DNA of 35,269 bases from IMG/VR virus record IMGVR_UViG_3300046169_000084, positions 1 through 35,269 of that record, one strand, 5' to 3'. Shown here one piece after another: positions 1 through 35,269 of the stretch; within the stretch, counting starts at the first letter, position 1, and every line of letters starts with the position of its first letter. A program made the position numbers and the translations under genes. Under the pieces are notes generated by a model. The model searched no databases and was not told the DNA's origin. It saw nothing but the letters and a program-made list of their open reading frames with translations. Source of the stretch: a virus.

Positions 1-1
1 A

Positions 2-175
2 AATCCTTTTTATATAAGATTACTTTGGGTAGCTAGAAGTAACAAGATTCGTAAATACGAAAGCCAAATTCATAAAATAATAAGAGGCAGTCACCATAGA
101 GGGGAATGGTATGATATACCGCAAATACTAGCCAAACAACTTAGAAACATAGTGAGACACGATGAAGAAAGCTAA
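2..175 (+). CDS. GIY-YIG (MUG113/T5orf172-type) endonuclease, C-terminal part
   Basis: The frame is open from the left edge and encodes the last 57 residues of a nuclease whose N-terminal part is at 35023-35269. Visible family signatures are NPFYIRLL, then E-S-Q-I-H-K (the Glu and His expected near the metal site) and GEWYDI, a typical close of the MUG113/T5orf172 branch of GIY-YIG nucleases. It overlaps the next gene by 14 bases. It lies inside the terminase large subunit gene, so a homing-type role is inferred. The two parts would be in frame if 1, 4, 7... bases are missing between the window ends; a direct join runs into a stop. Activity is not shown by sequence alone. Confidence 0.75.
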   Translation, partial: NPFYIRLLWVARSNKIRKYESQIHKIIRGSHHRGEWYDIPQILAKQLRNIVRHDEES

Positions 176-509
176 AGTAATAATGTATGCTCGTTTTGGG
201 GTAAACGTAGAACAAGACGAGATAGACTACATAAAAACAAAGATGGAAGAGTTCTTAGAGATGATAGAGGCTGAACTTGTTGGTCAGAAGTGGGAGATAC
301 TGGCAAAGAATCAGAGTTCTAAGGCGATACACGAGATTATAAAGCAATGCGGAAAGAATGGATGGGCTATCCTGACATACGACCTTAAAACATTACACCA
401 GCACCATTCAGGTGCAATGTCCTTAATAGCGGAGGGTGACGATGTCGGTGTGCCTGTCTATTTCATTGAGGGAGGCGCTGTCATGCAAACATTATTCAGT
501 AGATTATGA
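162..509 (+). CDS. Resolvase-fold protein, catalytically degenerate
   Basis: The 115 residues follow the layout of a serine-recombinase N-terminal domain: a first strand with YAR, an EQ at the place of the usual Q/E, a middle helix, a strand AILTYDL, and a closing VPVYFIEGG strand. The nucleophile position (S in YARVS) reads F-G, and the Arg-rich DRLxR segment reads DLKTLHQ, so strand-exchange chemistry looks lost. There is no C-terminal DNA-binding domain. It overlaps the GIY-YIG gene upstream and, by four bases (ATGA), the terminase nuclease part downstream, so it travels with the insertion that splits terminase. It could be a DNA-binding or structural helper, or simply share the fold. Confidence 0.5.
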   Translation: MKKAKVIMYARFGVNVEQDEIDYIKTKMEEFLEMIEAELVGQKWEILAKNQSSKAIHEIIKQCGKNGWAILTYDLKTLHQHHSGAMSLIAEGDDVGVPVYFIEGGAVMQTLFSRL

Positions 510-1291
510 GAGAACCAGATAAGGTCTGGGACATACCCCTATGGGAAACCAATCACAGTAAACAACGACTGCTCCAAGAGGAAGCGATGGACTTTCTGTC
601 GTATAAACTTGGATACGAAATGAGCGAGGAAACAGATGACCCAACGAGAAAGGCTTACAAACACTTTGACGGATACAATCACTACCCTGATGGGAATCTT
701 ACGGCTCTTGATTACGATAGTGGGCATCCTGTCTGGCTTTGTGCTGATTTCAACAGGTCTCCTCATTGTTGGGCTCTTCTCCAAGTTAAAAGAGCTCGTA
801 ATGGGCTTAAGCAGTATGTTATTTTCGATGAAATCTTCTCCAAAGAGGCTTTAACCACTGAGCAAGCCCTAAAAGCAGTAGAATTACTGAAAAAATGGGG
901 TGTTTCTAAGGTTTTATTGGCTGGAGACAACACTTCCAACCAAAAAAGTGGTAATTATGGTCGTGTAGGTAAAAATGATTGGGACTACGTGCGAGAAGTC
1001 TTTGATGAACACGACATTTCGTATAAAAACGAGCTAGACATCCAGAACCCTAAAAGAAAGGTTCGTGTAGACAAAGTAAACAACGTAATTTACGCTGGAA
1101 CCAATGGAGAAAGGCGTTTATTGGTCAATACTCGCTGCGAACACGTCATAAAGGATTATATGTACTCCATTGTAAACGATAAAGGGCTAAAAATAGACAA
1201 TGGAGATAGGGGTCACATGTCCGATGCTACTGATTACGCTATCTGGCGTAATGAACGTGGCAGTAATGCCCCTATGTATGTGCTCCGCTAA
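506..1291 (+). CDS. terL: Terminase large subunit, C-terminal nuclease part (split gene)
   Basis: This 261-residue protein is the RNase H-like headful nuclease of a large terminase. The three acidic positions expected of the fold are visible: D81 in LCADFNRSP, D141 in LLAGDNT, and D240/D243 in GHMSDATDYAIW, the usual last motif. The N-terminal stretch DIPLWETNHS is the linker normally found just after the ATPase domain. The ATPase part is a separate gene at 34218-35033; together they give 532 residues, a normal full length. The start ATG overlaps the stop of the preceding gene, so it is likely made by translational coupling. I infer that the two chains assemble into a working terminase that cuts and packages DNA through the portal. 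Confidence 0.88.
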   Translation: MREPDKVWDIPLWETNHSKQRLLQEEAMDFLSYKLGYEMSEETDDPTRKAYKHFDGYNHYPDGNLTALDYDSGHPVWLCADFNRSPHCWALLQVKRARNGLKQYVIFDEIFSKEALTTEQALKAVELLKKWGVSKVLLAGDNTSNQKSGNYGRVGKNDWDYVREVFDEHDISYKNELDIQNPKRKVRVDKVNNVIYAGTNGERRLLVNTRCEHVIKDYMYSIVNDKGLKIDNGDRGHMSDATDYAIWRNERGSNAPMYVLR

Positions 1292-1671
1292 CTTCTTTTA
1301 ATGGATTTAGCTCGTTTGCCCATACCAACACGTCTCTTTTCACGAACAGCCTTCTTGCCCTCGCCACGTTTACGTAGTTCTTGCCACGTTACTGGGGTCT
1401 TAGAGGAAACCTTAACGGTGGGTCGACATTTCTTTACGCCTTTGAACTTGGCAGAGCCACAAGCCTGTCCGTCTTGGGTCTTCCATTTCTCCTTCATCCA
1501 TCGGGCTACACCAGTTGTACCTGACTTCTTGCCTTTATACGTTCCACCCCTTTTCTTGTATTCCTTTACTATCCACGCAGAAGCATACGCACTAGGGAAT
1601 ATCTTGAACTTACGTTTAGCCTCAGATTTAACTCGGCTGTATAGGGCTGGTTTTGCTGGAGTATTTGCCAT
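1288..1671 (-). CDS. Small basic protein, DUF5872-like
   Basis: The 127-residue product is strongly basic. It carries the pattern FPSAYASAWIVKEYKKRGGTY, then TGVARWMKEKW, then a CG...CRPTVKVSSKTPVTWQEL tail. This is the arrangement I associate with DUF5872-type proteins of phages and large DNA viruses; their function is unknown. It runs against the late operon, tail to tail with the terminase nuclease part (4-base overlap) and divergent from the next gene, like an independently expressed moron. Its upstream region holds a 9-bp inverted repeat. Nucleic-acid binding is plausible from charge only. Confidence 0.65.
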   Translation of the reverse strand: MANTPAKPALYSRVKSEAKRKFKIFPSAYASAWIVKEYKKRGGTYKGKKSGTTGVARWMKEKWKTQDGQACGSAKFKGVKKCRPTVKVSSKTPVTWQELRKRGEGKKAVREKRRVGMGKRAKSIKRS

Positions 1672-1705
1672 AATTGCGTCAAACTTATGGCTGAATTACA
1701 CTAAA

Positions 1706-1732
1706 ATTCAATACCTTACTTTAGTATTGAAT
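1706..1732. promoter_or_regulatory. Inverted repeat in divergent promoter region
   Basis: ATTCAATAC and GTATTGAAT are perfect 9-base arms separated by 9 bases. They sit between the minus-strand DUF5872-like gene and the plus-strand gene starting at 1764. The position suits an operator for a dimeric repressor or a hairpin in a leader; no T-run follows, so a terminator is less likely. Confidence 0.5.
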
Positions 1733-1763
1733 CTTTATGGAATATACGTATATTTTTGACACC

Positions 1764-2048
1764 ATGAGTAGCAAAAAAGACCCAAAACTTACAAGGTACG
1801 GAGTAAGTGGCTATAACAAGCCTAAACGGACTCCAAGTCATCCTACTAAGTCTCATATTGTAGTAGCAAAAGTGGGCAACAAAGTAAAGGTTATACGCTT
1901 TGGTCAACAGGGTGTATCAGGTGCAGGCAAGAACCCTAAGACTAAGGCTGCAAAAGCTAGACGCAAATCCTTCAAGGCTAGACACGCAAAGAACATAGCT
2001 AAAGGACGTATGTCAGCAGCATATTGGGCGGATAAAGTAAAATGGTAA
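1764..2048 (+). CDS. Small basic protein, conserved phage family (DUF6321-like)
   Basis: From ATG 1764 the product has 94 residues. It begins with a lysine-rich KKDPKLTR segment and SGYNKPKRTPSHPTKSH, and ends in RKSFKARHAKNIAKGRMSAAYW...KW. I recognise this as a conserved small phage protein often near packaging and portal genes, of unknown function. An in-frame ATG at 1737 would add nine residues; I prefer 1764 because relatives begin with the KKDPKL segment. The high Lys/Arg content suggests DNA contact during packaging, but that is inference. Confidence 0.68.
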   Translation: MSSKKDPKLTRYGVSGYNKPKRTPSHPTKSHIVVAKVGNKVKVIRFGQQGVSGAGKNPKTKAAKARRKSFKARHAKNIAKGRMSAAYWADKVKW

Positions 2049-2052
2049 CGTT

Positions 2053-2172
2053 ATGCCTCTTCAGCGTGGTTCTTCACCAAATATTATTCAGCAAAACATT
2101 CGACAACTTATCAAAGAGGGTTATACGAAGCAACAAGCTATCGCTATAGCCCTACAATACTCAAGAAAGTAA
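2053..2172 (+). CDS. 39-residue basic protein (DUF6496-like)
   Basis: The product is MPLQRGSSPNIIQQ followed by NIRQLIKEGYTKQQAIAIAL and a short basic end. It matches the layout of a tiny phage family: a basic start, an N-I-R...G-x-x-x-x-Q-A-x-A-I-A helix, and a Lys/Arg tail. Its stop overlaps the portal start by one base, so translation is probably coupled to the portal gene. No function is known; the family is commonly found next to portal or terminase genes. Confidence 0.6.
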   Translation: MPLQRGSSPNIIQQNIRQLIKEGYTKQQAIAIALQYSRK

Positions 2173-3731
2173 TGATAGACACCTCAAAGTTATATTCCGT
2201 ATCCAAAGACGCTGTCGAAGACATCGTAATGAAAGAAACTCGTCACCCGTATTATAGCGTGGTTCTTGACCGAGCTAAAATCATGAACAGTTGGTTCCAA
2301 GCGGAGTATGACGAATACACAGCCATTTCTAGCACGGTCTTTTCTGATAAGTCCTATATCATTGACCAGAGCAGTATTGAGTCGGATGAAGAGTACAGAG
2401 AGCGTTTAGGTCGAATGAAGCTGTTCCCACTGGAGCAGAAGTTCTTCTCGGCACAACAGCGCATTTATGACGAGAACAACGTCAACCGAATGTACCCTGA
2501 CAACAAAGATTTCTGGAAGTGGAAGGAAACGAATTTTGATGATGCAGGGTGTTCCATCACTGAGTTTTACCGAGACAAGGTTCTCTTCGTAAAAGAGGTT
2601 TTGGGGTTTGGTGCAGTAGTAACCGACCTTATGATAGATGGTAACGGAAACCCTGTTACCGACACAGACGGCAACGTAGTTCCTTACAACTTTGTTGTGC
2701 GTCCCCACGAAATATGGAACTTTCAAGTGAAGCAAGGCGCTCTCACGTTGCTTGTTACTAGGCAAATGTATTATGACCTAGACAACGTTAAGAAGCATAA
2801 GTGGACTGCCTACACACCTGAGTACATCTGCGTGTACATCGAAGAGAATGGGAAGAAACAAAAGACTCTGGAAATACCTAATCCATTCGGAGAGGTTCCA
2901 GCCACGCTACTCAAGGGTCAGACGGATGCTAACAGTTCGTTCATTGTAGGTAAACCTCGTAGATATTCCCTTAAGGGTATGTACCTAGCCTCTTCTGAGT
3001 TGTTTTATGACCTGAAGAAGGGTTCTGAACTGTTCGGGCATCCTATTCCTGTTCTCACAGATTCCATTGTTCGAAGTCTAGCTGGTGTAGCTGATGATGA
3101 CCAGTACGACTCTCGCACCATCAAAGAGGGTGTTGGTATGGCTATCATCATTCCTGATGACCAGCAAATACCTAGTAATATGTTGTACCAAGCAGATATG
3201 CAGGGCTTACAGCACCTTAGAGACGTAATTTTTGGTGATTTAATGTCGCTCATTTTCTCTATGGCTCAGGTTCGAGACAAGTCCATTGTTAAGAGCAATG
3301 TATCGGGCTCTGCTAAGAGATTTGATAACGTAGAAGAACAAGGGTTACTAGCGTCTACCGCTATGGACATGGAGATGATAGAGATGCAGGTGCTTAGAAG
3401 AATGGCTAAGGTTCGTGATGAGGACTACGAAGGATACGGTGTAACCTATTCGAAACATTACGACTTATCCAGTGCGGATGAGATATTCCAAGACATTACA
3501 GAAGGAATGCAGTACCACGCAATGTCTCTGCCTCTCATTAAGAAGTTGACCAGTGAATATATGCGCAAGCGCTCCATGCCTCAAGAAGACATTGAAGAAG
3601 TAATGCAACATTTTGATGATTATGGTATGCCTAAAACGCCTACTGACCTACGAAATTTAGTGGATATTCTTCCACAAGAAGAACTTCAACGCCAAGCACA
3701 AGTTGGTATTGAAACACAAAGCGAGCAATAA
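2172..3731 (+). CDS. Portal protein
   Basis: The 519-residue protein lies directly after the terminase module and before the scaffold and coat genes, the usual portal position, and has a normal portal length. The N-terminal half is rich in aromatic and acidic residues. The segment around residues 355-415 (IFSMAQVRDKS, SGSAKRFDNVEEQGLLAS, MEMIEMQVL) resembles the long stem and wing helices of portal families. It would form the dodecameric ring at the capsid vertex, bind the terminase and act as the DNA channel. The assignment rests on context and general resemblance, not a single diagnostic motif. Confidence 0.78.
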   Translation: MIDTSKLYSVSKDAVEDIVMKETRHPYYSVVLDRAKIMNSWFQAEYDEYTAISSTVFSDKSYIIDQSSIESDEEYRERLGRMKLFPLEQKFFSAQQRIYDENNVNRMYPDNKDFWKWKETNFDDAGCSITEFYRDKVLFVKEVLGFGAVVTDLMIDGNGNPVTDTDGNVVPYNFVVRPHEIWNFQVKQGALTLLVTRQMYYDLDNVKKHKWTAYTPEYICVYIEENGKKQKTLEIPNPFGEVPATLLKGQTDANSSFIVGKPRRYSLKGMYLASSELFYDLKKGSELFGHPIPVLTDSIVRSLAGVADDDQYDSRTIKEGVGMAIIIPDDQQIPSNMLYQADMQGLQHLRDVIFGDLMSLIFSMAQVRDKSIVKSNVSGSAKRFDNVEEQGLLASTAMDMEMIEMQVLRRMAKVRDEDYEGYGVTYSKHYDLSSADEIFQDITEGMQYHAMSLPLIKKLTSEYMRKRSMPQEDIEEVMQHFDDYGMPKTPTDLRNLVDILPQEELQRQAQVGIETQSEQ

Positions 3732-3749
3732 TTAACTTATAATCACATT

Positions 3750-4496
3750 ATGAGCGAACAAAACATAGAGCAAGCTGATGCTCCTGAATCAGCAGTAGAG
3801 GAGACAACCTCACAAAACACCGTACAAACACAACCAGAATTCGACAAAGACAAGTTTTTTCGTGGTGCATACAACGAAGGAAAAAGTAAGGTCGAAAAGG
3901 ACGTTGTAGGAAAGTTCTCTGAATTACTGGGAAATAACGTTGAGTCATTAGACGATGCTTTTTCGCTAATCCAACAGACGCTTCAACCCAAGCAAGAAGA
4001 GAAGGGTGAGTCTGAAAAGTTGCGTGAGCTATTGCAACAGTACCAGCAAGAAGCTGAGTCTGCAAAAGAGCAACTCATGATGACTCAAATGGAGAATCGC
4101 ATAAACACTGAGTTTCAGTCAGCGTTCAGCGCACTCCAACAAGATAATGAACTGACTTTACGCCAAGACTATGTAGAACAACTGTTCTATAACGAGTACG
4201 AGATAGAGGAGTCTAATGGGGAGTTTTATGCCGTTAAAGATGGTGTTCCTGACTTAGACGAACAGGGCAACAGAAAGTCAGTGGCTAACTCACTCGTTGA
4301 GTTTGCTAAACAATTTGCGAAGCCCAAGAAAGTGGGCGCTGGCGGAGCAACTGGTGGTACTCCAGCTAGTAGTGAAAGACCTAGTCGAGCAGAGTTTCAA
4401 GAACTTGTGCGCTCGTCTAATCCAGCAGACCGTGCTAAGGCAGAGGAGCTTTTCGGAGCGATGAGAGCCGCAGGCGGTTGGGCTGAACAAGCGTAA
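3750..4496 (+). CDS. Scaffolding protein
   Basis: The 248-residue product is highly charged. It has an acidic, disordered N-terminus (1-30), Gln/Glu-rich helical stretches (70-130) likely to form coiled coils, and a Gly/Ala-rich linker followed by a short helical end with AGGWAEQA. This composition, together with its place between portal and coat genes, is characteristic of internal capsid scaffolds. It is expected to guide coat assembly into a procapsid and then leave. No protease motif is visible, so scaffold removal is probably not by a self-encoded protease here. Confidence 0.72.
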   Translation: MSEQNIEQADAPESAVEETTSQNTVQTQPEFDKDKFFRGAYNEGKSKVEKDVVGKFSELLGNNVESLDDAFSLIQQTLQPKQEEKGESEKLRELLQQYQQEAESAKEQLMMTQMENRINTEFQSAFSALQQDNELTLRQDYVEQLFYNEYEIEESNGEFYAVKDGVPDLDEQGNRKSVANSLVEFAKQFAKPKKVGAGGATGGTPASSERPSRAEFQELVRSSNPADRAKAEELFGAMRAAGGWAEQA

Positions 4497-4602
4497 ATCC
4501 ATCTTATTATGGTTAGGCAAAACCTTAATTGTCATGTTCTGGTCATAGCGACCCAAAAGCTAAAATATAACATTATACCTATAATTTAACTTTTATAAAG
4601 AC
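4497..4602. other. Intergenic leader before the coat gene
   Basis: This 106-base AT-rich gap is the longest in the head module before the coat gene. It includes TATAAT near 4580 but no convincing -35 at the right distance. It may hold a coat-specific promoter or an RNA processing site; I cannot decide from sequence. Confidence 0.3.
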
Positions 4603-5796
4603 ATGGCAATTAATAGTAATTTTTCCATTTACGAACCAGAGGCGTTTGTTGAGGTAGCTCTAGCTAACCAGTATCCAAACCGACCAATGGTATCAAAAGC
4701 CGTTACTAACGTAGCTGGCGCATCTATCGAAGGTCTCGTTGCAGCTCGTAACAAGACTGTAAGTATCACTCGTGCAGTAAAGCCTACTGGAGCTCCTAGC
4801 TCTTACTCAGGTTCTTACTCTCTAGGTACTCCTGACGCTAACGAAGAGCAATTAGTAATCAACAAGCATTACTACTCTGGATTCAGCATCGACAAGGCTG
4901 ACCAAAAGTTTGCGCTTCCTGACTTAGTACAACAGCACTTCGTACCAAGACTACACCAGCTTATTGACCAAATCAATAGTGACGTGAAAGTTGAGGCTCG
5001 TAAGGCTTTTGAAGTAGCTTTCGCTGACAACAACACTGACTCTACTGTAATGGACGACAATGACCTTGCAGAAGCTAGAAAGATTATGGCTTCTCGTAAG
5101 TTCACTACTGATAACCTAATGATGGTTATTGACCCATTCGTAGAGAAAGACCTTACTACTTTGAACATCTTCCAACAAGCCAACACTCGTGGTTCTGCTG
5201 ACATTCAGTTAGGTGGAGCTATGGCTCGTGCTTATGGTTTTGACTTCTTCGTAGACAACGAAGGTTCTAGTCACACTGTTGCTACTGTAACTGACGCTAC
5301 TATCGCAGCTACTGAAGCTATAGGACAAACTGAGCTAACTATCGACAATGGTAGTGGTGGTGCAGCAACTGTATCTTTAGCTGAGGGTGACATCGTTACT
5401 TTCGGTTCTGCTAAAGGCACTGATGACTTCTACACTGTTCAGTCTCAAACTGGAACTGTATTGACTATTAAAGAGCCATTACGTGCTGCTCTTGCTAATA
5501 ACGATACTATCAACCCAGTTGATATTGCTTCAGGCGACACTGGTCGTGAGCAGTTCTTCTACGACCCATCTGCCCTTGCCTTAGTAACTGCTGTTATGCC
5601 TTCAGTGGATAGCGGTTCAGGTTCTGGCGTGCGTAGAGCTGCTGGTTTCGAGCCAATGAACAACGTAAACTACACATTGACTATCGAAGAAACCAAGTCA
5701 GGTGCTGACGTACTTATCGAAGTTCTTTACGGAGCTAAAGTATTCAGACCAGACCTAGGTGGACGATACATTCGTGGTAACGTAGCTAAGGCGTAA
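4603..5796 (+). CDS. Major capsid (coat) protein, P22-like HK97 fold
   Basis: The 397-residue protein starts with a helical N-arm (IYEPEAFVEVALANQYPNRP). It has the NKHYYSGFSIDKADQKFALPD segment and the long helix with DQINSDVKVEARKAF seen in P22-type coat proteins. Residues 225-305 form a beta-rich insertion (ELTIDNGSG, GDIVTFG, YTVQSQTGTVLTI) like the I-domain of that family, followed by PSALALVTAVMP and a closing GGRYIRGN strand. Codon use is strikingly uniform (many ACT, GCT, GAC), as expected of a highly expressed gene, and a strong terminator follows directly. It builds the icosahedral shell on the scaffold. Confidence 0.85.
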   Translation: MAINSNFSIYEPEAFVEVALANQYPNRPMVSKAVTNVAGASIEGLVAARNKTVSITRAVKPTGAPSSYSGSYSLGTPDANEEQLVINKHYYSGFSIDKADQKFALPDLVQQHFVPRLHQLIDQINSDVKVEARKAFEVAFADNNTDSTVMDDNDLAEARKIMASRKFTTDNLMMVIDPFVEKDLTTLNIFQQANTRGSADIQLGGAMARAYGFDFFVDNEGSSHTVATVTDATIAATEAIGQTELTIDNGSGGAATVSLAEGDIVTFGSAKGTDDFYTVQSQTGTVLTIKEPLRAALANNDTINPVDIASGDTGREQFFYDPSALALVTAVMPSVDSGSGSGVRRAAGFEPMNNVNYTLTIEETKSGADVLIEVLYGAKVFRPDLGGRYIRGNVAKA

Positions 5797-5816
5797 GCCC
5801 TAGTAACTAATTAAAA

Positions 5817-5851
5817 GGGGTGTGGCTCTTCGGGGTCACCCCCTATTTTTT
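5817..5851 (+). terminator. Rho-independent terminator after the coat gene
   Basis: GGGGTGTGGCTC pairs with GGGTCACCCCC around a TTCG tetraloop closed by C-G (one T-C mismatch in the stem), and six Ts follow. The UUCG loop makes this hairpin very stable. It would stop or attenuate transcription after the coat gene, reducing expression of the connector and tail genes downstream. Confidence 0.85.
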
Positions 5852-5873
5852 AACTACACATAAAACAAGATTC

Positions 5874-6329
5874 ATGGCGTTTAGCGACTTAACACTTACT
5901 AGAAACAATATTGATGCACTAGAAGAGCTAACGTTCAAGGGCGTTAACGTCACTACGGGCACGACAACGCTCAATCTATCGGAGAAGGATAACCTAATAC
6001 TAGGTAAAGCAATTAAACTCCTTAAAACGGATATTCTTGAGAATTTACGAGAATATATAAACGATTCTACGTATGCTACAGAGACTGCGTTGTTAGACGC
6101 TATTTATGCAGCAGATTCTGAAGAACTTCTTGTTGACTTGCTTTCATACAAATTTTTAGAGTTGTGGTTTGCTCAAGACGCAACACACAGAGATAGCTAC
6201 TCATTCACAAAAGCTGGTAAATATTACAATATGTATAACCAGTATCTTACTGCTAACCTTAGAAGACTTAGTGGTTTACTAGCGAAACCAAAGACCACGC
6301 CAAGAGTCCGATTTATGAGTATGTACTAA
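5874..6329 (+). CDS. Head-tail connector (adaptor) candidate
   Basis: From ATG 5874 the product has 151 residues. An upstream in-frame GTG at 5820 lies inside the terminator hairpin and is rejected. The protein is mostly helical (LTRNNIDALEELTF, LGKAIKLLKTDILENLREYI, SEELLVDLLSYKFLELWF) with a basic C-terminus. First after the coat gene is the usual place for an adaptor that docks under the portal. It is followed by three further connector or completion genes with almost no gaps. Family motifs are weak, so the role is from position and fold style. Confidence 0.55.
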   Translation: MAFSDLTLTRNNIDALEELTFKGVNVTTGTTTLNLSEKDNLILGKAIKLLKTDILENLREYINDSTYATETALLDAIYAADSEELLVDLLSYKFLELWFAQDATHRDSYSFTKAGKYYNMYNQYLTANLRRLSGLLAKPKTTPRVRFMSMY

Positions 6330-6330
6330 T

Positions 6331-6837
6331 ATGCCAACACTAGGTCAAATATTAACAGATGACTTAGCGTCTAAATTAAATGATAGTGGATTCTTAAATG
6401 ATGCGCTAGAATTTACCCGTGATGTAATGATTGAGTCAATAAAAGACTCTAGTGAGTATGGGTATAATGCTGACGGTTCATTTTGGGACGAGCTTAGCGA
6501 TTCCCATGCTAAAAGAAAAGGTGGGGATTATACTGCTGATTTAAGGTTTAAGTTTTATTCTACTGTGGGGGCAATGGATAACCTGTACGCATCTGTTCAA
6601 AGCGATAACACATTTGAGTTTGAGTTTGGTGACGATAAAATGAACGCATACATGGAGGCTCACCAATATGGCTTATCTAATGGTCGCTCGAGGATGCCAG
6701 AAAGAAGATGGGCTCCAAATGAAGCAGATTTAGAATCACCAATGCAGCAAGAGAACTTAAAGAAAATAGAAAGTTTTATAACAGAATATTTAAACGAGTC
6801 CTCTACTGTTCAGGGTGCTCAAATAGTAAGTATATAA
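6331..6837 (+). CDS. Head-tail joining / virion morphogenesis protein
   Basis: The 168-residue product combines an N-terminal helical region with a central beta region (DLRFKFYSTVG, TFEFEFGDDK) and the conserved-looking MPERRWAP turn, comparable to the lP-x-R-x-f/w motif of HK97 gp10-like and phage-virion-morphogenesis proteins. The start lies one base after the previous stop. Such proteins close the neck or organise the tail terminator. The match is partial. Confidence 0.5.
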   Translation: MPTLGQILTDDLASKLNDSGFLNDALEFTRDVMIESIKDSSEYGYNADGSFWDELSDSHAKRKGGDYTADLRFKFYSTVGAMDNLYASVQSDNTFEFEFGDDKMNAYMEAHQYGLSNGRSRMPERRWAPNEADLESPMQQENLKKIESFITEYLNESSTVQGAQIVSI

Positions 6838-6838
6838 C

Positions 6839-7294
6839 ATGGATAGAAACGCAATACTTAGTGGGTACGTAACGAGCTTCAGTTCCTATTCATCTTCAGA
6901 TGCAAGACCAACCGTTGAAAAGGTATTGAAGTTTAGCGGTAACAATTTCGATATTAGGAAGCGTGCAGACGTTAAGCGTGAAGTAGTAGTATTCAAACTA
7001 TTAAACGGAACTACTGATTACAGGCTTAATGATGAAAAACCTAGTGAATTGAACCAGAGGTTTCAAGCGCTAGTATATATTGAACAGCCCGATTCGCATA
7101 GCTTGAAAGACACGATATACGATAGGGCATTAGAAATTAGTGACCAGCTGTTTGATTGGGCAACCACGACAACGGCTTCAGACGTAAACAGTGATTTGTG
7201 GACGTTAACAGTTATTGGAGTAGATGGTATCGAGGAAAGAGATGGATACTTATCTACTGTAGTGAATTTTGAAAGTATAATTAAAATATCCTAA
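6839..7294 (+). CDS. Tail terminator / neck completion protein candidate
   Basis: The 151-residue product has alternating strands and helices (REVVVFKLLNGTTDYRL, RFQALVYIEQPDS, LWTLTVIGVDGIEERDGYLSTVVNFESI) typical of small tail-terminator proteins. These are commonly about 130-160 residues and encoded immediately before the tail tube gene, as here. It would cap the tube and join it to the neck. Evidence is positional and compositional. Confidence 0.55.
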   Translation: MDRNAILSGYVTSFSSYSSSDARPTVEKVLKFSGNNFDIRKRADVKREVVVFKLLNGTTDYRLNDEKPSELNQRFQALVYIEQPDSHSLKDTIYDRALEISDQLFDWATTTTASDVNSDLWTLTVIGVDGIEERDGYLSTVVNFESIIKIS

Positions 7295-7309
7295 ACCAAA
7301 CACAAAACA

Positions 7310-7732
7310 ATGGCAAAGTTTATATTAGACAAAGTCACCCTGTCAGATGGCAACAATTACGATGCCGACGAAGGTGATATAACAAATGTTATTGTAGAGG
7401 CTTCGTTGCCTACTATTGAACCTAATCAAGTAACCATTGAGAATGGTCAGCTAGTAAACGAGTCTTATACGGTAAACATTGAAATGAGAACCAAATCTAC
7501 AAATCTTTCTGGTAGTAAAACAAACGCTATATTAGCTAGTGGTCATGTTTCTACGGATGGCACTCTTCCTATTAAGAGCTATATACGATTTGTTGGGGCT
7601 TCTAATTCTTTTAACATAAGCACTGGAGCTATATACTTAAATGGCTACGAAGATTATAGCAACGGTAGAATAGAAACAGTCTTAACTGGTACACTAGAAG
7701 TTATTAGTGCTACTGACGGCTTAACTAGCTAA
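7310..7732 (+). CDS. Tail tube protein, paralogue 1
   Basis: The 140-residue beta-rich protein directly follows the tail terminator candidate and precedes the chaperone/tape measure module, so it is a major tail tube candidate. It shares two segments with the next gene: EPNQVTIENGQLVNESY (EPNQVTVEDGQTINESY there) and the C-terminal LNGYEDYSNGRIE (LNGYQDFSNGRRE there). It is the shortest of three related products in a row, so it may form the basic tube and the others variants, rings or tip components. Confidence 0.65.
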   Translation: MAKFILDKVTLSDGNNYDADEGDITNVIVEASLPTIEPNQVTIENGQLVNESYTVNIEMRTKSTNLSGSKTNAILASGHVSTDGTLPIKSYIRFVGASNSFNISTGAIYLNGYEDYSNGRIETVLTGTLEVISATDGLTS

Positions 7733-7743
7733 GGAGGCTTATC

Positions 7744-8247
7744 ATGTCAAAGTTAATTATATCACAAATAGATGTTTTTACTGGCGCTTTTGGTACGACT
7801 TCACCATCATCTTATATAGGTTCTATCAAAGACTTTACGGTGGATGGTCTTCAGTATTTCCCTGAGCCAAATCAAGTAACAGTAGAAGACGGTCAAACTA
7901 TTAATGAGTCGTACAACGTTCCTATTGAGATACGTACTAGAAAACTAACCTACGAAAGCGGTACGCTTGTTCAGGATAGTACTGGTGGTTCTCCTGCAGT
8001 TGGCGCAGCTAATGGAGAAAATATCTTAACTCACGCCTCAAGCCCAGTAATGGTTGATGACGCTAGTGACTCAAAGACTGAGTGCTTCTTACGGTTTGTA
8101 ACTCAAGGAACAGGTGTTAATGACTTGAAGACTGGTGGAGTAGTCTTAAATGGCTATCAGGACTTTTCTAATGGACGTAGAGAAGTTGTATTGCAAGGCA
8201 ACATTGAAGTAATTACTGCATCTGACGGTGTAGGTCAAGAATCTTAA
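7744..8247 (+). CDS. Tail tube protein, paralogue 2
   Basis: The 167-residue protein is clearly homologous to the previous gene along its whole length, including EPNQVTVEDGQTINESYNVPIEIRT's core and the NGYQDFSNGRREVVLQG end. A central insertion (SGTLVQDSTGGSPAVGAANG) accounts for the extra length. It has the best ribosome binding site of the module (AAGGAGG, seven bases before ATG), which suggests strong translation, so this copy may be the main tube protein. Tandem duplication is the simplest origin. Confidence 0.65.
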   Translation: MSKLIISQIDVFTGAFGTTSPSSYIGSIKDFTVDGLQYFPEPNQVTVEDGQTINESYNVPIEIRTRKLTYESGTLVQDSTGGSPAVGAANGENILTHASSPVMVDDASDSKTECFLRFVTQGTGVNDLKTGGVVLNGYQDFSNGRREVVLQGNIEVITASDGVGQES

Positions 8248-8251
8248 TATT

Positions 8252-9151
8252 ATGAGTAGAAGTCAATTAGAAAAAATAAGTATTGCAGAAATACCAGATA
8301 GTGGAACAACATTTGATTATTACAACACGTTCTCAGTAGTACAAGAGGGTTCTGATGAGGCTTCTAGGCAAGTATTAAGTATAGAGCCAGCTTCATCACC
8401 TATTATCGAAGATGGTCAAACGTTGATAACCAGTAAGAACTACGACCTTACTGTAAGTGGTCTATTTAAAAGTAGCACCATTTCTGGATTACAATCATTA
8501 GCAGACGACCGAGATGACGTTGTGTTTGGCGGATTCGGTTTAGGCGGTCAAATACTGCAAATGGATGGTAAACTAAATTTAGGTCAAGTATTCACTGAAA
8601 CTGCTTCGTTTAGGTTTAACAGTCCTCGTGAAGCTAAAGGCGGATATGACTCTTCAACTGGTAAACATACATCTGAATTGTGCTATAGCTATAACGGTCT
8701 AGCCATGTACAAGTGGCAAGAAGGTTCAACTAGTGGATTAGCAGCAGGGTGGACAAAAACCAACGGAACAGCAACTTGGGATTCTGGTAACGGAGAACAA
8801 GACTTCACAACTTCTGGAGTTGCTGGAGCTTCTCTTCATAGAGATTTATTTTTGCCATGTGACGGCAGAACTATCTATTTCCATGTGGATATGACCGCTT
8901 CTTCAATAACTACTGGTTCTAATATAAAAATAGAAGCATTTAGCGATTATGGCAGTACCAGTGTAGGAACTGCTGATACAGAAACCATACCTGATAGCTC
9001 TACCGCAACTCTAACAGCAAGCATGGTAGTTCCTGATACTGCTAAAATGATTAGAGTGTCTATTAACATTGGTCAGGACGATGATATATCGTTCAAAAAT
9101 CCAACAGTACAGTTAGATAGTGCTTATAGCTTTGTAGAATTTAACACATAA
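8252..9151 (+). CDS. Tail tube-related protein with C-terminal jelly-roll-like module
   Basis: The N-terminal half of this 299-residue protein keeps the tube-family core: EPASSPIIEDGQTLITSKNYDL parallels the EPNQVTxEDGQ...ESY segment of the two preceding genes. Residues 155-295 (GLAAGWTKTNGTATWDSGNG, GRTIYFHVDMTASS, KMIRVSINIG) read as a carbohydrate-binding-like beta sandwich of CBM type. Such modules on tail tubes are thought to give weak adhesion to cell-surface sugars. It may be inserted in the tube at low copy or form a distinct ring. Confidence 0.55.
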   Translation: MSRSQLEKISIAEIPDSGTTFDYYNTFSVVQEGSDEASRQVLSIEPASSPIIEDGQTLITSKNYDLTVSGLFKSSTISGLQSLADDRDDVVFGGFGLGGQILQMDGKLNLGQVFTETASFRFNSPREAKGGYDSSTGKHTSELCYSYNGLAMYKWQEGSTSGLAAGWTKTNGTATWDSGNGEQDFTTSGVAGASLHRDLFLPCDGRTIYFHVDMTASSITTGSNIKIEAFSDYGSTSVGTADTETIPDSSTATLTASMVVPDTAKMIRVSINIGQDDDISFKNPTVQLDSAYSFVEFNT

Positions 9152-9174
9152 CCCTAAAATAAAGCGAGCAATTT

Positions 9175-9576
9175 ATGGGACGTATTACAAAAGTAACTGG
9201 CGAATTTATGGGGGTTCGGTTTGAGGTCAAGCCGACCCCTATTCGTTTTGATAAAATAATAGAGGAGCGTAGAAATATGCTCATGAACTGGTACAAGGAA
9301 AACCATCCTAAACTTCATAAGAAGCTAGATAGCGATAACATTTCTATTGATGATTATACGATGGAAGACCTTGATGGAATAAACGCTTGGCGTTTAGATG
9401 AAGAGTTTCGTGCTAAGTACTGTAAGTATACAGCGCAACACTGCATGAAGCTCGATAAAAAAATTACTGATGCCACTTGGAAATCGGATGACTTGGAGCT
9501 GGGCACGCTTGAGGAAGCGTGGGATTTTTTTACGAACAGGCGACAAGTACCTTCCAATGGAGTCGGAGTACTTTAG
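9175..9576 (+). CDS. Tail assembly chaperone (gpG-like), zero-frame product
   Basis: The 133-residue product lies between the tube genes and the tape measure, the fixed place of gpG. It is charged and helical (KIIEERRNMLMNWYKENHPKLHKK). It contains a slippery run near its 3' end, and the overlapping -1 frame continues for 77 codons, so it also yields a longer fusion. In lambda-type phages the short form coats the tape measure and the fusion recruits tube protein. The leader ATAAAGCGAGCAA lies just before its ATG and recurs before another late gene. Confidence 0.8.
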   Translation: MGRITKVTGEFMGVRFEVKPTPIRFDKIIEERRNMLMNWYKENHPKLHKKLDSDNISIDDYTMEDLDGINAWRLDEEFRAKYCKYTAQHCMKLDKKITDATWKSDDLELGTLEEAWDFFTNRRQVPSNGVGVL

Positions 9577-9764
9577 AGTCATTAGACTTGCTCGCACCTA
9601 ATGACCTAGTGGTTGAAGTTGGCGGAGCGTACATTTATTACTGTTACGTTCTTGCCGACTTTAATCCATTGCGAGCTAAGGAACTTGAAGCCGAGTGTTC
9701 CATAGAAGACATAACCAAGGCTATGATGGCTCGTGAAGCGTACCATAAGCCTAAAAACGAGTAA
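9519..9764 (+). CDS. Tail assembly chaperone, -1 frame extension (gpT-like)
   Basis: This -1 frame has no credible independent start. Coding meaningful for the phage begins at the slip (position 9531) with YEQATSTFQWSRSTLESLDLL and ends in SIEDITKAMMAREAYHKPKNE. It is made only as a fusion to the upstream chaperone. The extension has a hydrophobic helix (VEVGGAYIYYCYVLADF) suited to binding tube subunits. The tape measure gene starts six bases after its stop. Confidence 0.8.
   Translation: MGFFYEQATSTFQWSRSTLESLDLLAPNDLVVEVGGAYIYYCYVLADFNPLRAKELEAECSIEDITKAMMAREAYHKPKNE
9525..9531 (+). promoter_or_regulatory. -1 programmed frameshift site, T TTT TTT
   Basis: Seven Ts lie exactly in register as X XXY YYZ: the zero-frame codons are GAT TTT TTT ACG, and slipping back one base continues as TAC GAA CAG in the overlapping frame. 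Position, phase and the presence of a long open -1 frame all agree with the gpG/gpGT system. The fusion would be 196 residues. Confidence 0.85.
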
Positions 9765-9769
9765 AAACG

Positions 9770-12037
9770 ATGCCCGAAATAGTATATACCGTCAAAGTTG
9801 TTTTAGACCCATCATCAGAAAAGATTGTCGGTAAAGCTATTGATGAAGGATTAGAAAAGGGCGTAAAGGACGCAGCCGCAGCTATAGAAAAAGCTACGGG
9901 TAAACAGGTTACTTTTAATAAGGTAATAGAGGATGGTAACCAAGAAATAAAAGAAAGGAACAACCTATTAAAAGCCAATGTAACTAATGTTGCAAGCGCA
10001 AATGCTCAGGCTAGAAACTATGATAATACCCTCAAGAGGCTTATAACTGATGAAAAAACAGATATAGCAACATTAAGGAAAAAGGCAGAACAACATAAAA
10101 GATTCATACCTGTATTAGAAGAAAGTATAGCTGAAATGAGGGCATATGGCGCTGCCACTGAAATGAGCGAGCAAGAGTCTATAAAGTACAATAATACTCT
10201 TTCTAGGGCTGAGCGCACATTAAGAACCATGATGTCCACCAACATCAACCTAAGTAATTCTCTTAAACAAGCAGCTGGAGAGATGGGTGATGTTACGGGT
10301 CAAGCTGGCAGATTTAATAAAACAATGTCTGGAGCGAATCAGACATTATTTGGATTTAGTGACCTTATACAAGACTCTAGTCAATTTATGGTTGGTGGCT
10401 CATTTAACTTTGCTACGGGTATGCGAGCCATCGGTAACAACATTGGTTTTACCGCAGAGCTATTTGGAAACCTTAATCAAAACGTAGACAGATACAATCA
10501 AGCCGTGGCTGACGGAACAATTAAAAATGGTCAGCAAGTAACTACATTTGAAGCCCTAAAAAAATCATTATTAGGTCCTGGCGGAGTCATATTGGCTATT
10601 AATCTTGCTGTTACGGTTATAACAGTTTTGACTAACGTCATGGGCAGAAACAAAAAAGCAACAGATGAAGCAAAAGATTCTTTGAGTGATTTTGCATCTG
10701 AGGCTGAATTAGCATTTAGTGCATTTGATAAAGTCTCTAAAACACTTGATGTTCAAACTGAGTCTCTTCTTCCTAAATTAACTGATATTATAGAAACAAA
10801 TATAAATCAATTAAATTTAGAAACAAAAGCTTTAAATGAAGCTAGAAATGCTAGAGCAGAAATAAATGATGAAATAGATAGGACTTTCAGGGTTAGTAAG
10901 GTTCAAGAACTTGGGGAGCAAGGTAAGTTAATAGATAATGAAATAAAAAGATTAGAGGAATCTATAGCACTAAGAAAAGAAGAGTCTGGCATATTAGAAA
11001 GTGTTAGTGAAGAAACTATTGATGCTATATCAAAGAGAATATCAGAATTCAAAAAAGAAGAGGAGGTCAGAAAGGCTATATTATCACTTTTTGCAGATGA
11101 GATACAGGCTGCTGAAGATGCTAAAAAAGCAGCGTTATTTGAAAAAGAATCCTCTGCAGTAGACGTAGAGTCAGCAAAAAGAGAGCTAGATATAATAAAT
11201 GAAACCGATGAAATTAAAAGAATACAATTAGAGGCAGACCTAGATAGGTTTCAAGTAAGACAGGATTTAGCCGCAAGAAAAAAAGAAATAGAGGAATTAG
11301 AATTAGATGAGTTCCAGAAAAAAATATTAATAGAGCAAGCGTTAGAGTTAGAAAAATTAGAATTAGACAAGATTAATTCACAAGAAAGAATAGACATTGC
11401 TCAAAAAGAAGCCGATGCTAAACTAGAAATAGAAGAAAGAAATGCCCAGTTATTAAATGAGCTAGAAAAAGAAAAACTAGATATAAGAAAAAAAATAGGA
11501 CAATCTCTTATAAATGTAGCAAAAGTTGTTGCTGATAAGAGTAGGGGCGTAGCATTAGCATTATTAGCACTAGAAAAAGGAAAGGCTATTTCTGAAGTTG
11601 TTGTGACTGCGCAACAAAGAATATTTGAGGCAAGAGCTAAAGCAAGAGTAGAGTTAGCAAAAGGAAATATTGCAGGTCAAGCATTGGCGTTAAGTCAAGT
11701 GCCTGTTATTAAGGCTAATGCAGCAGCCACTATTGCTGCTATCACAGCCCAAGGTTTAAAACAAGGAAAACAATTAGGAGGTGGAAGTTCAGGTGGAGGT
11801 GGAGGTGGCGCAGGAGCGAAAGGATACACTCCCCAAGAACAAAAAAGAGGATTTTTCGAAACGGATTATAGGTTATCCTCTCAGGACCCATCTATAGAAA
11901 GATTTAGTCCAACAAGACCAGAGTCTATGGGAGCTACTATTGTATTACAAGGGTCGTTAGACGAAGAGGTAATGGCATATAAAGTTAAGAGCGGTAACGC
12001 AAAAATAGAAAGCGGAACTACATACTTAGGTGATTAA
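9770..12037 (+). CDS. Tail tape measure protein
   Basis: This 755-residue protein is the typical long, mostly helical ruler. It has a charged coiled N-terminus (1-190), a Gly/Phe-rich segment (GGSFNFATGMRAIGNNIGF), a strongly hydrophobic stretch (residues about 268-292, GGVILAINLAVTVITVLT) that could insert in the host membrane, and then a very long Glu/Lys/Arg coiled coil to about residue 580. An Ala-rich membrane-like segment and a poly-Gly linker close it. At the usual spacing of roughly 0.15 nm per residue, a tail a little over 100 nm long is inferred. It follows the chaperone pair as expected. Confidence 0.85.
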   Translation: MPEIVYTVKVVLDPSSEKIVGKAIDEGLEKGVKDAAAAIEKATGKQVTFNKVIEDGNQEIKERNNLLKANVTNVASANAQARNYDNTLKRLITDEKTDIATLRKKAEQHKRFIPVLEESIAEMRAYGAATEMSEQESIKYNNTLSRAERTLRTMMSTNINLSNSLKQAAGEMGDVTGQAGRFNKTMSGANQTLFGFSDLIQDSSQFMVGGSFNFATGMRAIGNNIGFTAELFGNLNQNVDRYNQAVADGTIKNGQQVTTFEALKKSLLGPGGVILAINLAVTVITVLTNVMGRNKKATDEAKDSLSDFASEAELAFSAFDKVSKTLDVQTESLLPKLTDIIETNINQLNLETKALNEARNARAEINDEIDRTFRVSKVQELGEQGKLIDNEIKRLEESIALRKEESGILESVSEETIDAISKRISEFKKEEEVRKAILSLFADEIQAAEDAKKAALFEKESSAVDVESAKRELDIINETDEIKRIQLEADLDRFQVRQDLAARKKEIEELELDEFQKKILIEQALELEKLELDKINSQERIDIAQKEADAKLEIEERNAQLLNELEKEKLDIRKKIGQSLINVAKVVADKSRGVALALLALEKGKAISEVVVTAQQRIFEARAKARVELAKGNIAGQALALSQVPVIKANAAATIAAITAQGLKQGKQLGGGSSGGGGGGAGAKGYTPQEQKRGFFETDYRLSSQDPSIERFSPTRPESMGATIVLQGSLDEEVMAYKVKSGNAKIESGTTYLGD

Positions 12038-12039
12038 GA

Positions 12040-13308
12040 ATGGGTCAGCTACAAGCCAGCTCAAATAAAGTAACTCTACGCTCAGTAGATATAGACGTAG
12101 ACTTTATTATACGTAACACGAGTGCATCTGAAACGGTGCAATACGAGATATGCGATTTAGGTAAGTTTACCTATGACTTTGCGGTTACTACCGATGTAGA
12201 TAACATTGATAAGATAGGCATAAGGGCTGGTTCTATAAGCATATCTTTTTTTGATAATGTAGACGCTACTAGCTACAAAAGTATTTACGATGCGTACTTT
12301 GATACTACAGACCCACAAACCGAGCTTACCACCAATATAAACATATACAATCCATCTGGGGCTGGTAGTGCTGATGTAATAAAATGTAGGTTCAATAATC
12401 AAGATATTAGCTATGATATTAATCAAAGAAAAACTACGATAAACTTTCAGCCACTTCGACCTAGTGACGTTACTTCGGTAAGTATAGATGATTTAATCAC
12501 TAATACATCTAAAAACGTATACACAAATACAGCTACTCCTTCTTTAGCTGGTATTGTTGTTCGTGATTTTATTGATGATGCGTTAGATGATATGTTTGGT
12601 TCGTCTGGTTCCAATATAGTTGTTACTAATTTTTCTGCTACTGACCCATCTTTTGGAGAGGATGTGTTTTTTGTATTTGACGAAAAACAAGACACAGAAA
12701 GTGGTACTCTAAATGTGTTTGAACAATTAGCGAATATAGCTGGCGTAGAGGGTTCTGTATATGGTAATATGCTAGGTAAAAAGGTGTACTTCGCTAGAAA
12801 TATTACGGGCGGTCAAACAGTTACAATGAATGAGTCTGATTTTAAATCATTAAAACTACAAAATCCTGAAAAAAGTAAGTATAGCCAATTAAAAGTAACA
12901 CATGGTAACCTTAATTCAGAATCAACGTCATCTGCTATAAACCCAGACGCTGATAAAACTGCTAATTTCTCATTTAGAAAAGGAAATGTAGATAGACGAG
13001 ATGTTGCAGCGGATGGTCCTATTCTTTATAGCTATGGAACCACATCTCTTTTCACGAATGCCGCTGCGGTTTTTGGTGTTGCGTCCTACGAAAAGGTCTT
13101 ACTAGACACACAGATACCAACTCTTAGTGGAACGTTTTTTGGCGCTAACAAAGTGCTACCTCATCAATGTATGGTCATATCTTTTGCGGATAATAATATT
13201 GGGGGCTCACGTCTTATAAAACCAATAGATGGAACATATAGATTTTCTAAATTAACCTACGACCTAGTTAATGACACAGTAGACTTCAACGCCTATAAGA
13301 TAGCCTAA
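12040..13308 (+). CDS. Distal tail / baseplate hub protein candidate
   Basis: The 422-residue protein starts two bases after the tape measure stop, where distal-tail or hub proteins are encoded. It is beta-rich at the N-terminus (VTLRSVDIDVDFIIRNTSASE), has a central alpha/beta part (LAGIVVRDFIDDALDDMFG, LNVFEQLANIAGVEGSVYG), and ends with a strand-rich domain (DGTYRFSKLTYDLVNDTVDF). This resembles hub proteins with tandem gp27-like barrels. No lysozyme or peptidase motif is visible. The exact role at the tip is uncertain. Confidence 0.5.
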   Translation: MGQLQASSNKVTLRSVDIDVDFIIRNTSASETVQYEICDLGKFTYDFAVTTDVDNIDKIGIRAGSISISFFDNVDATSYKSIYDAYFDTTDPQTELTTNINIYNPSGAGSADVIKCRFNNQDISYDINQRKTTINFQPLRPSDVTSVSIDDLITNTSKNVYTNTATPSLAGIVVRDFIDDALDDMFGSSGSNIVVTNFSATDPSFGEDVFFVFDEKQDTESGTLNVFEQLANIAGVEGSVYGNMLGKKVYFARNITGGQTVTMNESDFKSLKLQNPEKSKYSQLKVTHGNLNSESTSSAINPDADKTANFSFRKGNVDRRDVAADGPILYSYGTTSLFTNAAAVFGVASYEKVLLDTQIPTLSGTFFGANKVLPHQCMVISFADNNIGGSRLIKPIDGTYRFSKLTYDLVNDTVDFNAYKIA

Positions 13309-13310
13309 TC

Positions 13311-13832
13311 ATGTCCAAGCTAACAAATATCACAGTTGTTACGGACGCAGGCGGTACTGAGACATTAACCATTCAAAATTACGCTGAGACGGACGAACTC
13401 CAGTTCTGGGGGTCAACCTTCGATGAGGCACTAGATGGCTCGTTACGGAGCAATTTTAGGGACTTTAGAAGAACAGTAGAGCTTACCTATAACCTGTGTA
13501 CAACGGCTGATGACTACAGAAGAATTTGCAACAATATAGCCACTGACTTTATTAATGGTTCTACCTTTATATATATCGGTATTGATACTAGTAGTCTGTT
13601 TCGTGTAGTTTTAGAGGATGACTTTGCTCATCGTGTTCAATACGCAAATCAACATGGTTTGTTTGTTCCGAAGATTACGCTCAAAGCATTTGACTTGGGT
13701 GTGGTCATAACACTAAACTTTGAGGATTGGCGATTTGTAGACGACCCATTAGGCATCGAAGAATATCGAGACTATGGTTTAATAAGCCCTAGTGACCCAG
13801 TAACCGTACAATTAGATTATGGCTCTATCTAG
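13311..13832 (+). CDS. Baseplate/tail tip protein, paralogue A
   Basis: The 173-residue beta-rich product is related to the next gene. Both contain an F/Y-D-E-A-L-D-x-S-L-R-x-N-x-R-x-F-R segment early on (WGSTFDEALDGSLRSNFRDF here) and a repeating-strand remainder (STFIYIGIDTSS, GLFVPKITLKAF). It sits between the hub candidate and the central fibre, so a tip ring component is inferred. The stop overlaps the next start by 14 bases, indicating coupled translation. Confidence 0.5.
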   Translation: MSKLTNITVVTDAGGTETLTIQNYAETDELQFWGSTFDEALDGSLRSNFRDFRRTVELTYNLCTTADDYRRICNNIATDFINGSTFIYIGIDTSSLFRVVLEDDFAHRVQYANQHGLFVPKITLKAFDLGVVITLNFEDWRFVDDPLGIEEYRDYGLISPSDPVTVQLDYGSI

Positions 13833-14325
13833 TAAAATAAGCTCAATATACATTAGGAAGGCTGGTGGAAGCAGCTGGAGTTACACGATAACTACCAACA
13901 ACTTTACTAGCGACATAGGTCAGGTAAACTTTGGCTCGGCTTATGATGAGGCTTTAGATGCTAGTCTAAGACAGAATCTTCGTGGCTTTCGGTTTACCTT
14001 AGACTTGAATTGGGCTAAACTTTTATCATCAACGTTTGCTGGTAGTGGTGGGGGTGGTAACACAGCCAGTGCCTTCTTACAGGATTTAGTTAGTGCGTTT
14101 ACTGGTGGAGATTCGTATGTAGAAGTGTCGTTTAGTGGTTCTTTTACTACACTATTTGATGACACTAATGGGGCAACAGCTAACGCTTTTAAGTTTATTT
14201 TAGACAGCTCTAGTATTACCACTGCATACACCAATCAAATAGGTCGTGGTTCAGCTAACATTAAGCTGATAGCGCAAGAACTAGCAACAACCATACCAGC
14301 AGCACTCCAAGCACCTAGCGTATAA
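13819..14325 (+). CDS. Baseplate/tail tip protein, paralogue B
   Basis: The 168-residue protein shares the YDEALDASLRQNLRGFRFTL segment with its upstream neighbour and the same overall strand order, so the pair arose by duplication. It carries a Gly-rich loop (GSGGGGN) absent from the other copy. Located just before the large fibre gene, it may form the ring to which fibres attach. No catalytic motif is present. Confidence 0.5.
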   Translation: MALSSKISSIYIRKAGGSSWSYTITTNNFTSDIGQVNFGSAYDEALDASLRQNLRGFRFTLDLNWAKLLSSTFAGSGGGGNTASAFLQDLVSAFTGGDSYVEVSFSGSFTTLFDDTNGATANAFKFILDSSSITTAYTNQIGRGSANIKLIAQELATTIPAALQAPSV

Positions 14326-14328
14326 TAT

Positions 14329-17300
14329 ATGGCAACCGAAGTAAAACGTAGACGAGGCTCAACTTCAGACCACGAAGATTTTATTGGCGCTGTAGGAGAA
14401 CTTACGGTAGATTTAGATAAAGACACTGTAGTTGTTCATAACGGTCAAGATGAGGGAGGTTTTCCATTACTTCGTGAAGACTTTAGTAATGCTATATTTA
14501 CTGTACCTGATGCTAGATACCTACTTGAAAGCAATAATCTATCCGACCTTGATAACGTATCCACCGCCAGAGACAACCTAGAACTTGGTGCTAGTGATGA
14601 TGTAACGTTTAATACGGTAACAGCTGACCTAATTGGAGATGTTACTGGTAACGTTACAGGGGACGTAACAGGCGACCTTACTGGTGCTATTCACGTACAA
14701 GGAAAGAATGATACGGGTGGCACATTAACAAAAGGCACACCAGTCTACATATCAGGACAAGTTGCTCAAGGTCAGCAGTTCACGATAGGTGTAGCTGATT
14801 CTGATGGTAGTGGCACAATGCCTTCGATTGGAGTTTTATCGGCTGATGTGAATGATAATGCTATGGGTGATATAGTTACTCATGGTAAGTTAATAGGGAT
14901 AGATACAAGTTCTTTTACAGTAGGCGATGAATTGTTTATCGGCTCTAATGGTACGCTTGTAAATACACCACCAACTGGTGAAAGCAACCTACTTCAGAAA
15001 ATTGCTAAGGTCATACGAGTTGATGGTAGTAGTGGACAAATTTACATCATGGGTGCAGGTCGTACCAATGCCGTACCTAACCTAGACGAAGGAAAAATAT
15101 TCGCAGGTGATGCTAACAACCAAGCAGTAACAACTGATGTAATTGATGTTAATATAGCTAGTGGTCTTGTAACTATAAACGATGACCTAACTGTTAATGG
15201 TATAGTCATCACCGATGAAATAGATACGACCAGTATTACGTGGAACACAAGCACGCTAGAATGGGATGCTGACCCTAGTGAGAAGTTTAATAACCCAGTA
15301 TTTATTGGGACGAGTTTAGACGTTGATAACGGTATCAATGCAGACCAACACGTTCATGCAGGAACATACCTAAAAGCAGACACATACTTAGAAGTAGGCA
15401 CAAGTGCAACGATAGGCACTACACTAGATGTAACTGGAGCAACCACACTAAGCACATTAAATGTAACTGGTAATACTATCATATCGGGAACACTAGATGC
15501 TCCTACATTGAACACTGGTCAAGGCGATAATGAGTTATACGCTATGAACCAAGATGTTCAGACTACTGATGGCGTAATCTTTGATACTTTATCGGTTACG
15601 AATAATGCTTCGGTAGGTGGCTCGCTTACTTTATCGGGTGAAGCTGACTTTAATAGTACGATGAACCTACAAGGCGATTTGACTACGCAAGCAAACTTAG
15701 CAGATGATGGGTATGCTACTGGATGGTCGGGAACGAATTGGCAGATACAAGCAGATGGCTCGGCAGAACTCCAAGAGTTAAGGGTACGTGGAGCGTTACG
15801 AGTCTTTGAATTTATAGCAAAACAGATTAGTACGATAGGCGGTTCTGAAATCCTTAGCATCGCACAAGGTAGAGTAGTAAGTGTTGATTCAGACAATGAC
15901 ACTATTACAGTTGAAAACGTAACTGGTACGGCAGGCAATTCATTCAAAGAAAATGACTTATTTATCTGTCAGGTTACCGATATAAATAACGACTTAGAAA
16001 GTGGTGGAACTGGTTCTATTGTTAAGTCGGTTCGTGGTGGTGTTCTTGGTGTAGTAGGTAATGATATAGAAGTTTCTATTACTTCGGGCAATCTTACTGA
16101 CTTAGTTACTGGTGATTTGATTGTTGCCTATGGTAATACATTAGATGCAGATAGGCAGGCTATAATGTATCGTAACGTAGACAGGTCAGAAGATAGCCTT
16201 ATAATGAGAATGCAAACCGAAGTAAATGGGTTTTCTGATTTACAAAACGAAGCAAATACTAGGGTAGCTTTTGGCGATTTAGGACCAAGACCAAGTAATT
16301 CTACTGGATATTCGGGTTTAACTTCTGAAACTTTCGGATTCTTTGCAGGCGATAATTCGGGTGGACATATTCTAGCTACTAGTAGTGGATTATTCTTAAA
16401 GGATGGTGGTACTACGCTTGCTCAATTAACGAGCAATACCTTTAAGGTAGGCGGTGATACAAAATATATTGAGTTTGATGGTACGGATTTAGACATACAG
16501 ACCGACACATTTAATTTAGATACTACAAATCTAGATATAAGCAGTGCGAATGAAAACATAGTCATAGGTACGGGTTCGGCATTAATGACTGTCGGCAAGT
16601 TAAGTAGTGTAGAGCAAGGCATAAAAATAGATTCTAATGGAATAACTAATCAGAACTATTGGAAACTAGGTCAAGGCGATGTACTTTTTAAAGTGGGCGA
16701 TGGTACTAACTTCTTATCATTTAATGAGAATGCAGGTACGTTTGAAATTAAATCAGAAGTATTTGATTTAACGTCTGGTAACCTTAGAATTAAATCAACA
16801 GGAACTACGTATCCATCAGATAGTGCTAATACAGAAGTTACCACGTCAGATGTATCTGATTTTAGACTTGCCACATTAGCAAACGGTTTTAACACAAACT
16901 CATTAGCTATAAATAATAATAGATGGGTTAAGTTTCAATTTGATTACTCTCAAAGTGTTCCTGCTGGTTCTTTTACTGCTGGTATTACCGTAACACTTGA
17001 GGTTAGTACGAATAATTCTACTTTTACTGATTATGGGTTGTTTTCAGATACTAGGATAGATTTTAACACGAATTATTTTGTTGCAGATAACGCAACTGGA
17101 AACAGACTTAATGTTGTAGACCAATCTGATAGTACAAAAACTGAATTTAAATTTACCTCTAGCCAAACTGGTTCTTGCACTGGAACAATTACTATGTATT
17201 TTTACGTGAACGAAAAAGATACGACTACACACATACGCTTTAATGTCTTAGATTCTTCTGGGGTAACATTAAGTGGAGCTTCGGCTACTGACATAGGAAC

Positions 17301-17415
17301 AAGAGATTATAATCCTGTCACAGAGTTAAATCCAAGTGGCGTATTTACAAGATTAAGCGATTCCCTTATATTGAGTAACGGAAACACTTATATAGATTAT
17401 TCATTAATAACCTAA
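14329..17415 (+). CDS. Large tail fibre / tip protein
   Basis: The 1028-residue protein begins with RRRGSTSDHEDFIGAVGELTVD and a KDTVVVHNG strand, the attachment domain common to many phage fibres (Mtd-N-like). Next come NLSDLDNVSTARDNL and a GDVTGNVTGDVTGDLTG repeat, a carbohydrate-like insert (TLTKGTPVYISGQV), and triple-helical-looking repeats (TLDVTGATTLSTLNVTGN). A central GWSGTNWQIQADGSAELQEL...RVRGALRVFEFIAKQI section is typical of tip fibres, and the C-terminal receptor part (residues about 830-1028) is beta-rich. It would form a trimer at the tail tip and help recognise the host. Confidence 0.75.
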   Translation: MATEVKRRRGSTSDHEDFIGAVGELTVDLDKDTVVVHNGQDEGGFPLLREDFSNAIFTVPDARYLLESNNLSDLDNVSTARDNLELGASDDVTFNTVTADLIGDVTGNVTGDVTGDLTGAIHVQGKNDTGGTLTKGTPVYISGQVAQGQQFTIGVADSDGSGTMPSIGVLSADVNDNAMGDIVTHGKLIGIDTSSFTVGDELFIGSNGTLVNTPPTGESNLLQKIAKVIRVDGSSGQIYIMGAGRTNAVPNLDEGKIFAGDANNQAVTTDVIDVNIASGLVTINDDLTVNGIVITDEIDTTSITWNTSTLEWDADPSEKFNNPVFIGTSLDVDNGINADQHVHAGTYLKADTYLEVGTSATIGTTLDVTGATTLSTLNVTGNTIISGTLDAPTLNTGQGDNELYAMNQDVQTTDGVIFDTLSVTNNASVGGSLTLSGEADFNSTMNLQGDLTTQANLADDGYATGWSGTNWQIQADGSAELQELRVRGALRVFEFIAKQISTIGGSEILSIAQGRVVSVDSDNDTITVENVTGTAGNSFKENDLFICQVTDINNDLESGGTGSIVKSVRGGVLGVVGNDIEVSITSGNLTDLVTGDLIVAYGNTLDADRQAIMYRNVDRSEDSLIMRMQTEVNGFSDLQNEANTRVAFGDLGPRPSNSTGYSGLTSETFGFFAGDNSGGHILATSSGLFLKDGGTTLAQLTSNTFKVGGDTKYIEFDGTDLDIQTDTFNLDTTNLDISSANENIVIGTGSALMTVGKLSSVEQGIKIDSNGITNQNYWKLGQGDVLFKVGDGTNFLSFNENAGTFEIKSEVFDLTSGNLRIKSTGTTYPSDSANTEVTTSDVSDFRLATLANGFNTNSLAINNNRWVKFQFDYSQSVPAGSFTAGITVTLEVSTNNSTFTDYGLFSDTRIDFNTNYFVADNATGNRLNVVDQSDSTKTEFKFTSSQTGSCTGTITMYFYVNEKDTTTHIRFNVLDSSGVTLSGASATDIGTRDYNPVTELNPSGVFTRLSDSLILSNGNTYIDYSLIT

Positions 17416-17419
17416 CATC

Positions 17420-17554
17420 ATGACCAACTTAGAACTCTTAGAAGCGATACAAAACGATTTACGAAAGCTCAACGTCAACTACGAAGCACACGCTATGATT
17501 CAGCAAATCATACAAAACTACAAACTTCGTATTGAAAACGACCAACAAAACTAG
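17420..17554 (+). CDS. 44-residue helical protein
   Basis: A short open frame from ATG 17420 encodes an amphipathic helix (MTNLELLEAIQNDLRKLN...) with heptad-like hydrophobics, ending NDQQN. It starts four bases after the large fibre stop and precedes another virion gene. Similar tiny coiled-coil proteins are common among fibre genes. Function is unknown. Confidence 0.5.
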   Translation: MTNLELLEAIQNDLRKLNVNYEAHAMIQQIIQNYKLRIENDQQN

Positions 17555-17583
17555 CTACTTTGAAACTCAAATTAAATTAATCT

Positions 17584-18012
17584 ATGGCAAAACTAGAAGT
17601 AACAACCATCGCATCTGGAGCAGCAACGTCTTCAGCAATAGATTTTCAACGGTCAGGTGACCAATTTGAGGTGGGTTCTTTAATCCTAGAAGGAACGTAC
17701 ACGAACACGTCATTTGACGTACAAGTAGAAGTGGATGGAACGTGGTTCGACATATACGATACGTTTGGAAATAAGTATTCGGTAACGGTAGCAACTGGCA
17801 AGCATTCATTACCTGCTGATGTGTTTAAAGACGTAAACAAGGTGCGATTGAATGGCTCACAGAACGAAGCAAGCGAAAGAACGGCTAAATTTCTTATTAA
17901 TAGATATACTAGATTGAGATTACTAGCTTACATATCGCATATCAGATGGGGTGTCTTATCACGCTCCAATCAAATTTGGAATCAATCATCAATGTATTTT
18001 GACAAGCATTAA
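17584..18012 (+). CDS. Virion-associated beta-rich protein, possibly altered C-terminus
   Basis: The 142-residue product starts LEVTTIASGAATSSAIDF and continues with strand-rich sequence (FEVGSLILEGTYTNTSFDVQVEVDG, YSVTVATGKHSLPADVFKDVNKVRLNGS), a style found in small phage virion proteins near fibres. After NEASERTAKFL the character changes to basic and aromatic (RYTRLRLLAYISHIRWG), which does not resemble the rest. This could be a replaced or frameshifted end, or a natural variable tail. Its stop lies three bases before the next fibre gene. Confidence 0.55.
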   Translation: MAKLEVTTIASGAATSSAIDFQRSGDQFEVGSLILEGTYTNTSFDVQVEVDGTWFDIYDTFGNKYSVTVATGKHSLPADVFKDVNKVRLNGSQNEASERTAKFLINRYTRLRLLAYISHIRWGVLSRSNQIWNQSSMYFDKH

Positions 18013-18015
18013 ATT

Positions 18016-19989
18016 ATGAATCTATCGGGAACTCAACTAAAAGACACATACGGTAATTTATTAACGATTGGAACTACGGCAGGTTCACCAACTACGGGTG
18101 GACTTCAAAACGGTGATGGCTCGTTACTTACTTCGGTTGGGATTGGTACAAATTCGCCTTCTGTTATTTTAGAAGTAAAAGATAATAATCCCCAAATACA
18201 ACTTACTGATTCAGTTAATGCTTCTGCATATTCAAGAATACTAAATACAGATAGTGGCACTTTATACATTGATGCTGATTTAGGTAATGCAGGAAGTAAT
18301 AGTGCTATATTGTTTCGTTTAGATGGCGGTAACGAAAAAATGCGTATCGAAGGTGGTGGCGATATATCCTTTCGAGATACTTCCAACAACCAAGCCTTTT
18401 ATTGGGATGCTAGTGAGGCACGTCTTGGGATTGGTACGGATTCGCCTGATGCTCTTTTGCATATTGAAAGTAATGGAAATTCTGTTATTAGATTAACAGA
18501 TAATGACGTAACCGTTGAAGATGGAAGTATTGCGGGTAAAATAGAATTTGAAAATAATGATTCTTCAGGTGGACTAAACGCATATATTGCAGGAATTAAT
18601 GAAGGCGTAGCAGGTGATATTGGATTATCTTTTGCAACTGGTTCGGGTGGTTCAGCAAGCCCACGCATGACCATCGATAGTTCGGGTAACGTAGGGATTG
18701 GTACTTCGCCTAGTGAAAAACTTGAAGTTCAAGATGGTTTTATTTCTGTAGGCTCTTCTACAAATACAAGCACAACTAATGCTTTATTATCTGGGTATGG
18801 TTACATCCTTTCAGGAACTAAAATTGGAAATACAAGTATAAAATCTACTTATAATAATTCTAATAATTCTGCATCATTAGAGTTTTATACAGACCCAAAT
18901 GGTTCAACTCCAACAGAACGCCTTCGCATTGATTCAAGCGGTAATACATCTATATATAGTGGCGTATTAAATTTAGGCACTGATTCAGTAGCTTCTAGTC
19001 TAAATTGCATTGGGGATGTATTTAATATAGGTGTAGATAGCGATGGTAATACGGGCGGTTCACCTAGTATTAGATTTAACGTTTCGGGTAGCGAAAAAGC
19101 ACGTATCGACAGTTCAGGCAACGTAGGGATTAATACAACTGGTCCAACATCCCTTGGTGGTGGCGCAAAGTTAACTGTTAACCAAGCGACAGATGGAAAC
19201 ATCGTTTTTGCTAGAGGTGGAAGCACACGTCAGGTTCAGCTTGGAACAACATCAACCACTGGCTATATAAACGCAGATAATACTTCTGGTGGCTTTACAT
19301 TTAATGTAAACGCCTCAGAACGCATGCGTATTACAAGTGATGGCGATATTGAAATGCCATTAAACTCAGATGCAGTAGGAAGATTTGTTGACAATGTTGG
19401 TGAAGTAGGTTCAGGTAATTTTGCACTTCAGGTAACTAACTCTGCTAACAGTGCGTTAAAGCCATTAGGATTTAGAGCAGAAGATATACGCTTCGCAACT
19501 GGTTCATCCGAAAAAATGCGCATTCTCTCAGGTGGCGGAATAACCTTCAACGGAGATACGGCAACTGCCAACGCTTTAGACGATTACGAGGAAGGTACTT
19601 TTACGCCAAAATTTGTAAGTTCAACAGATTCTAATGATAACGTAACCAATAGTAGAGCAGGCTATTACACTAAAATAGGTGATATTGTTTATATAACCGT
19701 TAATTTAATTAGCAACGATTTATCTGGAATTACTGGAACTGACCAAGTAATATTAGACGATTTACCTTTTACGGCAAAAGATACTTCAAGTGGTAATGAC
19801 CAAGCAGTTACTATTGGGCAGTATAGATTCCTTGCAACCACAGACCATACTGCAATTGTACAAAACGGTACTGACCAAATAGCATTTACAACCGATGGAT
19901 TTGTAGCGGCAACATATTCATCATTATTTAGTTTTCCTAGTAATACTGGTACATCAATAAAAATTTCAGCAGTTTATAAAACAACATAA
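18016..19989 (+). CDS. Repeat-rich tail fibre
   Basis: The 657-residue protein is dominated by the repeating fibre language I-D-S-S-G-N-V-G-I-G-T, E-K-M-R-I and L-x-I-x-S-N-G; at least eight such blocks run from residue 40 to 500. The C-terminal domain begins with DDYEEGTFTPKF and continues with AGYYTKIGDIVYI, a standard fibre head domain found in many environmental phages. No S74 chaperone domain follows, so trimerisation must be handled differently. It is probably a side fibre for receptor binding; the repeated blocks make it prone to recombination. Confidence 0.75.
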   Translation: MNLSGTQLKDTYGNLLTIGTTAGSPTTGGLQNGDGSLLTSVGIGTNSPSVILEVKDNNPQIQLTDSVNASAYSRILNTDSGTLYIDADLGNAGSNSAILFRLDGGNEKMRIEGGGDISFRDTSNNQAFYWDASEARLGIGTDSPDALLHIESNGNSVIRLTDNDVTVEDGSIAGKIEFENNDSSGGLNAYIAGINEGVAGDIGLSFATGSGGSASPRMTIDSSGNVGIGTSPSEKLEVQDGFISVGSSTNTSTTNALLSGYGYILSGTKIGNTSIKSTYNNSNNSASLEFYTDPNGSTPTERLRIDSSGNTSIYSGVLNLGTDSVASSLNCIGDVFNIGVDSDGNTGGSPSIRFNVSGSEKARIDSSGNVGINTTGPTSLGGGAKLTVNQATDGNIVFARGGSTRQVQLGTTSTTGYINADNTSGGFTFNVNASERMRITSDGDIEMPLNSDAVGRFVDNVGEVGSGNFALQVTNSANSALKPLGFRAEDIRFATGSSEKMRILSGGGITFNGDTATANALDDYEEGTFTPKFVSSTDSNDNVTNSRAGYYTKIGDIVYITVNLISNDLSGITGTDQVILDDLPFTAKDTSSGNDQAVTIGQYRFLATTDHTAIVQNGTDQIAFTTDGFVAATYSSLFSFPSNTGTSIKISAVYKTT

Positions 19990-20001
19990 ACCAACAAGAC
20001 A

Positions 20002-20235
20002 ATGTTAGAAAAACAAGAATCATATTCAAAAATCGAAGTCCTAGAATCGGGACACGTACAACTTCGCTTAACAACGAAGGTACTAGACGATGGTGAAATT
20101 ATTTCGCAATCACACCACAGAAGCGTAGTAACTCCATTAGACGATATTACTAGCTTACCACAAAGCGTTCAAGACGTATGCAACGCTTACTGGACTGACG
20201 ATATTCGCTCAAACTTTAACTCTGACTCAGAATAA
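20002..20235 (+). CDS. Small fibre-associated protein
   Basis: The 77-residue acidic product (LEVLESGHVQ-like strand, then TKVLDDGEIISQSHHRSVVTP, then LPQSVQDVCNAYWTDDI) matches small proteins regularly encoded after tail fibres. The HHR-V-V-x-P segment followed by a QDVC helix is the recurrent pattern. Its stop shares one base with the next start. A role in fibre assembly is possible but not shown. Confidence 0.55.
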   Translation: MLEKQESYSKIEVLESGHVQLRLTTKVLDDGEIISQSHHRSVVTPLDDITSLPQSVQDVCNAYWTDDIRSNFNSDSE

Positions 20236-20552
20236 TGAACTGGAAAATTAACACACTAGAATATACTAACGACTCCGATAAAGGGGTTGTAACGGCACAT
20301 TGGGATTGCACCCATACCGAAACTGTTGGCGAAGGCGATGACTCTGTGTCATACAGTTCAAGAAGGTACGGTTCTTGCTCTTTTACCCCAGACGCATCAT
20401 CTGAAGATTACATCGCTTTTGATGACTTAACCGAAGAAATAGTTCTTGGTTGGGTTAAAGCTGAAGTAGGTGAAGAAGATGTGGAGCAATCATTGACCGA
20501 CCAAATAGAAGCACAAAAGAATCCTTCGACTTTGAAAGGAATGCCTTGGTAG
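20235..20552 (+). CDS. Conserved small phage protein (DUF7936-like)
   Basis: The 105-residue product begins MNWKINTLEYTND and has a GVVTAHWDCTHTETV strand pair, a YGSCSFTPD segment and an EEIVLGWVKAEVG helix, ending TLKGMPW. This order is recurrent in small proteins behind fibre genes of many phages. The function is unknown. Coupled start (TAATG) with the gene before suggests they act together. Confidence 0.55.
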   Translation: MNWKINTLEYTNDSDKGVVTAHWDCTHTETVGEGDDSVSYSSRRYGSCSFTPDASSEDYIAFDDLTEEIVLGWVKAEVGEEDVEQSLTDQIEAQKNPSTLKGMPW

Positions 20553-20593
20553 TTATATTTGGGTATAACCATTAACATAAAGCGAGCAAAATT

Positions 20594-20740
20594 ATGACAG
20601 CAGAAGAAAGACTAGAGCAGTTAAAAATCCTTGAATCAAAACTTGTGATGGATTTACACGAAACACAATATATGATTAAAGGTTATCAAAGCGCATTAGA
20701 AACTAAAGAAGAAAAAGAACCAGAACCAGAGGAGGTATAA
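20594..20740 (+). CDS. 48-residue acidic coiled-coil protein
   Basis: An open frame from ATG 20594 encodes TAEERLEQLKILESKLVMDL and a helical remainder that ends in a Glu/Lys/Pro tail. It is preceded by the ATAAAGCGAGCAA leader also present before the tail chaperone. Its 3' end carries GGAGG, the ribosome binding site of the next gene. No family is recognised. Confidence 0.5.
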   Translation: MTAEERLEQLKILESKLVMDLHETQYMIKGYQSALETKEEKEPEPEEV

Positions 20741-20746
20741 CCAATC

Positions 20747-20869
20747 ATGCCATCACACTATGGAAAGATGGGTCACAAGGATGACCCTAAAAAGAAAAAG
20801 AAAAAGCCAAACGCTCAAAACGGCAGAATGGCTTTTATGAAAAAAACTGGTCGTAGTAAGAAAGGCTAG
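20747..20869 (+). CDS. 40-residue lysine-rich protein
   Basis: The product is MPSHYGKMGHK, a DPKKKKKKPN run and NGRMAFMKKTGRSKKG. It has a strong GGAGG site and is the last gene of the + strand late operon. Proteins of this type (short, basic, starting MPxHYGK) recur in phages, function unknown; DNA or RNA binding is plausible from charge. Its end overlaps the convergent membrane-protein gene by four bases. Confidence 0.55.
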   Translation: MPSHYGKMGHKDDPKKKKKKPNAQNGRMAFMKKTGRSKKG

Positions 20870-21078
20870 TTTGTACCCATCTTTGGAAAGTCCTCATAGT
20901 AGGGCTTTTCTTTTTTGGTGGCATTAGCGTGTCCATCAATATACCCTTTTATGTATCCTTCCTTAAATGCCTCAGTGGTTGACTTCTCTGAGGCTTCTAT
21001 TTGCTTCATGCTAGACCCAAATATGAAGCCGATGTAGCCAGTTGTAATAGACAAAGACAAAACTGCTATAATTTCCAT
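20866..21078 (-). CDS. Small membrane protein
   Basis: The 70-residue product starts with a single hydrophobic segment (IIAVLSLSITTGYIGFIFG, residues 3-21) followed by a soluble, charged tail with a GYIKGYIDGHANA pattern. It has a good ribosome binding site (GGAGG, 8 bases upstream) located in the end of the preceding DnaA-domain gene, three bases away, so the two are one operon. It could be a lysis accessory (spanin or antiholin) given nearby lysis genes; there is no proof. Confidence 0.6.
   Translation of the reverse strand: MEIIAVLSLSITTGYIGFIFGSSMKQIEASEKSTTEAFKEGYIKGYIDGHANATKKEKPYYEDFPKMGTN
20887..20916 (+). terminator. Late operon terminator inside convergent gene
   Basis: AAAGTCCT and AGGGCTTT form an 8-base stem (one G-T) with a six-base loop, followed by TCTTTTTT. 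It starts 18 bases after the last late gene and lies within the 3' end of the minus-strand membrane-protein gene. Confidence 0.75.
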
Positions 21079-21081
21079 AAA

Positions 21082-21420
21082 TTAGCCCTCCTCAGAAATT
21101 TTGGCTTCCATATCGACTATTAGGCAAGCGTTCTCGAGCAAAGCCATATCCAAGTATGACTTTACGACTAGACTCGCTCTAAGACGATTTTTGAGGCTCT
21201 GACGGCATTTCTTCTTTTTTAGGTGATGAACAGTGGTGTGGTCAGCATAATTTAGTGCATTTCCGATATATTGCTGGGTAAAACCCAATTCGCTCAGGGC
21301 AAACACGACAATTTGCTTGGCATCCACGATAAATTGTTTACGTCTCTTAGACATCAAAAGATTTTTAGTGACTCCTGTGTCTTCGCACACTCGGTCAATG
21401 ATGTAATCTGCTATAACCAT
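21082..21420 (-). CDS. Free-standing DnaA domain IV (Bac_DnaA_C-type DNA-binding protein)
   Basis: The 112 residues correspond to the DNA-binding domain IV of the initiator DnaA and nothing else. LLMSKRR (residues 21-27) matches the basic loop (L-L-S-K-R-R), VDAKQIVVFALSELG matches the following helix, and ADHTTVHH (59-66) is the signature D-H-T-T-V-x-H that reads DnaA boxes. AAA+ domains for ATP use and oligomerisation are absent. It should bind TTATCCACA. A perfect copy lies across its own promoter and another at the promoter of the replication operon, so I infer autoregulation and a role in phage or host origin control. Its membrane-protein neighbour is in the same operon. Confidence 0.85.
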   Translation of the reverse strand: MVIADYIIDRVCEDTGVTKNLLMSKRRKQFIVDAKQIVVFALSELGFTQQYIGNALNYADHTTVHHLKKKKCRQSLKNRLRASLVVKSYLDMALLENACLIVDMEAKISEEG

Positions 21421-21449
21421 TTGTATCCTTTCTGTTTAATTGTGATTGG

Positions 21450-21458
21450 TTATCCACA
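21450..21458 (+). promoter_or_regulatory. DnaA box TTATCCACA (perfect)
   Basis: The consensus DnaA box lies 30 bases upstream of the DnaA-domain-IV gene. It overlaps the last base of that gene's -10 element and spans the expected transcription start, a position suited to repression. Confidence 0.8.
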
Positions 21459-21486
21459 ATCTACAGAAGTCGAGATATATAGTCAA
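21458..21486 (-). promoter_or_regulatory. Sigma70-like promoter of the DnaA-domain gene
   Basis: On the minus strand TTGACT (21486-21481), a 17-base spacer and TAGATT (21463-21458) form a promoter pointing at the gene starting at 21420. The leader ends AAAGGATACAA-ATG. It lies in the 3' end of the upstream gene. Confidence 0.65.
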
Positions 21487-21811
21487 GCATTTTTTTAACC
21501 TGTAGGCGATTGTAGCTTCTTCGCCCAGTAAGCCAGTCTCTTAGTAGGAGATATTTTTTGGGTAGGTCTTTAGAACGATAGTATCTATGTGCGTACCAGT
21601 GTGGGTCTGTCTGTACCTCACACCAGAACACCATCGCTGATAGTTCATCTTCGGAGGGCTTACCGTGCCCCTTTGGGGAGAGAAGCTGATAGATTCGTTC
21701 CTTGAACTTGTTTGACCACTCCATGCCCATGTAGATGGCAACGTGCTTTGAGAAGTCGACCATTGAGTAGGGACTCTTTTTGACTGCATCCTTAATTTCT
21801 TCAAGAGTCAT
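21461..21811 (-). CDS. Unknown protein
   Basis: The 116-residue product is helical and aromatic-rich (IYMGMEWSNKFKERIYQLL, MVFWCEVQTDPHWYAHRYY) with a basic end (GRRSYNRLQVKKMLDY). I do not recognise a family. It overlaps the start of the preceding holin candidate by four bases (ATGA), so it is part of the lysis transcription unit. The DnaA-domain gene's promoter sits in its last codons. Confidence 0.6.
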   Translation of the reverse strand: MTLEEIKDAVKKSPYSMVDFSKHVAIYMGMEWSNKFKERIYQLLSPKGHGKPSEDELSAMVFWCEVQTDPHWYAHRYYRSKDLPKKYLLLRDWLTGRRSYNRLQVKKMLDYISRLL

Positions 21812-22188
21812 TTTGCCTCTGGTTCAGGCTTCTCTTTTTTGATGGTTTGTATCACACCAATGATGGCTACCATCAATGCAGCAATGGATTCGTACATATC
21901 AGGCTGTATGCTAACGCCAATAGCACCAGCTATAGCGGTTACACCTTGATACGTTGAGGGTTCTTTTAGTCGGGATTTTAACCAAGTCCAAGTCATAGTT
22001 ACGGCTCTTTTGTTAATTAAATATACGGTGAAATCAATAATAGGAACGATACGCTCCCTACTCAATACCTTTTTACGTCTAGTTACTTCGGGCATCTTAG
22101 TTTGCTTAACGCCCTTTATTTTACCCTGTGGTACACTACGGTTATCTATGGTAACCGCCTTTATTTTCTTTCGCCCTTGTATTGCCAT
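21808..22188 (-). CDS. Holin candidate
   Basis: The C-terminal 60 residues look like a small phage holin: a short amphipathic start (TWTWLKSRLKEPSTYQG), two hydrophobic helices (VTAIAGAIGVSI and SIAALMVAIIGVIQTI) separated by a QPDMYE turn, and a charged KKEKPEPEAK tail. An internal ATG at 21996 would give exactly that 62-residue holin, while the long form adds a basic, soluble 64-residue N-terminus overlapping the endolysin gene by 28 bases. Either the extension modulates timing or the long start is unused. It lies right after the M15 peptidase, forming a lysis pair. Confidence 0.6.
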   Translation of the reverse strand: MAIQGRKKIKAVTIDNRSVPQGKIKGVKQTKMPEVTRRKKVLSRERIVPIIDFTVYLINKRAVTMTWTWLKSRLKEPSTYQGVTAIAGAIGVSIQPDMYESIAALMVAIIGVIQTIKKEKPEPEAK

Positions 22189-22577
22189 TTTCCGTCCTCG
22201 TCTACTTCGAATTCGTGGTATCTGTCGCCTTTATGGTCACAGTGTATAAACTTCTGCTCTGGGTAGTAACAGATGCGCTTGTAGTCGGACGCTCTAAGCT
22301 CTTCCAAGAGTAGCTCCATGTTAGCGCACGTGTAATCTACGGCTCCTAGACCAGTAAATGTATGTTCGCTAGTTCCGCTTCTGCCGTGCGACAATTCCCA
22401 ATCTTTCGAGCGATACCCACTGTTCTGGGATACTTGTATGGGTTGACCTATCTTGTGGCGTATAGGGTTAATTATGGGCTTGTGGTGCTTCTCTATTTTA
22501 TCTACTACGTGAATAGGAACACCCACCATCACTCTATCCACTAGAAATTCTTTAATGCTAAAATAATCGTAGTACAT
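22161..22577 (-). CDS. M15-type peptidase endolysin
   Basis: The 138-residue protein has the fold signature of zinc D-Ala-D-Ala carboxypeptidase-like phage endolysins (Peptidase_M15_3). SGYRS is at 53-57, S-E-H at 70-72 followed by AVD at 79-81, and F-I-H at 110-112 followed by CD. Zinc ligands would be H72, D81 and H112. It should cut the peptide stems of peptidoglycan in the cell wall. There is no signal peptide, so it relies on a holin, encoded immediately downstream. Confidence 0.78.
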   Translation of the reverse strand: MYYDYFSIKEFLVDRVMVGVPIHVVDKIEKHHKPIINPIRHKIGQPIQVSQNSGYRSKDWELSHGRSGTSEHTFTGLGAVDYTCANMELLLEELRASDYKRICYYPEQKFIHCDHKGDRYHEFEVDEDGKWQYKGERK

Positions 22578-22638
22578 ACGTATTTTGTTAGTTAAATGAT
22601 AAAATCTAGGTAGTTACCATCAAAATATCAATACCAAT

Positions 22639-22663
22639 AAAAAACCCCACTGATTAGGTGGGG
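22639..22663 (-). terminator. Terminator hairpin 3 (minus strand)
   Basis: CCCCAC (22645-22650) pairs with GTGGGG (22658-22663); on the minus strand six Ts follow and then ATTGGTAT, the same downstream sequence as the neighbouring terminator at 22729. Confidence 0.8.
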
Positions 22664-22728
22664 CTTAAATGGATAAATCTAACTAACCTCAACAAGAGAT
22701 ATATGTAATATAATAAAACTATACCAAT

Positions 22729-22760
22729 AAAAAAAGGGACATTGCTCGCACAAGTCCCCT
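22729..22760 (-). terminator. Terminator hairpin 2 (minus strand)
   Basis: GGGAC (22736-22740) pairs with GTCCC (22754-22758); on the minus strand seven Ts and then ATTGGTAT follow. Confidence 0.7.
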
Positions 22761-22849
22761 TCTCAAAATATCATCAAAACGACTAACTAACACAATTAAC
22801 AGGTTAGAATAAAAATAAATCAGTCTTGATTGGTATCAGGATTTTCCTG

Positions 22850-22881
22850 AAAAAGAATGGGAGCTGTCACACCCTCCATTC
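22850..22881 (-). terminator. Terminator hairpin 1 (minus strand)
   Basis: GAATGG (22855-22860) pairs with CCATTC (22876-22881), extended by two more pairs after a bulge; on the minus strand TTTTT follows. It is the first stop met by transcripts leaving the SSB-like gene. Confidence 0.65.
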
Positions 22882-22951
22882 ATAAGGAATACTAATGAAA
22901 ATACACTATCAGAATAGTTTCTCTATTATGTAGCGTAGAATCGGGTCTTTA

Positions 22952-23245
22952 TCAAAAGGGCAGTGCTGCCTCAACCGCTGCTGCTGGAGCATCGGCATCT
23001 TCCCGTTCTGCTACTGTCACGGCTCCTTCGGTGTACACTACACGTCCGTTGCCTAAATATACTTTTGAGTCTCCTGCCTCTCGCTGTTCCTTCGATTGGC
23101 TTAATGCAATACTAGCATTGTTTCCAAATCTAGTCTCATCATTAATGAATACGGTAACATTGGCGTATGTGCCTTTTTTACCTACCACTAACGATTCTTT
23201 TGGGATTTTTGTTACGTCTATTGAAGCGTTTATAATTGTCGCCAT
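22952..23245 (-). CDS. Single-stranded DNA-binding protein-like
   Basis: The 97-residue protein is beta-rich (IINASIDVTKIPKESLV, GTYANVTVFINDETRFG) with an acidic, Ala-rich end finishing in EAALPF. An acidic tail closing with P-F is the hallmark by which SSB proteins recruit replication partners, and the small barrel-like core fits an OB fold. It is the last gene of the replication unit, after the helicase. Phage SSB families are very divergent, so the call depends on tail, size and context. Confidence 0.55.
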   Translation of the reverse strand: MATIINASIDVTKIPKESLVVGKKGTYANVTVFINDETRFGNNASIALSQSKEQREAGDSKVYLGNGRVVYTEGAVTVAEREDADAPAAAVEAALPF

Positions 23246-23308
23246 TTTTCTTTGATTAAGTTATAGTTGAAGTTTAAATATAGATGAGTGAGTGAAGAAA
23301 GTCAATAA

Positions 23309-24544
23309 CTAAATTTTTAGTCCTAGGTCTTTGTGGTGCAGTAGTTTGATGCGTTCATGTGTGAGCTGTCCTCGCCTGCTCTTCACAACCTTAACGAACA
23401 CACTCTCATAGGAGTGAACGTCACCATCTCTCCACCCCTTAACCTTGAGGTCACCAAACCCATCCATGAGGATAAGGGACTCAACCATGTTGGGTCGGAA
23501 CACTGAGGTCATACAATGAGCCACGTTCTTAATGACTTGCGCCCATTGAGCGTCCTTATACTTAGGCTCTAGTTGCCATCCTGAACGATTATATTCAGAG
23601 ATAGTCACTTGGCTAGGCACGATGACCAACACGTTGAGTTCTTTGGCTATCTGCTTTAGTATTTTAGTTACATAGTTAATCTCTAAGGTTCTTGAGTCGA
23701 ACCTGCCCTGAGCATACACTTCTTGCACGTAGTCAATAACCACGAAGTCAAGACCACCCTCAATTTTTGCTAGACGGCACAGACGCTTAATTTCGTCTAT
23801 GTCATCGGTGTTGTCTACGATGCGCACGTTATCAGCGTGAGCTACTGCTTGTAGGGCTAACTGGGTAGCCGTGTTCACGTCATAATCCTCCATTTGAAAC
23901 CACAGACCCTGATAGCCTTGTACCGCCAACCTAGAAGCTAGGAACGTTGACCATTGGGTCTTTCCATGCCCTGAATCGGCTAGTATCACGTTTATATCGC
24001 CCTTGTGTAGACCCACGTGCTGATAGAGTTGCTCATCTACCTTTGGTTCACCCGTGATTAGCTTCTCCTTCTTGGGCTGGGATTCTTCTCGCTCGAAGAT
24101 TTGTGTTGGGGTTAGCGCATCTACTGGGGTAGCTTCGTCCAGTTCGCCACTGAGCTTATCTATCTGCATCATTAGTTCGTCCATTGTTGTGGACGGATTA
24201 TGAGCGAGCTGGGTAGCCTCGGTCAGGGACTTGGTTAGCCTTCGCCTATCAGCCGTGTCCTTCAGGATACGAGAGTACCCCTTAATGTCGTGCTCAGAGG
24301 TGCGTTGGTGCATCTGAAGCTCAAGTAGATAATCACAGCTATAATTATCCAGCCTAGCCGCTAAGGTGTCCTCATTGAACAGGATGCCTTGTGCGTGTTG
24401 CTCGCACGCTTCTAAGTAAATGGGGTGCAGGTTAGGGAAGTGGGTAGCGTCCGTTACATTGAATATAAGGTCTCTGTATTCTTTGTTAGCAATGAGCGTA
24501 CCAACCAGCACTTCCTCTAAGTGCCTTTGGTCTAATTGGCTCAT
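23309..24544 (-). CDS. Replicative DNA helicase, DnaB family
   Basis: The 411-residue protein has the two-part DnaB layout. An N-terminal helical domain (1-130, starting DQRHLEEVLVGTLI) resembles the primase/loader-contact domain. The RecA-like motor has Walker A ADSGHGKT (189-196), Walker B FVVIDY (267-272), a VIVPSQ segment (307-312) like the motif-3 region, and KVVKSRRGQ near the end (arginine-finger/loop region). It is shorter than the about 470-residue bacterial enzyme, as usual in phages. It unwinds DNA at the fork, here probably loaded through the O-like protein encoded divergently. Its start overlaps the previous stop (ATGA). Confidence 0.88.
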   Translation of the reverse strand: MSQLDQRHLEEVLVGTLIANKEYRDLIFNVTDATHFPNLHPIYLEACEQHAQGILFNEDTLAARLDNYSCDYLLELQMHQRTSEHDIKGYSRILKDTADRRRLTKSLTEATQLAHNPSTTMDELMMQIDKLSGELDEATPVDALTPTQIFEREESQPKKEKLITGEPKVDEQLYQHVGLHKGDINVILADSGHGKTQWSTFLASRLAVQGYQGLWFQMEDYDVNTATQLALQAVAHADNVRIVDNTDDIDEIKRLCRLAKIEGGLDFVVIDYVQEVYAQGRFDSRTLEINYVTKILKQIAKELNVLVIVPSQVTISEYNRSGWQLEPKYKDAQWAQVIKNVAHCMTSVFRPNMVESLILMDGFGDLKVKGWRDGDVHSYESVFVKVVKSRRGQLTHERIKLLHHKDLGLKI

Positions 24545-24780
24545 AGCAACTCAACGGCTTTGCTGCGCCCGTAAGCGGTGATACTATAAAGGGCAGGATG
24601 CTTGTCCTCAGACGTTATAATACCTGCTTGTATCATGCTACATATCGTTGAAAAGGTAGTCCAATAAATGTCGTGTGTACCCTGCGTCATTAAGGGTTCT
24701 ATGTCCGCATACGTGACCTGACCCTTTTCGTTAATTAGTTTTAGTATGGACAGTTCGTTCTTAGTCATTTTTCTTCTCAT
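24541..24780 (-). CDS. Small winged-helix protein
   Basis: The 79-residue product reads as a winged-helix domain: NELSILKLINEKGQVTYADI, a recognition helix TTFSTICSMIQAG, and a beta wing ITSEDKHPALYSITAYGRS. An alternative ATG at 24768, four codons in, has a closer GAGAAG site and would start MTKNEL. It overlaps both neighbours and lies in the replication operon before the helicase, so a DNA-binding regulator or helicase-loading accessory is possible. Confidence 0.65.
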   Translation of the reverse strand: MRRKMTKNELSILKLINEKGQVTYADIEPLMTQGTHDIYWTTFSTICSMIQAGIITSEDKHPALYSITAYGRSKAVELL

Positions 24781-25177
24781 TAGTTTTTCTTAAATCTCTT
24801 TTAGTTACGGTTCCATTTTTGTTGAATGTGTGAGTGACCCATCCTTTACGGTCATACCACGTCATCGCAAGCACCCTAATATATTTACCAGCAAACTTCT
24901 TAGCAAAACGAATATACGATTTTTGTGTGGGTGGTCGGTTCGTCTTGATTTGCACGAGCCAAACGTTACTCCCATCCATGGCTATAATATCGAATCCATC
25001 GAACTTGGTATCAGAATGATTACATTCCTCAAGCCAACACTTTGTGCAGAGTCCAGCGAATAAGTCTTTGGATTTTCGGAAGCGCCCTCCCAGCTCTACC
25101 TCATCCACTATCATCCCTTTCTCGTGGAAGAAGGCTATGGCTTTAGTGACGGTTCTGCGACCTTTTGCTTTGGACAT
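24761..25177 (-). CDS. PD-(D/E)XK-fold nuclease, small
   Basis: The 138-residue protein carries FDGFDIIAMDGSNVWLVQIK, where D63 and the Q76-I-K78 motif fit the PD-(D/E)XK active site with Gln in place of Glu, as in some resolvase-like and VRR-type members. A C44-x2-C47...C52-x-H54 cluster (LCTKCWLEECNH) suggests a bound metal. It shares one base with the upstream gene, another nuclease. A role in phage recombination or in degrading host DNA is inferred. Confidence 0.65.
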   Translation of the reverse strand: MSKAKGRRTVTKAIAFFHEKGMIVDEVELGGRFRKSKDLFAGLCTKCWLEECNHSDTKFDGFDIIAMDGSNVWLVQIKTNRPPTQKSYIRFAKKFAGKYIRVLAMTWYDRKGWVTHTFNKNGTVTKRDLRKTNEKKND

Positions 25178-25719
25178 CAGCTAGAATAATCGTTGCTAAT
25201 ATAATAATCGTTGCTATCAACATAGTTTCCTTCTCGGTCTAATTTTATTAGGGTGTGATTAATTTTTGGTAGGCTCGTGTTAGGTAGGAGCCACCCAGCT
25301 GCGTTACCCTCCACTGAGTTTCCAGTTGTGGGAATGTCTACGTTCTCGCACAAGAAATTTCTAAGTTCTCTTGTCTTGAACACATATAAGCGGTACGTGT
25401 TGTCGGGCATCAAGAAAAAGTACGCATACTTATCTGACTTGGTCTTGAAGATACCACTAGGCTCGAACTGTTTGGTATTAAACATCTCAATGTAGAAGTT
25501 AAATCCCTTCTTGTTCTTGAGAAACATACCCGTTACGTCTAGCTTTACCTCTACCAAAACCGTTCTGCCTTCAAGTGTTATCGCCTTTATGTCCCAATCT
25601 GGAAATCGTTTAGGAGGGGCGGAGAAACACTCATAGCCTAGCTTGGTTAGATAGCTAGTCAAGAGTGCCTCGCCCTTTTCGCCATTCTTATTTAGCACGT
25701 TTGAAGTCCTCCGACTCAT
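25177..25719 (-). CDS. PD-(D/E)XK-fold nuclease
   Basis: From ATG 25719 the product has 180 residues; a GTG at 25734 would add five. It begins with NKNGEKGEALLTSYLTKLGY, a helix with the conserved Glu (E17), followed by RFPDWDIKAI (D41/D43) and VLVEVKLD (E57, K59): the full E...PD...ExK pattern of Holliday-junction-resolvase or restriction-like nucleases. The C-terminal half has strands and a KTRELRNFL helix. It overlaps the broken gene upstream by 32 bases. It probably acts in phage DNA recombination or branch resolution, but family-level identity is unsure. Confidence 0.7.
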   Translation of the reverse strand: MSRRTSNVLNKNGEKGEALLTSYLTKLGYECFSAPPKRFPDWDIKAITLEGRTVLVEVKLDVTGMFLKNKKGFNFYIEMFNTKQFEPSGIFKTKSDKYAYFFLMPDNTYRLYVFKTRELRNFLCENVDIPTTGNSVEGNAAGWLLPNTSLPKINHTLIKLDREGNYVDSNDYYISNDYSS

Positions 25720-26127
25720 CTTCGCTAAACACACCCTCTGAGTAGAACCCAGTGATTTGTAGAACGGCTCTCGCTTTTGCTCGCTTTTCAGCGGTCTCTA
25801 CTGGATAGTGGGGTAATACACCGCCAGCTTTCTTAGTTTTTACAGGGACAGTTGTAGTGGTTAGCCGTGCCATAAGACTCTACGGTATATACCTCACCAT
25901 TAGCATCTAATTTTTCGGCAATAGCCTTAATACAACAGTTCTCTTGTCCGTCAGGTTAGTTCGGGCACAACCTCATAGGTTACCGTAATCTTATCGTGCG
26001 CCATTATCTTCTCTACCCCAGTTCGGGTAATGATAATGAACCCTTGGTACGGGTGCTTGAAGAAGTCCTTGCCAGTAAGTTTGTACCTTTCGGCAAGCGT
26101 TTTTAGTGTGTTTTGTTCTGTGCTCAT
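25688..26127 (-). pseudogene. ssDNA-binding/annealing-type recombination gene with two frameshifts
   Basis: One protein can be read in three frames. ATG 26127 starts MSTEQNTLKTLAERYKLTG and continues FFKHPYQGFIIITRTGVEKI to a TGA at 25951. The next frame gives DGQENCCIKAIAEKLDANG and VYTVESYGT. The third gives TTTTVPVKTKKAGG, then YPVETAEKRAKARAVLQITG and GVFSEDESEDF to 25688. Both breaks are cured by removing one A from CTAACC (near 25954-25959 and 25859-25864). The Y-P-V-E-x-A-E-K-R-A-x-x-R-A-V-L motif resembles conserved phage proteins beside RecE-like nucleases, plausibly annealases or ssDNA binders. It could be a true pseudogene, sequencing error or recoding. Confidence 0.65.
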
Positions 26128-26969
26128 AATAGTGTAATTGTATTAGTATTAGGTAAGCCCATCTCGGCTTGTTTTGGGTCATTTTTCCACTCACCGATGC
26201 GATACTTAATCACATTCAGCTCCTTGAGTGCGTTCATCTGTGTTTCGGGGTTTAGCCCATATACCGCTGTATTATAGGGGTATTGCTTCTCTATTGCAAC
26301 GAAATAGAAATCATCCACTAGGATGCCCATTACATCGCAATAGAACGCTGCTTGTAGGTCATATCGGTACTTCCAAAAGTCCGAGCGAAAAGATTTTTCA
26401 CTAGCGTCCCTACATGACTTCCAATCTATGATAGCCATTGGCTCCTCGTTTCGGACGAGTAATCGGTCAGGTCTGACACGATACTTTAGTCCGTGCATAT
26501 CTTCCTCATCAGTCAGGAACGAATACTCATCCCACGAATCTGATGGGTCATACATATTGTATATCTCCTTCACCGCAGGGTTATCGTTCATGGACTGATA
26601 CATATATTGGATGGTATACATATCATTCTCTGATATAGACACTTGATTTTCGCCAAGAGAGCACTCAAAGTCCTTCTTATGGGTCTTATAGTCCTTAGTC
26701 ATTGTGGGGCTCGTAATGTCGGGTCTCCTCTCAAGGATTTTTGCTATTATCTCGGAGTCCTTGAACACTTTGAATCGTTTGTGGAATGCTTGCCCATCCT
26801 CAAAATAGGTGTGCATAGCATCACCAAACAGTAGCGCTTGGCTCGGCTCAATGGGTTGTAGCGCCTTAGCAATTGAGTGCTTAGCCACACTCTTCACGAA
26901 TGAACTAGATATATAGTCCTTTAGTGCGTGGTAATCATTGTTGGACATATCACTATAAGTCTTCATCAT
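26124..26969 (-). CDS. RecE-like PD-(D/E)XK exonuclease
   Basis: The 281-residue protein begins YSDMSNNDYHALKDYISSS, the start typical of RecE-C/DUF3799-type nucleases. It then has LLFGDAMHTYFED (H53), YRVRPDRLLV (D168), MAIIDWKSC (D182, K184) and YDLQAAFYCDV (Q206), matching the H...D...D-x-K...Y-x-x-Q order of the family. It should digest one DNA strand from ends to make substrates for annealing; the partner would be the following (broken) gene, whose ATG overlaps this stop by four bases. It is in the replication/recombination operon. Confidence 0.82.
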   Translation of the reverse strand: MMKTYSDMSNNDYHALKDYISSSFVKSVAKHSIAKALQPIEPSQALLFGDAMHTYFEDGQAFHKRFKVFKDSEIIAKILERRPDITSPTMTKDYKTHKKDFECSLGENQVSISENDMYTIQYMYQSMNDNPAVKEIYNMYDPSDSWDEYSFLTDEEDMHGLKYRVRPDRLLVRNEEPMAIIDWKSCRDASEKSFRSDFWKYRYDLQAAFYCDVMGILVDDFYFVAIEKQYPYNTAVYGLNPETQMNALKELNVIKYRIGEWKNDPKQAEMGLPNTNTITLL

Positions 26970-27198
26970 GTACCTCCTGAGGGAATTTGTTTATGGATAG
27001 GGCTGGCTTTTCGAAGCCACTTAGAAATCCCTCTATCTTGAATAGAAGTTCTTCTGCTTCTTCTGACATCATTGTTTCGGGCATCTTAGTAAAATCTGAT
27101 GGGGTTTCACCATCATCATAAAACACCTCATGAAATGAGTACATTTTTTGTTTGCCTGAATTATCAAGCATCAATCGGTAGTCCCAAGCTGGTTTCAT
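26953..27198 (-). CDS. Unknown small acidic protein
   Basis: The 81-residue acidic product starts MKPAWDYRLMLDNSGKQ, has a strand pair (YSFHEVFYDDGE) and a helix (EEAEELLFKIEGFLSGF). It has an excellent ribosome binding site (AAGGAGG) and overlaps the RecE-like gene by 17 bases. Similar small proteins recur before RecE-like genes, but I can name no function. Confidence 0.6.
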   Translation of the reverse strand: MKPAWDYRLMLDNSGKQKMYSFHEVFYDDGETPSDFTKMPETMMSEEAEELLFKIEGFLSGFEKPALSINKFPQEVHDEDL

Positions 27199-27352
27199 CC
27201 TGTATTCCTCCTTTTAATTGTTGTTGGTTTGATTTAGCCGAGTGTAGGCACACCTCAAATGCCCTTATGTAGGCACGTGTATACTCATCGGGGTTAGGTA
27301 GAGAGCGCAAACCTGATAGGAATGCGTTCATAAATTGTATGTGTTCTTCCAT
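27164..27352 (-). CDS. First gene of the replication operon, unknown
   Basis: From ATG 27352 the product has 62 residues: MEEHIQFMNAFLSGLRSLPN, then a helix with AYIRAFEVCLHSAKS. The open frame extends upstream to 27487, but that part covers the divergent promoter region. The chosen ATG follows AAAGGATACACACA, the same leader style as the DnaA-domain gene. Its end overlaps the next gene by 35 bases. No known family. Confidence 0.6.
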   Translation of the reverse strand: MEEHIQFMNAFLSGLRSLPNPDEYTRAYIRAFEVCLHSAKSNQQQLKGGIQDETSLGLPIDA

Positions 27353-27452
27353 TGTGTGTATCCTTTGTGATTCTTGATTGTGGATAAATTTATAAAAAAG
27401 TATTGAGTATCCAAAATTATTTTTATATTCGGGTAAACAAATAAGGAAAACT
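27353..27452. promoter_or_regulatory. Divergent promoter region with DnaA box
   Basis: This 100-base AT-rich region lies between the leftward replication operon and the rightward O-like gene. Leftward: TTGGAT (27414-27409), 16 bases, TAAATT (27392-27387). An alternative leftward match is TTG-N18-TAATTTTG (27440-27412), which fits the Bacteroidota pattern. Rightward: TTGAGT (27403-27408), 17 bases, TATTCG, a weaker match. Overlap of opposing elements suggests mutual exclusion. Confidence 0.55.
27379..27387 (-). promoter_or_regulatory. DnaA box TTATCCACA (perfect)
   Basis: The + strand reads TGTGGATAA, the complement of TTATCCACA. It overlaps the last base of the leftward -10 TAAATT, just as the other box overlaps the -10 at 21458. 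Host DnaA or the phage DnaA-domain protein could block this promoter. Confidence 0.8.
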
Positions 27453-28115
27453 ATGCTAGAAGTACCCAACCACACACAAATACCCAATGTAATAATTGAC
27501 CAGCATATGTCTGAGTTGTCCCACGCTCAGTTCAAGGTGCTGATGGCTATATGCCGAAAGACCATTGGTTGGCACAAGCAGTCGGATTATATAAGCATAT
27601 CCCAAATAGTGGAGCTAACTGGGGTGTCTAACAAGACCGTAGTGGGAGCCATCAAGCAACTCGAAAAGAAGGGGTTCATTGTGACCCAAAAGACTAAGCA
27701 CGCTACCACCCTTATCACTATCAACTATGAGGTAACTAGTGTAGTGAGTACACAGGGTAGTGTAATGGTTACACCACCTAGTGTAGTGAGTACACCACTT
27801 AGTAGTGTAGTGAGTACACACACAAAAGAAACTATAAATAAAGAAGAAGAGGAACAATGTAGCATACCCACCCTTGATGATGTTATAAAATATTTTGACG
27901 GGAATGGGTACACTACGGATAGTGCTAAGAAGATGTATAATTATTATCAGGCATCTGTTAAGGGTAGCAGGCAGAAGTATTGGAAGGATAGTAGGGGTAA
28001 CCTAGTTAGGAGCTGGAGGCAGAAGGCTCAATCTGTTTGGTTTAAGCCTGAGAACAAGAAGAAGGGTGAGGATAGCTGGGAGTCTCAGGGATTTTCACCA
28101 GTGGTTATCAGGTAA
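27453..28115 (+). CDS. Lambda O-like replication initiator
   Basis: The 220-residue protein has the Phage_rep_O winged-helix N-terminus: VPNHTQIPNVIIDQ, LSHAQFKVLMAICRKTIGWHK, ISISQIVELTGVSNKTVVGA, IKQLEKKGFIVTQK. The middle (residues about 95-123) is a low-complexity SVVST repeat encoded by four DNA iterons, followed by an acidic KEEEEQ stretch. The C-terminal part (DDVIKYFDGNGY...WKDSRGNLVRSWRQKAQSVWF) resembles the end of DnaT/DnaD- or O-type loaders. It should bind the iterons and bring the DnaB-family helicase, encoded divergently, to the origin. Confidence 0.8.
   Translation: MLEVPNHTQIPNVIIDQHMSELSHAQFKVLMAICRKTIGWHKQSDYISISQIVELTGVSNKTVVGAIKQLEKKGFIVTQKTKHATTLITINYEVTSVVSTQGSVMVTPPSVVSTPLSSVVSTHTKETINKEEEEQCSIPTLDDVIKYFDGNGYTTDSAKKMYNYYQASVKGSRQKYWKDSRGNLVRSWRQKAQSVWFKPENKKKGEDSWESQGFSPVVIR
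27737..27820 (+). repeat. Four iterons in the O-like gene, GTGTA-N5-TACAC
   Basis: Four 18-base units TAGTGTAGTGAGTACACM start at 27737, 27758 (variant), 27779 and 27803: spacings of 21, 21 and 24, all whole codons and about two helical turns. Three are identical in the first 17 bases. The second has TAGTGTAATGGTTACACC, with the spacer altered but both arms GTGTA and TACAC intact. Confidence 0.85.
27737..27870. other. Probable replication origin (iterons plus A-rich segment)
   Basis: The iterons are followed by a purine-rich, A-rich stretch (about 27822-27856: AAAAGAAACTATAAATAAAG and onward) suited to duplex opening. The arrangement is the one of lambda ori, which lies inside gene O. The DnaA box lies about 350 bases upstream. 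Function is inferred. Confidence 0.6.
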
Positions 28116-28301
28116 GGATTTCTGCCTAGGGATTTTTACTGTAGATTTCTACTGTGGGTTAATAATATAATATCCTAAATGTAAAAGAATGTAAATCAGG
28201 GTAAAAATTGCATTTATTTAATAAAAATGTTGTTTTGCCAATTGCATATATCCGAAACTCTTTGTAGCTTATCCTTCGAACATTAACAATAAAGGAATAC
28301 T
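28116..28301. promoter_or_regulatory. Early leader region 1: repeat units, operator module and promoter
   Basis: This gap opens with three units of the AGATTTYTAC family (28116-28152). It then has the inverted 16-mer TGTAAAAGAATGTAAA (28180-28195) and a promoter TTGCAT (28242) -17 bases- TAGCTT in front of the gene at 28302. No open frame worth calling is present. Confidence 0.55.
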
Positions 28302-28514
28302 ATGGAAACAAATGAACTGACGGATGAACTAATTGACCAAGCAAGGGAACAATTAGAAACGGGAACACCATTAGATATGGCAGTAAGTGCTTTATTTGAG
28401 GGTATGCACGATGTATTAGAAGAAATATCTAATAATCTAAATGTCGATAGGGGTGAATTATGTGATGCTCTATTCGATGAGTATAATGATATGTTTATTG
28501 TACATACTACCTAA
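28302..28514 (+). CDS. Unknown acidic protein
   Basis: The 70-residue, strongly acidic product is helical: TNELTDELIDQAREQLETG, TPLDMAVSALFEGMHDVLEE, then NNLNVDRGELCDALFDEY. This pattern (E-L-I-D-x-A, T-P-L-D-x-A, a D-V-L-E helix, DALFDEY) recurs in small early phage genes. The start follows AAAGGAATACT. Function unknown; acidic early proteins are sometimes DNA mimics, but nothing here proves it. Confidence 0.6.
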   Translation: METNELTDELIDQAREQLETGTPLDMAVSALFEGMHDVLEEISNNLNVDRGELCDALFDEYNDMFIVHTT

Positions 28515-28538
28515 TAATAATTAATAAGGAATACCACT

Positions 28539-28769
28539 ATGAAACAAGTTGAACTAATGGGATTATACCAAAGGATAACTGAATATGAAACGGAGGAGCA
28601 CAGCCTTGATTGGCTAGTGCAGTTCTTTGCTGACCTGATAGCTACGGGATTAGCTTGGCAGTTGCAGGGTCACTATGGGAGGGAGGCTAAGCGATATATT
28701 CAGAATGGCTTAGTCACACCTCAGGGTGACGTAAATTGGGATGTATACGAAGAATACTTTGAACTATAA
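28539..28769 (+). CDS. Unknown early protein (DUF7417-like)
   Basis: The 76-residue product contains LDWLVQFFADLIATGLAWQL and QGHYGREAKRYIQNGLV, a conserved phage pattern (F-x-x-L-I-x-T-G-x-A-W-x-L-Q-G-x-Y-G-R-x-A). It begins after AAGGAATACCACT, the same leader as its neighbours, so these genes form one early operon. Function unknown. Confidence 0.6.
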   Translation: MKQVELMGLYQRITEYETEEHSLDWLVQFFADLIATGLAWQLQGHYGREAKRYIQNGLVTPQGDVNWDVYEEYFEL

Positions 28770-28787
28770 ATAATGAGGAATACAAAT

Positions 28788-29006
28788 ATGATATTTAAAG
28801 AATTAAATGGAAAGATGATAGATAGGGTAGAAAGAGTCCCAAAATCACAATGTGATGATATGATGTGGTATAAGAAACCCGTAATGATTGTATTCACAGA
28901 CGGAACCTTTATGATACCCGTGTGTGATGATGAGTGTAATGACGGTGGGTCTATACTCTACCATAATTCAAAAAATGATGAATCAACAATAATTTATACG
29001 GATTAA
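28788..29006 (+). CDS. Unknown early protein
   Basis: From ATG 28788 (GAGG nine bases upstream; an in-frame ATG at 28773 overlaps that site and is rejected) the product has 72 residues. The core IVFTDGTFMIPVCDDECNDGG is a strand-turn pattern seen in small phage proteins of unknown role. It sits between two other small genes with close spacing. Confidence 0.55.
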   Translation: MIFKELNGKMIDRVERVPKSQCDDMMWYKKPVMIVFTDGTFMIPVCDDECNDGGSILYHNSKNDESTIIYTD

Positions 29007-29010
29007 TACA

Positions 29011-29160
29011 ATGGATAGAAGAATCATAAATACCTATGTAAGAAAAATGGCAACCAAAGACATTGACCAATTAGTTAATGTGCTACACATTGCCCTAAAC
29101 GGAAACCCGCAACAAAGCAAGGCACTAATGCTAAGCGTATTATTGGAGGAACCAAAATGA
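29011..29160 (+). CDS. 49-residue unknown protein
   Basis: The frame from ATG 29011 gives MDRRIINTYVRKMATKDIDQ, then LVNVLHIALNGNPQQSK and an amphipathic end. It overlaps the next gene by ATGA and contains that gene's GGAGG site, a sign of real coupling. It resembles short helical early phage proteins, function unknown. Confidence 0.5.
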   Translation: MDRRIINTYVRKMATKDIDQLVNVLHIALNGNPQQSKALMLSVLLEEPK

Positions 29161-29501
29161 ATGAAGAACTAACATTTATTTCAAGTCACGGAACATTAGT
29201 AGTGGACGGTAATGGAACTATCAATAATGAATTATCGGATTTGTCCGATTGGCTTAATGATATTGGTAAGGTAGATGTTGAAGAGTTAGATAATTATTGT
29301 CGTCTTTCAAGTGTATATCCAATAGACGGTGGAGATGTTTTAGACTTTGCTTATTGGGATAAGCAAGGTGTATACATTGAACCCGATAGGGAATGGAGGG
29401 AAAGATGTTTTCATAACATTGTCTTTACTGAAAAGAAGAATAACAAGCTTATTGAAGAGGCTTATGATTGGATTAAACAAAATAGAGGAATAAACAAATG
29501 A
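29157..29501 (+). CDS. Unknown early protein
   Basis: The 114-residue acidic product mixes strands and helices (LTFISSHGTLVVDGNG, LSDLSDWLNDIGKVDVEELD, GDVLDFAYWDKQGVYIEPD). It has a good GGAGG site and overlaps both neighbours by four bases. No family recognised. Confidence 0.6.
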   Translation: MNEELTFISSHGTLVVDGNGTINNELSDLSDWLNDIGKVDVEELDNYCRLSSVYPIDGGDVLDFAYWDKQGVYIEPDREWRERCFHNIVFTEKKNNKLIEEAYDWIKQNRGINK

Positions 29502-29641
29502 AAGATAAAACAATAACACTACCTAATGGTCAATATATCTACATTAAATTCGAAGATTGGGGTTTAGTGTACGATAGATTCGACACTAACGATGAACATA
29601 TAGAATCCTATGGATATGATAAATGGGAGGAAACAAAATGA
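29498..29641 (+). CDS. 47-residue unknown protein
   Basis: From ATG 29498 the product is KDKTITLPNGQYIYIKFEDW and a GLVYDRFD/TNDEH stretch, ending YGYDKWEETK. Small antiparallel sheet proteins of this style are common early genes. It is coupled to its neighbours at both ends (ATGA overlaps) and contains the next gene's GGGAGG site. Confidence 0.5.
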   Translation: MKDKTITLPNGQYIYIKFEDWGLVYDRFDTNDEHIESYGYDKWEETK

Positions 29642-29817
29642 ACCAAATCAAATATCTAAAGAGAAAGTATGGAACTAAGAATAAGTTCCTAAGTAAGGTA
29701 ACAGGTATATCAGAGCCTAGGCTATCTAGACTATCAAAGCTAGATAATCATGAGTACATTGCTAAGGTGTACGCTGATGAATACATAAAACTAAATAAGA
29801 TAATAGAAGCTGAATAA
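29638..29817 (+). CDS. Small helix-turn-helix protein candidate
   Basis: From ATG 29638 the product has 59 residues: MNQIKYLKRKYGTKNKFLSK, then VTGISEPRLSRLSKL, which reads as a helix-turn-helix (recognition helix SEPRLSRLSKL), and a closing helix DEYIKLNKII. An ATG five codons earlier lies before the GGGAGG site and is not used. It is basic and ends the first early operon just before a terminator, so it is a candidate regulator of the early genes. Confidence 0.55.
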   Translation: MNQIKYLKRKYGTKNKFLSKVTGISEPRLSRLSKLDNHEYIAKVYADEYIKLNKIIEAE

Positions 29818-30085
29818 ATTTCTACGGAGGGTGGCTCTAGATTTCTACCCACCCCTCCTTTAGATTTTTACTGACCCTTACACAATAGATTTTTACCTAC
29901 CCTTAAAATATATATTTATCTGTACCTAGAAATATATCTTTACCTAATATTATATTATATACTAAAATATATATATACCTAATATTATACTATAAATATA
30001 CCTATACAATTTTACATTCTTTTACAAATTGCATATTTCAAATTTCATATATTGGATACGTTAATTTAAACTAAAGTAATACATA
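29818..30085 (+). repeat. AT-rich repeat array A with terminator and operator module
   Basis: This 268-base noncoding stretch starts with AAATTTCTAC (29817), AGATTTCTAC (29839), AGATTTTTAC (29862) and AGATTTTTACCTACCCTTA (29887). It then degrades into AAATATATATATACCTA-like units to about 30010. TTTACATTCTTTTACA (30011-30026) and TTGCATAT (30029-30036) follow before the next operon. A terminator hairpin lies at its start. Confidence 0.65.
29826..29870 (+). terminator. Terminator after first early operon
   Basis: GGAGGGTGG pairs with CCAC and CCTCC (one C bulged) around a loop that contains the repeat unit AGATTTCTAC; a T-rich tail follows. Confidence 0.65.
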
Positions 30086-30268
30086 ATGAAAAATAGAGAT
30101 AGGTACTTAGTAGATAAAGAAAGATATGATTTTAAATATCATGAACTAAATGATGAACTACATCATGAACATGATTATCATCATGAGAAACTTATGGCAG
30201 AAATATATAGGAACCGTATCAATAATGAACTAAAAAAAATAGGTAAAGGAAATGAAAAAACTAAGTAA
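30086..30268 (+). CDS. Unknown charged protein
   Basis: The 60-residue product is unusually rich in His, Asp, Glu and Tyr (YHELNDELHHEHDYHHEKLM) and likely one long helix. The region is far more AT-rich than the structural genes. It begins a second early operon after repeat array A. Metal binding through the His run is conceivable but unproven. Confidence 0.5.
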   Translation: MKNRDRYLVDKERYDFKYHELNDELHHEHDYHHEKLMAEIYRNRINNELKKIGKGNEKTK

Positions 30269-30590
30269 TTATAAGTTAAAAAAGTATAGAAATAATCTAG
30301 TTGATATTCTAGATAGAACACCTAAAGATACTTTTAATGAAGCTAAACTTTGGTATTATAGGGAAAATGAATGGCTTAATAAAGTAGCTGATTATTACGA
30401 TAAAGAAGCTGAAAATATAGCCATGATTACAGCTAGATTATCGGTTCGAAATAAATGGGTTCGTAATAAAATAGATACCCAAAAGATATGTATATCTAAA
30501 AAATGGAATATACCTAGATATAAAATAAAAATATGCACACCTAGTATAAATAAAAATAAAGCTTATGATATATACGAATATCAATCGTAA
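30252..30590 (+). CDS. Unknown basic protein
   Basis: The 112-residue product is basic and Tyr/Asn/Lys-rich (NYKLKKYRNNLVDILDRTP, NEAKLWYYRENEWLNKVADYY) with a helical middle. The start overlaps the previous gene by 17 bases. Very low GC and AAA/ATA/AAT-heavy codon use set it apart from the late genes. No known family. Confidence 0.5.
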   Translation: MKKLSNYKLKKYRNNLVDILDRTPKDTFNEAKLWYYRENEWLNKVADYYDKEAENIAMITARLSVRNKWVRNKIDTQKICISKKWNIPRYKIKICTPSINKNKAYDIYEYQS

Positions 30591-30662
30591 TAAATAGAGA
30601 TGCTTTAAAAATATATAGTTTCTATAATAATCTATTATTAAATGATAAGTACGTTACAATAG

Positions 30663-30845
30663 ATGTTTGGCAAAAAAGAGCCTCTATTAAACAAATATAA
30701 TGTAGACTCTTTTAAACCTAATAAAGTAGAATATAAACAACTTGAAGATTTACATATATCTTTAGCTGAAGATTATAATCTAAAAGGATTTGAACTTCAA
30801 TCTATAATTTGGACACAAAAAAGAAATGAACACTATGGAATATAA
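30663..30845 (+). CDS. Unknown protein
   Basis: The 60-residue product contains DSFKPNKVEYKQLEDLHISL and ends WTQKRNEHYGI. It lies alone between a 72-base AT-rich gap and a broken open frame. Compositional match to its neighbours supports it; no family is recognised. Confidence 0.4.
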   Translation: MFGKKEPLLNKYNVDSFKPNKVEYKQLEDLHISLAEDYNLKGFELQSIIWTQKRNEHYGI

Positions 30846-31034
30846 TAACCTATATATAAAACTAATAGAACATAAGATAAAACAATATAAACTATCTTAG
30901 ATACTGACATAGAAAAAACTAGATTAAATAGATTAGTAAAAATGAGTAATGATAGATTATATAAAAGTATATATTTATACGAGTATAAAATATTATGTGA
31001 ATACTTCAACGATAAATTTTTAGATAGCCTATAG
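30835..31034 (+). pseudogene. Possible frameshifted small gene
   Basis: ATG 30835 opens MEYNNLYIKLIEHKIKQYKL and stops at 30900. A neighbouring frame continues without a start codon as LDTDIEKTRLNRLVKMSNDR and YEYKILCEYFNDKFLDSL to a stop at 31032-31034. The two read as one helical protein with a one-base shift near 30892. Alternatively only the 30 codons from ATG 30942 are used. It borders repeat array B. Confidence 0.35.
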
Positions 31035-31330
31035 ATTTTTATGTATCCTAGATTTCTATATATCCTATAAATTTTTATGTACCTTTAAATTTTTATATAC
31101 CCTAAATTTTTATATACCCTAAAGTAGAAATATAAATATAAATAGAAATATATCTTGAAATATAAATATATATTTACCTAGAAATAAAAATATACTTAGA
31201 AATATATATATACCTAATATTAGAATATACACTAAAGTAGGAATATATATTATATTAGAATATACCTTAAAATATATATATACCTAGAAATAGAAATATA
31301 TATTATAATATACTAGAAACTAATATTAGA
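31031..31330 (+). repeat. AT-rich repeat array B
   Basis: About fifteen degenerate units of roughly 17-20 bases run head to tail: first ATAGATTTTTATGTATCCT, AGATTTCTATATATCCT and AAATTTTTATATACCCT (twice), then AGAAATATATATATACCT-like forms. Units begin A(G/A)A and end ACC(C)T. There are no fixed-length unique spacers, so it is not a CRISPR. No protein is encoded. Confidence 0.7.
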
Positions 31331-31492
31331 TTAATTATTATACGAAAAAATAATATTTGCATATATCAAAAATGTATTTATTAATACTGTTAAAATGTGT
31401 TTACATTCTTTTACAAAATATATTTTGCATATTTGAAATATATGTTATATCTTTCTTTCAGTTACTTAAGTAACTACTTAACACTTAATTAA
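31331..31492 (+). promoter_or_regulatory. Early leader region 3: operator module and promoter
   Basis: It contains TTGCATAT (31357), TTTACATTCTTTTACA (31400-31415), and TTGCAT (31425) -17 bases- TATCTT, then ACTTAAGTAACTACTTAAC before the ATG at 31493. The same order of motifs precedes the operon at 30086. Confidence 0.55.
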
Positions 31493-31798
31493 ATGAATAC
31501 TAAAATGACTACTAAAGAATACACTATTAAAGCAGCTGAATTAAAATCTAAAATAGAAAGCCTACGCAATATTTTAGGTAAAGTAAACATACCGCCTATA
31601 TCTATAGACGATGATGGAAACGAAAGAATATACAGCTTTCAAAATGATTATATGTACGAAAGTACCGTAACCCTAAAGACTGTTAAATCTGAGATGTACG
31701 ACGTGTCTAGAGATTGTGAAAAGCTTGCCATATCATTTATGGAAATGAGATTAGACCTAGAAGCTAAAGAATGTGAAAAGCTACTAGAAAGCCTTTAA
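31493..31798 (+). CDS. Unknown coiled-coil early protein
   Basis: The 101-residue product has two helices (YTIKAAELKSKIESLRNILG and SRDCEKLAISFMEMRLDLEA) flanking a short strand region. It forms a single-gene unit between its own promoter module and a strong terminator. An internal ATG at 31505 is an alternative start. Function unknown. Confidence 0.6.
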   Translation: MNTKMTTKEYTIKAAELKSKIESLRNILGKVNIPPISIDDDGNERIYSFQNDYMYESTVTLKTVKSEMYDVSRDCEKLAISFMEMRLDLEAKECEKLLESL

Positions 31799-31807
31799 TC
31801 AACTAAA

Positions 31808-31836
31808 GGGAACCTATATACGGGTTCCCTACTTTT
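31808..31836 (+). terminator. Rho-independent terminator
   Basis: GGGAACC (31808-31814) pairs perfectly with GGTTCCC (31823-31829), followed by TACTTTT. It ends the single-gene unit at 31493-31798. Confidence 0.8.
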
Positions 31837-31868
31837 AAGCCCTTAGAACTAAAATTTGATACCTTAAA

Positions 31869-32141
31869 ATGAATATTATGGATACCTATAACGGATATAA
31901 AAATAAAGATACGTGGCAAGCTATGTTATATATAAATAATAATGATATAATATATAAAACTATATACAATATGATAGATTCTAATATTATAAAGGATATT
32001 ATATGTACCTATATATACTCTCAATTAGAAACCGATATAAAAGAAAATGATTTATCTATTGATGTAAAAAATATATGTTATAATGATATATGTGAACATA
32101 TATATTTAGATGTAGTTACTAATAATAAAATATATAATTAA
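31869..32141 (+). CDS. Unknown early protein (DUF7249-like)
   Basis: The 90-residue product begins MDTYNGYKNKDTWQAMLYIN after MNI. The Y-N-G-x-x-N-x-x-T-W-x-x-x-L-x-I-x-N-D block is a well conserved start in many small phage proteins of unknown function. The rest is Ile/Asn/Asp-rich helix. It lies in the AT-rich zone and is followed by a membrane protein gene one base later. Confidence 0.6.
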   Translation: MNIMDTYNGYKNKDTWQAMLYINNNDIIYKTIYNMIDSNIIKDIICTYIYSQLETDIKENDLSIDVKNICYNDICEHIYLDVVTNNKIYN

Positions 32142-32142
32142 A

Positions 32143-32307
32143 ATGAAATATATATTATACTCTTTACTGATTAGCTTAATGATATTATTTAGTATAGAAA
32201 CCTATACTTTAAAATATACTTTTATTCATGCTTTTATTATATGTATAAATATACTTGCGATATATTTAGTAGACAAAAAAACTAATATACTAATAACTAG
32301 AAACTAA
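32143..32307 (+). CDS. 54-residue membrane protein
   Basis: From ATG 32143 the product has two hydrophobic helices (YILYSLLISLMILFSI and FIHAFIICINILAIYLV) joined by a short polar turn, with a basic C-terminus (DKKTN). Its place right after the previous gene suggests one transcript. It could be a small membrane effector made early; AT-rich DNA raises the chance of spurious hydrophobic frames, which lowers confidence. Confidence 0.45.
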   Translation: MKYILYSLLISLMILFSIETYTLKYTFIHAFIICINILAIYLVDKKTNILITRN

Positions 32308-32538
32308 AAATATGTTAAGCCTTTACATTCTACTGTATGTTATAATATATATTATGATATACTTTAGAGTGTAACAGGGGCTATATATTAAAATGTACGC
32401 CAGATGGTTGCTGCCACCAATCCCCCCGCACAAATCAAATTTTCACCAAATGGTGTCAATGAAGGATTTTTACCTAATACGCTTGCATTTAGAAGGATTT
32501 TTACCTATAGTCTGTAAACTACAATAAATTTCTACGTA
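32308..32538. other. Noncoding stretch before the packaging genes
   Basis: This 231-base gap has a partial operator (TTTACATTCT at 32322), an AT-rich part, an abrupt GC-rich patch (about 32394-32432, including CCAATCCCCCCGCAC), a CACCA-AA-TGGTG dyad (about 32444-32455) and a direct repeat GAAGGATTTTTACCTA (32461-32476 and 32492-32507). A 44-codon frame from 32393 is probably chance. A packaging or promoter site is possible. Confidence 0.45.
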
Positions 32539-32712
32539 ATGACGTGGCACAAGAAGTCGAAGATTGAGTCAAAAGAGGAGCTGATGGAGGAGATTAAGGT
32601 GGTAATCGAGTGCTTGCACGGAATACCATCAATGTCTGATAAGCTGCCTAATTATATATATAACCGCATAGAATCCATTATAGAGTATGTCAAAGAAAAA
32701 GGCTGGGACTAA
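32539..32712 (+). CDS. Small protein preceding terminase
   Basis: The 57-residue product is helical and charged: HKKSKIESKEELMEEIKVVI, then a short turn, then NYIYNRIESIIEYVKEKGWD. GC content returns to that of the late genes here. It overlaps the terminase small subunit gene by 26 bases, so it starts the late operon. No known function. Confidence 0.5.
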   Translation: MTWHKKSKIESKEELMEEIKVVIECLHGIPSMSDKLPNYIYNRIESIIEYVKEKGWD

Positions 32713-33262
32713 CGAGTTTAGCCCTGAAGAAAAGGTCGCTATTCTAAGGGAGATTGAGGTGATGGGTAACGTGTCAAAGGTTGCCGAGAAGTGGGGCGTG
32801 TCAAGGCAAGCCATTTACAACTGGAAGGCTCAGAGAAAGAACCTTGATGAGGAGATAATAATAAGGGAGCAAGCTAAGGACGTTGTAACACGCTCAAAAT
32901 TCGACCCAGAGCTCCTAAAAGACCTTGAGCAGTACCGTAACACTCTTCAGTTCATTGGGACGCTAGAGGAGCGAAAAGAGAAGATGTCGGCTAAAGTAGA
33001 GTTCATGCTCATTAAGATTACGACTCTATTAGAGAACCATCCTGACCTAGATGAGATTCACCCGAAGGACTTGAGCAAGATAATGAAGGATTTGCATGAT
33101 GTGCGTAAAGAGCTGAGTAATGAGCCGACCATTATTATTGAGTATAAGAACAAGCTGAGGGAACAGACCCTTCAGGTTCTTCAGGACTTCTTAGACCTAG
33201 ACCAGCTTAAAGAGTTTGCTAGTAGGATGGAAGCTATCGAAGCGGACTACGAGGTTTTATGA
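32687..33262 (+). CDS. terS: Terminase small subunit candidate
   Basis: The 191-residue protein has an N-terminal helix-turn-helix (FSPEEKVAILREIEVMG, NVSKVAEKWGVSRQAIYNWK) like that of phage small terminases and IS3-type transposases. A helical core follows (LKDLEQYRNTLQFIGTLEER) with an extended coiled region and an acidic end. Located upstream of the large terminase in the late operon, it most likely recognises the packaging site and forms a ring that feeds DNA to TerL. No transposase catalytic part is present. The start lacks a strong ribosome site and is probably coupled to the previous gene. Confidence 0.65.
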   Translation: MSKKKAGTNEFSPEEKVAILREIEVMGNVSKVAEKWGVSRQAIYNWKAQRKNLDEEIIIREQAKDVVTRSKFDPELLKDLEQYRNTLQFIGTLEERKEKMSAKVEFMLIKITTLLENHPDLDEIHPKDLSKIMKDLHDVRKELSNEPTIIIEYKNKLREQTLQVLQDFLDLDQLKEFASRMEAIEADYEVL

Positions 33263-33384
33263 AAAAGTTAGTACCGATGTGCATTGTCGTATTGACCGAG
33301 TTTATAGGGTGCTTTATCTTAGGCGCATCCTGTAACTCCTTAACGACAGACCCATCGACAATCTGCAACTCAATCTGTTCTTAA
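33259..33384 (+). CDS. 41-residue membrane/lipoprotein-like protein
   Basis: From ATG 33259 the product has one hydrophobic segment with a basic start (KKLVPMCIVVLTEFIGCFIL) followed by GASCNSL and a Cys-rich tail. GASC loosely resembles a lipoprotein processing site, though the -3 residue is not ideal. It overlaps both neighbours by a few bases. A spanin-like (Rz1) or membrane accessory role is possible. Confidence 0.45.
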   Translation: MKKLVPMCIVVLTEFIGCFILGASCNSLTTDPSTICNSICS

Positions 33385-33764
33385 TGAAGATGAAGTTATT
33401 ACGCCTACGTCAGGTATGGATGTACTCTGACAATCAACCAACGGAGATTATCCTTGCGCTGGCTAATATCTTTATGGTTCCATTTGCTTTGAGCATGGAG
33501 GTTGGCACTGGTTTGTTTCTTTCTTTGATACCTGCTGTGTCGGGTATCCATCAAATAATTTGCGTGGCTTCTGACGAGATAGATTGTAGAGTGCGAGCCT
33601 CTATGATTTGTCTAGGTGTGTACCTAGCGTCAGCGGTTATGTATCTTGTAACTATAGGCTTCCCTAGTCCAACACACTACGGGTGGTTCTTATTTATAAT
33701 AGCTGCTTTCGGTAGTATGTCCAGATTATCGAGAGAAAAAATATATAAAAACAAAAATGGATAA
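33384..33764 (+). CDS. Multi-pass membrane protein
   Basis: The 126-residue product has a soluble start (LRLRQVWMYSDNQPTE) and about four hydrophobic segments (ILALANIFMVPFAL, GLFLSLIPAVSGI, ICLGVYLASAVMYLV, WFLFIIAAFGS), ending with a basic KIYKNKNG tail. Placed between packaging genes and next to a membrane-anchored coiled-coil protein, it could belong to a second lysis or membrane module. No family is recognised. Confidence 0.6.
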   Translation: MKMKLLRLRQVWMYSDNQPTEIILALANIFMVPFALSMEVGTGLFLSLIPAVSGIHQIICVASDEIDCRVRASMICLGVYLASAVMYLVTIGFPSPTHYGWFLFIIAAFGSMSRLSREKIYKNKNG

Positions 33765-34068
33765 CATCACGCAAATTGTTATTACGCTCGCAACCGTACT
33801 AGGCTCCGCTGGGGTCTGGAAGTTCTTTGAAGCTAGGCTTAAAATAAAGGCTGAGCAAAGAGAAAACGAAACCAATAATAGCGACACGATTCAGTATCGT
33901 GACGACCTAAAGAACAGGGTTCGTAACCTCGAGAACTTATTAGAAGATTCATCTGATGAAAAGGATGAGTTGCGAAGTCAAATATTAAAGCTAACAGAGG
34001 AAGTATCTGCGTTAAGGATTAAAGTCGAATTCTTGGAGAAAGAGAATGAACGGCTCAAACTCAAATAA
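33757..34068 (+). CDS. Membrane-anchored coiled-coil protein
   Basis: The 103-residue product has one N-terminal membrane segment (IVITLATVLGSAGVWKFF) and a long cytoplasmic or periplasmic coiled coil (RDDLKNRVRNLENLLEDSSD, KLTEEVSALRIKVEFLEKEN). The layout is that of an inner-membrane spanin (Rz/i-spanin) or a related small phage protein often found near terminase. It overlaps the membrane protein upstream by 8 bases. Its role in lysis is inferred only. Confidence 0.6.
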   Translation: MDNITQIVITLATVLGSAGVWKFFEARLKIKAEQRENETNNSDTIQYRDDLKNRVRNLENLLEDSSDEKDELRSQILKLTEEVSALRIKVEFLEKENERLKLK

Positions 34069-34243
34069 CATTAAACGCTACATATTTCCTGAAATGAAAG
34101 AAAACTTTATACCTAAGCCCGTACCCCTAAAAAACAAAGCACGAGTATTTAAATGCGTGGGGCAAGTATCTACTGGTAAGCGGTGCGAGGTGCAGTGCAC
34201 ACTGTGCAAACGAGCTTATGAGCCAAAAACCAAAAAAGAATAA
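34046..34243 (+). CDS. Small Cys-containing protein
   Basis: The 65-residue product has three closely placed cysteines and one before (FKCVGQVSTGKRCEVQCTLC), suggesting a small zinc-binding knuckle, and a basic end. It has a GGAG site upstream, overlaps the previous gene by 23 bases and overlaps the terminase start by 26. Packaging-associated or regulatory function unknown. Confidence 0.55.
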   Translation: MNGSNSNNIKRYIFPEMKENFIPKPVPLKNKARVFKCVGQVSTGKRCEVQCTLCKRAYEPKTKKE

Positions 34244-35033
34244 TTGGTCAGACTTATTAGTCAACATAGTAGGACACGAGCCACCTCCTGACTCGTTAGA
34301 CCTACGCAATTCTTTTATTGAAAACTGTTTAGCTGACCAAGATGGGTTCAAGGTTACCCAAGCCCAGATTCATCACACGATGCAGAAGGGTATCTATGAC
34401 TGGGAGCAACAAGCCTTGTCCATGAACGCCCGTCTCAATGGGTTGATTCGTGCACCCTACAACACAGGAAAGTCCCAGCAAGTCCCCATTGGCTTGTCAG
34501 CGTATATGACCACTCGAAAGCACGAGCTAGAAACGCTTATAGTATCTGCTGACGGTGGTATCTCAACCAAGAGGATATTATCCCTAAGAGCCTTGTTTCA
34601 GAGTGATATGTACCGCTACTGGTGCAGAGAACACAACTTCAACCCTGTTGAGTTTGACAGAACCGACACAGGTTCAACGCAGCGCATCATCGTTAAGAGC
34701 CGTAACCGTACTGGTAACCCTACCTATGAGGCGTATGCCGTACTAACCCAAACTACGGGACAACGTGCTGGTGTCCTAATTCTTGATGACGTGTGTAACG
34801 ATGAAGATAGAATATCTACGGCTCGTAGGGAAACGGTATGGAATAAAGTATCGAACACTTGGATTAAGCGTGTACACGACAAAGGTATTGTTTTAAGCGT
34901 GTGTACACCATACCATCCTAATGACGCTAACAGCAGACTTATGAAGTCAGGTATCTTCAACGTACTACAAATATCGGTAAAAGAAGATAAGACTGGTTAC
35001 ATGGTTGAGGAGTGGAATAACTTTGAAAAGTAA
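34218..35033 (+). CDS. terL: Terminase large subunit, N-terminal ATPase part (split gene)
   Basis: The 271-residue product is the ATPase motor of a large terminase: Walker A APYNTGKS at 79-86, Walker B VLILDD at 186-191, and a coupling segment SVCTPYHPND at 227-236. It ends at YMVEEWNNFEK, exactly where the linker to the nuclease begins; that linker resumes at position 506 after the inserted genes. No nuclease motif is present in this chain. It should drive DNA into the capsid by ATP hydrolysis, in complex with the separately made nuclease. Confidence 0.88.
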   Translation: MSQKPKKNNWSDLLVNIVGHEPPPDSLDLRNSFIENCLADQDGFKVTQAQIHHTMQKGIYDWEQQALSMNARLNGLIRAPYNTGKSQQVPIGLSAYMTTRKHELETLIVSADGGISTKRILSLRALFQSDMYRYWCREHNFNPVEFDRTDTGSTQRIIVKSRNRTGNPTYEAYAVLTQTTGQRAGVLILDDVCNDEDRISTARRETVWNKVSNTWIKRVHDKGIVLSVCTPYHPNDANSRLMKSGIFNVLQISVKEDKTGYMVEEWNNFEK

Positions 35034-35269
35034 AACGTGTAATACGTGTCACATCTCTAAACCATTATCTGAGTTTAACAGGGACAATCACGCATCGGAT
35101 GGTCGCAGGAGTCGTTGCAGTAAGTGTCGAAACAAATCACGAAGAGAAACAGAAAAGAAAAAATATATCTACAAAGTATTTAGAGGGATGGTGTACTGCG
35201 TTGAATGTGAAGGTTTTTATAAGATAGGGGTAACATCGTATGGTATTCGTAAACGACTTCAATCAATAC
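35023..35269 (+). CDS. GIY-YIG endonuclease with N-terminal zinc ribbon, 5' part
   Basis: The frame runs off the right edge. From TTG 35023 (GAGGAG 11 bases upstream, overlapping the terminase end by 11) it encodes KTCNTCHISKPLSEF...RRSRCSKC, a C-x2-C...C-x2-C ribbon often attached to phage homing nucleases. The GIY-YIG core then starts: VYCVE for GIY, FYKIG for YIG, and RKRLQSI with the catalytic Arg. The rest is at 2-175. The only in-frame ATG (about 35188) would lose the ribbon. Homing nuclease action on terL genes is inferred from position. Confidence 0.75.
   Translation, partial: MKSKTCNTCHISKPLSEFNRDNHASDGRRSRCSKCRNKSRRETEKKKYIYKVFRGMVYCVECEGFYKIGVTSYGIRKRLQSI

Follow-up and report, generated by a model that had tools for sequence, protein, structure and literature searches.

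Two private frame changes in a probable Rad52/Sak-like annealase gene of an uncultured virus contig

We analysed a virus record in full, a window of 35,269 bases in which an annealase-like gene at 25688-26127 on the minus strand spans three successive frames; reading the whole gene takes two +1 shifts. The double frame change was confirmed in the assembled sequence, and among the sequences compared, within the limits of the scans, both lesions were private to this record. The observations are best explained either by an error private to this assembly or by a break that happened very recently, in what is otherwise an ordinary annealase gene. As it stands, a double frameshift confined to a single assembled contig carries little significance; it would be a rare double-shift gene if the phage truly carried the lesions and still made the protein.

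Frame changes in the window and the open frame in relatives

The pieces of the gene, the two extra letters as placed by alignment to relatives, and the adjacent nuclease gene are as follows.

26124..26969, minus strand: RecE-like nuclease (exonuclease VIII / DUF3799, PD-(D/E)XK), intact; phrog_412 E 5.4e-36, PF12684 E 2.4e-21
25954..26127, minus strand: piece 1 of the annealase-like gene, 58 codons (MSTEQ...PELT), then an in-frame TGA
25953 as aligned, equally one C of 25954-25955, minus strand: first extra letter
25845..25952, minus strand: piece 2, 36 codons (DGQEN...HYNCP) in the second frame
25844, minus strand: second extra letter
25688..25843, minus strand: piece 3, 51 codons (VKTKK...KRAK) plus stop in the third frame

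Piece 1 aligned to residues 1-58 of ORFs from six relatives. Past 25845 the frame of piece 2 is out of frame and meets a TAA further on, and piece 3 contains the conserved stretch YPVETAEKRAKARAVL. The six longer relative contigs each carried a single ORF (6/6), which aligned in order to the three frames of the window. The two extra letters (near 25953 and at 25844) are separated by 109 bases, and the sequence contexts of both insertions are free of long homopolymers. The original prediction that the partner gene of the nuclease had gained one base at two places was borne out by this alignment to relatives.

A scan of viral contigs gave 492 stretches that encode a relative of the annealase-like gene. 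The comparison with relatives that had been proposed as a check showed one open frame, over the part present, in all of the best 80 of these 492 (72 complete, and 8 truncated where their contigs end); because the scan was queried with the C-terminal piece, copies with a break there may rank lower or escape. The two exact words that span the lesions gave no match among viral contigs. Two words bearing private letters of the window away from the lesions likewise gave no match there, which leaves no sister contig for dating the lesions; the collection scans may miss the window's own record or near-identical ones. No DNA match of 23300-28100 was obtained in the phage collection. At the protein level, piece 3 matched 52 phage records, including 46 Flavobacterium phages and 3 Tenacibaculum phages, with identities of up to about 63% among the best 40 of the 52 matches, and the genome_contigs scan returned six distant loci.

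The original prediction had placed both lesions at the same hexamer, CTAACC, from which one A was to be dropped. These words lie as follows.

25954..25959, minus strand: first CTAACC, encodes Leu-Thr; retained by 12 of 41 relatives
25859..25864, minus strand: second CTAACC, falls within Ala-Asn-His codons; retained by 20 of 41 relatives

The two hexamers are present in the gene and are 95 bases apart, as had been described, but the dropping of one A there was not confirmed, since relatives keep CTAACC in frame and read it as codons (CTA ACC, Leu-Thr; GCT AAC C.., Ala-Asn). We compared 42 close loci (L002-L043), of which 41 span both places and one (L042) is cut. No stop was found within the tested stretch in any of the 41, all of which passed a stop test whose pattern demanded Glu after Leu-Thr/Ser. 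Eight of the 41 carry CTAACC at both places and yet have no stop, and the identical-hexamer lesion was rejected on this ground. The first extra letter touches the edge of its hexamer, and 15 bases separate the second from the other hexamer. Dropping an A at the second hexamer gives TTTTVP in place of the NHYNC, with P or S after it, that the 41 relatives encode; the middle frame of the window retains the relatives' NHYNCP up to the second extra letter. The identity of the two hexamers, which had been considered striking, is a coincidence of conserved codons, and the idea of a modified motif therefore loses its basis.

Identity of the protein and its neighbourhood

The gene product is probably a small protein with a Rad52/Sak-like annealase fold. 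The predicted structure of an intact relative (L007), built from an alignment with 28 others, had a pLDDT of 82.4 and a pTM of 0.78. In this model, strands were placed at residues 48-53, 63-73, and 79-89 and a helix at 106-125; on the same numbering, the lesions come just after residue 58 and residue 94, each of them between structural elements. The best match to the model among solved structures was human RAD52 (Foldseek E 8.6e-4, TM 0.44). A VIA comparison also placed RAD52 at the top, with Z 7.6 over 109 residues, a value below the trust level of 8 in a comparison where the best dsRBD row reaches Z 6.5; yeast Mgm101 (6.1), the Sak protein of phage 80alpha (5.8), and lambda Red-beta (5.1) appear lower down, interspersed with dsRBD and other rows. 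The viral structure models that were matched include proteins annotated as RecT, Rad52, and Erf. Excerpts of PMC11783212 describe Rad52-like annealing proteins as having a beta-sheet and a beta-hairpin motif, and the L007 model shows a predicted beta-sheet and hairpin with a long helix, a moderate rather than strong resemblance.

Searches by sequence were less specific. At a threshold of E 0.001, neither Pfam nor PHROGs assigned any of the 29 relatives to a curated annealase family; none matched a solved PDB chain at E up to 1. The unnamed phrog_22961 matched 26 of the 29, and Pfam RecT matched one, weakly (E 0.022). When the three pieces of the window gene were scanned apart, no PHROG was matched, and sub-threshold Pfam matches were obtained for the third piece only. 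The predicted fold, in which a long helix comes after strands and a hairpin, resembles RAD52, Mgm101, Sak of 80alpha, and Red-beta, and a RecE-like gene is the neighbour here; in contrast to Rad52/Sak-type proteins, the relatives are mostly about 130-150 residues long and belong to no named family, and the gene in this contig is twice out of frame. The family is common in virus contigs (492 stretches) and unnamed in the Pfam and PHROGs scans, and a Rad52-like label is a modest gain.

The nuclease gene sits directly upstream of the annealase-like gene in the window. A nuclease homologue adjoins the annealase in 37 of the 80 loci examined (the best 80 of the 492 relatives); the other 43 gave no nuclease match at E 1e-3, some of them being shortened by contig ends. 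The original assignment as a recombination gene beside a RecE-like nuclease thus finds probable support in the fold match and the neighbour. The same prediction had named a different full-length annealase gene elsewhere as evidence against it, and the PHROGs scans named no second annealase among the 49 listed ORFs of the window; these scans used E 1 in one case and 0.001 in the others, and many ORFs match no PHROG, so that an unnamed annealase is possible.

The nuclease was 66-67% identical to that of the window in L002-L004, L006, L010, L013, and L015 and 87-95% identical in L007-L009, L011, L012, and L014. The annealases of L002 and L007 are 99% identical despite their differing nucleases, and the nuclease partner seems to have been swapped among relatives. 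A 185-aa ORF at 25177-25734 on the minus strand, downstream of the annealase, is found in L002-L015 and has no match in L016-L081 (E 1e-3).

Letters at the lesions, a third indel, and explanations for the frame changes

We examined the alignment columns that precede the two extra letters in 21 gap-free close relatives. Column 174, before the first, holds T in 12, C in 6, and A in 3; column 282, before the second, holds C in 14 and T in 7. The window shows C and T adjacent at both insertions, and the same two letters segregate among the relatives there. Random insertions would leave such a C/T pair in 290 of 1648 cases (0.176), and the probability of both by chance is about 0.03, which for a pattern spotted post hoc is only moderately unlikely. 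Beside the first lesion, the window carries a private Glu-to-Asp change at column 177, which is G in all 21 relatives; this G-to-C change also gives rise to the UGA-C at the first place.

The private codon changes in the annealase-like gene are few, with three amino-acid and three silent changes in a tally that includes the first codon of piece 2, added from a separate alignment. The corresponding amino-acid/silent counts are 5/12 for the nuclease, 4/6 for the ORF at 26953-27198, and 0/8 for the DnaB-like helicase gene. The annealase-like gene therefore exhibited no clear excess of private changes over its neighbours that would suggest relaxed selection, and these counts give no clear sign of a long decay. 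The original view that the protein is otherwise intact, so that any break would be recent, agrees with pieces that are conserved apart from the three private amino-acid changes. In a mosaic test, the window's gene was no more mosaic than the genes of relatives, and the switches in its best mosaic path, at columns 61 and 187, coincide with neither lesion.

A census of frame changes was made with 597 ORFs from the relatives' contigs, of which 456 matched the window; it covered about 22.8 of the 30.3 kb of the 49 listed ORFs (about three quarters) with a relative's ORF of at least 60% identity on either strand. Four regions changed frame. Those at 4403-4556 and 14181-14517 (minus strand) were discounted, on inspection alone, as likely antisense shadows, since they lie largely opposite plus-strand genes, and the remaining two are the annealase-like gene and the following ORF.

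30826..31031, plus strand: third private lesion; a 69-aa ORF that L082, L083, and L085 keep intact is broken here, having lost one base near 30897

The third indel falls where L082 and L085 differ. In simulations of three scattered indels, some two fell within 110 bases with a frequency of 0.02 and two fell in one gene with a frequency of 0.11.

The gene is probably an ordinary small one encoding a Rad52/Sak-like annealing protein that would be the partner of the adjacent RecE-like nuclease, and in this one contig it carries two independent extra bases. As written, its product would be a 58-residue fragment that lacks both the later strands and the long helix and is unlikely to be a working annealase. 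We put at about even the chance that the lesions are consensus errors from mixed strains, in which the consensus may have written both strain letters, C and T, where the reads of co-assembled strains differed. This is consistent with the placement of both insertions at strain-polymorphic C/T columns, with the third private indel at a position that likewise differs between relatives, with the frame kept open in the best 80 relatives and the six longer contigs, with the absence of the lesion-spanning words from other viral contigs, with the otherwise conserved protein pieces, and with the PHROGs scans, which named no other annealase in the 49 listed ORFs. Indels at strain-polymorphic positions warrant inspection of the reads. 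Several observations argue against a consensus error: two of three indels within 110 bases are unusual for scattered errors, the C/T pattern was noticed after the fact, the gene is not extra mosaic and its path switches at neither lesion, and the Glu-to-Asp change is unexplained by a simple double-letter error. Near-identical records may also escape the scans, and the record is not error-rich throughout, because its positions 1-4966 are 100% identical to L082. A real and recent loss of the annealase, in which one frameshift would have killed the gene and the second followed without cost, is nearly as likely as a consensus error, and we hold it as a serious though tentative alternative; its route could be drift or escape from a host defence that senses the recombination protein. 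Frame-breaking lesions absent from relatives, which mark a pseudogene, are present in the assembled sequence. A dead gene would be expected to show clustered lesions, and no more than 110 bases separate two of the three private indels; the insertions are not in long homopolymers, and the private change at the Glu codon affects a letter at which all 21 relatives have G. Against such a loss stand the frame kept in 80 of the best 80 relatives, the intact nuclease partner, and private changes (3/3) in no clear excess over the nuclease and the ORF at 26953-27198; the break in a second, unrelated ORF points to a general cause, and a host defence system has no support in the present data. According to excerpts of PMC12407980, phage recombination genes are lost under defence pressure, as for D3 Exo-Erf and Gabija. 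That case resembles this one in the disabling of a recombination gene of a nuclease-annealase pair and differs from it in that two one-base gains are seen here, in an uncultured contig known from sequence alone. The excerpt of PMC11846896 mentions neither escape nor frameshift and has nothing on broken annealase genes.

Besides decay, the original prediction had listed two recoding events and a systematic sequencing error at a modified CTAACC motif; this was the right set of options, of which the motif error is refuted by the relatives. Two such words do lie near both frame changes, but the second change is 15 bases off its hexamer, both hexamers occur without a stop in 8 of 41 relatives, and of the 17 CTAACC words in the window (both strands) those at 4511 and 4664 lie inside a stretch that is letter-for-letter identical to another contig. 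We therefore assign the motif error a negligible probability. Programmed recoding would consist of two +1 ribosomal frameshifts in series, at a UGA-C after ACC and at a CCC-U, giving the full protein at a low level, and we consider it very improbable. UGA-C (RF2-type) and CCC-U are shift-prone contexts for +1 frameshifting. The local sequence matches them, and reading with a +1 shift at both places recovers the protein seen in relatives. In contrast to known programmed +1 frameshifting, however, the shift site is conserved in none of the 41 relatives spanning both places, which lack the extra letters and are open without shifting. Two low-efficiency events would be required in series, no upstream stimulator was seen by eye, and the 49 listed ORFs contain 10 in-frame instances of CCC with a T after it. 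It is similarly far-fetched that annealase output is throttled by translation through two +1 shifts, with the private G-to-C change that makes UGA-C as part of the adaptation. A literature search on programmed frameshift, phage, and annealing protein found no report, and two one-base gains in one gene call for comparison with relatives before any claim of recoding.

Organization of the record outside the annealase region

The identity of positions 1-4966 of the window to positions 1-4966 of L082 extends over 4,966 bases, and other parts of the two contigs are 95-97% identical. This may represent mosaic or recently exchanged DNA. An AT-rich tandem repeat array at 31012-31357, whose periods include about 17-18, 36, and 54, starts at the end of the broken 69-aa ORF.

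Two plus-strand ORFs, at 34218-35033 and 506-1291, each matched terminase large subunit families (phrog_38, 294-472 of 760; phrog_10250), and the sequences of relatives continue across the ends of the window. These findings suggest a split terminase and a circularly permuted record. Between the two terminase ORFs lies an ORF at 162-509, accompanied in the relatives L082 and L087 by a further, Cys-rich ORF.

What the first reader, a model, noticed from the sequence alone, without database searches (positions are those of the whole stretch)
27353..27452. Second promoter with the same DnaA-box-on-minus-10 design, controlling the replication operon
At the leftward promoter of the recombination/replication genes (TTGGAT-N16-TAAATT), another perfect DnaA box (27379-27387) overlaps the -10 by one base, in the opposite orientation to the first. 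Both leaders end AAAGGATACA before the ATG. The only two perfect boxes I found sit at equivalent positions of two leftward promoters, which points to a small regulon of the DnaA-domain protein, or sensing of host DnaA.
Basis: partly seen in the sequence, partly recalled or inferred. Interest (0 to 1): 0.75.

Follow-up and report, generated by a model that had tools for sequence, protein, structure and literature searches.

The report
Phage DnaA-box operators at replication promoters
A family of uncultivated phages carries only the DNA-gripping end of the bacterial replication starter DnaA and places DnaA's nine-letter binding site inside the promoters of that gene and of early replication genes, which points to a self-limiting switch built from the host's replication code.

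Summary
The perfect box TTATCCACA at 27379-27387 shares one base with the -10 of the predicted leftward replication promoter (TTGGAT-N16-TAAATT). The only other perfect box (21450-21458) sits in the same register, flipped, on the promoter of the DnaA-domain gene 21082-21420. The count alone is chance level (2 seen, 2.15 expected). Relatives decide the matter. In 21 non-redundant relatives TTATCCACA occurs 25 times between genes and twice in genes; letter permutations average 0.5 between genes. All 25 lie inside a predicted promoter core, against 5% background, at two registers: on the -10, or in the spacer just after the -35. At the DnaA-domain gene the layout changed at least six times on the protein tree, yet nearly every relative whose gene has its own promoter keeps a box there. 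The protein is a standalone DnaA domain IV with R399, H434 and T436 equivalents invariant. Best explanation: the phage protein represses itself and the early replication genes. Host DnaA may share the sites. In relatives the second target is either the leftward replication operon (window clade) or a rightward early operon. Binding and repression are inferred, not shown. The host is unknown.

The parts
27379..27387 (-). DnaA box TTATCCACA at the leftward replication promoter; shares base 27387 with the -10
   Evidence: conserved in L048-L053 and L059-L063
27387..27415 (-). Predicted leftward promoter: TTGGAT (27414-27409), N16, TAAATT (27392-27387); also reads as TTTG-N19-TAAATT (Bacteroidota-like)
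   Evidence: sequence; a block of about 48 bases is nearly identical in relatives whose exonuclease is 66-95% identical
27403..27429 (+). Possible divergent promoter of the O-like gene (TTG 27403-27405, N18, TATATT 27424-27429), interleaved with the leftward one
   Evidence: read from sequence; inference only
27164..27352 (-). First leftward gene, 62 aa, no family match; leader holds AAAGGATACA
26124..26969 (-). Exonuclease VIII-like PD-(D/E)XK nuclease (DUF3799)
   Evidence: 2.4e-21; 5.4e-36
23309..24544 (-). DnaB-like replicative helicase
   Evidence: 2.4e-18; 3.8e-39
27453..28115 (+). O-like replication initiator, divergent from the leftward operon
   Evidence: Phage_rep_O 4.4e-16; 2e-26
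27736..27819 (+). Four 18-bp direct repeats inside the O-like gene (spacing 21, 21, 24): candidate phage origin
21450..21458 (+). DnaA box TTATCCACA at the promoter of the DnaA-domain gene; TGTGGATAA in the promoter's direction
21458..21486 (-). Predicted promoter of the DnaA-domain gene: TTGAC (21486-21482), N18, TAGATT (21463-21458); its TAG is the stop codon of gene 21461-21811
21082..21420 (-). Standalone DnaA domain IV protein, 112 aa
   Evidence: Bac_DnaA_C 4.7e-13; DnaA structures; model pLDDT 92

Best explanation
The 112-aa product of 21082-21420 is a DnaA domain IV freed from its ATPase. It most likely binds the two TTATCCACA boxes. Each box covers the end of a -10 element and the probable transcription start, so a bound protein should exclude RNA polymerase. 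Early in infection both promoters are open and the exonuclease, DnaB-like helicase and other replication genes are made. As the DnaA-domain protein accumulates it closes the replication promoter and its own promoter, which limits early gene expression and holds its own level steady. Shown: the sequence, the geometry of box and promoter motif, conservation across relatives, the predicted fold. Inferred: that the promoters work, binding, repression, timing.
For: TTATCCACA is 25 times intergenic and twice coding in 21 non-redundant relatives; 1,680 letter permutations average 0.5 intergenic, next highest 9. 25 of 25 intergenic boxes lie wholly in a promoter core, background 5.3%. Box layout at the DnaA-domain gene changed at least 6 times on its protein tree, including a flip in place at a related promoter (L119). 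34 of 50 relative records encode the protein and the other 16 end before its usual place (lengths). R27, H61 and T63, aligned with E. coli R399, H434 and T436, are invariant in 27 sequences and T62 nearly so; R399A and T435M are defective in box binding in E. coli (PMC5742627). The model matches DnaA DNA-binding domains in complex with box DNA. Full DnaA represses its own gene through TTATCCACA (PMC8203912).
Against: No binding or expression data. Host DnaA should recognise the same 9-mer. In L088-L093 the DnaA-domain gene sits in an operon without a box at its start. L065, L067, L070 and L072 show no perfect second box. In many relatives a terminator lies between the boxed promoter and the gene, so the direct product of that promoter may be a short RNA. 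The promoter pattern was written after seeing the sites, and the loci share ancestry.
Confidence: 0.66

Rival explanations
1. The boxes are read mainly by host DnaA: the phage senses host DnaA level or replication state, and the phage DnaA-domain protein acts elsewhere, for example at host oriC.
For: TTATCCACA is the consensus box first found in the E. coli dnaA promoter (PMC8203912). In L088-L093 the rightward promoter keeps its box although the DnaA-domain gene's own start has none.
Against: The most widely kept target is the promoter of the phage's own DnaA-domain gene. No relative with boxes but demonstrably without the gene was found.
Confidence: 0.2
2. The bound protein activates rather than represses, or does either depending on register.
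For: DnaA can activate some promoters (PMC8203912). Two registers exist.
Against: Both registers lie where RNA polymerase sits (on the -10 and start, or in the spacer); classic activator sites lie upstream of the -35 (general knowledge).
Confidence: 0.08
3. The boxes belong to a DnaA-dependent phage replication origin and their place in promoters is secondary.
For: One box lies about 350 bases from the repeats in the O-like gene.
Against: Single boxes, one of them about 6 kb away; the candidate origin with repeats is inside the O-like gene; boxes follow promoters, not repeats, in relatives.
Confidence: 0.05
4. Chance matches to a 9-mer.
For: The count in the window is at chance level.
Against: Conservation and enrichment across relatives.
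Confidence: 0.01

Closest known systems
Autoregulation of bacterial dnaA (E. coli dnaAp1/p2 and others; PMC8203912)
   Same: TTATCCACA in the promoter region of the gene whose product binds it; negative feedback
   Different: Here a phage protein made of domain IV only, no ATPase and so no ATP/ADP switch; one box placed on the -10; a second target is an early phage operon
Small autoregulated phage repressors such as lambda Cro (from general knowledge)
   Same: Small DNA-binding protein that lowers early transcription and its own
   Different: Unrelated fold; operator is the host's DnaA box; operators are single asymmetric 9-mers that work in either orientation
DnaA boxes near lambda pR (DnaA-stimulated transcription; from memory, not tested)
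   Same: DnaA boxes tied to expression of phage replication genes
   Different: There the host protein acts and as an activator; here a phage-encoded domain IV protein is present and the box overlaps the -10
Bac_DnaA_C domains in TnpA-REP-type transposases (PMC6006769) and in Rhizobium phage RHph_N28_2
   Same: Bac_DnaA_C domain outside a full DnaA
   Different: The transposase ends do not resemble DnaA boxes and no perfect box lies in the 9.7 kb read of RHph_N28_2; here box and protein travel together

Membership tests
Bac_DnaA_C / DnaA domain IV (PF08299) | Match to the profile above the curated cut-off | tested here: met
   49.4 bits against a cut-off of 31.5; 34 relatives also above
Bac_DnaA_C / DnaA domain IV (PF08299) | Box-contact residues R399, H434, T435, T436 | tested here: met
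   R27, H61 and T63 invariant, T62 at least 90% in 27 sequences, aligned to 1j1v; roles from PMC5742627
Bac_DnaA_C / DnaA domain IV (PF08299) | Domain IV fold | tested here: met
   Model pLDDT 92; best Foldseek matches 3pvp and 1j1v, TM about 0.66/0.76, E about 2e-3 to 5e-3
Full DnaA initiator | AAA+ ATPase domain III and domain I | tested here: not met
   112 aa; no AAA+ match
DnaA-regulated promoter | High-affinity box within the promoter | tested here: met
   (promoter predicted, not measured)
DnaA-regulated promoter | Binding and a transcriptional response | not testable with these tools
   needs footprinting and promoter fusions
Lambda-type O initiator with origin repeats in the gene | O-family N-terminal domain and direct repeats within the gene | tested here: met
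Bacteroidota-type promoter | TTTG, about 19 bases, TAnnTTTG | tested here: inconclusive
   TTTG-N19-TAAATTTA in the window and TTTG-N19-TATATTAC in relatives fit in part; a general sigma-70 reading also fits; host not found

The most novel reading that the evidence does not exclude
The phage protein is at once the repressor of its own early genes and a competitor of host DnaA at the host's oriC. Its autoregulated level would be set so that host initiation is blocked while phage replication, started by the O-like protein, goes on; the growing number of phage boxes would titrate both proteins and link early-gene expression to phage copy number.
Probability: 0.3. Interest if true: 0.78.

Novelty: new variant of a known kind. 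Interest (0 to 1): 0.64.

Why it matters
It would make the DnaA box, known as the replication-origin and DnaA-regulon code, the operator of a dedicated phage repressor built from DnaA's own DNA-binding domain. That gives a function to a protein for which the PHROGs phage library had no match, supplies a small testable regulon, and raises the question whether such proteins also switch off host replication initiation.

Tried and rejected
Counting boxes alone: chance level. One-mismatch boxes: 30 against 48.7 expected, no signal. A scan of viral contigs with the 27-sequence alignment failed for lack of conserved stretches. Host search in GTDB genomes with the exonuclease alignment: nothing. Isolate phages: no close relative, only distant exonuclease matches at about 25-31% identity among the rows listed. 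Human-gut 'phage' records MT836067, MT835860 and MT837747 look like bacterial oriC/dnaA regions (a DnaA-length ORF amid box clusters) and were set aside. A collection scan for TTGAC-N18-TAnATTTATCCACA returned mostly this phage family plus a few chance-looking hits and one prophage group. A first version of the promoter-overlap test allowed too little space after the -10 and missed boxes lying there; it was corrected. Rfam: no match in the window or four relatives. Papers: no description of a phage standalone DnaA domain IV regulon was found; that library lacks most subscription journals.

Full report
Observation. The window holds exactly two TTATNCACA sites, both TTATCCACA, at 21450-21458 (+) and 27379-27387 (-); dinucleotide shuffles give 2.15 on average, so the number itself means nothing. 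Their position does. At 27379 the leftward promoter reads TTGGAT-N16-TAAATT with the box starting on the last T of TAAATT; at 21450 the leftward promoter reads TTGAC-N18-TAGATT with the box, in the other orientation, starting on the last T of TAGATT. The element AAAGGATACA occurs three times in the window, twice in these two leaders.

Surroundings. The promoter at 27379 leads leftward into a 62-aa protein, an exonuclease VIII-like nuclease and, further on, a DnaB-like helicase, and faces a rightward O-like initiator gene with four 18-bp repeats, a candidate lambda-type origin. The promoter at 21450 drives 21082-21420, a 112-aa protein matching Bac_DnaA_C at 4.7e-13 and no other family above its cut-off. 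A profile of 27 relatives matches DnaA structures 2hcb, 1l8q and 1j1v. The AlphaFold2 model (pLDDT 92) is closest to DnaA DNA-binding domains bound to box DNA, 3pvp and 1j1v (Foldseek E-values about 2e-3 to 5e-3, probability 1.00). Residues aligned with R399, H434 and T436 are invariant; in E. coli R399 reads TTA in the minor groove, the helix starting at 434 reads TnCACA, and R399A and T435M are defective in box binding (PMC5742627).

Relatives. Scans of IMG/VR with the DnaA-domain protein, the O-like protein and the exonuclease gave over 100 loci, some of them overlapping views of one contig. Of 50 records with the exonuclease, 34 encode a DnaA domain IV protein over the Pfam cut-off; by the lengths the other 16 stop within about 6.3 kb downstream of the exonuclease, short of or near the place where the gene lies in the rest (4.1 to 7.5 kb). 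Perfect boxes recur at two kinds of place. First, the promoter of the DnaA-domain gene: TTGAC-N18-TAGAT followed by TGTGGATAA in the window clade and by TTATCCACA in a distant clade, at the same base. Second, an early promoter: the leftward replication promoter in the window clade (TTTG[g/c]ATACTCAATACTTTTTTATAAATTTATCCACAATC), or a rightward promoter past the O-like gene in other clades, where the box lies in the spacer, for example TTTGACATTTAATGTGGATAAGTATAGATT and TTTGTTTCTTTGTGGATAACTAGTATATT.

Statistics. In 21 non-redundant loci (327,817 bases, 14% intergenic by a simple ORF caller) TTATCCACA occurs 25 times between genes and twice within; its 1,680 letter permutations average 0.5 and 3.2, and the next highest intergenic count is 9. 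All 25 intergenic boxes lie wholly inside a promoter core, against 5.3% of intergenic positions. Two cautions: the promoter pattern was written after looking at the sites, and the loci share ancestry. The tree of the DnaA-domain proteins answers part of the second: box layout at the gene's own promoter changed at least six times, and L119 keeps a window-like promoter sequence with the box reversed. A sequence kept only by descent would not be replaced by its reverse complement in place. Exchange of promoters between phages could lower the number of independent events, and in the window clade the whole 48-base promoter block is conserved, not the box alone.

Mechanism. A box that covers the -10 and probable start, or fills the spacer, should shut out RNA polymerase when occupied. 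I therefore read the system as a repressor with two operators: its own gene and the early replication genes. Negative feedback at its own gene would hold the level; closure of the second promoter would end early expression. This is inference from geometry and from known DnaA autoregulation (PMC8203912). Host DnaA, which uses the same 9-mer, may bind too; sequence alone cannot divide the roles. The strongest point for the phage protein is that the box is kept at that protein's own promoter in nearly all relatives where the gene has its own promoter.

What does not fit neatly. In L088-L093 the DnaA-domain gene directly follows another gene and has no box at its start, while the rightward promoter keeps one. 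In L065, L067, L070 and L072 no perfect second box is seen. In L067, L070 and L073 the box at the DnaA-domain gene is weaker (TCATTCACA, TTATTCACA, TTATGCACA) and lies a few bases further down. In L060 about 2 kb of other sequence lies between the boxed promoter and the gene. In many relatives an intrinsic terminator lies between the boxed promoter and the gene. In fourteen distinct leaders this region folds into a first hairpin with compensatory changes followed by the terminator hairpin (4 pairs with changes on both sides against 1.5 in shuffles, 98.7% of cells paired); a search of leaders in four relatives found no Rfam match. So the boxed promoter there may make a short RNA or an attenuated leader; the window itself lacks this element.

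Wider view. A seemingly unrelated phage group with a longer DnaA-domain protein (L123, L125, L127, L129) also has its perfect boxes between genes, in L123 and L125 in a promoter spacer (TTGACTTTTTATCCACAAACACTATACC), while other viral DnaA-domain proteins (L120-L122, L126, L128, L130-L133) do not show this. No host or close cultivated relative was found. No paper found in the held library describes such a regulon.

Verdict. Observation confirmed, interpretation largely supported and extended. A new variant of a known kind: DnaA-box transcription control carried out, most likely, by a phage-encoded domain IV repressor.

Noticed in passing
L020, L069, L077, L078, L081, L083, L084, L091, L092, L094, L096, L115, L119, L141: between the boxed promoter and the DnaA-domain gene: A roughly 90-nt element: a hairpin with compensatory changes, then GCGAGCATCA, then a strong intrinsic terminator. 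Possible small RNA or attenuator made from the DnaA-box promoter; no Rfam match in the leaders searched.
   Followed up: partly
27736-27819: Four 18-bp direct repeats CTAGTGTAGTGAGTACAC inside the O-like gene, spacing 21, 21, 24: candidate lambda-type origin.
   Followed up: no
29830-31450: Very A+T-rich stretch (23% GC) with many imperfect repeats of TAGATTT(C/T)TA(C/T); GTAGAAATC/GATTTCTAC is among the commonest intergenic 9-mers of the relatives (27 copies).
   Followed up: no
28178-28250, 30010-30035, 31395-31430: Recurring TACATTCTTTTACA (or its reverse) with TTGCATAT nearby, upstream of rightward genes: perhaps another operator or promoter element (read by eye).
   Followed up: no
L050, L077, L081, L083, L085, L094, L119 and others, upstream of the DnaA-domain gene: Repeated AAAACCCTTAAATCTGCACAATAAAAAC units of unknown role beside the boxed promoter.
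   Followed up: no
L123, L125, L127, L129: A seemingly unrelated phage group with a longer DnaA-domain protein has all its perfect boxes between genes, two of them in a promoter spacer (TTGACTTTTTATCCACAAACACTATACC).
   Followed up: partly
L135, L140, L146, L151: Closely related viral contigs with isolate-style names carry TTGACACAATAAAATTTGTGCAGTAGATTTATCCACA followed at once by a terminator, with no DnaA-domain gene noticed nearby.
   Followed up: no
window 3721, 9164, 20582 and the loop of the terminator near 22743: GCGAGCA recurs just before several genes and in terminator loops.
   Followed up: no
L153 (MT836067.1), L155 (MT835860.1), L156 (MT837747.1): Records filed as human-gut bacteriophage look like bacterial oriC regions: a DnaA-length ORF (about 450 aa) amid DnaA-box clusters.
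   Followed up: no
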